Positions 1 to 64,000 of a stretch of 64,000 nt of DNA are shown piece by piece; within the stretch, counting starts at the first letter, position 1, and the number at the start of each line of letters is the position of its first letter. This DNA comes from Dysidea avara. Lineage: Eukaryota > Porifera > Demospongiae > Dictyoceratida > Dysideidae. The position numbers and the translations under genes were made by a program. The stretch lies in the NCBI RefSeq assembly GCF_963678975.1, contig NC_089280.1, positions 15,141,280-15,205,279 on the forward strand. Direction: 5' to 3'. Below the pieces are notes generated by a model. It saw only the letters and a program-made list of their open reading frames with translations. It was not told where the DNA came from and made no database searches.

Positions 1-1974
1 CATGTACGATTCAGATGGCAAGGGAGTATTATCTCTTCAAGAGGTTGTTCGTAGTTCGTATTTGAATGTATAGTAATAACATTACACCCTAATGTAATAA
101 ATAGGTGGAGAGAGCACTTATAATTTCTTTGGGTCTTTCAAAACTTCCCAAATCTGTACTACACACTGATACCTTAAGAGACTCAGCCCCCATGAACCAT
201 GATGATCTACATGTGGATTGTAACAAATTTTGTAAACTTTACCAAGAACTTAAATCAGCATCAACAAATATCACTACTCCAACAATACAACTACCATGGC
301 TGTGGTCACTGCTTACAAGGGTATTATGGTGGCCATTTAATTTTCTAACAAACAGTGAGTTCCAGTATTACAGAAACTGAGATGATCTTATACTATTGCT
401 ATCATTACAACAGTATTTTGGTCCTCACAAGAACTGTCACAACCAAGTAAAGCTAGTGGCCTTGATAATGACATTTGGTATGATGTATTCCTTGGAGGAA
501 CATGTGCTAGCTCAACTTGGAGGCAGGATATTACAGTTCCATTGCTAAAGTAAGAATGTGTGTACAACTGCAAGCAAGAATTCATAATCTCTTTATCCAT
601 GTGCACTTTAATACAGTACATTTAGTACAATATTTTACATGTAAGGGTGGCTCCAGGAATTTTGGTGACAGGTATCCGAATGTTCTGTTGCATGCACACT
701 TAAATTTGGGGTATGCTCCCTCAGAAAATTTTTGAAAATTATGTATTGAGACTGAAATCCCGGTAACAATTTTCACCAAAAGAATCTTTAAAGCTGAACA
801 TATATTAGAAATTGATTGATATACCATTTTATCTTGCTAGCACAGTATCAGCAGTTAGAGGTGAAACATACATGGTCACATGGATGCCATTCTGGGGGAT
901 TCCCCCAGAAAAAATTTCTTAGAGGTACTATTTTTACTGTGTTGGTACAGGTAGACTAAGTAATTTTTTTTTTTTTTTAATGACTTAGTTGACTGCTCTA
1001 TTAGAGTATTGAATCTCTTTGATACCTTGTTAATTTCCTGAGGAAAATATACTTGACCAGTTTCTGAAAACCTCAGAACCCACTAGATCAGTCCCTGACA
1101 TGCACCATGGTACAGTGTCTCTATGTATTGTCAAAGGTTGCATAATTGTATTGTTCATAAACACTCTAGCTGGATAATTCAAATAAACAGCTTAAACATG
1201 ATGCTGTACACTGTTTGCTTGTTTCATTTTAGAGAACATCAAGTTTCATTTTTTAATCCACACGTCACCTGCTGGAGTGAAGCACTTATTCCATATGAGT
1301 CTAGAGCAAAGGAGAAGTGTTGTATCCTCCTTTATGTGATAACTGGACACTCTACATCAGTGGGATCATTGGTTGAGGTATGTCCCCTAATGTTTGATTT
1401 AGCAGATGTGACTGCTTCATCGCTTGAATGGCCATGTGGTGTTAGATAGTACCACACACACATAGTAGCTGGGCTGAAAGAATCTTCGATATTAAAGTGT
1501 TCTAGTAACCATTATATGTGTAGTTGGTATAATATTGCATGGTTATTTGTTTGCTATAGAATACGTATGTTCTGGGAAACAAAAATGGAGACTTCCAAAA
1601 TCTTTGATAACAAATCCTAGCTCTTACTGAATACGTACACACCAGTGATGCCACGTATACATGCACCCATGTACCAACAGTAGTACTTCTTTTACAGGCA
1701 TCATATTACCTTGGTACTACTCAGCTAGTTGTAATATGTATTCAGGATATTGATGGTAATGAACATTGCCTTCAACATGTAAGAGTATCTTAGATATGCA
1801 TATAATATCGTATGCAACTTTGTGTAGCTAAGTAGCAGGGCAGTACGTGATTACAACCGTGGACGAACCTACTTAAAGGATGCAGCATCCAGAAAAGGTC
1901 GGCCTGTGTTTTCTAAAGTGGAAGATGCCACGATGGAAGCAATACGGCTAGCTAAGCTTGCACACAAGAACTAA
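1..1974 (+). CDS. EF-hand / nucleoside 2-deoxyribosyltransferase-like protein, 3' part
   Basis: C-terminal part of a gene whose start lies left of the window. Visible exons are <1-50, 414-549, 1233-1377, 1698-1778 and 1828-1974; every junction is GT-AG and the phases fit. The first exon encodes one EF-hand loop, DSDGKGVLSLQE, with acidic residues at loop positions 1, 3 and 12. The later exons give an enzyme-like fold: DVFLGGTCASSTWR, then FFNPHVTCW, then TGHSTSVGSLVEASYYLG, then DYNRGRTYLKDAA. This order matches the nucleoside 2-deoxyribosyltransferase-like family, whose members cleave or transfer the glycosidic bond of nucleosides. The EF-hand suggests calcium control, but that is inference, and the real substrate is unknown. 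It is not certain that no exon is missing between the EF-hand and the enzyme domain. The gene converges on XPNPEP3, with 124 bp between stop codons. Confidence 0.75.
989..1010 (+). repeat. Recurrent motif TGACTGCTCTATTAGAGTAT
   Basis: First of at least a dozen copies of a 20-bp sequence with the near-palindromic core CTCTA-T-TAGAG. Others are at about 3336 (rev), 5769 (rev), 24191, 25168, 36754, 46673, 46712, 47957, 49471, 49512, 59304 (rev), 60367 (rev), 60393 (rev), 61053 (rev) and 61077 (rev). Confidence 0.8.
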
Positions 1975-2098
1975 AATTTTTAGTGTACATACATGCATGA
2001 TATTTCCAGAGATGTTGCACAGTTTATTTTATATTTTTATTTTGTATACATAAACTAATATTCACACACTATACAGAATTAAAAATTTTGTACTCCTT

Positions 2099-5000
2099 TC
2101 AGTGATTACATTTAGTACCCACCAAAGACTCAATTTCTTTGACATCTTTAGGACAATCTTTGTTAATAACTTCTACACTGTCATGTGTAATTAGTAAATT
2201 ATCTTCTATCCTGATGCCAATTCCTCTAAATCTAGACAAATTACAAGTCACTAACACACAGAATACTTCATAACATACTCATTGGCTATTTGTGGCTGAT
2301 CCACGGGAAAGTCTTTTGGGATATAAATAGCAGGTTCACAGGTGATGACCATATTAGGAAGCAATTTATTAGTCCTATCTATTAGCATAGTATCATGTAC
2401 ATCCAGACCAAGGTAGTGGCTGACATGATGAGGAAACAGCCTCCCAACTGTGTGCTGTCCTGTTCTGTTGGAAATAATCCCAAGAGCTAGCAAGAGACAT
2501 ACTAAATATTGTGAATCATATTATATTGATTACATTTTAGTGCTTCTGTCAGCAGGTTTGAAGCAATATGATGAAGATGGTCTAAAGTTTCACCAGCCTT
2601 TGTCACCTACATAACCAACACAGTAAAATCTAATAAAGCATTACAAATGGTACAGTACTTTGATGATCTTATTTTGTACATCTAGGATGGCTTCATATAG
2701 TGCACGCTGAGCAGGGGTAAAGTGACCATTGACTGGCCAAGTTCGGGTTATGTCACTGACATAGCCATGATATTCACAACCTGCGTCCATCAGTACTAAC
2801 TGACTTTCCCTACAAATGATATATACCTAACTGCATTATTAGAGTATATTACAAACTGTAGCAATTGGTCGTTCTTGATGTAGTGTAAGCTGAGAGCTCT
2901 CTCTCCTCCAGCAACTACAGGTGGAAATGACAGCCATTGTGCCCCATCCATCTTGCATCTGTGCTCAAATACTGACTCCAATTGTGTCTCTGTCATGCTA
3001 GGAGTGGTGTTCCTCATTGCCTAAGATACATTGAGGTGACGGGTATGCATGAAGTTAGAATTAGATGCCCTGAAAGTATCAGATAGTAGGTGTCCCACCA
3101 ATAATCTGACATTTGCTTCAGCATTAGTTGGTATCAGTTATTAAGCTACTCTAGTACCAAATAATAACTACTCACACCCCATTATCATTATAATGACCAT
3201 CATAAATTCTATGCTAGCTACATTTTTTTGCATCACTGGCTGGAAATTGCACACAGGTACATGCAGGGCTTGTTTGTTAACTACTGAGTACAACGAAAAA
3301 GATCAAGACACTCTAGTCCTGACAATACTGCAAAATATTCTAATAGAGCAGTCACACATAACTAACTCAGAATGTTTGCAATGCTGACACCAGTTTTTCA
3401 ACATATGTAATAGCTACCATCTGTAAAACACATGTATGTGTCACAGTATTGCTTTACATATATAGATATAAGTTTTTGTAATACGTACAGTGAGTGTACA
3501 AGACCAAATATTTTACAATGGTCACATTTAAGCCAGCTTTCAGGGTAAATCACTTGGGCCAACTATTACATGGCTGCTCTTACAACAAAAGCAATAATGC
3601 TAAATGGTTTGAAATTCTGGCTGTAATTTCATACTCTGCCACTACTAGATAAGACTACTACAAGTATATGACAACAACACTGTAGTAACCAAGCTTGCAT
3701 CATCTTTCATAAGAGCATCGTTAGGTGTCAGACACCATTCTTGGCTCACTTATATTAACTGCATGCATGGCCACTTGTGGCAGGCAACTAACTATGTTTT
3801 CTTAAAGTGTCTTTGTTACAAAGTAGTCACTGCAGGAGTCTACCTGGTCAAATTTCATTAATAAGCAAGTGCTAATAAATAACTTACATCTTGGAATGCT
3901 TTTGATGCAATGATCCCAGCTGTGCGCATCAAATCTACTTCAGCCTCAGATTTTATTGTTCTTAACTTGTGAATATGTTCAGTTGGAGAATTAACACCTA
4001 CACACATATGTGTATGTGACTAAAATTGACAAAACCCAGTTTCAGTGCACAAAGCTTTGTTAGTAGATACTACATGATCATTGTGTTGAAATTTCATAGT
4101 ACCTAAAGCTGTGGAAATAAAATTCACACTGAGTATTATTAATCTATGCTATCACTGTGTGGATGCATAAGTTTTTAGATGCCCAAAATGTGCCAATTTT
4201 TGTAGGTACCCTGCTTGAAATATTGCGCATGTAAAATGCATGTTGAGCAAGTTACACGACTCCCTAAACATGATCATAAGTATCAATGTACATGCATGTT
4301 TCATGCAGAATAGAGGATATGCACAACTGCACAACTGAAAACATTCTAATAAAAAGTAGATGTTTTCTTACATCACGACAGTGAACGAATGTATTGTTGG
4401 TATGCATAGAAAGTGCGAATTGCAAAAAGTAGACAAGAGCTTCTCCAGAGCGATAGATTCTTTATGTGTATAACAGAGTAACTGGAACAAGGAGCCCCAT
4501 CTGTAGTTCATGTGGCGAGTTATAGTATGAGCCGCATTTGCTACCCATACTTTTGTATATTGTTCACAATAGTAGCTCACTGTCAAAATTCTTGGGTATG
4601 CCTATATTGATCATTTTTTGATGTGCATATCCTCTACAAATGAAACATGCATGGATTTGAGTTTTCCCTACATGTAGGTTACATGTGCTTGTCAAAAGCA
4701 GACACGCATACTGTTAGCAGTTGCTATGGTTACTGCTATATCCACTGTGATGTTTGCAGCATTACTGGTTACTTGGGAACACCTACAGCATGTAGTAATC
4801 TAAAGACCAAGTGTCAGTTTTTATTGTGGGATTCAACATGCAACATAACAAGCATGTCCATGCAAGTTACATGCATGTAGCCCTTACTGCAACATGTATG
4901 TTGCTTGATACATGCACCTAACACTAACACACATGTGACATGTATGTTTCACTGAACATGCATGTAACATGAGCAACATTTCAAACAGGGTAATAGTATT

Positions 5001-7685
5001 ACAAATGGAGTAAGAAGATGAGTGAAATCCAGAAGTCCAATTTGGACTCTCCATGCATGGACCCTCCCTGCACTCAAATCGTACAAGAACAACAAAACTG
5101 ACCAGCCGTTTGAGGCTTTTCCAGCTCATTGCACACCATTCCAACAAAGCCACTCCATTGAATGGTGCCAAACTTTTACTAGTGGCTTTCACAGGGTCTG
5201 AGAAAAGCTGCCACAGAAACCAGATTCACTAGATATGAAAAAAGTTAGAGTGGAAGATATGACAGATTACTCAGCCAACGATTGATTGTACTGGTAAAAA
5301 CATGAGTTAGATTTTTGGGCGTGGAAGCTGGATTATCTGAAATTCAGTCACACATAATCACTAACTGATGATGTTAGAGTCTTGAGTCATCAATCCATCA
5401 TGGATGTCAGAGTGTAAGTCATGGTTGACACAGTCAGGTGCATCGTACCATACAGAATAGGCGTTGCTAGCATACCTACAAAATGAGCATCATGATTAAA
5501 ACTGAAGTTTTCAGTCATTTCACATTCACATACAATTTTTGAAGGGACAAATTTTCACAAACGTCATGAGCATGAATAACATTATTAACTACGTACAACA
5601 AACACAAGCCGTTGGAAAAAGAACAGCATCTGCACATCTGTACTCAACATTTACAACAATATTGTAATGATTTCTTGGCCACCAGCTTTGAATCCACAAT
5701 TGTGGCTTTTTAAAAAGCTATACCTTTTGTGCAGCTTGGCTGGTCAGTTATACAAAGGTGCTGAAAGTTCTAATAGAGTATGACTGTTTTATTAGAAAGT
5801 CTCAAACAAATTGTCACACATGCTTGGTTTTCATATACACAGCGTTTACTCATGATTTGCAAGTTGATACTAAAATTATTGAGAAACACAACAGTGAATA
5901 CTGTATTTTTTATCAGCACAAAAATATCACAAATGACTAACTCACTTAGACTGTAGGTCATCTTTCAGTTGGGATATTTCATATGCCTGTCAAAATGGTT
6001 TAAGTCATTCGAATAGAAAAAATGACTCAACTTCATCTACTCCAAAATGCTCTACAGCACCAACAGGCCCACATCTCACACCATTCCACAGCTCGCTACA
6101 AATATATTATACTAAATGCATAGACAAATCAACTAACTAACGTATTTACTTGGTTAAACACTGTGGCATTTATTACTTTAGTTCATAAAATCGATGTGGC
6201 GATCATATATTCGAATTTCACCACCACTCGATGTTTGAAAATGATGTTGAAGGCCCTTATTTTCAAAACGTGACCAGATTTTTGGAAAATCAGCCTTAAT
6301 GTCACATTTTCACAACTGGACTATATATGATTAAAATAAAATTAAGGCACTATAAACTTCTACTCAGCTCTACAGTGATTAGATCAGTAGTCAGTACCCT
6401 GAATTACAAGAAATTCTGTGAAATATTTAACAGGTGCATAAGTGCTTTAGTGGTGACACATAATTATAAGAGTGGATTTCTAGTATTTCACATGTGACAA
6501 TAAGACTAATTTTCCAAAATCCAGTCACAAATCAATCGTGACACCACTCAAGTGCAGCTACTATTGAAGGTGCGGCGTTTAACTAAGTAAATATGGAGCA
6601 CAGCTATTATGTAATTTCGTTCTTACAATCTAAATAAATTCAAGGTGCACAATACCCACAAATGTTGAGAAAAAAATTTACATACTAGAGGCTTTTAATT
6701 ACACTTCATGATTAATAGTGCAGAGTGGATGAAACATGTGGCTCCCAGATCAGATGGCCATATATGTAAATGTTAATGTTATTCAGTAGTTGACAGTTAC
6801 AGTAGAAAGTCAATTATCTGAATGCAAAATGATTGTATGTTCAAGTAGGATTTTATGTTAACAGGTACATGTACCGTTAAGGTAATCAAGCAAACTATGA
6901 ATAACTATTTGATATTATGTACTAGGACCTTTGATAATCACTCTCTATACAATTGTTAATGTCACTCCAACATAAAATACAAATAAGCTGTATTTATATG
7001 CAACCAATTACGATAGAAAATACCTAACATAATAACATTTTCAAACCTACTGAAATTGATCCTTTGGCTGCACATACAGAATAGCTTTGTGGCTTGGAAG
7101 GCCTTTACTGCTAGACTCTAAAACAGGTGAGTGTACATAATCAGATGTACTTTAACAACCAGTTACCTAGTAACAGAACACAGTCTGGCTCCCCAAACCC
7201 ACACAGGTAATTCAAGTTAGGATTCTGGTGAAACTTGTACCTGTGGGGAGATGCTATGAAAGTTAACACTTGCAAAAACCACATACGGTATATCATTGCA
7301 CATATAGCGGATAGGAGCTCCACTTATTAGTACAACATGCTTGGTATTGGTCATTCCATGATGAGTCTTGTATAATTCCCTACATCACAACTATCAAAAC
7401 AAATTTCATGTAATTCAAAGCCACACATACTCTGCAAATCTACTTCTTCTTTCAGCAAATTCTGCTTTGGTGATTCTTGGAGTTACTACAATTACATATT
7501 AAATTACCTACAATCAAAGGGTTTGCATCTATAGTACCTTCTCCATCTTTCAGTAAGTGTGGATGTGAGTATGAGGTAGGCTGACCTATATCATAGCTAA
7601 CACTTCGGTAACCGGAAGTAAATTTTACGTATCCGGAAAGAAAATGGAAGAACTTCACATTTCCTCTAAAAAATACTGCAGCCAT
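2099..7685 (-). CDS. XPNPEP3: Xaa-Pro aminopeptidase 3 (aminopeptidase P family)
   Basis: Metallopeptidase that removes an N-terminal residue preceding proline; in animals it is mitochondrial. Fourteen exons (5' to 3'): 7685-7538, 7485-7431, 7379-7287, 7240-7167, 7117-7051, 6095-6032, 5986-5946, 5475-5366, 3997-3888, 3020-2857, 2809-2659, 2606-2534, 2486-2258, 2231-2099. All phases fit and give 503 residues, close to the human protein (about 507). Diagnostic segments are [39 protein letters not shown] and [16 protein letters not shown]. The pita-bread metal ligands are present: Asp in [10 protein letters not shown] and VSDITRTWP, His in [11 protein letters not shown], Glu in ITCEPAIY and in GIRIEDN. 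The residue after EP is Ala where Gly is usual. The N-terminus ([15 protein letters not shown]) is basic and free of acidic residues, fitting mitochondrial import. The 3020-2857 exon uses a weak GTTTGT donor, chosen because it alone keeps the frame. Confidence 0.93.
6141..6594. mobile_element. MITE-like inverted-repeat element in an XPNPEP3 intron
   Basis: Two nested inverted repeats. The outer arms match around 6141-6166 (TATTTACTTGGTTAAAC) and 6568-6594 (reverse complement with a few changes). The inner arms are at about 6269-6300 (GTGACCAGATTTTTGGAAAA) and 6500-6528. No open reading frame of note. The inner arm belongs to the same family as the elements at 13001 and 21907. Confidence 0.6.
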
Positions 7686-8377
7686 TCTATATAATCACAA
7701 CGATTTACGATCCTGCAACTATCATAGAATCAAATTCTTAACAAAACTTCTTTAGAATCAAATAAGCAATAGCGCGTAACAAAAATTATTTGTGCACTAA
7801 TTAGAAGTCTCGCGGCGCACCGCGAGACTAACAGATTAATCTGTACAGCATAGATTATAGAGAGATATGACGCAGGGAATTTAAGCCCTGCACATGCATG
7901 ATACAATGTACACATATCACAATAAATGTGTCTGTAATCATATCTAGTGTCAAGAATCTGTATAATCACCAGCTTTAACCCGCCTTTAAGCCTTACTATT
8001 TTCATAGTCCCCTCCCACGCACACTGTCATTTTTCTCGCCACATCAAGGAATTTTTGCACAACTGGTGGCTGAACTGCAGCCATCCAGCACCTTTTAAAG
8101 TTGGTATCTAGCAAAAGCAGTCCAAGAAAATTGCTTTTTGGGTCATTTTAGTTAACCATAGACATAGTATGAGTTACATGAACTAATTCACCTCAGTAGC
8201 TATCCCGTTAAATTAATGATCCGCCCTCCAGCACTGAGTAGCTATTTATGCATTATCATTTTTTGTCAAAAGACCAGGTTGCCAAAGCACAAGCCTACAA
8301 CCATACTCCAACACAAAAACAATGAAAACCACTAGGACTACAAGGACAAAACAACAGGATTGTACGAAAACACCTTA

Positions 8378-8543
8378 CAGTGGAACCTCTCTTAACAAAC
8401 TCCCCAAATTAAGGACACAATAGAAAAAACCTCCATAATAAGGACAAAAATTTTGGTCCCAACAGGTCTGATTAGTAGATTTTTTACCAAAAAGTAGAAT
8501 TCTGGGTCCCAAAAAGTCCACACTGAATAGAGAGGTTCCACTG
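8378..8543. mobile_element. Short pogo/Tigger-like MITE
   Basis: 166 bp with terminal inverted repeats CAGTGGAACCTCTCT and its complement at the right end, flanked by TA on both sides (a TA target duplication). The CAGTxxAACCTC-type end plus TA duplication is typical of non-autonomous pogo/Tigger relatives. No coding capacity. Confidence 0.75.
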
Positions 8544-8863
8544 TAATATGAGGAGGATGAGAAACTAATAATTTGGCCTTAATCAATGATGTCCTTGTTT
8601 CCTCTAGCTACCACTGAAGCGTGATGGCTGAACCACTCAGTAGTTTTTATAGTAACGGCAAGCAAAACAAGACTTTACTGCTACACCAGGCATTCAAGCT
8701 ATATTTTAGTCAATGGTTTTTGTCAAGGTAATCTGGTGGTATAATTAGATTCCTGAGTTGGCTCGTTACTTGAGGTTATGTCATGTGGGTTCTACGTAAT
8801 CCCAAAGGTCTCACCTTCATTTTCATGTGATACCAGAGGTCGGGCGCGCCATTTGTCATCAGA

Positions 8864-8871
8864 TCACGTGA
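8864..8871. promoter_or_regulatory. Palindromic E-box TCACGTGA
   Basis: An 8-bp perfect palindrome with the CACGTG core, 10 bp before the TATA box of the first DDAH gene. bHLH-zip factors of the USF/MITF type bind such sites; use here is inferred from position. Confidence 0.45.
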
Positions 8872-8880
8872 TTGTGTGAG

Positions 8881-8888
8881 TATAAAAA
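8881..8888 (+). promoter_or_regulatory. TATA box of the first DDAH gene
   Basis: TATAAAAA about 120 bp before the chosen ATG at 9008, followed by a spacing that allows a start site near 8910. The only strong TATA match seen next to a start codon in the window. Confidence 0.55.
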
Positions 8889-9007
8889 CAGTCCGAGCAG
8901 TAAGGGAGATGTTAGATCAGACCTCTGACACACCCCAGTTTATTGAGGTGTTGAAATATAACTGCTGTTAACTGATTTACTTTGATAGTGTTCGATATTT
9001 GAACAAC

Positions 9008-10617
9008 ATGTTATCTACGTTGTCAAGGCGAATTCTGAGGACAACCACGTTGCAGTTGTCTTTCAAAAGATGCCGTTCTGGAACTTCTACTGGTAGGTTG
9101 ATGCAAGAGGACCCTTTAGAACATTTTTACTACGACAAAGTAATTGTTTCTGGTGTGCCCTCTTCCTTTGTTAAAAATTCATTGAGAGTACATGAACCCG
9201 ATGAGCCAATAAGTTTGGTGAAGGCACGCTATCAACACGCGAACTACGCTTGGAAAGTCAAGCAACTTGTACAAGACATTGTGTACACTCCAGAAGATGA
9301 AAATTATCCCGATAGCGTGTTTGTGGAAGACCCGGCAGTTGTATTCGATGGCACAGCACTGCTGACAAAAATTGGTCATCCGTCACGGATAGGGGAGCCA
9401 CAAAACATAAGGGGCGTGCTAGAGTCTTTGGATTTACACATAGTGGAACTAAGCAAACTGTCTCCAACAGCTACAATGGATGGTGGAGATGTACTGTTTA
9501 CTGGCAAAGAATTTCTAATTGGATTATCACGGCGTACAAATAAGGTATTATACCCTTTTTGAGTTTCAAATTGCCAACATTTGTGAGGCAATTAGTCCAT
9601 GTGTCAGAAATAAAATACCTTACACTAGTAGACAACCCAAAGTGTTAAATTTATACCCATGTAGAGGTGTAATTGTGTAGCTGTTCAATCCAACCTAATC
9701 AAAACTTTTAACACTCTTTTGTGATGTGGTTTGTGGTTTGTTGGTAATTTAATTGGTTGCTAATGGATTGCTGGTTAACTATATAAGCCACCTGCAATTA
9801 GTAACTAGACTACAATGATGAAATGAGCATGACCTCTGCATGCTGGTCAGTATAAAATTTTTATTAACGAGTTATTTATTTATTTACTTGTCAACCTTTT
9901 GTTGTTTGTGAAAATTGCCAACATCACTAAGGATATCACTGTAGAATTTGTAATGCGTTACCACGTACCATAGTAATGACCCCCTTTGAATAAGAGTTAC
10001 ATGTTTTAAGCCAGGTGGAAGTATTGAAGAAAGTTTATCATTCTTAATAAACACTGCTATTGTTGCAAAGTCACGCATCAGAAGCCACCCTCTCACTCTT
10101 GGTTGTTATAGTAACCAGCATTCAAATTGTGCATGAATATCCTAAAATCAATATACTCTGTTCAAATTACTACCACTGTGTAATTCTGTAAACTGTAAAA
10201 CTTATTTTTAGTGTATAATACATTCTACAGGAAGCCATTGAAGCCTTTGCCCAAGTGTTTCGTGATTACCCAGTCACAGCCATTACAATTCAATCAGAAG
10301 TACTTCACCTCAAGAGCATGAGTTCCATGGCTGGTGTGGGAGTGATTGCAATTGGTGACACTCCAGCTGGACGACAAGCTTGGGATGAAATAGAAAGGAA
10401 GGCACATTACAAATATGACCGACTATCATTTCCAGATGAAAATGCTGCCAACTGCTTGTTCATCAATGGTACTATTTTCCATGTTCCACAAGAGGAATAT
10501 CCAAATAGCTATCACGTGTGGGAAAATTATAACAGATATCCTAAAGTTGAGCTACCAAACAGTGAATTTTCTAAAGCAGATGGGTCATTAACTTGTACTT
10601 CCATACGCATCAATTAA
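9008..10617 (+). CDS. DDAH: Dimethylarginine dimethylaminohydrolase, copy A
   Basis: Hydrolyses asymmetric N-methylated arginines to citrulline and methylamine, relieving inhibition of nitric oxide synthase. Two exons, 9008-9544 and 10231-10617, phase 0, give 307 residues, about 20 longer than the human enzymes. Catalytic elements are all visible: acidic pair in DSVFVEDPAVV, Asp in MDGGDVLFTG, His in LHLKSMSSMAG, and the nucleophile Cys in SLTCTSIRIN. The extra N-terminus (MLSTLSRRILRTTTLQLSF, then further Arg and Lys with no acidic residue for about 30 positions) looks like a mitochondrial presequence, whereas human DDAH is mainly cytosolic. The ATG at 9008 was chosen as the first in frame after the TATA box. 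A tandem copy with the same intron position follows. Confidence 0.93.
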
Positions 10618-11749
10618 GTTTCACAGACTTATTTTCCTTTTATGCTGAATGTCACATATTATTTATTGCAACTCAATGTTTTGGACTTATGTACAGGTTT
10701 ATTATGAGATCATGGTATTAACTCTTGATGGTATGATATTTAGTAAATTTATTGGCAAAGTATATGGTAATAAAAAAAAGTTCAGTATATATCAATATTA
10801 ATTATTTTTAAATTGATAATTAACACAGCTAGCCCTCTTATCCTTTGAAGTGCAAAATTGAAACTGTTTATCATGTACCACCTATTAGAGGTAACCTGAT
10901 CCATCAGAATATTCTGTGATGCAGGGCTTCCTAAGTATGATATTCATGTAAAGATGTGGTATATATATTGCCTAGAGCATAAAATGCATGAGAATCAACA
11001 TAATCTAGTTACATGAAAGTGGTTGCATGTTAATTAGCTACACTGTCATCTTGGTTTAATTGTACTGATAATATGATCAATCTTCAAATAGACTTACCCA
11101 GTTACCAAAATGGACAGTAAAATCAACAAGGTCATAAGTGATCACTAACATTTTGCTACTTAGCACATCAGTGAAGTGTGCTGTGTGTTGACTCTGGAGA
11201 TGTGCACTGCTTATCTGACCATTTGTGAGATTTGCAGTGTGTTGGCTCCCCTTTGAGTGATGTAGATCATATCTGCTATATATAGGAGGTCACTAGTCAG
11301 CATTTTATCCAGGACTTCATCTCCCAAAGATTATAACAGCTCGGAGACTGGTTCTATGATGGTACCACAGTACCAGATTTCCAATATGCCTGGTCTTCTT
11401 CAAACACATGGGTTTTAAACTGCGTTTTGTAGTTCATGATTGATCCATTCACAGATAGCTACCGGAGTACCATTAGAGAGTGGCCACTGGGCTGGAATGA
11501 GAGATAGATATTATTCTCCCCTTTAATGTCCATAAACGAGACTAGCATACCTCGAATACTACCAAGAGTTCATACTATGTACATGTATATAAATTATGAA
11601 CTCTTTGAGTGCAGTAAATGTATGTAGCTCACGTGAGTGATCGTCCGAAAGTATTAGAAGCACACATAAGTTCACCGTATGTCGAGCCCTACGTACTAGT
11701 ACAGGCATAGATACAAGATAGTAGATCTTAATGCTATTATAGTGAAATA
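10618..11749. other. Spacer between the tandem DDAH genes
   Basis: No exon seen. Contains a short palindrome of the CAAGAGTTCATA family at 11563-11607. The start codon of copy B at 11750 has no obvious TATA box. Confidence 0.6.
11563..11607. repeat. Short palindrome related to the 17760 MITE ends
   Basis: CAAGAGTTCATACTATG on the left is mirrored by AATTATGAACTCTTTG on the right with almost no interior. It matches the terminal repeat of the element at 17760-18225, as if only the two ends remain. Confidence 0.6.
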
Positions 11750-14700
11750 ATGCTATTGTCGTCAAGGCGAATCGTGAGAGCGACCGCCTTGTCGTTTAGA
11801 AGATGCCGCTTTGGAACATCCGGAAGGCTAAAAGGTGATGCTTTAGAACACTTTTACTACAGTAAATTGATTGTGTCTGGTGTACCAACATCATTTGCCA
11901 GCAAGTCAATAAGAAAGAATGAACCCAGTGAGCCTATTGATTTAGTAAAGGCTCGTTATGAACATGCAAATTACGTTTGGCAAATCAACCAACTTGTAAA
12001 AGATATTGTGTATGTGCAAGAGGATGAAAATTATCCAGATTGTGTGTTTGTGGAAGATCCAGCGGTTGTGTTCAATGGTACGGCACTGATAATGAAACTT
12101 GGTCACCCATCACGGGTTGGAGAGTCACAGAACATGAAGTGTGTGTTGGAGAGTTTAGATTTACACATAGTGGAACTGAGCAAACTCTCTCCAACAGCTA
12201 CAATGGATGGTGGAGATGTACTTTTCACTGGCAAAGAATTTCTGATTGGGTTATCGGCACGTACCAATAAGGTAGCATTATGTAGTTGTATTACCATGCA
12301 TATTGGTACAGACAATGCCTTTGGTGCTCATATCTGAAAGCTCCTGGTACAGACCATGTGCAACATGTTCTGCCGTGGCTTCAGGTTTCATGATGTTACT
12401 TACTTTTATTTACCTTTAATTACTTAATTATATGTAAAACAAGGCCCAAATTGTTATGGGAACTACACATTGGGAATTTATGGTTCCATATATAGTACCA
12501 TCTATCTACTATGTAAAGCTGAAATGATGTCTGTCTGTCCATGATCCAGGTAACTCCTGAACAGGAGCACTGATTGACCCCGGATTTGATGCATTTTAAT
12601 CGGCATCAAGCTGGCACCAGGGAGTTTACTAATAGAAATTTCTAGCATGCCCCATGTGCTGTACAGTGCCAAAAAACCGTCATTACCGCAAGTTCATAAA
12701 CAGGTTTTTGAGCTCAGCTACTTCCCGCTCGCTACATGGAATGACAACACCGTTGATCTACATTATAATGAACACCCCTTGGTGGTAGTTACACGGCAAT
12801 TTCTACCACTAGGATTTCACTATGGAAAAGAAATCTTCAACATTTTCTGATACATGCCATGCCCACATTTCATCCGTAATTAACTTCAAACTCTACAAAC
12901 CTACTCTCTACCCCAAATTGTATACCTATGGTGGAATTCATGCCTACAACTAATGAGCTAACCTTACAATTCAGCAAAAGAAAGGAAAATTGAAGGTATA
13001 ATATGTGACTGGATTTTGGAAAAACGATCCAAATCGCACATTAGAAGTTCCGAGATAAACAGTTTTAAAGAATTGAAGCCAGCATAACTCTCCAAGGATA
13101 GCAAGCACACGTATGAAATTTACACAAAAGATGCATCAATCTGTTACCTTTCAAGCCACTTCCAGTACTTGTAGCTGCTTGTACAGTTTCCCGCCAAATA
13201 AGATAGAAAATCTGAGCAGTTGGACGAGCGAAGTAGTATCACGAGTGCTCACAAAGGGGTGGAGGCTGGGGGGTGGCGGAGAGGGCAAGAGATAGACCTC
13301 AAAATGGAGGCAGACCACGATTGGAGTCCAGACACGAGATTACAGGGCTGTGCTGGCTCCTTAGTGGCTGATATGTAGCAAAATCAACAGAGAACACGTC
13401 TGGCCAACATTATAAGGCTGTCCACCAGTAAACCACTGACTCTTGCCAAGCCTGGTCCTTCACAAGGCCTGAAACCGCCATTTGAGCACTCCACACCACC
13501 CAGACAAGACGTGTGTAAAAACCAGCCTCGTGTAGTTTGAGTAGTGCTGAGGGTCAAAACTTGTAGTACGATAGTGTAGCTATCCACTGGTGGTGTTAGT
13601 TTGATTTTGCCTGATGTGCGATTTGGATCGGTTCTGTAAAATCTGGTCACATATAATATGAATTTACAAAAACTCACCTTGAAATTCCATTGCTATGTCA
13701 ATATAGTAATGACATCAGATGCATGTGATTGTGTTGAACTATTCTAAACAATGCATTATGATGAAAAGCGAGTTTCTGTATTTCTAGAATGGTAAATAGG
13801 TGGCTTAAATTTTCAGTGATTCTTCCCTACACTAGTACTTTCATCGCTCTATAAAAAAAAACAACAAAAGCACGTATTGATTAGCTATCAGAATATTTGA
13901 GTTGCCAGATGACCGGCATATAATTTTACTAAAATCCCATATCAATACATGCTTTGCACAAAAAGGTACTTTTTAGAATGTGCCACCATGTGAATTTGAA
14001 CCCACAACCTCTTACACGCTACTCAGGACTAACGTAAGCTCATGATAAATCTTGAAGTAACCGAATGATGAGTACTTTGTTTTGAGCACGTAATGTGTTT
14101 ATAGGCACAGGAACTGGCAAGTAATCAGTATGACGGGCAGACAGACAGCTTTATATATGTGTATAGATTTTCCCCATATAGAATGTATGTTTCCCCCTCA
14201 AAAGTCTATTGTGTGCACGTCGTTTTAGCGTTTCCTCATCATACATGGTCTGATCTGTATGTATAAGTACTTGCTTAGCATCATTAATATGTGTTACTGA
14301 CATTGTGTAACTTTTGGATGACACACCTATCCTTGATGTTGTGAACCACTTGTACTGCTTGGCCATTACTACAGAATAGTCTACTTTACCTTCCTAACCA
14401 AGGGTAAGTAGCTAACTCCTTACACAATGCATCTCTCTGAATTTAAAAAAATAACCAAAGCATTTCTGCCTTTGTGCCATGCAGCCACTTGCATCATCCT
14501 ATCTTCTATGTATATGTAGTCCTACACACCACAAAACTTGCTTTGCAGTGTGCACACTTGCAGTGAATGTTATATGCATGTTCTGGAAAGGTTGACTTTC
14601 AGTTCATGTCAATCATGTGATCTTAGTGTAGGTAAGGAACCCAGACTGTTTTTTATAGATTTAGAAATTGACTGGTCGGGCTATTAGTTGCAATATGCTT

Positions 14701-15298
14701 GGAAGAGCATAGCAACTCTAATGATCAAGTGAGATTTGCATTGCTTGAGGTCTTTCTCTAACCATTTCAAGGACTGCTAGCAAGTCTCTTAGTGATTTTA
14801 AAGACCTCATTATCTTCCAAAGATAAAAGCATATTATTATGCATAATTAACCTTGGTTGTAAATTAAGGGTATACATTGGATAACTATGTGATTTGTTTA
14901 CTAAATACACTCCACAGGAGGGCATTGAGGCATTTGCTGAAGTATTCCATGATTATCCAGTTGCAGCAGTTCAGTCAGAAACACTTCATCTCAAAAGTAT
15001 GTGTTCCATGGTTGGTGTTGGAGTGATAGCAATTAGTAGCACTCCAGCTGGACGACAAGCTCAGTATGAAATAGAACAGAAGGCACACTACAAATATGAT
15101 TATCTCATTTTCCCAGATGACGGAGCAGCGAACTGTTTATTCATCAATGGAGTTGTATTACATGCTACACCAGAAGAGTATCCACGTAGTTACCATGTAT
15201 GGTATGATTACAACAGGTATCCTAAGATTGAGGTGCCAAACAGTGAGATGGCCAAGGCAGGTGGATTATTAACATGTTCTTCAATATGTATAAATTAA
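11750..15298 (+). CDS. DDAH: Dimethylarginine dimethylaminohydrolase, copy B
   Basis: Paralogue of copy A with exons 11750-12271 and 14918-15298 (300 residues). The intron sits at exactly the same codon, after RTNK. The active-site set is kept: DCVFVEDPAVV, MDGGDVLFTG, LHLKSMCSMVG, and Cys in LLTCSSICIN. The N-terminus MLLSSRRIVRATALSFRRCR again looks like an import signal, so it was probably present before the duplication. The 2.6-kb intron, against 0.7 kb in copy A, is swollen by nested repeats (about 12500-14165). The stop codon is only 4 bp from the opposing SCFD2 stop, so the two transcripts must overlap at their 3' ends. Confidence 0.93.
12498..14170. mobile_element. Inverted-repeat element interrupted by a second element
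   Basis: Left end around 12498-12540 (ATCTATCTACTATGTAAAG, then GTCTGTCTGTCC) is mirrored at about 14128-14170 (GGGCAGACAGACAGC, then TTTATATATGTG). Another element (13001-13655) sits inside. No transposase frame was recognised. Confidence 0.5.
13001..13655. mobile_element. MITE with TGTGAC-type ends
   Basis: About 655 bp. Left arm 13001-13046 (ATATGTGACTGGATTTTGG, then CGATCCAAATCGCACA) pairs with the right arm 13613-13655. The end sequence is shared with elements at 6269, 21907 and a fragment near 25010, defining a family. Confidence 0.75.
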
Positions 15299-15302
15299 TT
15301 TA

Positions 15303-18300
15303 TCATAATTGTCTGATGCAAAATTTTTTTACACTGTCCATGGGTGTCAGTAATGATGTGGTTCCAACCAGTACCTTGTATGAATATGATATATGTAACT
15401 GAATTAAAGTAACTGAATTTATAGCTTACTTGTTGGGTGGCTTTGTATTTGGCCATGGTCTCCCTAATCTGTTTAACTTCAGCACTAGTGATTCCACCAA
15501 TAACAAACAAGATGATGCAATCATTATTGGCTGGCCGTGGGAGAGCTGAGCTCATGAATAAACTGTCAAACAACTGCATAACATGTTTAATGTAAATAAT
15601 TACAAGAGTTACCTAAAAGTTGCTTTTAGTCTGCTGGTAAGCCCTTCAGCATGATATTGTAGATCTGTCAAGTCCGGTCGTTGAGGATTAAATATTGCCT
15701 CAACTAACTGTAAATCCATATATGAAAATGTGTATATCTTGTCTGTCCTACACCTGTGTTAGTATAGGATGGTAACTGTCTCCTGTAGCAGCTCCCACTT
15801 TGTACAGTGTCCTGAGTAACAATATAATATGTTATATTGTAACCATGACAATTGACCCACAGATACCAGTCTACTTAGCTTAAACTTAAACTTGACATAC
15901 TTTCATTGATCAATTCAACATTTACAGTTTATAATATAAGTAATAGTGGCTTCTCATAATTCATAATTCTAACACCACAGTTTGTTGTTTAATTCGAGTT
16001 CACTGAACTATGACACCTGATATATGTTGTAGTGACTATAGCCAGGTAATGGACATATGTATTACCAAGGTGCTTATAATACTGTAATAAGTATTAACGT
16101 GGAGCTATAAATATCCCAGTGTGCATAGCCTATGTAGTGCATAAAAATTTTACTGTAGAGAACCAGGGCATCTTACAAAGGAATAATATCTTGTAGGTTG
16201 CAGCTAATGGTACACCATCATTACTACTATTCTAACATCACACTACATGTATTACTTGAATTGCTTCATCTCATCTCTGATCTGTGCCAAGCTACGAAGA
16301 CGGGTCACCATCTCTATTGCCCATTTGTGCACATTTTGTGGTGTCAGTGATCCCTCTGTTGACACAGATATGATGACGTACATATGTACACAGATACATA
16401 GATGTGTGTGGCTGTGTGCACATGTACAGTATATAGTCATTACAACAGCACTGCACACCTAGTCCTAGCTGTTGCATCAGTGACTTGTCTTCCTTTAATG
16501 CAAACTCCTCCAAAGCTCCCTAGAAAATACACTCAAATCAGCTAGTGTACAGTACATTCATGTACATACAACTTGACATGTGACATCAACCATAATACAA
16601 ACAGTGTTAACAGTACAGTTCCACAATTCTATAGCGATCATATAAGTGATTACCTGGAATCTCATATCTTCACTTATACCAGAAGTACATTGCTTTCCAA
16701 CCAATGAGTAGAGGTGGATCGCAAGACAAATAACATCTGCCATGGTCATTCTTAAACTTACAAATCAAGAAAATAATCACGGTAGTACATATGTACAGTA
16801 TATGAATATAGTGTACCCATTGTCTTCAATCTTCTCTTGTGATATTAATTCAGTTAACTGTTTTATGGGACTAAGAGAACTACTGCTCTCCATACTTTTG
16901 ACCAGCACCTAAAAAATACACACTGTATATAGAATGCCAAATATAATATATATTTTTAAAAATACACTGACCTTTTGAGTTGCAAATATTTTATCCCGAT
17001 GAATATTATCATTGTGGTTTTCTGCTTCTAATGCAGCACATGCTAACTGAAGGGCACCCAGTTGTGAACATATTGCATCAGAACGACCTCTTGAAGATGA
17101 ATAACCATCTACTTATACACTCAAGATAAAAGGTCTTACTTGAATAGTTCAATGAAGTCCTTCACTTGAGCAGCTGCCTTTTTACCAGGTTTTGGCTGAG
17201 CCAATATTTTTTCAACTTTTAAAGAATCCAATAATGTCCTCGATACTTCCATTATAGCTTCCTACACAGAAAGATGTGGCTTTTGGCAAACATGTTATGT
17301 CTAATATGTGGGCACTGACATACGCATAATTATAGACTACAGTACCTTAGGCTTCATGGTAATGAAAGAGTTTAACAATGCCTTTCCTTTATGATCATTA
17401 TACTGCTGAGCTAGATTACCTGGAGCTAATGCCTCCCTACACAACAAACACAAAATATCATGCTTGTACATTATGATGTTCACGTACACATCTTGTACAC
17501 TACTTAGCAATCTCATGTCAACTGCCACATCAACACTGTGTTGTGGTAGGCGAGGTAACAGTCCAATTATCTTATCTGCTAGTGTCTGACACCCTTGACT
17601 TGTTGCCGAAACAAGATCAAGAGTTCGGTCAACAAGAATCAGTGAACACTTGCTGGATGCAGCCTGAACGTAAACACAGGTAAAATAACAGCTTTACTTT
17701 AAGGTTACGGAATAGTTTAAAATGCGTGGGCGGAACAAATTACAAAACCTGCTTTAAACCAAGAGTTCATAATATATATACTGAGGAGAGTATCCTACTC
17801 TCATATACCCCTGTAGAAGGGCGTATCGTGAAGTTATGACGTAACACTTCTGAGTTCGCCCGTTTTTCTTTGTATAATTAATGATGTCATTAGTTGAACA
17901 TGGTATCGATTGAATGCGTGCCTAACAACGCCGCTAGCAACCAAATTAACTCCAGCTCTAAGCATTTCTCACCAAACTACAATCGTTCCTTCATGGGTTA
18001 AGTTAATACCGCTTCGTAGGCGTTTCTTGCTAGGCCATTCACGAATACGGCTATCCTGAACATCGCGAGTATGAAATGGTGCTAACGATTCTTGCACTTT
18101 TACGGCGGCTCGTACGTCATAAACCACAACATCTTGTCGTTACGTCATAACTTCACGATACATCCTTCTACAGGGGTATATGAGAGTAGGATACTCTCCT
18201 CAGTATATATTATTATGAACTCTTGTTTAAACCAAGCAGGGATAAATAATTTCAACAACTGTGTTGTGTTAGCAATACAACTAATTTATTGTGCTTGTTT

Positions 18301-21300
18301 GTTTTTACTACAGAACAACGACTGTTCTTGGGTGTGTGGTCTACAATAGAGCGATGTTTTATAAAAACGCGCCACCAAAAACCAGACTAACAGATTGCTG
18401 AATCCTTATAATTTCAACACAAGTGGCTAAACAACTAAAATATCTAGGTCCTGTGGAAGCGATTTTTTAAGTTACTGGTAGCAGGCCTGCCAACTCTCAC
18501 GGGTTCACTACCCTGCTCAAGGGCAGCAGATCGAATCTCACGGTTTTTGAGGCCTGCTAACTCTCACGGTTTCACTAACCTTCGTTGGATAGAATTTCAC
18601 GGTTTGTAGCGTGAATGTCACGGATTTCAGTTTAAAAAGTCGAGACCTTTTTTTTTTTTTTTTTTTTGGTCTCAGCATAGCATCTACCAGTTTTTTTTTT
18701 ACTACACACTGCAATACTACAATAAAGGTACAGAAACCTCAAGATTTTTTTACTTTCCAGGTTGGCAGGCCTGTGGTAGTAGACATTTTATTGAACTTTT
18801 AGTAGGTGAAACAAGCTCTTTGAAGGCTTGTATCCGAGTCACTGGGGAGAAACACACCAAAAACGCTTCTACAGGACCTAACAAATTTAATATACAGTAT
18901 CACTATGCCCCAGAAAAGCCAATAGAGCCTACAGCTTTTGCTGTATTTGGCGGCGGAAAAACATGGTAGTGACAGCTTACTTGTGTTACTACAACAAATT
19001 GTAGTGTTCCACCTGCCTCAAACTACACCGTAGCTACATAAAAACGTTAAATATGAAGGGCTTCACCTTCATTTAAAACTTTTCACGCTGCTAGACTGGT
19101 TTTATGGGCTTCTCAAAAAGTATCGATAGGCATTCAAAATTTTGAATGATTGCCCGTGACTATACAGAAGGTGCATCGATTAATTGAATTAGCATTTAGT
19201 GGATTTTTTCAAGGGTGAAAATGTTTGCAATCTTTGCAGATTGGCAGCTATCCATGAAATTTTTCCCTAATGTAGTTTGCAGCTCTGTAAAAATGGCATT
19301 GTTTGAATGCATAAAAGATCTTGAAGAAGTGAAACTTTGCCCCCGCGAAATTTTGCAATCCACAAAAATAATTTTCCCCTTGAAAAATCCTGTACCTTTT
19401 GCCTTTCATGTGAGCTTTCCAATGAAGCAAGTCTACTAGCAACCAGTCTAGATGTTGGTCCAAATGAAAAGAGATCCTCACTCATTTCGAGTTCACTCAA
19501 CAGATTACTTAAACCAGATACAAACACCTGTAAGGGAGAGCCCCTTTAATACATTAGAGTGCATGTGGTGTAATAGTTCATACCGCAATATTCTCTTGCA
19601 TATGCTGTGGCAGCATATCAAATGTAAGTGAATTCAAGTCTTCAGCACTGTACCCATCTTCAGTCTGTAATGATCAAAAATAATTTTTTTATGAAACATT
19701 TCACCATGGGATGTCATACATTTTTACCTTTCAATTAACAGCCAGTATAAAATTTTATAACAGTCGTAATTAGCTTGTTCAATCAGTTGTTCTTTTAAAG
19801 TGTTAACATACACATGTTCTATTAGAAAGTTTTCTTATTCCTCTAAGCCAAGTGTTAGACCACTCCAAATGAGACTAGTTTCCCATCCTGATGTTTTCAA
19901 TATTCAGTGCAGGCAGGAGGCTTATTATCATTAGAGTATCACGATCTCGAGAGGATTTCAAGGTCATGAAACTGGCTCCTTTGTAAGCTACAATGTAATT
20001 AGCCCTACCACCACCAGAATTTCATTATGGAAGACAACATGGGAAGCAGCACAGAAAGTGGCTTTGACAAAATGACATGCAATGCGGGTGCCCAGGCGTG
20101 ATGCAGGTGGAGGACGGGGAACTACAGTCTTACTTGGAGCGGCCTTACATACCATAAAAGGTGAATTTGGTACCAATTTTTAAAATTCAATCACATCAAA
20201 ACTATTGCCATTACTGTCATAGCTCATCTGTGGGGTCTCACCTCATTAGAAGTAGCTAGATTGTTGATCATCTCAAGATCTGAGGGAATCAGTGGATGCA
20301 GCTTGCAACATGAAGGAGTGATGAACAATCCAGAACAAACTGACGCATGAAACAGAGGTACATGCTGCACTGTAAGTTTTAATAAATCCTACAGATCGAA
20401 CACTTCTCTTAACATACTAACAAATAAAATGCCACAGTACTTCTCTATTAATCCATCTCTTGAAAAGTGAATTTAACTCAGAATATGATAAGTGAGATTC
20501 GTTGTTGACTGGTGGGGTCAGTCTTGTTTGAGTAACATCAGGAATGGAACAAAACAGATGACATTCTATTGGTTGTAAGCTGGATAAAACGGTTGACATC
20601 TTTGATCGGTGTCCAGTGGAGAGAACACCACACACCACCATAACCACTGGGTGACCTCTCAATTCAAGCTAGACATAAACACAATGACCTAAAAATGTTT
20701 ATATTACCTGTACTTAAGGCTAGCTTTTGCAAGTCAGTTAATTGAATAGTTTCTACACCTGTATTTTGTTTTACCAACTTTATTGTCTAGTTACATACTG
20801 AGTAACCATAAATCTACTGTGTCAGTGTAAAAGACAAGCATACTGTAATTTGCTTCAATTTCTTGTCAATTTCGTACAAACCTTCACAATAAAAATTTTT
20901 TTGACTGGAAACAAGTTGATGTTGTGCTACTTCTAAAACCAGGCACCATGCAGCTAGCTAACTCATCTGAATTAACCAACTATATAGGTGTTTTGGTTGT
21001 GATAATTAATTTATTGTAATTCACAAAACTTTCGTAATTTTTTAAATTATGTTGCTATGCGCTGCTAAGGAAGCGCTTGTTAAACAAACTGCTTTTACCA
21101 ACACATTACGCACAGAAATATCTTCTAAACTGTTTTATAGTTTGACTATCGTGTTTTTTTTCAAATTCTCTCGACAAAGCCTCAAAGCTGCTCTTCATTT
21201 TCATTTGCGTACGTAGGGGATGTGCTCCCTTTCCAACTTGGAAGAGATAGGCTATTCCTGGGAGTCTACAAGGCCTGCACAGTTGTTTATCAGTTGTTAA

Positions 21301-22936
21301 ACGCCTGTAAAACCCGAAGGGAAAGTAATTCACAAAGTCTGAGGAGAGTCGCCACACCCGTATTTCAGACCGCCAAAAAGAAACCACCTCAAAGCAAAGT
21401 TTACCTGTGCAGAAGTTTACATTTAACATTTTCTTCTTATGTAAAAGCTGCTTTTCCATTTAATGATTTTGCTCACGTGGGTGCGTATGGACAAACATAG
21501 GTAGACAGGTACTGTAGATTGTGCAACCGTTGTCAAAAAAAAATTTAAAGTCAATGATATCACATGAGCCATTATAGACTCAGTTTAAAATTAAGTTACA
21601 GCCGGATTCACAGTTACTCATGCCTGTATCAGTAGACCTGAGGTGGCGAATTGTTTGGCAACACATCATCTTTAATAGCAAAGCCTGCCGAAGAAGCTGG
21701 TAGCGTGTATGCTATTCGAACCATCCATCGCAACCTCGAGTCTACTGAATAATATACAGGCATGAGTAACTACTTGCATGTGAATCAGATAGATTGGCTG
21801 TAACTTAATTTTAAATTCAGTCTACAATGGATTTCGATTGGTTACTTTTCACATGATATTATTGACCTAAAAAAACTTATTGACAACAGTCACGCAATCC
21901 GCACAATATATGTGACCAGATCTGCAAAAACCTGACATAATGGTGCAAGCCTAAATTTTCAGTACAGGCTATTGATTGCAATGTGTAAAATATTTGCGTA
22001 AATGAAAAAATATTCGTAAAATTTTTAAATGCTTTGTTCTTTATGAAGAAAGGGTGCAATGATAAAAACATGGGTACCATTTTATTTGCCTACTCAAGAA
22101 GAGTTCAAAAATCTTTGTTTTGTAGCAGTAGCCTAAAGGATATGTGAGTTATGGGTGTTTGTTTACATCATGTTGAAGTGGTCGTATGCAATTGATTTTT
22201 CTTCACTGATTTCTTCTCTGTATGTAGTGAAGAAAGGTGGTAGGAGAAACCCCCTATTCATGGCGAACATGATGGTGCAAGTTGCAACTCTGTACTACAT
22301 TGCGTTTGTAAGTTACAGTCGTTTTTATAAGCACCTGTAATTTATTTTCCCAATACTTGCTGTACAAATCGATCTTTCTGTTGCTGCTACTTTGTAGGGC
22401 TGTAACTCCAAAAGTTGTTGGCATACAAGGCTGAAACTTGGCCAGAAATTGCACTCAGCTAAGTAAATTATAAATATTCAATAATAAAGAATTTGAAAAA
22501 TGCACCATTGTCGGGTTTTTGCAGATCCGGTCACATATAGATAGATAGATAGGTAGGTAGGTAGGTAGGTAGGTAGGTAGGTAGGTAGGTAGGTAGGTAG
22601 GTAGGTAGGTAGGTAGGTAGGTAGGTACACACACACTTTCACAAAAACAATTTCGGTAAACCATGCGCGGGCTGTGGGCGCGCGCCAGGTTTAGAAATAT
22701 TTTCATTTACACACACAGTCCATCCTGTACTACAACAACTACGTACTCACCACACTGTTTCTACTTGTACCGTCACCAAACAAGTCCAGTACGCAGAAAC
22801 AAGAAGAAATGAGTGCCATGCCACCTGCCCAGTGCAACAATTCAGCCGATGGCGCGTCTAAATACACTACTGCATTCTTAGAATATTTCTCTATTTTCTT
22901 CCACGCTTCCTTTGCTGAAAAGGGGATGGTGGCCAT
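15303..22936 (-). CDS. SCFD2: Sec1 family domain-containing protein 2
   Basis: Sec1/Munc18-like protein expected to act in vesicle traffic; its exact role is poorly known. Exons: 22936-22751, 20668-20441, 20388-20242, 19664-19584, 19527-19396, 17663-17488, 17436-17346, 17261-17140, 17089-16972, 16908-16817, 16756-16654, 16519-16459, 16355-16256, 15811-15754, 15707-15613, 15573-15430, 15374-15303; about 668 residues (human about 684). Family segments are NAVVYLDAPSAELLHW at the start, VSGLSNLLSELEM, CSLILVDRTLDLVSA, and IILFVIGGITSAEVK near the end. All junctions fit except 15613/15573, where a GT-AG splice leaves the frame one base out. Shares a 70-bp start-to-start spacer with SMYD3. Confidence 0.88.
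17760..18225. mobile_element. MITE with 86-bp terminal inverted repeats
   Basis: 466 bp in SCFD2 intron 5. Arms 17760-17845 and 18139-18225 are close to perfect complements beginning CAAGAGTTCATAAT. A 7-bp duplication TTTAAAC flanks both ends (17753-17759 and 18226-18232). Long arms and 7- to 9-bp duplications suggest a hAT- or MULE-type origin. No coding frame. Confidence 0.85.
18478..18775. mobile_element. Inverted-repeat element with internal repeats
   Basis: Ends GCAGGCCTGCCAAC (18481) and GTTGGCAGGCCTG (18761-18773) are complements. Inside the left half, a unit reading CCTGCCAACTCTCACGG recurs with small changes, followed by a poly-T run. Non-coding. Confidence 0.5.
21550..21867. mobile_element. 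MITE in SCFD2 intron 1
   Basis: About 318 bp. The left arm (TCAATGATATCACATG, then GACTCAGTTTAAAATTAAG) is mirrored on the right (CTTAATTTTAAATTCAG, then CACATGATATTATTGA). An inner pair, CATGCCTGTAT and ATACAGGCATG, adds a second hairpin. Confidence 0.65.
21907..22540. mobile_element. MITE with TGTGAC-type ends
   Basis: Left arm 21907-21946 (ATATGTGACCAGATCTGC, then TGACATAATGGTGCA) pairs with the right arm 22501-22540. Same end family as 13001-13655. A GGTA microsatellite adjoins the right end. Confidence 0.7.
22537..22627. repeat. GGTA tetranucleotide microsatellite
   Basis: GATA units passing into more than 20 GGTA units. It produces an artificial Tyr-Leu-Pro-Thr frame on the minus strand. 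Confidence 0.95.
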
Positions 22937-23006
22937 ATCGTGAAACCCACAATCGATTGAAACAATTAGTAGTCACGAAATGTAAACCCACAATTAATAT
23001 GTTCAG
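22937..23006. promoter_or_regulatory. Bidirectional SCFD2/SMYD3 promoter
   Basis: Only 70 bp separate the two divergent start codons. AAACCCACAAT occurs twice within it. No TATA box. Both genes must be transcribed from this spacer, or from within each other's first exon. Confidence 0.7.
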
Positions 23007-26000
23007 ATGGATGAATGGAAGCCAATTTTGCCAGGAGGTCTAGCTGTGCAGCAGACTGCTACCAAAGGAAGAGGATTATTAGCTAGCGGAAAGAGTTTTA
23101 AAGTTGGAGACAGCGTACTAACTGCTACTCCTATTGCTCTGGTAGTGAGCAAAGATGAAATAACACAATATTGTCATCATTGCCTGAAGGAGAAAAGGTT
23201 AGTGTATCCAGAAACTAATGATACAACTGCTGGTAAATGTCTCCTTTGTTCATGTATTTTTAGCTCATGTGATGCTGGTTTATTGAGGTGTACTCAGTGC
23301 AAATACATCCACTATTGTTCTCATCGATGTCAGGTAAATGACTACAGCACCTGTCCAGGCTATGAAGTGTCCTAATATATTACAGAAGCAAGACTGGTTG
23401 GTACACAAGGAGGAGTGTGCTGGTATTTGTAGGATATCACCTAATTTACCAACAGACAGCATGAGGCTACTGCTCAGGTGTCTATTAGTACATCAACAAA
23501 GGATCCAAAAGGTACAGTTATAGCCACCCAGAGTTAATGTTGAGAATAATTTGATTTTACTTTTTTCTAGCCAATATCTCTGCCGACAGGTGCCAAGTGG
23601 GAGATGGAATTGCTATGTTCTTGTAAGTATCAGAGTACCAAGAGTCTATATTATGGACTCTTGATAGTACAGTACAATAGCTTGCACTTTCCCACAAAAA
23701 AAGTAAAATAGAAATTCAATGCTTCCATGGTCCCTTGGCAGTATTGGTCAAACCCAAAGTGCCTCGAAATGCTTCCAATAAGTTTTTTTAAATAGCAGGA
23801 TTTTCTATTGACTGACTAACTGATCTACTTACTTACTAATGCCTTCTGACAAGTGTAACTCAATAGTGACTAAGGCTATATGCACTTGATTTTTTCACTG
23901 TTGGCCAGGTGTCGCTTCAGTCCAACAGGTGCCTTTTGGCATGCTACACTACATACAATGCACGTATCATGGGCTTTCCTTTGTCCTCTTTTGCATCTAT
24001 TTTCCTTTTGCTGACAGCGCAAGGTGTCAATTTGCAGTAGCACATTATTTGTCAGTTAAAGTGTGCCACACCTCCTATAAACAAATTGGTTGTAGGCTAA
24101 CTTACTGAGCTGTATAATGGGCAGAACATAGTCAAGGATCCGGAATATCTTGCAGTATTTTTTTCGTAGTTGTAAAGTTTTTTTTGAGTATTTGACTGCT
24201 CTATTAGGGTATTTTTGAAGCATGTTGATTTTCTGCCTAAAAATAAATAAATTTGTAAAATATAATCCTATGCTTAGGCCTGTTAGTAGATAACACTCCC
24301 AAGTTCTCACAGTCCTATAACTCAGTGTAGGGTACCTTCCAATACATTAATACCCACGAGATACCACAATTCTGCATATCAGTTAATTGTTTTGTTTAAA
24401 TAAACATTCTGTTTATTTCATCATCTTGTTAACGGGTGCATGTTTTTGCTAGATTTTAAACTGCATATTTAAACCTTAGTATTGATCTATTCAGTGGTGG
24501 ACCCAGAGAATTTGCATATGAAAACATGGTAGACAAACTATAAAACAGTTGAAAAGATACTTCAGTGTATTTAAGTTGTGATTGGTATAATTTGCATGCT
24601 TTACACCACTCCTTATCTTCCATAAAATCCACTGAACAAGTAACCAACAGCTAAGTTTCCTGCAATCTTAGATGGTTTATAATTCAGAGTTGACTGTCTC
24701 AGGTGAACTCTCAATAAAGGCAGGGGGTGGAAGAGAGGACAATAGGTTGTTTACAAAATAAAAGAGGAATGTGTAGGAATAAATTAGGCCAAATTGTGAT
24801 TCATGTCTCAAAACTGTGGCGTCACATGCAGCCATACCCGGGTGAGCCACAGGCCCGTTAAGGCCCAGACTGTTCATGTGGCTTACCACTGGGCTTGGGA
24901 AAGACAGCCAACAAAAACAGACTACTTGCCTGGCTGATTTTAATAGTGAAATTTGATAGCATATTCATGTAGCCTTGTGTAATAAAAATACACCTGCTGC
25001 CATGGGTAATAAGACCAGTTTTCCCAGATCCAGTCACATAATTATATATAGATATCAGATACCCGATACACCCCCTCCCCCCAAGCTCAAGCTCCATATA
25101 CCCACTACCCTGGTGTACCACCATCCCAATGAATCAGCCCCTAACAATTGTAAAGAGGTTGTCAAATTGACTGCTCTATTAGAGTGTCTCCATCTCTTGC
25201 AGGACTACATTCTTTTGGTACAAAGTTAGATTATTCTCTTTTTTACCAAAGTTACGTCAATGATAGCAATGCCATTAATTCTCCAGTTTCATTATTCTAT
25301 TCCCAATTTCTCCAAGAAAATTCTCATTATGCTCCTATTATCCCAAAATGTATTCAATAATATTCCAAGTTTTCAAAATAACAAACTCGACTTTCCCAAT
25401 TTATAATGTAGATTATATGCTCAAAATTATGCGAGCATAATTCCCAGACTCTTAACTAGGATCTAACTTTGTTATCATCAATTACCCAATTTGAGTTAGA
25501 ATGCTACTTTTTACCCAGCATAAATATGAGCTGTTGCAATATAAACACATTGGAGAGAAAAAATACTGTTCACTATTGATGTTACTGTCTTATTAGATTA
25601 ATGTAAATTGGGTAATTTGGCACCTTTTATTTGTGTAAACCCTTACTTGAAACAAGTTACAAAGAATATGATCAATTAGAAATGCCACGATTCATTGGTA
25701 AAAGTTACACTGTAATTATGTGTAAGGGTCGTCACCAGCTGGGAAAGAACTGGCTCAACACTCTCCGTGAAGCGACCCTTGTTTAGTTGTTTAGATTGCA
25801 TGTTAGTTTAATATTTGAATCATTAAAAGAACATTTAAAGTCAACACAGCCATTAAACATAAGAACACAGTCATAAGCCACACTATCTAAATGTTCTAAC
25901 GCATTCTGAACTTTTCTTCGGTTACATGTCCTCCTTGCATCTGGTACAACTTCCCCTCCCGAAGAAGCTGGGAAGCTGTGCTGCAGACAGTAGCAACTGG

Positions 26001-29000
26001 GTTTCTTAACCACTCGTCCAGACCTGTTACAAGTACACTCCTTTTGATCTCTGCTATTGGCTTGTTGCTTTGCTGACTATGTTCTTTGGACACTGGAGCC
26101 ACTTTCCTCTGCAGTTTTTGATGTTTTCCAACATTTCCATGGCCCAACCATGACTTGACTAAATCCAGATGTGGACCTGTATAACAAGACAAACATTGTA
26201 AGGAGATACAAATTACCTCAGCATCAGGATTATTAATGGGATGGATCCTGACACTAGTTGAGTTCACTCCTTGTACACAATATGGTTCACGAAAAATCCT
26301 GTCCAATTTAAACTGTGGGCCAACTTTTACTGATTTCTGTTTGGCTAATTCTCTGATTTTCTTCAATAATTCTCTGACTCCAAAATCAACGATTTTAATC
26401 TAGAGCTGTAGAATTCTAACACAGATGGTAAAAAAACATGGCAACTCCCCAGTAGAGTAGTTCAGTAGGCCATTAATACCAGATCAAGTAACTCATCCAA
26501 ACTCCTTTCATTTTTCTCCACCAGCTTAGATAACATACTTTGAAAGTACTGTTAACTATATAGATCATCCATTTGGGGATGTTCCCTTGTACACCTAGGA
26601 TGGCTGGAAGATATCTGACAGAAACTCTGGAGCTCGGTGTTGTATTATCTTTATTGGGACACACCAGCTTAACTAAACAAGTTGTTATAGTTCTGGGACT
26701 TCTGTCAACAACAGAAAACACTTCCGGCAACTTTGTTGGCTGATGTCCAACTCTTTAAAGTCCATCCCAACACACTCTCCCACTGGTATACACTGCATAG
26801 GTAGTCGTGGCTGTCTCTGCTGTCCCTGTGTAGGTAAGCAGGCAACACATGACTCACATACCTTAAACACCGACGTTCATCCTTGGCAGAACCACAAATC
26901 TTCAACAATTTGGGACTACACCATCTTCATGGTACAAAATTCCATCCATCACTACTTTTGTGTTTAACTTAGCCACCACTCCATCCTCTGGCAAAGTGTT
27001 ATCCCTAAATACATAATTAACTGTAACAGCTCAGGGTCCTCTCTCTGATCCTCTTGAGCACTCCTCGTAGTTAATTTAGCAATCTCCATTTCCACATGTA
27101 AAACTTGCATGCTTTCTACAGGAGAATGTAAAAGGACATCAACCTCCCTGTCTGCACTGCCAAGCTTGTGTTGTAGTATCAGAAAGGGAGACACTCTTAG
27201 GTACCATCTTGCCAGGATTTCCTTTCAGATAAGGTAAGGAGGATGACACTAGAGCCTAATGATCCATATAGACAGTCACTTTATTCCCCAAGAGGTAAAC
27301 CTGAAAATGCTCCAGAGCGTATGCCAGGGTGGCAACCTCTAATTAAGTTGGAGCATATTTCATCTCTGCACTATTTGTCGGCCTACTGGCATATACTACT
27401 GGATATTTCACCTTATCTGACCCCTCCTGCTCTAAAACTGCACCAAATCCCTTCCCACTAGCATCTGTCCAGAGAAAAAAACTCTCCATATTGGAGGGTG
27501 TAAAAGGGGAGCTATAACTAAGAGGTGCTTGATCTTTTGAAAGGCTTCGTCACACTCAGAACTCCACACAAATTCATTTCTCTCTTTCTTAGTCAAAGCT
27601 GTCAATGGCCTACAAAATGGTAGCCATGTTGCGGACATGCCTTCTGTAAAATTGACTAAACCCAAGTAAGTCCGTACCTCCTTGACACAGACTGAGGCTT
27701 GGAAGACTCTTTGACAGCAACCATCTTAGACTCATTTGGCTTGACTCCACCAGTAATTCCACATGAATTAGGTGTTCCTCCATGCTACAGGAAGCAATTA
27801 TAATGTCATCAAGATACACAGACACATTTTCCTACTCTGGTCCTGAAAACAATTGGGACATCAACCTTTGAAAAGTTGCTGGGGCCCAACCGGCATTCAT
27901 CTGTGTTGATAAAGCCCTAAGTGACATCTAAAGATTGCTTTGAGTCCTTGGACATTTTAACCTGATATGACATCCCGTCGACAAGTGAGCACTTTACTGT
28001 AGGTTGGGTGCATCCAACCATTATCAACAAGCTCGCCAATCTGAGGCATCAAAAAGTGATCAGTGGTGGTGTCCTTATTCACATTACGATAGTCTACACA
28101 AACTCTAAGTCTTCCTTCTTCCTCATTAGGACTAACGGTGAGGCATAGGACTATTACTTGGTTCTATACACCCCAAATCCATCAACTTCTGCATTTCTGC
28201 TTCCAACTCTTGCTGCGAAACATAGGGCAACCTACGTGGAAGAGCCCTAACAGGTGCAGAATTACCTGTATCTATGCTGTATGTGACTAGGTCAGTCTCC
28301 CCAAGCTCATAGTCTGTGAGAGCAAATGTTTATTGTGCAACTCCTCCAAGTGCTGTCTCTCCAAGTACCAACTGCTTTAGACCAACTAGTTGCTACGTAT
28401 CTCAAGACTTTCAGCCTCACATAGCCAAACTTGAGTATCAAACTCCTCCTCCCACTCTGGGTTATCCTTGGCAACAATGCAACTTTGCACAATAATACCC
28501 AACTGTTGATCCCTCTGAAAACTGAGTCCCTCTGTGCCCCAGTTGTTCAGCACCACACTAGCATTTGCTTCTCCACACCACAAACACTCGCATGCCTGAC
28601 CAGCCAAGATACTCTCTACTGGGGTGATAACCCCCACTTCATCAGGACTACTCTCCTGTACACTGTACCGTTCCCTTTACCCACCATGACTTTCCAGAGC
28701 TCTTTCACTGAGTAGCACTCTTTGGACAATGAACTCCCTGCTGTTCTATATCGATTCAACTGGATTGATAGGTGGAACCCATCACAATATACTGTTTGTA
28801 GTCCATTCTTCACCATGGCATTTGTATCTATAACCACCACACAATCATAAACCATACCTTGCCTAATTGGCTTAGATGACTTCAACATAAATCATGGAAT
28901 AACAATTCCCTGCCCCATTTGCTCAACAATAATATGAACTGCCACAATGGACCCTGCTCCAAGTTCTTAACCAGAGGCACCCACAGGCTGGGCTTCCACA

Positions 29001-32000
29001 TCACAGTCTCTTTCTTTCCAATTGCTCCATTGTGTTACTCTGTCAAAGATAACAATTCAGAGACCCACTGTCCAACAAAGCCCAAGTATTTACTCCCTCT
29101 ACTTCAATGTCTATCTTATTATGTTGGTCCAGATAGCTTAGCTCCAACCTTCTCACCTACAGTGGTGTCTCACCTACAGTGGCTGTACCTAAAACTGTCA
29201 AGAATTTCTAATCCACGGAATTGAGTCAGACGACCACTCCTCACGGAGTGAACCTAAACCACTTCCTATGCCTATGATATTAGCTTCATAGCCTTGCTAC
29301 AAGTGTGTGAGTCTGACCTTCTTTGTGACATTTGTAGCACTTAATCCTCATTTCTTGTTAGATTTACGTTCACCCTTCTGTTCTCAGATTCAGCCTGACT
29401 CTTCTCCTGGGTCTTAGCGTTTCAGTTGCCTTGAGTCTCAGTCTGTCCTTTACTGTAATATACCATCATCTTTTGTACAATTTGAGTATTGCGGTACTCA
29501 TGTTCAGCTACTCTTGTCTCCGCTCTCAACAGACAATGTAGTAATTCTTGCAATGACCAATTATTGATCTCACCAACCTCCTTTTGGAGCTCTTATTCCA
29601 GAGAATGAAAATCATGTTGTTATTTGATAACTGGTCTGGAGCTATTTGTTGGTAGTCTTTCATAGCTTCCAACAAACCTTGTACTGAGTAAAAATCACCA
29701 TATTGTAACTCGTGGCAGCAGAGGTAGGCTGTTCTTGGCTCCATATGAATCCCATAGTGACTCCTGTAACTGGCCACAATACTGTTCCACACGTGGTTAC
29801 GATTGGAAACATTGCTAATACTAATGTGGGGTACAGACATGCTGCAGAAAAATGCGTGGGAACAGTATTATCTGTGAACAGGGGCTCACTGGTGGGTCCA
29901 AACAATCGGCCCCTTAGAACTTCACTGTTCCCACTAGTAACTGTGCTGACACTCTTTGGTAACAAATCATCTTCTGTCCTTATTCCTGAGGCAACTTGCG
30001 CTTGCCACTTGTCAAATTGTCAACTACAGTTGTATGCATGGGTGTAGCTAGGATACTCTTGTACCTACACTTCATGCACGCAAAAAGTAGTGACATGCTC
30101 ACCGACTGTGTTAATGCACTGTAACATTCATGAAAGAGTCTGTTGCATACCTTAATGCATCTCAAATGTTCCCACACATTGCAGAGGTCACACTGAAGTG
30201 CTTCGTCCTTCAGCTCTCCACCGCACATGACGCAAGCACTTTGTTTGCCATTCAGTTTCTCTGGAATCCAGTGATAACTGCCATCCAGTGATTCTCCTGG
30301 TACTCCACAGCTCACAGAATATCTCGGTGTGACCTCCAAAGTTGTAAGGGTTGTCATCGCCAGCTGGGGAAGAACTGGCTCAACACTCTCCATTAAGTGA
30401 CCCTTGTTGAGAACACGTTTTCACTCTGTTTATATTGATTTAAAGAATAACATTTAAAGTCAATACAGCCATTAAACATACGAACACAGTCACAAGCCAC
30501 ACCCTCTAAATGTTCCAATGCATTCTGAACCTTTCTTCGGTCACGTATCCCTGCTTGCATCTTGTGATCCTTTACAATGGATTTTTTAAATTGTTGCCAT
30601 ATTGCAGTTTTAACATACAGACGATACCAAAATTGTGGTCAGGTATAGACACTGTGTGCTTGTCAGTCTATTCTGTGTATTGTATGCTCCTTATAACGAG
30701 TTCACATTTCAGACTCTGACGTTACCAAACTTGAGAGTCACTCTTACATGGTTAAGGGTGCACATTTATTACTAGGAGAGCCAATAGACTTTCCATTCAG
30801 CTTTGCAATGGATGTCTTCTGCAAGGTAAGTCACTGTACATGTGTGAAGTGCTATATTTAACCAACTAATTTTAGATCTCTTGTAATACCTTCACTGTAC
30901 ACAATGGAGAGTTAAAATCAATAGGAGCAGCCATGTACTTGGTGTGAGTTAATGTTCAAAGTTAGAGATACAGTATCATTCAATGTTTGTTACTTAAACT
31001 TTACCGTAATTTAAAAGCAAGAAATATTTGTAAAATACCTCTATCTTTATTACAGACCATCATTACTGAATCATTCCTGTGTACCAAACTGTACAATCTG
31101 CTATGATGGCTGTACACTGTATGTCAGGGTCATAGAAGACATTTTTGATGGTCAAGAGGTAAGCCTAATACCAGCACACTAGTGGAGACACATGAATGAG
31201 GACACATGTGCATATGGAAAGCAATACTCTTACATTAAAACCTCTTTAGTAAACTCTTCAAAGAGAGGATGTAATGGAGACCTCAGCTTCTTTATTGTAG
31301 CAAAAATAGGCCAAAAATCTTGTTTCCTGAACATTCTGTAATGAAATTTAGGAGATAAAGGTACAGTACATGTACAACATATGCTTTGTGTGCTTGTAAT
31401 AAATGTCCTGTTCCCTTTTAACCTTATAGTATATTTTTCCTTAGTTGCTGATCAGCTATATAGACTTATTGGACACCAGACAAGCGCGAAGAGACTCTTT
31501 AATTCACCCTTATGGTTTTAGATGCTCATGTACTAGGTGTCAATCTGACAATAACAGCCAGGTGAAGCTTTACTTGTGTAAACCGAAGAATGCTATTTAT
31601 TTTCAGGAGTCCTTGGATGATTTGTTGGAAAGTTATACCTGTCCAAACTGTTCACAACCTATACTGCCATCTCAAGGGATTATCCACAAGGATTGTTCCT
31701 GTCATGAGTTGACAGATAGTGCTCTAGCTGATGAGAAATACCAGTCTGCTTGTAGGGACTTACACAAGATGGCAAATTACCGTCAAGAGCAGAACATATC
31801 CTATAATATGGAGCAGATTACATAGCATTCAGAATAGATCAATTCCCAGATAAAAGTAGTATTTCTTCACTAAAGCAACTTCCCTCTATCTAATTTTCTG
31901 TGTACTTAAGAGTTTCTTGTAGTGTGTTGGGCTCCTTGGTTAAGTACAGATAGTAGTGGTGTGTCCTTAACTAGGAGTTATACACTGGGAGACAATGAAG

Positions 32001-34802
32001 AAGTTGTGTAAAGAATCACTTAGCATGCAAAATCCTGTGTTATACAGGCTGAATATTGCTACAGTGAAAACATTGGAATATCTTATGGATTCCTGTATTG
32101 GTAAGGACCATTTCTTACTTCATTAATAGGATACAGTTCTGTTTCACAGAGTCTCGGTGTTGGCAGGATGCAGTTGACTACAGTAAAGTACTGACAGAAG
32201 CATATGAGTAAGTAACAATTTTGAATTGTGTGCGCTGTGTTTAAAATGCTCTAACTCTGTTACTACATGCCACCCATTATAACTATGTAGTTTAGTTTCT
32301 GATAATCTTTCTTGAATATTATACTATAACTGAGTTTCAAGTGTGTTTATTGATTCATTTTAGCATGTACCTTCCAACATATCATCCATTGAAGGGTGTA
32401 CATCTGATGAAAGTTGGTAAAATACAGCTGCTTATAACTGAAAAACCAAGAGGAGCAATTGAAACACTCTATCAGGTTAGGATGTGTGTACCAAAAAGTA
32501 TATACTAGGATGGAGCCAGCATTGATCATTCTCAGCTGAACAAGAAATTTTCTTGCTTACTCCAGCTAGAAATGTGGTATTACTTTACTTGACAAGTATG
32601 CAGTCATCTAGGTTACTACAGTTCCTTTACTGGAGCATCAGTCCTGTCCAGTGAGGTTTGGGCTTTCTTGCCCAAAAATATTACCCAGAAACCAGCCTCA
32701 CTTTTTTTAATCATAACAGCTTGACAGTTTTAAATATTTAGTGGAATTTACTACTGACTGTGTGATGGACACCTTCAAACAAACTGCAATAGTGCCATGT
32801 AAGGCTGAATATTTTTGTCCAGAAAATTCCATACCTTCATGATTAAATATACAAACAGTACTATTGTACTGTACAGGCTTGATTTTTCACTGTTCGATAT
32901 CACTTCAGCCTGATGGATGCCTTGGCTTACTGCAGTGTGTACAATGCATGCTTCATAGGCTATATCTGTGTCCTCCTTTTTGTCCCATTTATCTTGGCTG
33001 ATAGCACAAGGCACTGTATGATGGCTTCCCTGTGCTATGTTTGTAATTCTTCCTAGTTTTCCATTGTGACTGGATTGATTGTAGATGTCCTTCTCGTAGT
33101 GTTCTTCATTTGTAATACTGTATGCATGGGTTCACCACAAAAAAGTAAACAAATAAATACAAGGAATTTTATTCTAGTAGACATTAAATCCCTATTTCAG
33201 GGATAAAAGGAATAAAAAGTAGTATAGACTGAATTCCTTGGTAGTTGTACTCACAAAAGTTATGTTCCTGACATATGCCTCTGTTTTAGCTGATATGTAT
33301 TGCCATCCTGGTCAGCGGGTCAGCAATGCTGACCAAGTTTTAACCCTAGTGTGTAAATTTCTACAAATCATCGTACATTATAGGGATCACAGAGGTTTAT
33401 ACTTCTTTCCCATCCAAAAAACAGCCTTTTACAACAGCTTGACAGTATTGAAGCCCAAAATGCCTTTAGAACAACCCCAAACTTTTCAACAAGTTTGTAT
33501 GGAAACTTAGCTAAGTGATGCCTTCAGTCAATCATAACTATGGGACTTGACTATTCACTGTTCAACATTGCTTTGGCCCAAGACGTGCATTTGTGCTATT
33601 GTCTCCATAGTGACTGGATTGACTGCAGAAGTCCTTCTTGTTTGTTTGTAACACTGAATAAAAAGTAGAACGTACCTGAAAATACAGCAAAATGGCTGCA
33701 CTTCTCAATAATTGATAGTCAAGGTGCATGGCTAGTTGCAATTTCCATAGTGACTTAAGCTTCTAATGTTACTACATGCTGTACAGATTTGCATCAGAAC
33801 ACTTGTAATTATAAATACAGTATATAGCTATATAATTCATATTTCATGAGTCTTACACTATTTGCATGGAAATAAAGCAAAGAAACTGATAAGGGAGGTC
33901 ATCTACACCTGCAACTATGCTGGTGTCCTACTTTGACTGAAGTAGGAATTACCGTATAGCGAAAGATTAAATTTTTGAAAAAGATAGCTTGATTGTAAAT
34001 TTCGAAAAAAATTGTTTAATGGATTCTCTTTACCACACCACACCTTAGTGTTTTGATTGTATGTTACTTTGATTGTTCAGTTAAGTATTGATAAATGCCC
34101 ATCTGGCTTTGGTAGAATCACGTCTAGTTACCCTTCCTCCTTCGTACATATAGCTAGCTTGAACCGTGTTGTTTGGACTTAATGTTAATCCAAATGGTCT
34201 GCAGATAGAGCCACGACTAGTTGGCTTTCTTATCCTTTCCAGCTGTTTTCACTCAGGCTAGGGACTATTTTCTCTGAGCTAGGTAAGGCTTCATGACTCA
34301 TGGTGTTACTCACGATCACAAAGTTGAATTGTGTTTGCCTTCCTGTAGCCATGCAATGCCTATTTATACTGAGGTCTATAGCTAGTTAATTAAAACAAAC
34401 ACACTCAAACTTTATTTATACTTCCTTGATTATAAATCATTTCTAAGATGTAACATTGTTCTAGCTAGCTAGCTATTTCTGATAATTTTTTATTAAATGA
34501 AAATTTAACCGTTTGAAAATTCCCCATTATATGGTAAGTGTCCACTTGTATAGCTGCAGGTTCTTGCTTGTTTTTGTTTTTTTATTTCTATGATCCCTAT
34601 TCAAATATTAAATTTCTAATTTTCCTTATACTTAATGTTTATATGTATATACACATATATGTAATTATTACTATGCTTGCAGGCAAAGAGATACTTGATG
34701 GTCTCCCATGGGCTATCTCATCCATTGTTAGTCACCACTGAAGCACTGATAACTGAGGGAAGATTAGCACTGGAACCTTACCTACAGATAGAAAGCTCAT
34801 GA
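23007..34802 (+). CDS. SMYD3: SET and MYND domain protein 3 (lysine methyltransferase)
   Basis: Protein lysine methyltransferase whose SET domain is split by a MYND zinc finger. Exons 23007-23333, 23386-23511, 23571-23622, 30713-30825, 30876-30943, 31056-31158, 31445-about 31825, 32048-32100, 32150-32207, 32364-32475, 34683-34802. The first SET piece reads TKGRGLLASGKSFKVGD. The MYND finger follows (CLLCSCIF, CTQCKYIHYCSHRCQKQDW, HKEEC). The S-adenosylmethionine motif LLNHSCVPNC is intact, and the post-SET zinc site is GFRCSCTRCQ. The C-terminal YHPLKGVHLMKVGKIQL and VSHGLSHPLL favour SMYD3 over SMYD1/2. The join between the exons at 31445 and 32048 is unresolved. The roughly 7-kb third intron holds an antisense retroelement. 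It converges on the avidin-like gene, 166 bp between stops. Confidence 0.88.
23639..23663. repeat. 25-bp palindrome of the CAAGAG family
   Basis: CAAGAGTCTATAT followed by TATGGACTCTTG, just inside SMYD3 intron 3. Looks like the fused ends of the 17760-type element. Confidence 0.5.
23670..24050 (+). repeat. Dispersed repeat family R1, copy
   Basis: Shares ACAAGTGTAACTCAAT and ACAATGCACGTATCATG-like blocks with copies at 32640, 33420, 48780, 51900 (reverse) and 59400. No coding frame. Confidence 0.6.
24450..25050 (+). repeat. Dispersed repeat family R2, copy
   Basis: Similar in order and sequence to 45630-46045 (for example CCTAGTTTCCTGC versus GCTAAGTTTCCTGC, and ATAAGACCAGTTTTCCC versus ATAAGGCCAGTTTTCCC). 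Ends in a TGTGAC-type terminal sequence near 25010-25040. Confidence 0.5.
25721..25939 (-). repeat. 3' long terminal repeat
   Basis: 219 bp. Pairs with 30343-30559. The stop codon of the last pol frame lies inside it. Confidence 0.75.
25896..26366 (-). pseudogene. Retroelement pol C-terminal fragment
   Basis: 156-residue open frame at the 3' end of the element. It is rich in Lys and Arg, and GPQFKLDRIF with VRIHPINNPDA resembles the C-terminal part of gypsy integrases that follows the catalytic core. It runs into the 3' LTR before stopping. A remnant, not a host gene. Confidence 0.5.
27432..27825 (-). pseudogene. Reverse transcriptase / RNase H remnants
   Basis: Two overlapping frames separated by a shift. 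The first has the catalytic YxDD box as VYLDDIIIAS. The second has NFTEG, RPLTALTKKERN and SECDEAFQKIKHLL, the stretch joining polymerase and RNase H in gypsy-type pol. The frameshift and missing flanks show it is dead. Confidence 0.75.
29980..30393 (-). CDS. Retroelement gag N-terminal region with a PHD-type finger
   Basis: 137-residue open frame starting 50 bp inside the 5' LTR. It carries a Cys4-His-Cys3 pattern: CVMCGGELKDE, CDLCNVWEHLRC, then FACMKC after a longer loop. This is the spacing of a PHD finger, a chromatin-reading zinc fold also known from some retroelements. Gag-like sequence follows in other frames (AYLCCHELQYGD, LLEAMKDYQQIAP). The finger itself is uninterrupted although the element is decayed. 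Confidence 0.6.
   Translation of the reverse strand: MESVEPVLPQLAMTTLTTLEVTPRYSVSCGVPGESLDGSYHWIPEKLNGKQSACVMCGGELKDEALQCDLCNVWEHLRCIKVCNRLFHECYSALTQSVSMSLLFACMKCRYKSILATPMHTTVVDNLTSGKRKLPQE
30343..30559 (-). repeat. 5' long terminal repeat
   Basis: 217 bp, with the same TG...CA ends as the partner at 25721-25939. It differs from it by many substitutions and small indels. Confidence 0.75.
32640..33130 (+). repeat. Dispersed repeat family R1, copy
   Basis: One of the longest copies. Includes GAGGTTTGGGCTTTCTTG, TACAATGCATGC, and GTGACTGGATTGATTG near the right end. Lies in the last SMYD3 intron. Confidence 0.6.
33420..33720 (+). repeat. Dispersed repeat family R1, copy
   Basis: Second copy in the same SMYD3 intron; shares ATAGTGACTGGATTGACTG and the tail after it with the other copies. 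Confidence 0.55.
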
Positions 34803-34968
34803 TGCATTACATTTCTGTGTACATTGACTGGTTACAGATTATAGCAATTTAAATACAGTCATATTATGTAGATCAGTTGAAAGTCCCTAGCACTATACAA
34901 ACGTATATGGCTTAATGAATAAATTTTATACCTAATGAATAAATTTTACAAATGAATCAATTCCAAAA

Positions 34969-35671
34969 TTAGTCTGATTTTGTACAAGTATATTCCTTGA
35001 AATTCTGAGCAGTTAGTGTTGCCCGTATCTTTTCATCCCTCGGCAGCCACCTATGAAAGAAATCTTGGTTGACATAGGTAGACTCCCAGTTCTTAGTAGC
35101 CTCAGTCTGTTTGGTTAACAGCCATGTGGTAAGGATGACTGGATTGTTGTTATCAAGTTGCCTCTGACCAGACCAAGTACAAGTAGAATAAGAATTTCCT
35201 TTTTCCAAGTTGTTATATGTAACAGCCCAGCCTATAGTTCCACCACTCTCTGAACCGTTTTTGTCATATGTGCCTATAAAGAAGTAACATATATATTGTG
35301 GTAGGGTTTCAAAGTGGGAGCACAATCCTATATATATCATGTGAACTGCCAACTACCACAATTTTATGTTCAGTTAATTGTAATCAAAACAACACAAATT
35401 TCAATGCTTACCTCTTAATGTATACCAACACTTAGCATCTCCCACATTTGAATTGTATCTGCCTTCTAACACACCCTCATCACTACTATCATAAATTTCC
35501 ATTACAGAACCTAGTTCATTATACCAATGTCCTACCAGGGAATTTGGTGTGCTTGCTGTATGGCAAAAACAATACAAGTTTAGTAAATATATAGATTTGA
35601 TCACAATTTTTTTATATACTGTACAGTATTATTTAACTCTTAACTTAAGACTTACTCTTCTTGTCAGCCAT
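34969..35671 (-). CDS. Streptavidin-like (avidin family) biotin-binding protein
   Basis: Three exons, 35671-35656, 35555-35412 and 35273-34969, phases 1 and 1, give 154 residues. The fold signature is clear: HWYNELGSVMEI, EGRYNSNVGDAKCWY, GTYDKNG, GTIGWAVTY, TCTWSGQ, TTWLLT and NWESTYVNQDF. It follows streptavidin more closely than chicken avidin. Biotin contacts expected from streptavidin are kept as Asn18, Ser22, Tyr39, Ser41, Ser83, Trp87, Trp104, Trp116 and Asp124. Two differ: Tyr73 replaces Trp79, and Cys85 replaces Thr90. No signal peptide is encoded (MADKKTSTPNSL), so the product should be intracellular unless another 5' exon exists. The first coding exon is only 16 nt. A 25-residue charged tail follows the barrel. 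A decayed partial copy lies 5.5 kb downstream on the plus axis. Confidence 0.88.
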
Positions 35672-36047
35672 TTGCAATTACAATTCCTGGTTCTTATTAA
35701 TGACCGCATTCCTGAAAGACAGATGGGTTTCCATATTAGTATTTCCTAGAATTCTCTCAGCAATAAATCTGTGGTCAAGAAATTATATGGTTGCAGGGCC
35801 ATATATGTGCCTAGTATATACCCAGGAGGTAAACCAGCTATACCATCAAAATCATAATATGAGTGCAGGGTGTTGATACACAATAATACATGCTTTGACA
35901 ACTATTTTATACTGTAGCTATGGAACCTTCCTCAGAGATGTATATAGCCAGGATTTTTAAAACAGGATTTCCAGTAGCATATACAGCTGGGTCTGTGCAT
36001 GTCCATTGTTTGTGGTCATCAGTATCAATGCTTTTATTAAAGATACA

Positions 36048-36480
36048 CTGGCAGGAAACATTCTTCTGTCAGTATCCATCTTATTTATTTAGCAGAAGTG
36101 CTACAGTAAGGAGGTATAAAGTCTAGTTAGACCATCAGGGCTTGGTAAATGCTGGCAGGAAAACATTCTTCTGTCAGTATCCATCCTGTTTATTTAGCAG
36201 AAGCGCTACAGGAAGAGGCAAAACACATTGAACTAGTAATGATGTTTCTCATGATGTACCTATCTATAGAGTAAAGAGGTATAAAGTCTAGTTAGATCAT
36301 CAGGGCTTGGTAAATGCTGGCAGGAAAACATTCTTCTGACAGTATCCATCCTGTTTATTTAGCAGAAACACTACAGGACGAGGCAAAATACATTGAACTA
36401 ATAATGATGATTCTCATGATGTGCCATCTATAGAGTAAAGAGGTTTAAAGTCTAGTTAGACCTTCAGGGCTTGGTAAATG
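36048..36480 (+). repeat. Tandem repeat of about 165 bp, near three copies
   Basis: TGGCAGGAAACATTCTTCTG-type units begin at 36049, 36153 and 36318. The last two are full (about 165 bp apart); the first lacks an internal part. All include TATTTAGCAGAA and GTCTAGTTAGA. Confidence 0.85.
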
Positions 36481-37582
36481 CTCTTACAGTTTTGGAGAAC
36501 AGTTCAGTGGATGCCGGCACACTTGTTACACTACTGACTGATAATTTCAAGCAAATCTAATATGATGGGATACCATGAGATTGGACACCAGTATGATGTG
36601 TGGCATGTCATTTGCAAAAGATACATATCATCTTAATTTGCTATAGAAGTACTCTTTCAGGAATCAAGAAAGAACTTCTGAAACTATCCCAGACACTACT
36701 GTATTTTCATGCAAAAACTTTTTGTGTAAATATTTTTGTATGGTTTATGTAAATGACTGCTCTATTAGAGTAGTTCAATCTTTTATAAAAAAATTTTGTG
36801 CAAGAAATTTTCATACAAATTTTGCATGCAAAAAGTTATTTTATGATGAAAAAAAAAGCTAATTACGATACTTAATTGCTCACTAATAGGAGAATGGTAT
36901 TTTAGCCTTGCCAAAATTATGCAAAAATTAATAATGAAATTGTGCCCCCTTACTGTGATCTACATCACAATTGCATTGATATTATGCACATGTATCCACT
37001 GTGGCTGAGTATGTATACTGAAAACGGTTTATATAATTTAAAGTTGTGGCCCCTTGTGCTGTTATATGTTGCTGGATGGACAAGGGTGGATGCGTCTATG
37101 TCAAACTGATTGCAATTGTGTAAAAGTTAGTAGGTAAAAATCATGTCACCTCTGTATTGCAAGGATGGTAAATTTAGAGATGTTAGCATAAAAAGGAAAC
37201 AAACTAGTGTAAAAATCATTTTTAAAAATTAAAACATGGAAGGAATACAGATCGCTGGAAAAAGTAAGGAAACGAGAGTTTAACAAGCCAGCATGTTAAG
37301 GATCTCTATTTGGACTCAAATAAACATTTACACAGAAGCATTCTCAGTACTTATCTACCCCTGATTTAAGAAGAACTATTGTTTTTTCCTTAGTTCCTAC
37401 CATATCCATTGAGTGATATTTATCCTTCTGGTACAAATGTTCTTGTAACACTTGACTTTGAACTCGGTTCGGTCAAGAAAGTAATGTTAGGCACAAGTGA
37501 CCAGTGATGGTTTTTGGATACCCGATGATGAAGTAAGGGTACTGACTGCAGAAATTAGCATTAACCAATAACTGCTTACTTG

Positions 37583-37622
<40 letters not shown>

Positions 37623-38853
37623 AATGTGCATGAAGTGTGATTGTAAGATGCTCAAAGAAATTATCTTACAGTGTACATATTTTTTACTACTATATATGTA
37701 GCTCATCACAACAATCCATTGAACGGGTAAGTAGTCAGTTTGTCAAAATTGTCTCTAGTGTGCAACTTTGTACAATGGTCTATCACTGTAGATGGTTATG
37801 CATATAATTAATTCTCAAAAGCTCACATATAACTGATACTTTGCAAGAAATTGAATAAATTAATTATGTCCAACCTTCTTTTGTTGTGAGGACATTGTGT
37901 CCGTCCAAATTTTATTGAAAAGCCAGACATGTAGGCTATTATGCATATATATCCAGTGATCAAGAATACGCTCAATACATTATGTTTCATGCAAGCTTTT
38001 TTGCAGAATGAACTTTTTACTTACTGTACATAATTATAGTGTTTATTATTTCAGTGTTAAAAATCATTAAATCAATTAAGTGTAGATATATACATACCTT
38101 GAAAGTTACTTGTTATTTATGCAGAGTTTGTGTACCAAGGGGTAGGCAATATGATATAAATCATTATTGTGCATGGAATTTGAAAGATGGTTCAACATTT
38201 TTCCCTTTAATATCTTTCACTCTTCCTTCATAAAATTCCATAAGTGTTATTGTAATTCTGTTAGCTACCATCTACGCAAGGAAATTTTGATGTAAGAAAA
38301 ATTTGATGAATTTGACTTAGCTAAATAAATTTGTCAAATACCCATAAGCATCTTAATTAAAAGTACATGTTTTATCTACAATTTCTTGACTTTCATCAAC
38401 TTGTCAAATCTGAAGTGTGAATTCATCATTTTTTTGTTATGTTAAAACTTGCTTGCGTGTGGTATTTCAACTTTTAAATTTTTCAGAATGTCAGGTCGTA
38501 TTCATCTTTTGTATATGTAATAAGATGGATGGCTGTGGTATTCGGGATTAATAGTTCTCATGGGAAATCGCTGCATGTTTTCCCACTGTGGTCCAAGTTT
38601 AACTTTAGGTAAGGAGATGCAGTGTGAGCTTTGATTTCTTCAGCTATTCAATAAAGACATGTACAGTCTTCCGCACTAACTTTAACATTATGTGACAACA
38701 ATGTAATATCCAATCTCAAAATGAACCATCTATAAACCCTATAAAATTCCCCCATTAGCTAAGCCAGTTAGAGACCAGATCTTCGTATTTTGAAAAACCC
38801 CAGTTCACTTGGGGTTTTTGAAAAAAAAAAAAGATCTTCATACCCTATCAGTG

Positions 38854-38898
38854 CACACACACACAAACACCGCACACACACACACATACACACACACG

Positions 38899-38930
<32 letters not shown>

Positions 38931-38944
38931 AACACACACACACG

Positions 38945-38994
<50 letters not shown>

Positions 38995-39003
38995 CACACA
39001 CAT
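38854..39003. repeat. CA microsatellite
   Basis: About 150 bp of CA with scattered A and G changes. Long Thr/His and Cys/Val frames here are artefacts. Confidence 0.95.
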
Positions 39004-39658
39004 GTATGTAAAAAGATTTGCTAAGAGTTGAGATAATCAGATTTGTAATAAGAAAACAGTCAAATTTCATTTGTTGCACACACTGTAATAAAGCCATCTA
39101 AAAGTATTCTTCCATGGATAATACTTAGCTTACTATTTCCTGGCTGAAATTTTGTTTATTTTATTATAATACTGGACATTGAGTGAAATATTGACTTCAG
39201 TGTTGTCCAGGGTACAAAATCAAAAACAAAGCGCTATTTTCTGGAATGCACTAAACGCAATGTTAACCCTTTGCACTAAACCAACAAAAATCCTATGTAA
39301 ACTTTCATTGGTGCATGGTCATAAAAATGTGCATCTTCAAAGGATATTCATCATGAAAATGGATGAAAACTTGATGAAAATGCTTTGAATGAAAGCCATG
39401 CAATAGAAAGTCAAAGAAAACATATGTGAAAATACTTTTCACTGCATTTTCATGACCACCAATGAAAGCAAACCTTCACTTTTTACGGGGTCTTTCATAG
39501 GTTTAACTCCAGTAGCGTAAGTGATGCCATGGATCACATACTATCTTTACATGCAAAGCAGATCATTCTGTTACAGTTTTACACCTTATCCACTGTTAGT
39601 GCATGTGTACTCATTACTGTGTATACCACATGTTTTAATGTCATTTGTACTGTAGAAA

Positions 39659-40795
39659 AGCCACCTACACTCAGTACTTCAGAGACTGCAGTATTACAAC
39701 AGACTATCCAAGATCTCCGTAAGCTACTTATCCAAAGAGATACACAAATTGAAAAGCTTGTACGTAGGTTATCATGCAGTTACACCATGCATGCACTTTG
39801 ATATTATATTATATTCTTGGTTACCGTTATGATGTGCTCAGTACTTTGAGGTAGTAAGAGCAACTGTGGCATTCAATAGTACTACGTATATAGACTGCAG
39901 ATACTTGAAACTAATTGTCAAAGCTAATCTTCCAACATGGTTATCTTTCTGGATTTTTTTTGGTGTCTTTACTGATGTAGGGTCGTCTATAACCCATTAG
40001 ACATCAGAGTGAGAGGTGCTGAAGCAGGATGGCCTGCTACAGATGCAGTGTTTATCATTGCTATTATTATGTGTGTATGCTCTCTTTAGATTTAATATAA
40101 AAATCTCATATAGCTAATTACAATATTTTTGTGACAGTCCATTAGTGCACAGATGCATCATGGATCCCATTTATACACAGATAATGTGATACAATATGCA
40201 TGACAAGTGCTTTTGTCCCATAGAAATTAGAATTGGAAACTGCTGAAGAGAAGGCAACACATCTTGAGGCAAGAAAAGTTGAAGACGTTACCACATTGGT
40301 AAGAATCTTTCACATGCAGGGAGAAATGATGTGCAAGACTTACAAGTTTGCACTTGCACAGAAAATGTTCCTTTTCTTGCGAGATTCTTGCAAGTCACTT
40401 GCAGTATTGCAGGAATCTTGAATTGCATTTCTCCCTGGGTTTCTAGTACTTGCTGACAGTCCAGACATGATGGTGCATGTATAACATTTCCATTTTGTGT
40501 AGAAAGAAAACTTGATGAATTATATTAGTGGTTACATTTGGTAAGCAAGAAAATCTGATGACTGTTCTACTACTGACTTACACAGATGCAATTTAACCCC
40601 AGAGATACGTACCATGACATTGTCAGCAGTAATTTATAAACCATGGCAACCATTTTTTTTGCATTTAACAGCTAATTATGGGGTCTGTTAATCACATGCA
40701 GACTTACCTTGTTAATCACCCATGTTTCGAAGCAACTAAGGAACTATCCCTGTTAAAGGAAGGCATTGAGAAGGACTTAGAACTGCAAAACTGAG
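39659..40795 (+). CDS. C-terminal exons of a coiled-coil protein, unidentified
   Basis: Three or four exon-like blocks with splice-like edges: 39659-about 39761 (QQTIQDLRKLLIQRDTQIEKL), 40224-40297 (KLELETAEEKATHLEARKVE), 40586-about 40626 (MQFNPRDTYHD) and 40702-40795 (NHPCFEATKELSLLKEGIEK, then a stop). The product is a charged heptad-type coil. The LLxQRDxxIxxL stretch recalls the tails of KIF6/KIF9 kinesins, but no motor domain is seen upstream, so this is weak. The gene start was not found. It could be a pseudogene fragment. Confidence 0.35.
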
Positions 40796-41039
40796 ATATT
40801 AGAAGAGTCAAATTTAATTAGAGCTAGTCACTCTACTCTTGTGCCTCATGCACTTATGTACAAAAAAATTCTCACTAAATTTTCTGGTAAAAAGTCTACA
40901 ACTCTTGGTCCCAAAGTGTTCCATTGCGATAATTTGGGAGATAGAGATGTGTGTTACATTAGGTGAACTGCTTTCATACAAATGAGTTATGATTTGTTTA
41001 ATCATACCTGCATGCATGTAGCATATCTTTTGATATTGA

Positions 41040-41112
41040 CAATACTTAGCATCTCACACACGTTCGAGTTATATACTTTCCATCACATATCCTCACACAC
41101 ATTATAACTCAA

Positions 41113-41155
<43 letters not shown>

Positions 41156-41165
41156 TGCACGCACG

Positions 41166-41214
<49 letters not shown>

Positions 41215-41420
41215 GCGCGCGCACACACACCCTCATGCACACTATATAATCACAGTACCCATGCATTTTACCAATATCCATACAGGGAATTAGTAAAGCA
41301 ATACAAGTTTAGCATACCATAGAGCTACTTTTCTTGTCAGCTAGCTACTGATTTGCAACTATATATACAATTCCGGTTTCTTGATCCATCACCACTTTCC
41401 TACAAGATGAATTATGAATA
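41040..41420 (-). pseudogene. Decayed partial copy of the streptavidin-like gene
   Basis: Same order as 35430-35700 of the intact gene: ACTTAGCATCTC (exon 2), then TACCAATATCC and AGGGAATT, then AGCAATACAAGTTTAG (intron 1), then TTCTTGTCAGC (exon 1), then GATTTGCAACTA and CAATTCC upstream. The exon 2 frame is broken and a CA/CG microsatellite has expanded inside it. No exon 3 match was found nearby. Confidence 0.7.
41116..41231. repeat. CA/GCAC/CG microsatellite
   Basis: CA repeat broken by a GCAC run and a CG run that could form alternating purine-pyrimidine DNA. Lies inside the decayed avidin-like copy. Confidence 0.95.
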
Positions 41421-42444
41421 CTCAAATTTCTTGAACCAGCCTGTTGTTATGAGTTGAGAAATTCAATAAGTTGGTATAATCATGATGGATTTTGATGTTC
41501 TCCCAAACTATAAGATTTTTAATATCAATGGCCAAACTGACCATCATAGTTGAGTAGCCAATTATAGGCATTTGCAAATACAATGGCTGAATGTTAGATC
41601 TGTCACATTGTGCATGTGGTAATCTAATGAGTCAACATCAACTGTTTGTGTGTACTGTGTACACAACAAGCTTTTGTGCAGTCTTCTTGTCAGCCATAAT
41701 CGGATGGCTGCAGGTTCGAGGCTGCCCAGGTCCAGTCATGGATTTTTTCTTCTTTCTCCTACTTTTCAAACATACTTAGTGCAGTTAATATAAACATCTT
41801 AGGCCTTTATAAGGCCTTCTGGTATACAGGCTGTGCCTTTACCAGATACTTTAATCATAATCATAATATGCTAGTGGTTATTATAACCCCCTGATCAAAT
41901 ATGTAAATTCCTTTGATCTCCCCATGCAAAGTGCTACATGTCATGTAGCTATATGCCTTCAAATAAAAACAGCTAATTTAAATGCTTTGGTAGGACTTCA
42001 CCTATGCTTTTACAAGAACACCAGTACCACATGTCTGATCAATCTTAGCACAAGTTTCAGTACCATGAGTCTATTGCATGCACCACAACTTGTCATTTAA
42101 AGATGTCCAGGAAGGTTCTCAGTAATGTGTAAATATTTCCTATATTTCTATCTGTTCAGTGGTATGGCCAAAAAATGGGCATTACACCGGCCATTTTAAT
42201 GGGCCTTGAAATTCATCAGTGATATGTAATAATTTTCATGGGTATTTAGCTAGTAATGTGTAGTTATAGAAGACTTTAATCGGGGCCAGCATATCCCTCA
42301 GTTACTGCTGACCATAGATTATAGACACCGGTCTATGCGCTCAGACACAGCTATTCAGAGGCGCGCCGCTATTTCGTGCGGTTGGTCACAGAACTATGGT
42401 ATAGGTCAGAGTTCAGTGCTTCCGCAGTTCCGTCTCAACTTGAG

Positions 42445-45400
42445 ATGAAGATGCTGTTTGTGTTAATTCTCTTCATTTTGTGCGCAAGTGCTGTGATTGC
42501 ACAGAATGAACCAGAAAGAGACAAAGCCAACACTTCGCTGCGGGAGTATTTACAGATAGCGAAAGCGGATGGAATAATATCAAAGCAACAATTAGTGAAG
42601 CTACAAGATTTAGCCGTCAGTTTAGGTTTACCTTTGGACGATGTGGCACCAAGAGAGCCTCCTAAAGATATTTCTGCTGCTAAACCTGGGGTGTTTATGA
42701 AACTCTACAATCGTCTGACTTTGTTGAATGTTCTCTATTTTGGTGGTGGGTTATTGGTGATGGGAGCTGCAACCTTGTTCATGACATTGGCATGGGAGAA
42801 ACTATCTGGAATTACCTTGTTTTTAATAATAGGCATCATGTCAGCTAGTGCTGGTGGTACTGGTGTTTTGCTGTGGAATAATGAAGAGTATGAAATGGCT
42901 GGAGGACTGTGAGTTTGACATAAGTGGTTTAAATTGTTTATGAAAAGTGTTTTTTGACATTCTAGGTTGTGCTGTATCAGTGTTTCACTAGTTCCGTTTG
43001 CAGTTTATAGTTTTGAGAGAGGACTTGGCTGGTGGCCAAAAGGAAAAGACCCAGGGGTGTTTCAAGACTTCAGAGTATACGTTCGGGCTGGCTGGGTATT
43101 AATGGAAGTTGCTACAGTTATTGTTGGATTAGCGTATATTAAATTTGTTCGATTTCCATTTATACTTGCTCCTGTATCATTCAGTTTGTGGTTTCTGTCA
43201 ATGGATTTAACTCCCTTACTTCCACAATATATCTCAAATTTGTACCAAACTAGACGCTGGGTTTCTTTGTTGTTTGGATTGGCTACGATCATTGCAGGGT
43301 TTGTAACAGAACTTACTCTGGGAAGCCACCCGGACTTTGGTTTCTGGTTGTATATATTTGGGATAATTCCATTCTGGTTTCCACTAATGCTTGAATTTCC
43401 AAATGAAGAGATACTCCATTCAGTTCAACTGATAGTAAATGCTTGCTTGGTTATAGTAGGAGGTGAACTTGATAGAATGACCTTTCAGTGGTTTGGAGTG
43501 ATTGGAATGTGCTTATCCACAGCTGGGGTATTTTATACCAAAAGTGCACAGTCAACATCTTTGTGGATGCTAAAGGCTGTACTGGCTTGTGTCCTGTTAT
43601 CACAGTCACTGAAGACTGCTACTTGGTTACAAGTTATCGGTGCTATAGTTGGTGTTGTAGCTTTCAACATCAATGCTGCAAAATTTTACCAGCGTGGAGA
43701 AATATATTTTCTAATTCAACTATTCACAAATCTTGGGTATCTAATTAGCTTGGCTAAACTACTCAGCCCCAATTTTGTGGAAGTGTGGTTTGTATCGTTT
43801 GACTTGAGAAACTTATTTGCCCTCGTTTGTTCTGCTGGTGTAGCCTGTTTCCATCTACACATACCACTTTCAGATAACCCTTACTTCTTTTGCTACCGAT
43901 TCATAATCAGCGTGTTCCTTTCCCTGTTCCTCCTGTTACTGCAAGAAGGACTGTTTGTCATGGCTGGATTAGCTGGCATCCCTGTCATTTTATGTTATGT
44001 ACCACAGAAATACTTGTACAACATAAATCATTCGCTCCCACTTCTTTTACTGTTGACGGCAGCTTCAGTATTTGGCATTGCCTTTAGTTCCATGCTTCAC
44101 TCACAGCTAATTTACTATTGTTGTTGCATAATATGTGTGTGGTTGCTGCACTGGTTATATTCTAAATCACGAAATGTTGGTGTCCTAGTGGTCATGATTC
44201 TGGTACTAATATCTATTCCACTACAGTCAAAATCTTTACTCACAATTTGTGTGTTGTACTTTTTCTTCTACCTTACTTGGTTGGCTTATAGAGTGTTCAA
44301 ACATTCACTAATGTTTCCAGTTGTTCTTGTAGCAATGGGACTAGGGGTAATATTTCTAGCTGTGCAGTATCAGCAATATGAAATGTCTATTAACAACCTT
44401 TTCAATCAGCTAACACCAGATATTGTCCATCATGTTCTGAGTGATTATACACATTGGGAATTTGTTCATAAGTACAAAATATCACCTCAACTGTCCAGTT
44501 CTACTGTCACTGTTGTTTTTAACTATGTGTTTTGGTCATCAGCTGCAGTGAGTGGCTTCATTGCACTTTCTGGTCCAGTGTTAATAGGTCTCACCTTAGT
44601 TGTTATTGTATTGTTGATGATGTTATATATAGTAACAAATATACTGGAGGCGTTTGATAAACAATCAGTTGGAAAAGTGAAGGTATTTATGTAACATTGT
44701 CTAATAGTCATGTATATTCACACACATTGATGCCATTTTTATGGACTTCTCATGTTTATACTAGGACTAAATTTGGTTGTATGAATCTCATTGTGAATTC
44801 ATTCTACCATTATAGTATGTTCACGTTGAGCTGAACCCTCAAAAACATTTAATAACTCATGGATGCAATTACACACAATCTTGAAATTTGGCTCATTTGT
44901 AGTACTGCTTGACCCGCTAAAAATATTTCAAAATCTTGTTCAAATGTTAGACATAGTATTTACGGTCAATCAAAATTTTCACAATACATTTCCTATGGGA
45001 AGCCATATAAGTACAGTGTCCAATACAGCCCTTTCCCGAACTTGTAATGGAGCCAAACCGTACATGTCTGTTGTTGACACCTTTGCTGTTACCAATAATC
45101 ATCTGGTTGGCTGAAATGTTAACTCTGTTGAGAAAAAATCCACTTTTAATTTTTAGCCGTTTTTCAGGATTCAGCTCAACGTGAACATACTATAGACAAT
45201 ACATATATAGATATCGTATTGTGCATCAGTTGCTTTCACTATCAAAAGGTATCTGAATAGAACTGTTTCATTTGTAGTGTGAGGTTACTTTTAGAATTAC
45301 ATAAACTTTTCATCTAGGTTAATTCTTTCACAATCAAAGGTGGTGGAAAAGAGTTTGAAGACCACGGTTTAATAATTTCTGTTGTTGGAACTAAGCCTGA

Positions 45401-47092
45401 AGAAATGCAAAAGCCATCTTATCTACAAATGGATGTTGGAGGTGGTTCATTCTGGGAGAAAGTTGAGAGAAATTTTGGATCATTCCCAGTTTCCCTAGCC
45501 AGGTAAGGGTTGAGTAATGAATGATTCATGTACATCCTTGTAAATCAGAGGCCTCAGATCATTATTTTGTGTCTGTCCCTGGGTATTTTATTGCCTCTTT
45601 GTAATATTATGTGTTTTCATAGTTGTGTAGCTTTCCAGTGGTTGATCAAGCTACATGTACCAAATTTTCAAACTATCCTTACCTTCCAGCATATCCACTG
45701 CAAAAGTAGCGAACAGCCTAGTTTCCTGCCATTTTAGATAGCTTTTTCATGGGGTTAAATGTATAAAATGGTGGGGAAATGGTTGGTTTTAAAATAGAAG
45801 TGAGATGGATATCATATTGACCAAGTTGTATACTAGGGCTCAAAACCACCAGTACTGATATCCAACACCACAGCTATACAGCCAGATCCAGTCAACCCCA
45901 TGCCTTAGACTGCTATCTTAGCTACTGGGCCTGGAAAATGCAGCCAGCAAAAGCAGCTGCAGACTATTAATTTCTGGTTGATTTTGGCATTGAAAATTCA
46001 TCAAATGAAACCTGCTGTCCCAGGTGATAAGGCCAGTTTTCCCTATTTTTGCTATACATGTGCATCAGAGGAGGTTGGACACAATACAAGCGCTTCTGAA
46101 ATTTATTACTGTTAATTGCATATTTCTAATATGTGACGAGGAGTTAGTGATAGAAGAAATGTTTAGCAATATCCACACCACATTACCTTGTGCTTCTTAA
46201 GATGAACAGCAAATTCTTATTGCAAGGCGGGTGTGCGACTTTCTTATTCTCTTTCGATTCTCTGTGAGGCTAAACTAGTGGTGTCCGCTAATCTTTTTCA
46301 ATATCCTGAGAGGTTTTGTTAGCATGCACATTGCTTTCTTCAACAATTATTGTGCTTAAATACACGTACATAAGGCGTCCCTATAGTATTACACATGGAT
46401 TCCACCCAGCAAACGCTACACACGTGATCCCCATAGATTTCAAGAGCGATTTACGCGCCTGGAGTAGTGGGGTTGACCGGCTGAATAGACTAAACTTGAA
46501 GTACTCTCGAATGGTATTTGTGAAAACTTTCGTGAACACTTGGTTAAACTTTCAATACAATATGTATGCGCTCACGTGTGCATGTCCAACCTCCTCTGCA
46601 TCTTAAGAAACAACTTTTAATTATAATGACAATTTAAAAGTACAGCGCTCCCTCGATTATCCAAACAGAAGAGTTGATTGCTCTATTAGAGTATTTTTTT
46701 GTCTAAGATGTATGTTCTATTAGAGTATTTGAACAGGGCCTGAACATTTTGGTTATCTGAACACTAAATCAATTTTAATTGCATAATTTGTTGTAATGTT
46801 TAGGTCAATATTTCTACCTTACAAATTGACTCCAGACTTGGTTGAGTTCACAAGTTTCCAAGAGGGCAGTACTTCATTTAAAGTCACCATCTACCTGGCG
46901 ACTGGTAAGAACAACTCAAGAAGAGTCAGCAAACCTAGAATTGCAAGTGTCTTAAACACTCTACGAGGCACTCATCTGCAGTGTATCCTGAGGTTCTCTA
47001 CAGCTTGGTACAAGCCATACCAACAGCTGTGTACTGTTGATACCAACATTGATGAAATACATGACAAATTTAATGAAAAAAAGAAACACTGA
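42445..47092 (+). CDS. Polytopic membrane protein with N-terminal DUF2157-like region, function unknown
   Basis: Four exons, 42445-42908, 42966-44682, 45318-45502 and 46804-47092, with matching phases, give 884 residues. It begins with a clear signal peptide (MKMLFVLILFILCASAVIAQ). A short helical segment (LREYLQIAKADGIISKQQL) leads to closely spaced hydrophobic helices filling most of residues 105-575. The helical segment plus the LYFGGGLLVMGAATLF membrane start resembles bacterial DUF2157 proteins; this is a weak match by eye. The last 215 residues are soluble (ISVVGTKPEEM, LQMDVGGGSFWEKVE, HLQCILRFSTAWYKPYQQL) and unlike anything I recognise. The third intron carries repeats, including family R2. 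The 3' end is 145 bp from the opposing SPFH-like gene. Confidence 0.8.
44811..45194. mobile_element. MITE with 25-bp terminal inverted repeats
   Basis: 384 bp in an intron. Left end TATAGTATGTTCACGTTGAG and right end CTCAACGTGAACATACTATA are perfect complements over at least 20 bp and continue with few changes. A TA/TATA target is consistent with mariner-like mobilisation. Its right 160 bp recur at 55383-55530. Confidence 0.85.
45630..46045 (+). repeat. Dispersed repeat family R2, copy
   Basis: Matches 24450-25050 in block order; also weakly related to 55830-56060. Confidence 0.5.
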
Positions 47093-47237
47093 GAACAGAT
47101 AAATTCAGTGTGTGCAAAAAAATTTTGTGTGAAATTACACTTTACTATAAAAATAAATTTATGTAAACTTGCAGTTCTGGTATTTCACCCACACACATAC
47201 ATGTACATACTGACACACTGGAGTGTTGAGCAGTGCA

Positions 47238-50200
47238 TTAGTTATTCATGTCTTGTAGTGGCCCCACATAAATTTCCTTTTGTGGCTTATAGACTGGCTG
47301 AAGGTGTACAAGATATCGGGTCATGTCCACATCTAGTTGATTCTTCAAGTGCTTGAAATAATCCACAGTGTGTTCATTTTCAGCTTTCTTAGACTGTAGC
47401 TCAATTTCAGTCTAAAAATGAAATCACAGTTCACAACAAATCCGTATTACTGTACTTTCCAAGTCACAGGTACTGAACACAAGTGCATTGGTAATGCAAT
47501 ATTATGGGCTTGCACAGTTACTGTACATAATGTCTCCAGGGTACAGAAAATCATTTTTTCAATTTCCATACCTTCCGTGCTAGCGAAAGGATTTGACTAT
47601 TTATTTGAAAAAGTTGATGTCATTTTGTACAGTACCATGAAAGGGATTAGAGTTTTGAGAACAGATGGTGGTTTACATATACTGGCCTTACACACTCTTT
47701 AGATGCCCAGTAGTTGCATATACACTAGTACAGCTACATATAGTGTGTATTTTACTTGACATACTGCAGGCTTTAATGGTAGGTGCAGCAAAACAATATC
47801 ACAGATTCATGGGGATTTTTCTGAATAAATAATAAATGGAATTTCAGTTACAGTAGTATTTGGAATCCAATGCAAATGCCAAGTGCCCCTAAATCAGCAA
47901 ATCTATGCTTTTTGTGTAGTGTATAAACAAGTAAAATATTAATGTTCTAAGAGTATGTGGTTGTTCTATTAGAGTATTTATATGTGAGTTTAGAGGTGAA
48001 TTCAACAAAAGACCATGTGTGACTATTAATTTGACAACTAGTACCCTACAAACACCATCATGATATCAGTCACCTAGCTTGTCTAGACCACAATAATAAT
48101 TAGTATTTCCAAACTGTATTCTGTTATCTATAGACATGCCCAAAATCTCCTAGCAATGTGTTAAGACAGTGGATACAGTAAGCTGTTAATCTTGAAGCTG
48201 GTGATGTGATATGCTACAAGCTTGTAAACCTGATGCAAGGAGATAATAGTTACAATGGAGTTAATTTATTCCAGCAAAATCCCCAATGGCTCGGCCATAT
48301 CACTTGTTGTGGAAGTGGTGGCACCGTATTCAAATAATGAAAATGCCCAACTCACCTCTGCATCATCTTGCTTTAACTGTGATTCATGGACTATGGACTC
48401 CAGCTCAAGATCATGACCTCGACTTAACTCTTCTATCTTCTGACTATACTCCTGTATCTTACGCTCTGCTTCCTGCTCTGTAGAATTAATTTATATAGTG
48501 TATATAATTACTAAATCAAGTATTCTTACTAAGTTTTCCCCTCTGCATTTCCCTCTTGAGTTTAAATTCTGCTAACATCTGTTCCTGCTCTTCAGTCTCA
48601 GCACTTAGTTTTAGTTGTATACGCTTCATGATCGCACCATCATGAGTGTTCTGTGCATTACATTGAGCATAAGTAAATGGATCAACACAAATAGACCTTA
48701 TCTTCTGAAGTATCTACTGAATTATTGTAGCACTTATAAAAGAATTAATTGTTGTGTAGCACCACACAGTACAGTGGTACTGTATATTAGTTTTGCACTT
48801 TCTCACAAAAAAAATGACCAGAAACCAGCTTCACAATACCTTCATAGTGTATTGGTTAGGAATAACCAAGCCCAAAAGTGTCTTCAGTACAGCTTCCAAT
48901 AGGTTGCTATGAAGTTTATCTTTCTTCAGACAAGTGTAACTCAATAACCACTAAAGCTACAGACTTGATTTAGCCCAACAGATGCTTTTTGGCATACCAC
49001 AGTATGTACAATGCACTCATCATCAACTTACCTTTGCCCTCCTTTGTGTCCCATTTCTAGCTCAAGGTGTCAATCAATTTGCCATAGTATAGGATGGCTT
49101 CCCTATGTTTGTAACAGGAATTGTCCATATTTTCTGTAGTGACTGGGTTGATTGCAGAGGTACTTCCCGTGCTGTTCTTTGTTTTGTAATGTTGCGTAAC
49201 AGGCATAACAAGCTGAAAACGAAGTGCAATAGCCACTTCAATTATTCAGCAATTGATAGTTTGGGCATGCATTTAGACTAATCAATAAGATATTCTTTCT
49301 TTTGATGTGGTACAGGTGTATGCATGGATTCACCAGTCATAACTACGTATGATCAAATGTCCACTAGTATAACTTTAGGTGTAGATAAAGCTCTCTTGTT
49401 TCACTTCTATGATCCCTAATTGAACTTAAAATTCCTAATTTTCCTTTGTACTTGTTTCATCTACCGCGAAGGTGACTGCTCAATTAGATTATTTGGTTCT
49501 TTAATGTATATGTGTGTTCTATTAGAGAAAATTCAATTGTTCTTCACATTACAAAATGGGGTCACCTCACAACACATATTGTGACAAAATTAATCTCTCT
49601 ACACCTAAATTTAATTGTTTGCACCTGGCCCAACAAAAAACAAAACAGGAGGCAGCTGCAAGAGTAATTGGTTGTGGCTATGTTTAGTAAAGATTCCCAT
49701 TGCTCTGTATATTAACTTCACCATTTACAGCAAGTGTATTTCTAATATTGTACACAGTAAATATACTGTATATCTGATAAGTTAAATAACTAGTTGTGTT
49801 TTAGTAAATCCAGTAACAAGTTTTGTTACTACTAATGATATACTGTACAGTGTATTTTTAATTTTGTGTTACTAATGAGGCTGAAACACTTCCTGTACAA
49901 GGTCTCTACTATCACCAAAGCACTTTGCAAAACTGTCTCCAAGTTCCAGCTGCACTATTGTTATGCTGTGATTGTACCTATACATGTACACAACACATTC
50001 AATTTGCTACACTACAAGACAGTAAAGTTGTCAGGTGGAACATGACAAGAACAGCCTATGTTAATGAAACAATTTTAGTAAACTGCCTAGTATAGGTTAA
50101 CAAGGTCAACATCCTTACACAAGACACAGTGAATGATATATAAAATAGCAATACTATTCACCTCCAAATTGTATACGTCACTTTACCCTGTGATACGAGA

Positions 50201-53200
50201 ACAAAATTTTAAAAGTTTGTAGAAAAATTGAAATTGGAAACATGTGGTATGTCTATTTTCAAACTGTCCATCACCTATTACCCACCTGTAATGCACTGGA
50301 TGCCTGGTATCCTCTGTAGACAACTTTGGACGCCTTAAAGCCAATCCTCTCAGAGCGTGATGTCAATTGTGGGTAAGACTCAAGTTTACTCAGTTGATGT
50401 GACTGGTTGAGAAATTCCTGATACGTCATTTGGGAAGCAAATGCAATCATATCAGATGTTGCAGCACTGAAGCAAGACAATTTGTATAGTATATACTGAT
50501 AGAATTACCTACACACTTACTTAAGAAAATCAGCGATGGGATCATGCGTGTAGTTTAGCTACACATAACACAATAAAATGGTTGTATTACAGCATGCACC
50601 TACCATAGTTTCAATATCACATAATTCATAAAATACCATCAGTTTTACTGTAATAAGCGTATCGTCATTGGTACGGACATCTTTTACCTACATAAGACCA
50701 TGAAAAACATATACATGAACATATGATGACTTACATTGTAGTAAAACTGGCTAGGCACATGAGGTAACTTGGTGAACTTGTTTGCCCTGGGTGTCCAGTG
50801 TGCTGGATCAGCTATATCAGAACCATGCCAGATGAATTCATGTAACCTATGAACAACACAACAACTTACATACCACAAGATTATTTTGACTTTCCCATTA
50901 TTATTAAAACCTTTATAAAATTCAGAAGGCACAATCTTTAAAAATGTGTAAGTTAAGATCTGAGTTTTCTTAGCATAAGTGTACCAAACTATACCATTCA
51001 TGTGGTCCAGGTATAAACACAGTGGGTCCATTCACTATCCTCCTCTCAATATGCTCATCGTGTTGTTTGTAGACAACCAGCGAGTGATTGGCATCAAGTT
51101 GGGTAGCTTGTTTCACTGAAATAGACTCTACCTCCATTGGATTGAGATACAACTCATGAGGCCTAAAGCAGAACAGTACATGTATTCACAGACAGATCAT
51201 CCATGTGCTAAAAATGTGGTGAATATCAGAACCTTAAAATGCCACGAGTGAGTCTGTTATTGTTTCATAAAATGGAGGTTGTGTGTGTCATTTAGCCTCT
51301 AGTCAGGAATGACAGGCAGGCAAACAAAATTCTTTACATATCTTTTGTTGGTGCTTCCTTGAACATTTCCTTACTTAAAAGCGGGAAGTCAAGGACTGTG
51401 CTTTCATGGTGAAAAGCATTTTTTTGCTGCAGATCTTGGAAATGTCATTTCCTTTGAATGAATTTCTAAGTTCTGTTCTAGGGACCTGGAACTAGAATTA
51501 TTCGCTGAACATTATTAACTCTAGTAAAAGTCGTTTTCACATTGTTTTGAGCCTATCATTGCCACAATCGGAATTTTCAAGGGAAAAATATCAAGGTTTG
51601 GTTATTTCAAACCTTTGCAATTTTTGCTATACTCAGTTCCCATCCACTTCAGCTGCTTGTCACTTGGCATTTTTAATACAAGGAAGAGAGCAAGAGAGCT
51701 ATGATCGATGCTTTTAAAAACTATTTATCCCAATGCATATAAGATCTGGCACACAATATACAGTAGCTAGACAAGGTTTACATGAAGCCTGCTTGTTTAC
51801 TACAAAAACTGTTGGGAGAACATCATTTTGACATTACTGGTTTCACATGATTCAGAGGAATTGAACCGACTATAGGATGCACAAATGGCTGATTGCTATT
51901 ACTGAGGACAGGGTTTTTTGCTGTTGTTGTAGCAGTAGTATTAAAAAGCTTTTTCAGCCTAAACATGCACCGTACTAACTATCAATTACTGAAAGTGAAG
52001 TGGCCATTCTGCTTTGTTTCAACTATGTTCCAGCCAAACGAAGAACAGTGTGAGAAGGACCTAATCAATCCAGTCACTATGGACACAAAGGATGATTTCC
52101 ATGCTACTCTAGTCACAAAAAAAACCATTGTGCACTAACTGCCCACAAATCACAGCAATGGAGAAAGAAATGGGACACAAAGGAGGACAAAAGTAAGTCC
52201 ATGATGCATCCATTGTAGCTGCTGCAGCAGGCGATGATAAGGACATACAATGTCAAATACAGTAGTGATCCTGTAGCATTAAGCATAGTCGAGTTATGCT
52301 TGGCTGGAGGTATCAGTTATAGTTAGTCGTAGAAAATTAGTTATATATAATAATCCATAGCAACTGGATGGAACTGTTGGGAATTATTTATGAGTTTGAT
52401 TTTGATTATACCGTACCTAACCATTAATACTGGCAAGCTGTCAAGAAGGAAAGTAAGACTGGTTTTAGGGTGATATTTTTGGCCAGGAAAGCCCAAACCT
52501 CAATGATCCCTACTATACAGTAATAATCATGTACACATCACAACTGTAACATACCCTGGAACATGCTCCACTTGGCCATTACGATCCTTAACAACCAAGT
52601 ACTCCATCTGGCTGGCAACATAGCGGTGTAGTCGTTCAAGCCTTTGATTGCCCCACACGTACACCTGTGAATTACAGTGGCACTCCTCAATACCATTGTT
52701 ATGCATCATAAACATACAGTGATCATGATTACACACATATGACAATGATCTAAAAAGTTCATTAATTAACATTATTTGGCAAGCCATATTACGAAAACCC
52801 TGTTTGAAAGTGGTTAATATTAGGGCTGAAACAATCATGAATTTTTAGCATATGAGTACCCTCTTGAACAAGTACTCACAAATACTAGCTAGTAGTAGCT
52901 ACTTGTAGTCATACCTATGTAACATGTTTTTACAGTTGATGGTCACTGCACTGTATATTAAAAAACAACTAATGAGCACACCAAACTCTAGTCTTCATGC
53001 AAGGGTGTCATGACACAATGACAAATATATCATGTCATGTGATATAACGAGTACTCGAGTACCAATTGTACTAATCGAGTACCAAAATCTGTAACGATTA
53101 CCCGAGCATTTGCAGTATTTGCTTCAACCCTATAATACTGACAGATCATACAATTATATCAGGGGGATTAATGGATGCATGCAATCATGTGGCAACCCTT

Positions 53201-56200
53201 TAGGTATGTCAGTACCACATGTTAACAAGCAACCATGTGAGCCTATATCACACCCCACCTATCCCAGGTCGGGCAGCAGGTGGCACCAAAAATAAGTCAC
53301 TGCTAGGGTAGGAGCATTTTCAACTAGCATGGCCATATTGCTGGTGATCCCTGAGCCTTAGTTGGTATTACTGTGAAGCTCTTTAAACAGTGGAACTGAA
53401 AGCACTTTGATACCTGTTTATCAAAAAAGAGCTTTGATAGAGTAAGAACGAGTTATGAGGCTTTAATAAAAATATTCCATACATTTAGCATGCCAGGACT
53501 GGCCAGGCATGCAAATATGTTTACAATGTATTAACTTGCTTTTCCAGTAGTACATAACCATTGGGGGATGAACACATGTTCACCTCTTTGATATTACTAT
53601 ATATTTAGGCCCAGGTGAGTATATACAAGAAAAGCCTAATGACTTTTTTTTTTAATGAGGTTGCTGATGGATACACTAGTGGAAATTTAGTTTTTATAAA
53701 TATCCACTAGTGTACCTGTCCACTCAATAATAAGTTTTTTATTTATTTATAAATTGTAGCACAACCTATTACAGTAAAACTTCGTTAATAGGGCCACCTA
53801 TGGGACCCATGATAAGTGGCCCTATTACTGAGGTGGCTCTATTACCGAAAACCTTATTAATGCAGCCATAAAACAAAATGGCCTTATTATTGAGGTTTTC
53901 AACAAACCAGCAACTGTAACATCAGTATACAATTGATCTAACTAAACACACTAAGTAGAGTTTATCACAGAGAAAGGTAGGAGCATACGATGTACCAATC
54001 ATTCCAGCAATGCTTGAGACATAATGGCTGGAAAAGCATGAAGTATACTGCCAGAATAATGGGTACTGCTTTCAGTAGTTAAAATGTGCACTTACTGTAA
54101 GAGCAGCAACTTTTGCAGTGATACCTTGACTGCCTGCTCAGCTGGCCTCTTTACTGAGGGAACATTGTATTAGTTTTACCAGTTTGGTCCAGTGGTATGT
54201 GGCCACTGGCCTTTATAATGAGGTGGCCCTATTAATGAAAATTAAATAAACGTAACATAATGGAAAATACGTTTGGACTTGCTGGACCTGGCTACTATAA
54301 TGAGGTGGCCTCATTACTGAGGTGGCCACTAAGTTAGGTTTCACTGTAGAAGCATTTCAGATTGCACAGAAGGTACTAGTTATACCTCTCCAATACTGCC
54401 AAGGTACCATGAAGTGTAAGGCTGGTTTCTGGGCAATACTTTTTGTGGGAAACTGTTCATGATCCCATGATAGTAGGGATTTGGACTCTACGTTGTCCCC
54501 AGGGGTGGGAACTTTTGTACCTGGAGAACGTAGGTAGAGGTGCGTTAACAATGACAGTCCTTTACCACACCATACCGGAAGAATTATTACACACTTTGCC
54601 CTATACAAAATGTCATGTCTTACTTGGTCAAGAGGTAGCCACTACTAATGGTCCTATACTGTACGTAGAACCATTTTGCGTGATAAAAATCGAATCAAGC
54701 TATCAAGACATCTTAAAATGAGCAATAAAGCAGCTTAGAAAGCCAAAGGATTTTATAGTGTGAGGTATGCAATAAAAAAAAGATGGTATGCAGCCACATG
54801 AGGGAAATACCAATCATATAAGCTTCATCTCTGTATATGAGTCACATGGCTTAAAAAGGTTAAATCCTGGAGATTTAGGAGTAAAGGATGATAATACCTA
54901 TCATAGATAGTCAACCACAAATCTAATAAGGGGATAATATAACTCCGTAAAGTCCTCGGGCACACACACACAGCCACAGATTGGGTGAAATTACCCCACA
55001 AGTGGGTATGGCAAGGAAATACAGTTTAAAAAAAATTAACTACATACATACTATTAAATAAAGAAGATCAACGTTTAACATTCCCCGGGCTATCTCTTGC
55101 CAAGAAGATTCTTCTAGAAGGAGAAACTGATAAAAATACGTCTGCAGCTGGATTTAGTTACAGTATATTGAGGAGCTATTCAGATTAGCTGTCTACAGTG
55201 TTCCTGCTACCCTTTCCACTTAAGCCAGGCAAACTTAATTATTTCTCATCCCCGCCAGTATCCCTTTTTTACCCCACCACCTCTGATTTCATTATTGCTG
55301 TTATCAATTACGTGCACACATATTTAGATGCTAAGAAGGCTGGCTATATCATTTTACTGTCACTTGCACCTCAGAAATAGTGCTAAAACCAAACCAAACC
55401 ATACGTGTCTGTCGTTGACACCTTTGCTGTCACCACTACTCATCTGATTGGCTGAAATGTTAACTCTCTTGAGAAAAAATCCATTTTTCAGAATCCAGCT
55501 CAACTTGTACATACTATAGTATAGCGTCTCATAATACTCCATGTCTCATAATAGTGCATTTGCATATCCATGGTAACATAATCGATGCCATGTTCTTGTA
55601 CCAAGCTGGAACTTCTATCAGCTAAATCAGACCAGAAACTAAGTCAATAAGTGAGTGATTTAGGTATAGGTGACAGGAAAGATATTTAGAAAAGATACCA
55701 GGCGTAGAAGATCCGTACTGTATCCCAAAAGGGTAGTTTTGTAGGGAAGGGAAATACGTATTGATCGATTAGGCCAGGTTACGGGCTATTCACGACTCCA
55801 AACTGGTTAAAACGACAGTAAACCTATAGTACAGGATTATATCCACCACCACAGAACCATACAGCCACATCCACTAACATTCAACTTGAGCCAGAGCTCC
55901 ATCACTGTCCCATACCACTCGTATGTCTAGCTTACCACTCAGCTTGGAAAAGCAGCTAGTGAAACCAAACCACTGAACTCTGGTTGGTTTTTATACATGA
56001 AGTTCGAATGTACCATATTTATTGTCAAAAGTCAAGTGGTCTGCTTTTGCTGGCTCTGTTTTGTACGTTGAGTGGCAAGCCATACGAGGGGTACTGAGAC
56101 TTTAATGGAGCTCTGGCTGAAGTTGGAATGGCTGTACGGTTCTGTGGTGGTAGGTATAATCCTGTACTATATATTTCCTGTCGTTTTAGCCAGTTTGGAG

Positions 56201-57504
56201 CCCGTAACCCGGCCTATTGAATCAATACGCATTTTCCTTCCCTATGAAACTGCAGATACAGTATGGATCTCCTATGCCTGGTATCTTTTCTAAGTATCAT
56301 TCTTGTCATCTACACCTACTTATTGATAATTGACTTAGGCCAGGCAAACTTGATTACTTATTTCTCATCCACAAAAATTTGGATTTCCATGCAGGCGGGG
56401 TCATTTTTCATTATTCATTAAAGAAAATATCCCAAATCAATCTGTCTGTTACTATAAAGTTTAGCTAAAGCCTTTTAAGAACTATGCTGTACTTCTTACG
56501 TTTTACCACTGTTTCTAAGGTGCAAATGACATTTGCTGTGCTACTAAATGATAGCCAGCCTTCTTAGCATCAAAGTACGTGTGCACGTGATTGATGACAG
56601 TAATAATGAAATTAGAGGAGGTAGGGTAAAAAGGGGTGAGGGCGGGGATGAGAAACAATGAGCGATATCCGCAATGACGTTTCATGTATATGTATGATGT
56701 CACAAAACAAAACGGCTGCTGTAGTGTGGGAATTTTGTACAGGGATGTATTGGGCAAGATAGTGTTTCCCTATGATAGCGTTTATAAAATTCGAAAAAGG
56801 GCGAAGGTGAGGCATATAGTATATAATGCAATACAAATAAGCCTAGTCGTGTCCGAATCTAAAAATTTTTGGCATGCTTTCCTAATTGAAGCGCGTTTTG
56901 TACTGTCATGGTATGTATACTACTTCTTACCTTTATTATCTCATGGTTCCATGTGTAAAAACACTACAGACAACATTCATTTCGAATACTGTGTGCTAGT
57001 CTCTAAAGCCCCCACACTAACACGGCCATTTTGTCAATTATGACACCAAATTTTGTAATCATAACGTCATTGCGGATATCGCTCATTAATCAAGTTTGTC
57101 TGGCCTTAGTTTCTGGCCCGAATCAGCTGATAAAAGTTCCAGCTTGGTACAAGAACATGGCATCAATTACGTTACCATGGGTATACAAACGCTCTATACA
57201 CACACCTACACACACAAAAAAAAGATCATACTGTACATACCACCACAAGGTAGGGTAGTTTATGGGTACACCTTTCCCTATTAGTAGTGTGAAATACCAG
57301 AGTTGCAGTTCCGACAGCAACGCTTTGTTGAAGTGTTTTATAACTACCACCACTACTCGAGCCACTAGCTACTCTATTTATAAATACTGTATTAAAAATA
57401 CGGCAATATTTACTTACTCTTCTCGGCCCCAATATCAACTGTCCTTGCCCTTGCGCATTATACAGCAGCGCCTGTTCGCCTTCTTCGATAGTAACATAAC
57501 CCAT
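47238..57504 (-). CDS. Conserved SPFH/band-7-like protein with coiled-coil tail
   Basis: Ten exons: 57504-57418, 52664-52555, 51162-50995, 50846-50735, 50687-50604, 50558-50521, 50466-50286, 48650-48530, 48477-48356, 47411-47238. All phases fit and give 398 residues. It starts MGYVTIEEGEQALLYNAQGQ, followed by a beta-rich region (ELYLNPMEVESISVKQA, RRIVNGPTVFIPGPHEWLH). Next comes NDDTLITVKLMVFYELCDIE with HDPIADFL, the shape of an SPFH/band-7 domain. A Glu/Lys-rich coiled coil (AETEEQEQMLAEFKLKRE, ERKIQEYSQKIEELS) ends the protein. No membrane segment is seen. I cannot name it; the resemblance to SPFH domains and to vault-type repeats is inference. Intron 1 is 4.75 kb and full of repeats. 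Confidence 0.85.
48780..49330 (+). repeat. Dispersed repeat family R1, copy
   Basis: Contains AGACAAGTGTAACTCAAT, TACAATGCACTCATC and GTGACTGGGTTGATTGC in the family order. In an intron of the SPFH-like gene. Confidence 0.6.
51900..52510 (-). repeat. Dispersed repeat family R1, reverse copy
   Basis: Reverse complement carries the family blocks, ending with the TTGGGCTTTCC segment at 52480-52500. Confidence 0.5.
53772..54345. mobile_element. Tigger/pogo-like MITE
   Basis: 574 bp between TA dinucleotides. Left end CAGTAAAACTTCGTTAATAG; right end reads, in complement, CAGTGAAACCTAACTTAGTG. Repeated GTGGCCCTATTA and GAGGTGGC blocks fill the interior. No transposase frame. Confidence 0.8.
55222..55650 (+). 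repeat. Rearranged repeat unit, inverted relative to 56510-57190
   Basis: GCTAAGAAGGCTGGCTAT (55330 region) and CCAAGCTGGAACTTC (55600 region) recur in reverse at 56540-56570 and 57130-57150. A piece of the 44811-type MITE (55383-55530) lies between the two halves. Confidence 0.6.
55830..56060 (+). repeat. Possible family R2 fragment
   Basis: Shares CAGCTTGGAAAAGCAGC-like and CTGGTTGGTTTTTA-like blocks with 45930-46000. Weak. Confidence 0.35.
56664..57088. mobile_element. MITE with 23-bp perfect terminal inverted repeats
   Basis: Ends ATGAGCGATATCCGCAATGA and its exact complement, about 425 bp apart. It splits a repeat unit whose uninterrupted form is visible at 56338-56372 (AGGCCAGGCAAACTTGATTA, then TTTCTCATCC). 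Confidence 0.8.
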
Positions 57505-57991
57505 GGCAATGAATTCAGATTAAGTTTCGCATTGTCATCTCGATCGTCATAGTCTTTTAATTAGTGCTCTCTGGATATCCACGTGAGCTAAGTATGGCGT
57601 CATTTTCGCGGGCGATTACCAAACTGAATTTTGCAGCATATTTCACAGCCGCACACAAATAGCTAACCATGACTTATTTGAGGCCGCGACATGCTCGGCT
57701 ACGTGTAGCAGCCCGAGTAGCCTCCGTTGATCGTAGCCTTCCCGAGCGAGTTCGCACCACCTAGGGCACCACGCCGCTCAGATTGACAATAAGAAAAATA
57801 GCCTAAATAAATTTAACCTCTGATGTAAGTCTGATGAGCCCCTCATCATGCTCATCGATTCAGACGGATTTTGAATATTCAATTTTTTTTGTGGGAGGTG
57901 TCTTTTTTCCCTCTGCCTACCGAACTACGTACAAAAAAAGATCACCCGAGAATAATTTGGGGTCAAAATTTAGATCAATTTGGTGAATGTG
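57505..57991. promoter_or_regulatory. Divergent promoter region, SPFH-like gene and small basic protein
   Basis: 487 bp between opposing start codons, locally more GC-rich than its surroundings (around 57600-57780). No TATA box or other site that I can name. Confidence 0.5.
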
Positions 57992-58279
57992 ATGGCGGCG
58001 AGGATGACGGAGACCGCTGAGCCGGAGTATAAAGATAATAAAAGTATCAGTAACGTATTAGCTAGCTGCAATTAATGCACGTTCTGCATTTCCACTTTAG
58101 CAGGGGTTGTCAAAGCGATCAAGAATTTAAAAGAAAGAAGACGAAATGCGGAAAAGAAGTTATTACTGGCTACTCTTCGGGAGAAAATTGGTAACGGAAA
58201 ACCTACTACCAAACTAACAGAGGAAGAGACTATTTTGAGAACAGTAGAAATGATTAAAGAAAATGCCTGTAAAAGCTAA
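57992..58279 (+). CDS. Small basic coiled-coil protein, unknown
   Basis: Two exons, 57992-58043 and 58101-58279, phase 1, give 76 residues. It begins MAARMTETAEPEYKDN; a strongly basic helix follows (KNLKERRRNAEKKLLLATLR), then TTKLTEEETILRTVEMIKEN. Over a third of residues are charged, and no membrane segment or known domain is seen. The start is supported by its position after a GC-rich spacer and by an ATGGCGGCG start typical of animal genes. It is divergent from the SPFH-like gene. Function unknown. Confidence 0.65.
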
Positions 58280-61200
58280 AGACATTGTTTTTATACTCAA
58301 ATTTGTGAGTTTTACAATCATAAAGATATATATATATATATATATAAGCTCGAGTAGCGGCCATACATTGTGATTGTAACTTTTTCGAATTCAGTGCTAG
58401 CTATATAGACTCAAATTTCATTGAAAGCTATAGCTTTCCACTAGCTAAAGTATACCATTCCTTGTTGCTAATCTGACACTTGGACTCTACTAAAGCAAAA
58501 CACCTAACTTGTATGCAGATCCCAGCTAACTTTAGTGGCTCCTTTGAAATTGCCAAGGTGCATGCTTAGCTACACTGCGTTCCTGTAGGATCAAATGGGT
58601 CTGGTAATCAGTTTTGTGTGCACATAGTGACTCTCTGCATTAACTCTTCTCACAGGTCCCTAGCATGATTACAGTACAGTGATTGATCCCATTATTATTA
58701 TTAGCTTTTGGCTGGCTCAGGTTTTTAGCCAATTAGCTAATAATTGATGGGGTTGATAGGTCAGAAAATAAAGAAACAATTTTTATATGTTGTTTCAACT
58801 ACGATTTTGCTGAGTTAGCTATCACACCACCCCATTGTTCACAGATTGGCTGGAAATTAAATTGGGTCATCAAGTCCAACAGTGTGGTTTGCTGGTTCCG
58901 GAATTTTGAAGAAACGGTATCAAACATACTCTTAAAATTTATTTTGGGAATTTCATAGTCACTATAAAAACAATTTTGATAGATGGTATTTAATGAATAA
59001 TTTTGTATGACCTATTAAGTCTGGTGGTATATACTTGACATAACATGCCTGCGCCCACTTCTGATGCCTGAGCTGCTTCAATTCCTGGTACCTCAGTGGG
59101 AATTGAAAACCTGTCAAAGGTTATCATTACATACATAAGAAAAAGAGTGGTCTGCTCTCATGACAATTGCCACGTGTAGATGGCGTTCAGTAGTAGTACT
59201 TGAGAGGAAGCAGGTATGCAGGAGGAGAAATGATTGCTTGTATAGTTTCCCGTGATAAATTCTATTAAAACATGGAAAATATAATATTGCGTTACCAATT
59301 TACCTTAATAGAGCAGTCAGATATCCTAATAATACAATCAAGAAGATGCTGAATATCCCAATATAGCAGTCATATCTTGTGATAAGTTTTATGGCTATCC
59401 GATTTTGTTCAGGTAGCCAACCTCCTATCCATTACTAATTATGTAGCATCCAAAAGCACTGTAGCAAGCAGGCACAGTTCCTTAACTGTGTACTAACTGT
59501 TCCAGTGTGGATGTATAGGCAATGCATCCCAGACATCAGTTTTGCTCTCCTTTGCATACAGTTTGTAATGTTGCAGTTGATGTGGGTTGTTCACGTTCAA
59601 TGGTTTAGGAAGGATCCAGGGGGGAGATTAGCTAACTCTATAGTGTACAAGTAATTCTAAAGTAATATATGAATTCTGGTTTTATGATGGAGTGGAGTGG
59701 CTGAGGAGCAAGCAATGCTGCTGCACCCAGGCCTGGGATTTCCAAATCATAATTGTAAATTATGCTACACTTGCAAATACTTCAGTGAGTCTCCAATAAT
59801 AGCCTAACTATAATGCAAACCATGCATGTAATCCAAAATTGCTATCAGACATGCAAGCATGACATACATAGTGAGCATCTTTAGCATCAATGAAATACGG
59901 TAAACTGCAAGTTCTGCAATACATAATTCATGCCTAACACATCATCACAGAGCAGGTACCTGGGGTATATATTTTTTTATGGTCTCAAGCAGAAACATCT
60001 GCGCTGTCATGACCAATGTGGGTTGACCAATTTGTTGCATATGTCACTCATAGCATGTACTAGTACCTGGGGTTAGTATATCTATGGTAGAATGATTATG
60101 CATCTATCAATGTTATACCATCAGTGGCAGATCTAGATGGGTTTCTGGGATTTCGACAGAACCCCTTTTAAATTTAGCTTAGTGGCAATCTAAATACATA
60201 AACATTGTCGGTTGTACACTGACAATATGTCATGGCAAACAACTATAGCTATACCACTGTATTTCAGTAGCATACATGTTGTACTTAACTAACACCATTT
60301 ATATCCATTAAACCGCCAGCAACACTTCACTTTTCATTTCCCACTGTATTAAAAACGATTGATAATATGCTCTAATAGAGCAGTCAAGTAACTACTGTAA
60401 TAGAGCAATCAAAGCTATAGCTTGCAATTGTAGTCACCATCTTTGCCCTATAGTTAGCTATAGTATTTACAGCTTAAAGCATTGGATTTATTATAATTGC
60501 TAACTAAAAGTAGCCTAAAATCTGATCTCAGAGTCTCTGGAGAAATGTCATTATTGCTTTATTCAGCTATATCAACTTTCAGAAATCCCCTTTTAAAAAG
60601 CCTAGATCTGCCACTGACCATTCTGGAAGAAGTTTGTCAAATATGCACATGAGATACGGGCTTTATAATTTGCCTTACCAGCCTTAGGGGTGGGGGGTAA
60701 TCCCCGGTTGGGACCCCACAGGAGTGTGGCTTGACATTGACAAGTGCATTTTAATATCATAATAGTCCACACACCTTAGTTTTTCTCGCCCTTGCTAGAC
60801 AGGGGCGGATCCAGTGGGGGGAGGCTGAAGCTCCCCCTCCCCCTTCACTTTTAGGCTTTACTTAATCAATAATTATGCTGAGTATTATAATGAAATTTTG
60901 TCTTAGCATAATTATATGATCATTAATAATACAAATGCTCCTAAATCCACCTTATAAACATTTTTCCAAGGTATTATGATCAGTGGATTTATGTTAAGGG
61001 CCCAGTTATGCAACAAGGACACGGATCAGCATGGAAGTTGTACAAGACCGAGATACTCTAATAGAGCAGTCACCTAACTACTCTAATAGAACATTCAATG
61101 GAAGCATAAGTTTATTCTGTTATGGATTTTTTCAAATCTACCTGTACCTATACATACAATGAAACTGTGTGTTTACTAGGCTTGATTTATCTACTTGTGT

Positions 61201-61533
61201 AGTTATTATGGATGGCTCAGATTCAATCTCGTATCATTCAAATTTTCCAGTTTCAACATTATTATTCTAACATGCACCTATTGTTTAGTGTGCAATTGTA
61301 AGAGGGTCAGGTGCATCATGTACTTGGTTGTCTGAACCTAGCTACACAAACCTTTCCATTAACAAATGCTGCAGAGAGCCATACCTATAGTAAAGGCAGT
61401 ATATTATTATTATATTATATTTATTACTGTGTAAACTCAATTAGAGTACAAACACACAGATATATTAGGTATAATTACATCATTAAATAATCAGTCAATT
61501 GCTCTTTTAAAATGTCTAAGGATGATATAGTTA
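58280..61533. other. Gene-poor region with repeats
   Basis: No exon recognised. Contains a TA microsatellite (about 58327-58345), an R1 copy (59400-59620) and reverse-orientation CTCTATTAGAG motifs at 59304, 60367, 60393, 61053 and 61077. Confidence 0.55.
59400..59620 (+). repeat. Dispersed repeat family R1, partial copy
   Basis: Short copy with GTGTGGATGTATAGGCAATGC and GTTTGTAATGTTGCAGTTGA-like parts; more diverged than the others. Confidence 0.35.
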
Positions 61534-63089
61534 CTAAATGATTGGGTAGATTGTTCCAAAATTTGATTGTTGATGGTAGAAGGGAGTGTAGGAATAGGTT
61601 AGTTCTGGCTTGTGGAATTCTGTATCATTTGTGGTGTCCCTTGGTGATTGATGTGAGTGTGGTGTAAGTTGTAGGGTTGGGATCTCTATAATTCCTTCAA
61701 CAAGTTTAAAAAACATCACTAGTTTGTTGTAGGTACGACGTTGATCTAGAGTAGGCCATTTGAGATTAGAAAGCATATTAGTAACACTACTATTCCAAGA
61801 ATAATCATTAAATACATAACTACGTTGGATCTTATCTAATTGTTGAATATCACATTGTAGGTGTGGTGACCATACAGTGGATGCGTACTCTAGGATTGGT
61901 CTTACAAAGGACTTATAACAATTAGCTTTGAAATTTGTTGGGCAATAATTAACGTTTCTCTTCAGGAAGGACTTGGCTGCATTAGCTTTATTACAAATAC
62001 TGGCAATGTGATGTTTCCAATTTAGATGTTCATCAAATGTTACACCTAAGTATTTGGCTTGTGAAACTCTTTGAATTGGTTGGTCACAAAGATGATAGTT
62101 ATAGTGAAGAATGTGATGTTTATTGGAAATGATAAGATGGGAGCATTTGGAAGGGTTAAACTTCATCTGCTATATCTTTGCCCAGTTTTGTAGAGTGTGT
62201 AAATCTCCTTGTAAACGTTGACAGTCAGACAGAGAGTATATGGTTGTGTATATCAAGATGTCATCTGCATAGAGCCTAATGGTACAGTTGATGTTTTGTG
62301 CAATGTCATTAATAAACAGTAGAAACAGCAGGGGTGCTAAAACAGTACCTTGTGGTACTCCAGATAAAACAGGACAAGGATCACTACAGTATCCATTAAC
62401 CACGAGATCGATCAAACAAGAAATTTTTAATCCAATCTAATAGCTTTCCTGTAATGCCATAGTGCAAAAGTTTCTGACAGAGTCGTTCATGTGGCACCTT
62501 GTCAAAGGCTTTAGCAAAGTCGATGAATAGTGCATCAACTTGCTCCCCGGCATCCAAGGCCTTGCTAAAGTCATTCACTACCCCCAGTAATTGTGATTCA
62601 CATGATCGCTTGGATCGAAATCCATGTTGGTTTCACACAATACATTATATTTGTCGAAGGTGGGAGAAAATTGATGAGTAAATTATGTGCTCAAGTGTCT
62701 TGCAACAAATACTTGTCAAGGATATGGGTCGATAGTTTCCTGGGTTTGTGTGACTGCCTTTCTTATAAACAGGTACAACATTGGCTTTTTTCCACTCGGA
62801 AGGAACAATACCTTGACTGATCGAGGCTTGAAAGATAAAAGTGAGTGAGAGGACAATATGAACGGCAGTTTCTTTCAAAAACCTTGAGGATATGTTATCT
62901 GGTCCAAGTGATTTATGGGGATCAAGATTTTCTAACAGGTTTTTAACACCATCAACTTCAATGTCAGTTAATAGTGGAATATCTGGTACAAGTTCCCCTT
63001 CAATGCGAGGAAATTCTGTTATATCTTCCCTTGTAAAAACGGATGAGAAATTGTTATTTAAAACATCGGCTTTTACAGCTAGTATATAA
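61534..63089 (-). mobile_element. 5'-truncated, broken non-LTR retrotransposon (LINE)
   Basis: Minus-strand reverse transcriptase pieces in order: LVPDIPLLTDIEVDGVKNLL with DPHKSLGPDN near 62890-63000; IVPSEWKKANVVPVYKKG and NYRPISLTSICCKTLEHII (62645-62878); ALFIDFAKAFDKVPHERL (62396-62578); SGVPQGTVLAPLLFLLFIND and RLYADDILIY (62170-62415); then KYLGVTFDEHLNWKHHI and RPILEYASTVWSPH (61534-62166). These are jockey/CR1-type polymerase motifs. At least two frameshifts and one in-frame stop (near 62167) break it. No endonuclease half is present, fitting 5' truncation. Confidence 0.9.
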
Positions 63090-63352
63090 AATTATAGAAA
63101 TATGCCAAATTGCAGTATTTTAGCATCTATTTTTCACCCCTAGATCCAACCTGCTCGAGGCCCTGCTAGACTAGTCCTAAATTACACTCTTCAATCATCC
63201 TCGGCCTTGGTTTTATCAACACTGCACAAGGAGGAAATAGCGAATAGGAAAATCAAGAAATTGTAGTGTTTTGAATCTATCTCGGAATCTACTGTACGAC
63301 GGCGAAACGTCTATTGCGCGTAATCACGTTTTCGATCACGTGACGCAAGCCA

Positions 63353-63367
63353 GTTACCCTTAGTAAC
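63353..63367. promoter_or_regulatory. RFX X-box
   Basis: GTTACC-CTT-AGTAAC fits the X-box consensus GTNRCC-N(0-3)-RGYAAC on both half-sites. It lies 102 bp before the CIMIP2 start codon, the usual place for RFX control of ciliary genes. A TCACGTGA palindrome sits about 15 bp upstream. Confidence 0.7.
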
Positions 63368-63468
63368 AGTGATCTCGGTCACTTCGGCTTTGGGCGGCTT
63401 CTGTTTATTTCACTTTAGCTGGGATATAGCAACTGTGAATCACATCCCCTTAACTAGTTATCCGAAGC

Positions 63469-64000
63469 ATGGAGAAGCCAAGAAAATCGTTTTTAATGAC
63501 GCCCGATCCCTACCACACCCCAGGGTAAGATTAACACTTTCCATAGTGTGATCAATACTGTTCATAGTAGCTAAATGCTGTATTTAAATACTTTACATTT
63601 TGTACAGGTACGCTGGTTATGTTCCACAGTTCAAATATCGCATTGGTAACACGTTTGGTCGTCATACACACGACCTGCTCTGTGACGACACAGTCCGAAA
63701 ATCTGTTAAACCTGTGTTAAGTGATACGTGGCCACCAAGACATCTGCAATCTCACCAGCCACCAGATGGATTCGCAGAAGCCAGTGCTTTGCTGCAAAGC
63801 AATCGTAGCTGGGGAGACCAAAAGTACACACTTCAGATGATGCCTGGATACACAGGTTCGCATTTGTAAAGTTTGGTTGTTGTCAAGTGTATAACCATAA
63901 AATCATGCCAACAGGTTTCATTCCTAAAGGACAAAATTATTTTGGAGACAGATATGCTGAGTCATCAAGATACGCAATTAGTAGTTTTGAAAATGATCAA
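63469..64000 (+). CDS. Ciliary microtubule inner protein 2 family (FAM166), 5' part
   Basis: Partial gene running off the right edge. Exons 63469-about 63525, 63609-63856 and about 63916->64000, with fitting phases. The start MEKPRKSFLMTPDPYHTPGY leads into YAGYVPQFKYRIGNTFGRHT, the family signature in which a PxYxPGYxGxxPQxxY motif is followed by GxTyGR. MMPGYTGFIPKGQNYFG is a second copy of the motif. Members line the inside of axonemal doublet microtubules. Which of the CIMIP2 paralogues it matches cannot be judged from this part. The upstream X-box supports a ciliary role. Confidence 0.85.

Follow-up and report, generated by a model that had tools for sequence, protein, structure and literature searches.

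The window analyzed here, a 64,000-nt stretch of the Dysidea avara genome (C9:15141280-15205279; 550.8 Mb in 108 contigs), contains a gene of the avidin family, AVD1, which is almost certainly real. In the reading that we favor, with a probability of roughly one half, its product is a cytosolic biotin trap like the tamavidins of mushrooms. AVD1 belongs to a small duplicated family. AVD1 would be made in the cytosol as a biotin-binding avidin, the cell would store this stable binder as mushroom tamavidins are stored, and an eater or invader of the tissue would be starved of biotin. That AVD1 is one of several copies was missed in the initial annotation.

The initial annotation had described an avidin gene with three exons in an animal-type genome and without a signal peptide, and the analysis agrees on each count, placing the gene in an animal nuclear genome. 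Both introns are GT-AG introns in phase 1 (Table 1), and the coding frame is intact, with no internal stop across 154 amino acids. The gene lies on a 36.7-Mb contig of a genome whose Wnt genes mark it as that of an animal. The MADKK start lacks a hydrophobic stretch, and the same exon is kept in two other copies. An in-frame TAA is found at the third codon upstream of the AVD1 ATG, with no AG in between. The aligned stretch directly upstream of the gene is likely its 5′ leader or promoter, and further upstream there is a tandem repeat of 165 bp in 2.3 copies (window 36105-36482). Contamination was considered as the source of AVD1 and is excluded by the 36.7-Mb contig, the introns and the duplicated family.

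Table 1 AVD1, its parts and the other family members. Positions given without a contig are those of the window.
Feature	Position	Strand	Description
AVD1	35671-34969	-	avidin-family gene, three exons, 154-residue product
Upstream stretch	35672..35812	-	aligns for about 140 nt ahead of the ATG with the broken copy (L012), partly also with AVD2
AVD1 exon 1	35656..35671	-	16 nt, ATG GCT GAC AAG AAG A (MADKK), phase-1 donor GTAAGT, without signal peptide
AVD1 intron 1	35556..35655	-	100 nt, GT-AG, phase 1
AVD1 exon 2	35412..35555	-	144 nt, N-terminal avidin strands (STPNSLVGHWYNELGS...YTLRG)
AVD1 intron 2	35274..35411	-	138 nt, GT-AG, phase 1
AVD1 exon 3	34969..35273	-	305 nt, remaining avidin domain and stop codon
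AVD2	C9:18.255 Mb		three intact exons, start MADKKT
Broken copy (L012)	C9:17.81-17.82 Mb		contains stops, MADKK exon readable
AVD3 exon 2	C8:1,799.85-1,799.70 kb		C8 cluster
AVD3 exon 3	C8:1,795.68-1,795.39 kb		C8 cluster
Orphan avidin exon 3	C8:1,803.05-1,802.76 kb		

Residues 12-127 of AVD1 match the Pfam Avidin family (PF01382) at 1.3e-25, with a score of 90.5 bits where the cut-off is 24, covering positions 2-116 of the 116 in the profile. The NCBIfam streptavidin model (NF047623) gave 96.9 bits, which is below its equivalog cut-off of 300. Among the best 60 of 165 PDB matches, the best single-domain one was tamavidin 2 (87.6 bits), followed by streptavidin C1 (81.3 bits) and the streptavidins (68-74 bits); two two-domain streptavidin chains rank above tamavidin 2 by summing two stretches. 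Over aligned positions, AVD1 is 42.3% identical to tamavidin 2, 39.5% to streptavidin and 29.5% to chicken avidin, and its most identical non-paralogue among the sequences compared is a bacterial protein (L045), at 43.2% just over tamavidin 2.

Sixteen positions that we take to be the biotin contacts of streptavidin were compared, and AVD1 is identical at 12 of them, differing by N49D, W79Y, A86S and T90C. Exon 2 carries the equivalents of N23, S27, Y43, S45 and V47 together with the Asp at 49, and exon 3 those of W92, W108, W120 and D128 together with the Tyr at 79 and the Cys at 90. These contacts and the identities above bear out the annotated likeness to streptavidin rather than to chicken avidin. 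The Asp at 49 is also present in tamavidin 2 and L045, and the Tyr at 79 in L029, which is of the streptavidin C1 type. The corresponding pocket residues are F43, N49 and F79 in AVD2 and Y43, D49 and Y79 in AVD3. The Trp79-to-Tyr and Thr90-to-Cys changes had been read correctly in the initial annotation, as the alignment confirms, while Asn49-to-Asp was absent from it. Its further remark that the two changes may tune affinity is weakened, because streptavidin C1, in which positions 79 and 90 are Tyr and Ala, has an apparent Kd for biotin of about 3 pM (PMC7924230). The pocket changes in AVD1 are thus a weak argument against tight binding, although W79Y and T90C could reduce affinity in the AVD1 context. 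AVD1 very probably binds biotin, and we infer that it does so tightly.

A search of the same genome returned 8 matches with the PF01382 profile and 10 with the AVD1 protein. The broken copy on C9 was counted as one copy, spread over about 8 kb. Between its parts, beside the broken avidin exon 2, lies a 519-aa frame (L012 3027-4586, minus strand) whose matches to aspartyl protease and zinc knuckle are weak and all under their cut-offs. For the orphan exon 3 on C8, an exon 2 was not found in the 24.5 kb upstream. At one mismatch or fewer, the MADKK-exon pattern turned up three times in eight loci, in every case immediately before an avidin exon 2. The putative 16-nt first exon of AVD1 draws its support from this conservation among copies, and its presence in two further members argues against a chance occurrence. 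By a simple Nei-Gojobori count over 97-154 codons, dN/dS was below 1 for all six paralogue pairs, with 0.375 for AVD1 and AVD2, 0.239 for AVD1 and AVD3, and 0.322, 0.431, 0.545 and 0.229 for the others (range 0.23-0.55). Together, these ratios and the MADKK exon common to AVD1, AVD2 and the broken copy indicate that the first exon without a signal is old and real.

Signal peptides were assessed by eye and with a hydropathy rule of our own rather than with SignalP. By this rule the best hydropathy at the start was -0.06 for AVD1, 0.48 for AVD2 and 3.41 for AVD3, compared with 2.91 for one secreted streptavidin-like protein. The MADKK exon of AVD3 has decayed, with both its ATG and its donor lost, and an in-frame ATG within the former first intron instead reads MINPYILILCCFIAVATA and then NTPSCLVGRWYNELGS (NTPS) into exon 2. 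The MINPYILILCCFIAVATA start appears to be a signal peptide, with the caveat that T-rich acceptor tails, such as the one in which it lies, readily give rise to hydrophobic frames. When a nine-residue hydropathy of at least 3.2 and small residues at -3/-1 near the junction were required, 6 of 7,674 acceptor-like site-frames in the genome's own sequence had such a start (AVD3 locus excluded), and 95 of the 7,674 did so at a laxer hydropathy threshold of 2.0. The initial annotation of an intracellular protein therefore fits AVD1 and AVD2, with their MADKK start and no signal, but does not extend to the whole family, given the signal-like start of AVD3. One family may hold both cytosolic and secreted forms.

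In all likelihood AVD1 itself is not secreted. Secretion would call for an undetected upstream exon that encodes a signal peptide and is spliced to exon 2, which we regard as improbable. AVD3 suggests that the family is able to bear a signal, and the 3′ end of AVD1 intron 1 is an open, hydrophobic frame running into exon 2 (IYLLNLYCFCHTA). That tail has no in-frame ATG, however, and since an open frame alone is frequent at acceptor-like sites (2,945 of 8,190), it is uninformative by itself. Scanning 6 kb upstream of AVD1 for signal exons gave 43 candidates versus none on the opposite strand, but 16 of the 20 listed among them fall in one GT-repeat stretch, and none of the 43 resembles the single candidate found in 5.0 kb upstream of AVD2. 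Still more improbable is that AVD1 is a decaying pseudogene or an unexpressed copy. In favor of this, stops interrupt one sister copy, whose parts are separated by a retroelement-like frame, and another is an orphan exon 3. In AVD1, by contrast, the frame is intact, the splice sites are canonical and the first exon is conserved, and the dN/dS values against AVD2 and AVD3 also speak against decay.

In the reading that we favor, AVD2 retains the cytosolic start, whereas AVD3 appears to have lost it and to be secreted by means of an ATG and hydrophobic stretch located in sequence that the sister copies have as intron 1. A tentative and on balance unlikely extension is that the family can switch between the cytosol and secretion. 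The ancestral copies would have been cytosolic, with a decayed remnant of their MADKK exon still traceable in AVD3, and the loss of that start would have been met by the ATG in the hydrophobic, T-rich intron tail, former intron sequence now serving as a signal peptide. One animal would then possess both an internal biotin trap resembling that of mushrooms and an external one resembling that of egg white. The AVD1-AVD3 pair is a testable case of a change of compartment through a first intron.

The functional comparison is with tamavidins. According to PMC6238071 they are cytoplasmic and poison C. elegans, an Acanthamoeba and Drosophila, the presumed mechanism being that predators are deprived of biotin. 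In the same paper, a fungus producing tamavidin 1 held a nematode population to less than 4% of the control, and tamavidin 1 is described as harmless to two named organisms that produce it; a table there gives it as nontoxic in one of two columns. By analogy, a role of AVD1 in defense against grazers or parasites has perhaps an even chance of being correct. Against such a role, zebrafish without avidin showed no increased susceptibility to one bacterium (PMC13425791). A survey of the family states that the eukaryotic avidins known so far are secreted, possibly avoiding toxicity (PMC8033661). A cytosolic avidin in an animal raises the question of how its own biotin-dependent enzymes are supplied, and AVD1 suggests that a vitamin-trapping defense may be common to sessile animals and mushrooms. 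No report of a sponge avidin was found in the open-licence literature, and relatives may sit in databases under automatic names. Avidin and biotin are absent from the main texts of two papers on prokaryotic genes in Amphimedon (PMC4784904 and PMC13342648).

Several features are shared with tamavidins 1 and 2 of Pleurotus cornucopiae, including the WYNEL.S.M start of strand 1 and the Asp at 49, and with tamavidin 2 the PVILT ahead of W108. Like the tamavidins, AVD1 and AVD2 are without a signal peptide; AVD3 appears to have one. AVD1 differs in having Tyr rather than Trp at 79 and Cys at 90, in its modest identity (42%), and in being an animal gene with introns whose family also includes a sister that is likely secreted. 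Streptavidin resembles it in the pocket, and streptavidin C1 shares the Tyr at 79, but both are secreted products of bacterial one-frame genes with 38-40% identity to AVD1. Vertebrate avidins such as chicken avidin and zebavidin are animal members of the same family. Unlike AVD1 and AVD2, they are secreted, and chicken avidin is only about 30% identical to AVD1. Their gene structure also differs. Zebavidin has four exons of 87, 211, 120 and 42 bp, a structure described as highly similar in all previously characterized avidins (PMC3811995), compared with the three exons of 16, 144 and 305 nt in AVD1. Reckoned from those exon lengths, to within a base or two as their total is not a whole number of codons, the vertebrate intron 2 is placed just after the Trp79 equivalent. 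In AVD1, intron 2 sits at the Gly-Thr junction in YTLRG-TYDK, some 20 residues before that position. The AVD1 introns match neither vertebrate intron 2 nor intron 3, and intron 1, which is similarly placed before the domain, is uninformative.

Bacterial relatives were searched for in GTDB, where the single AVD1 protein gave no matches and a five-row profile gave 19 loci, all Actinobacteria by title; the patterns by design favor streptavidin-like relatives. Among the 18 of these 19 loci that were read, 15 have a secretion-like start, which is absent from L044 and L045, and L031 is truncated at a contig end. In further bacterial genomes, two avidins (L058 and L061) start at the first strand and two (L056 and L057) are secreted, and two Streptomyces plasmids bear another signal-less copy. 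The signal-less actinobacterial avidins (L044, L045, L058, L061 and L063) resemble AVD1 in starting directly before strand 1, with L045 the closest in sequence (43%), and differ in being bacterial, in one frame, and in having Trp at 79 in all five. Bacterial avidins without a signal were already known, as signal peptides are reported for about half of bacterial avidins (PMC8033661). On one Streptomyces plasmid, a group II intron maturase lies 1 kb away from the signal-less avidin. IMG/VR and the phage records gave no matches. PF01382 was found in 1 of 396 genomes sampled from the phylum of the first bacterial centre genome, this being the centre itself, in 6 of 397 from that centre's order, centre included, and in 4 of 394 from the second centre's class, centre included, one of these four being a weak match within a frame of 2,739 residues.

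The tree of 23 rows contains few eukaryotic avidins. It omits other streptavidin-like rows (L028, L031, L032, L033, L036, L039, L040 and L041) and the identical L064, L059 (start missing), L060 (without a blast match), L062 (unlike avidin) and the orphan exon 3, as well as avidins from plasmids of Rhizobium, Xanthomonas, Burkholderia and further bacteria, with rhizavidin kept, and zebavidin, xenavidin, BBP-A, hoefavidin and other solved avidins. The three copies from this genome form one clade (100/100), 11 secreted streptavidins another (84/90), and the five signal-less bacterial rows group at 45/85. The AVD family falls among the streptavidin-tamavidin proteins, nearest to tamavidin 2, with weak support (73/74).

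Two accounts of the origin of the family carry equal weight, and each is tentative. The first, close to what was initially annotated, is a horizontal transfer of a streptavidin-like gene from bacteria, here Actinobacteria, followed by gain of introns and duplication. It agrees with the titles of all 19 profile loci, with the five bacterial relatives that likewise lack a signal, among them L045 as the non-paralogue most identical to AVD1 in the set compared, with the Streptomyces copies on plasmids and, by our own reckoning from the exon lengths in PMC3811995, with the different position of intron 2 in vertebrates. The transfer itself is not borne out by the tree, which nests the family in no bacterial group and joins it by a long branch (1.6) in a sample poor in eukaryotic avidins. 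Nor is it borne out by AU tests, which rejected none of the constrained groupings: with secreted streptavidins (p 0.172), signal-less bacteria (0.206), chicken avidin (0.249), signal-less bacteria and tamavidin (0.273) or L058 (0.336), so that the alternatives are left unseparated at p 0.17-0.34. The bias of the GTDB patterns also counts against it. The second account is vertical descent of an old animal or opisthokont avidin together with the fungal tamavidins, with loss in most lineages. The best tree unites the family with tamavidin 2, and the AVD copies, tamavidin 2 and chicken avidin share one side of a branch (34/13). However, removing chicken avidin from the set lowers support for the pairing with tamavidin 2 to 60/23, chicken avidin has a very long branch (2.45) and low identity, and the exon structure is unlike that of vertebrate avidins.

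Several other features of the window and the genome were recorded. An exact copy of the 16-nt AVD1 exon 1 lies on the minus strand at window 41682-41697, beside a stretch that by eye resembles a tRNA B box. It was considered as the source of exon 1 and set aside. Within 181 kb of the genome's own sequence this is the sole other occurrence of the 16-mer, shuffled versions of the window gave a mean of 0.03 matches with up to two mismatches allowed, and some 120 nt from it a stretch of 50 nt matches another locus (L055) at 90%. Two adjacent genes on the plus strand of the window (8972-10617 and 11732-15298) are similar by their frames; one exon of the latter has weak arginine deiminase/DDAH matches below the cut-off, and its later exons have none. 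The Wnt genes gave 27 exon matches, with tandem arrays on C4, C13 and C15. Read with code 4, a nuclear copy of mitochondrial DNA (L049 4932-9686) shows cox1, nad1, cob and nad4, named by eye, and the 9.9-kb L049 stretch had no Rfam match at the gathering score, which odd mitochondrial tRNAs may escape. Together with the distribution of nuclear-receptor zinc fingers, this copy suggests an early-branching animal such as a sponge. The nuclear-receptor zinc finger gave 17 matches, every one of them on a single contig (C8:26.9-30.4 Mb) and 12 within 0.44 Mb, and this is a local expansion.
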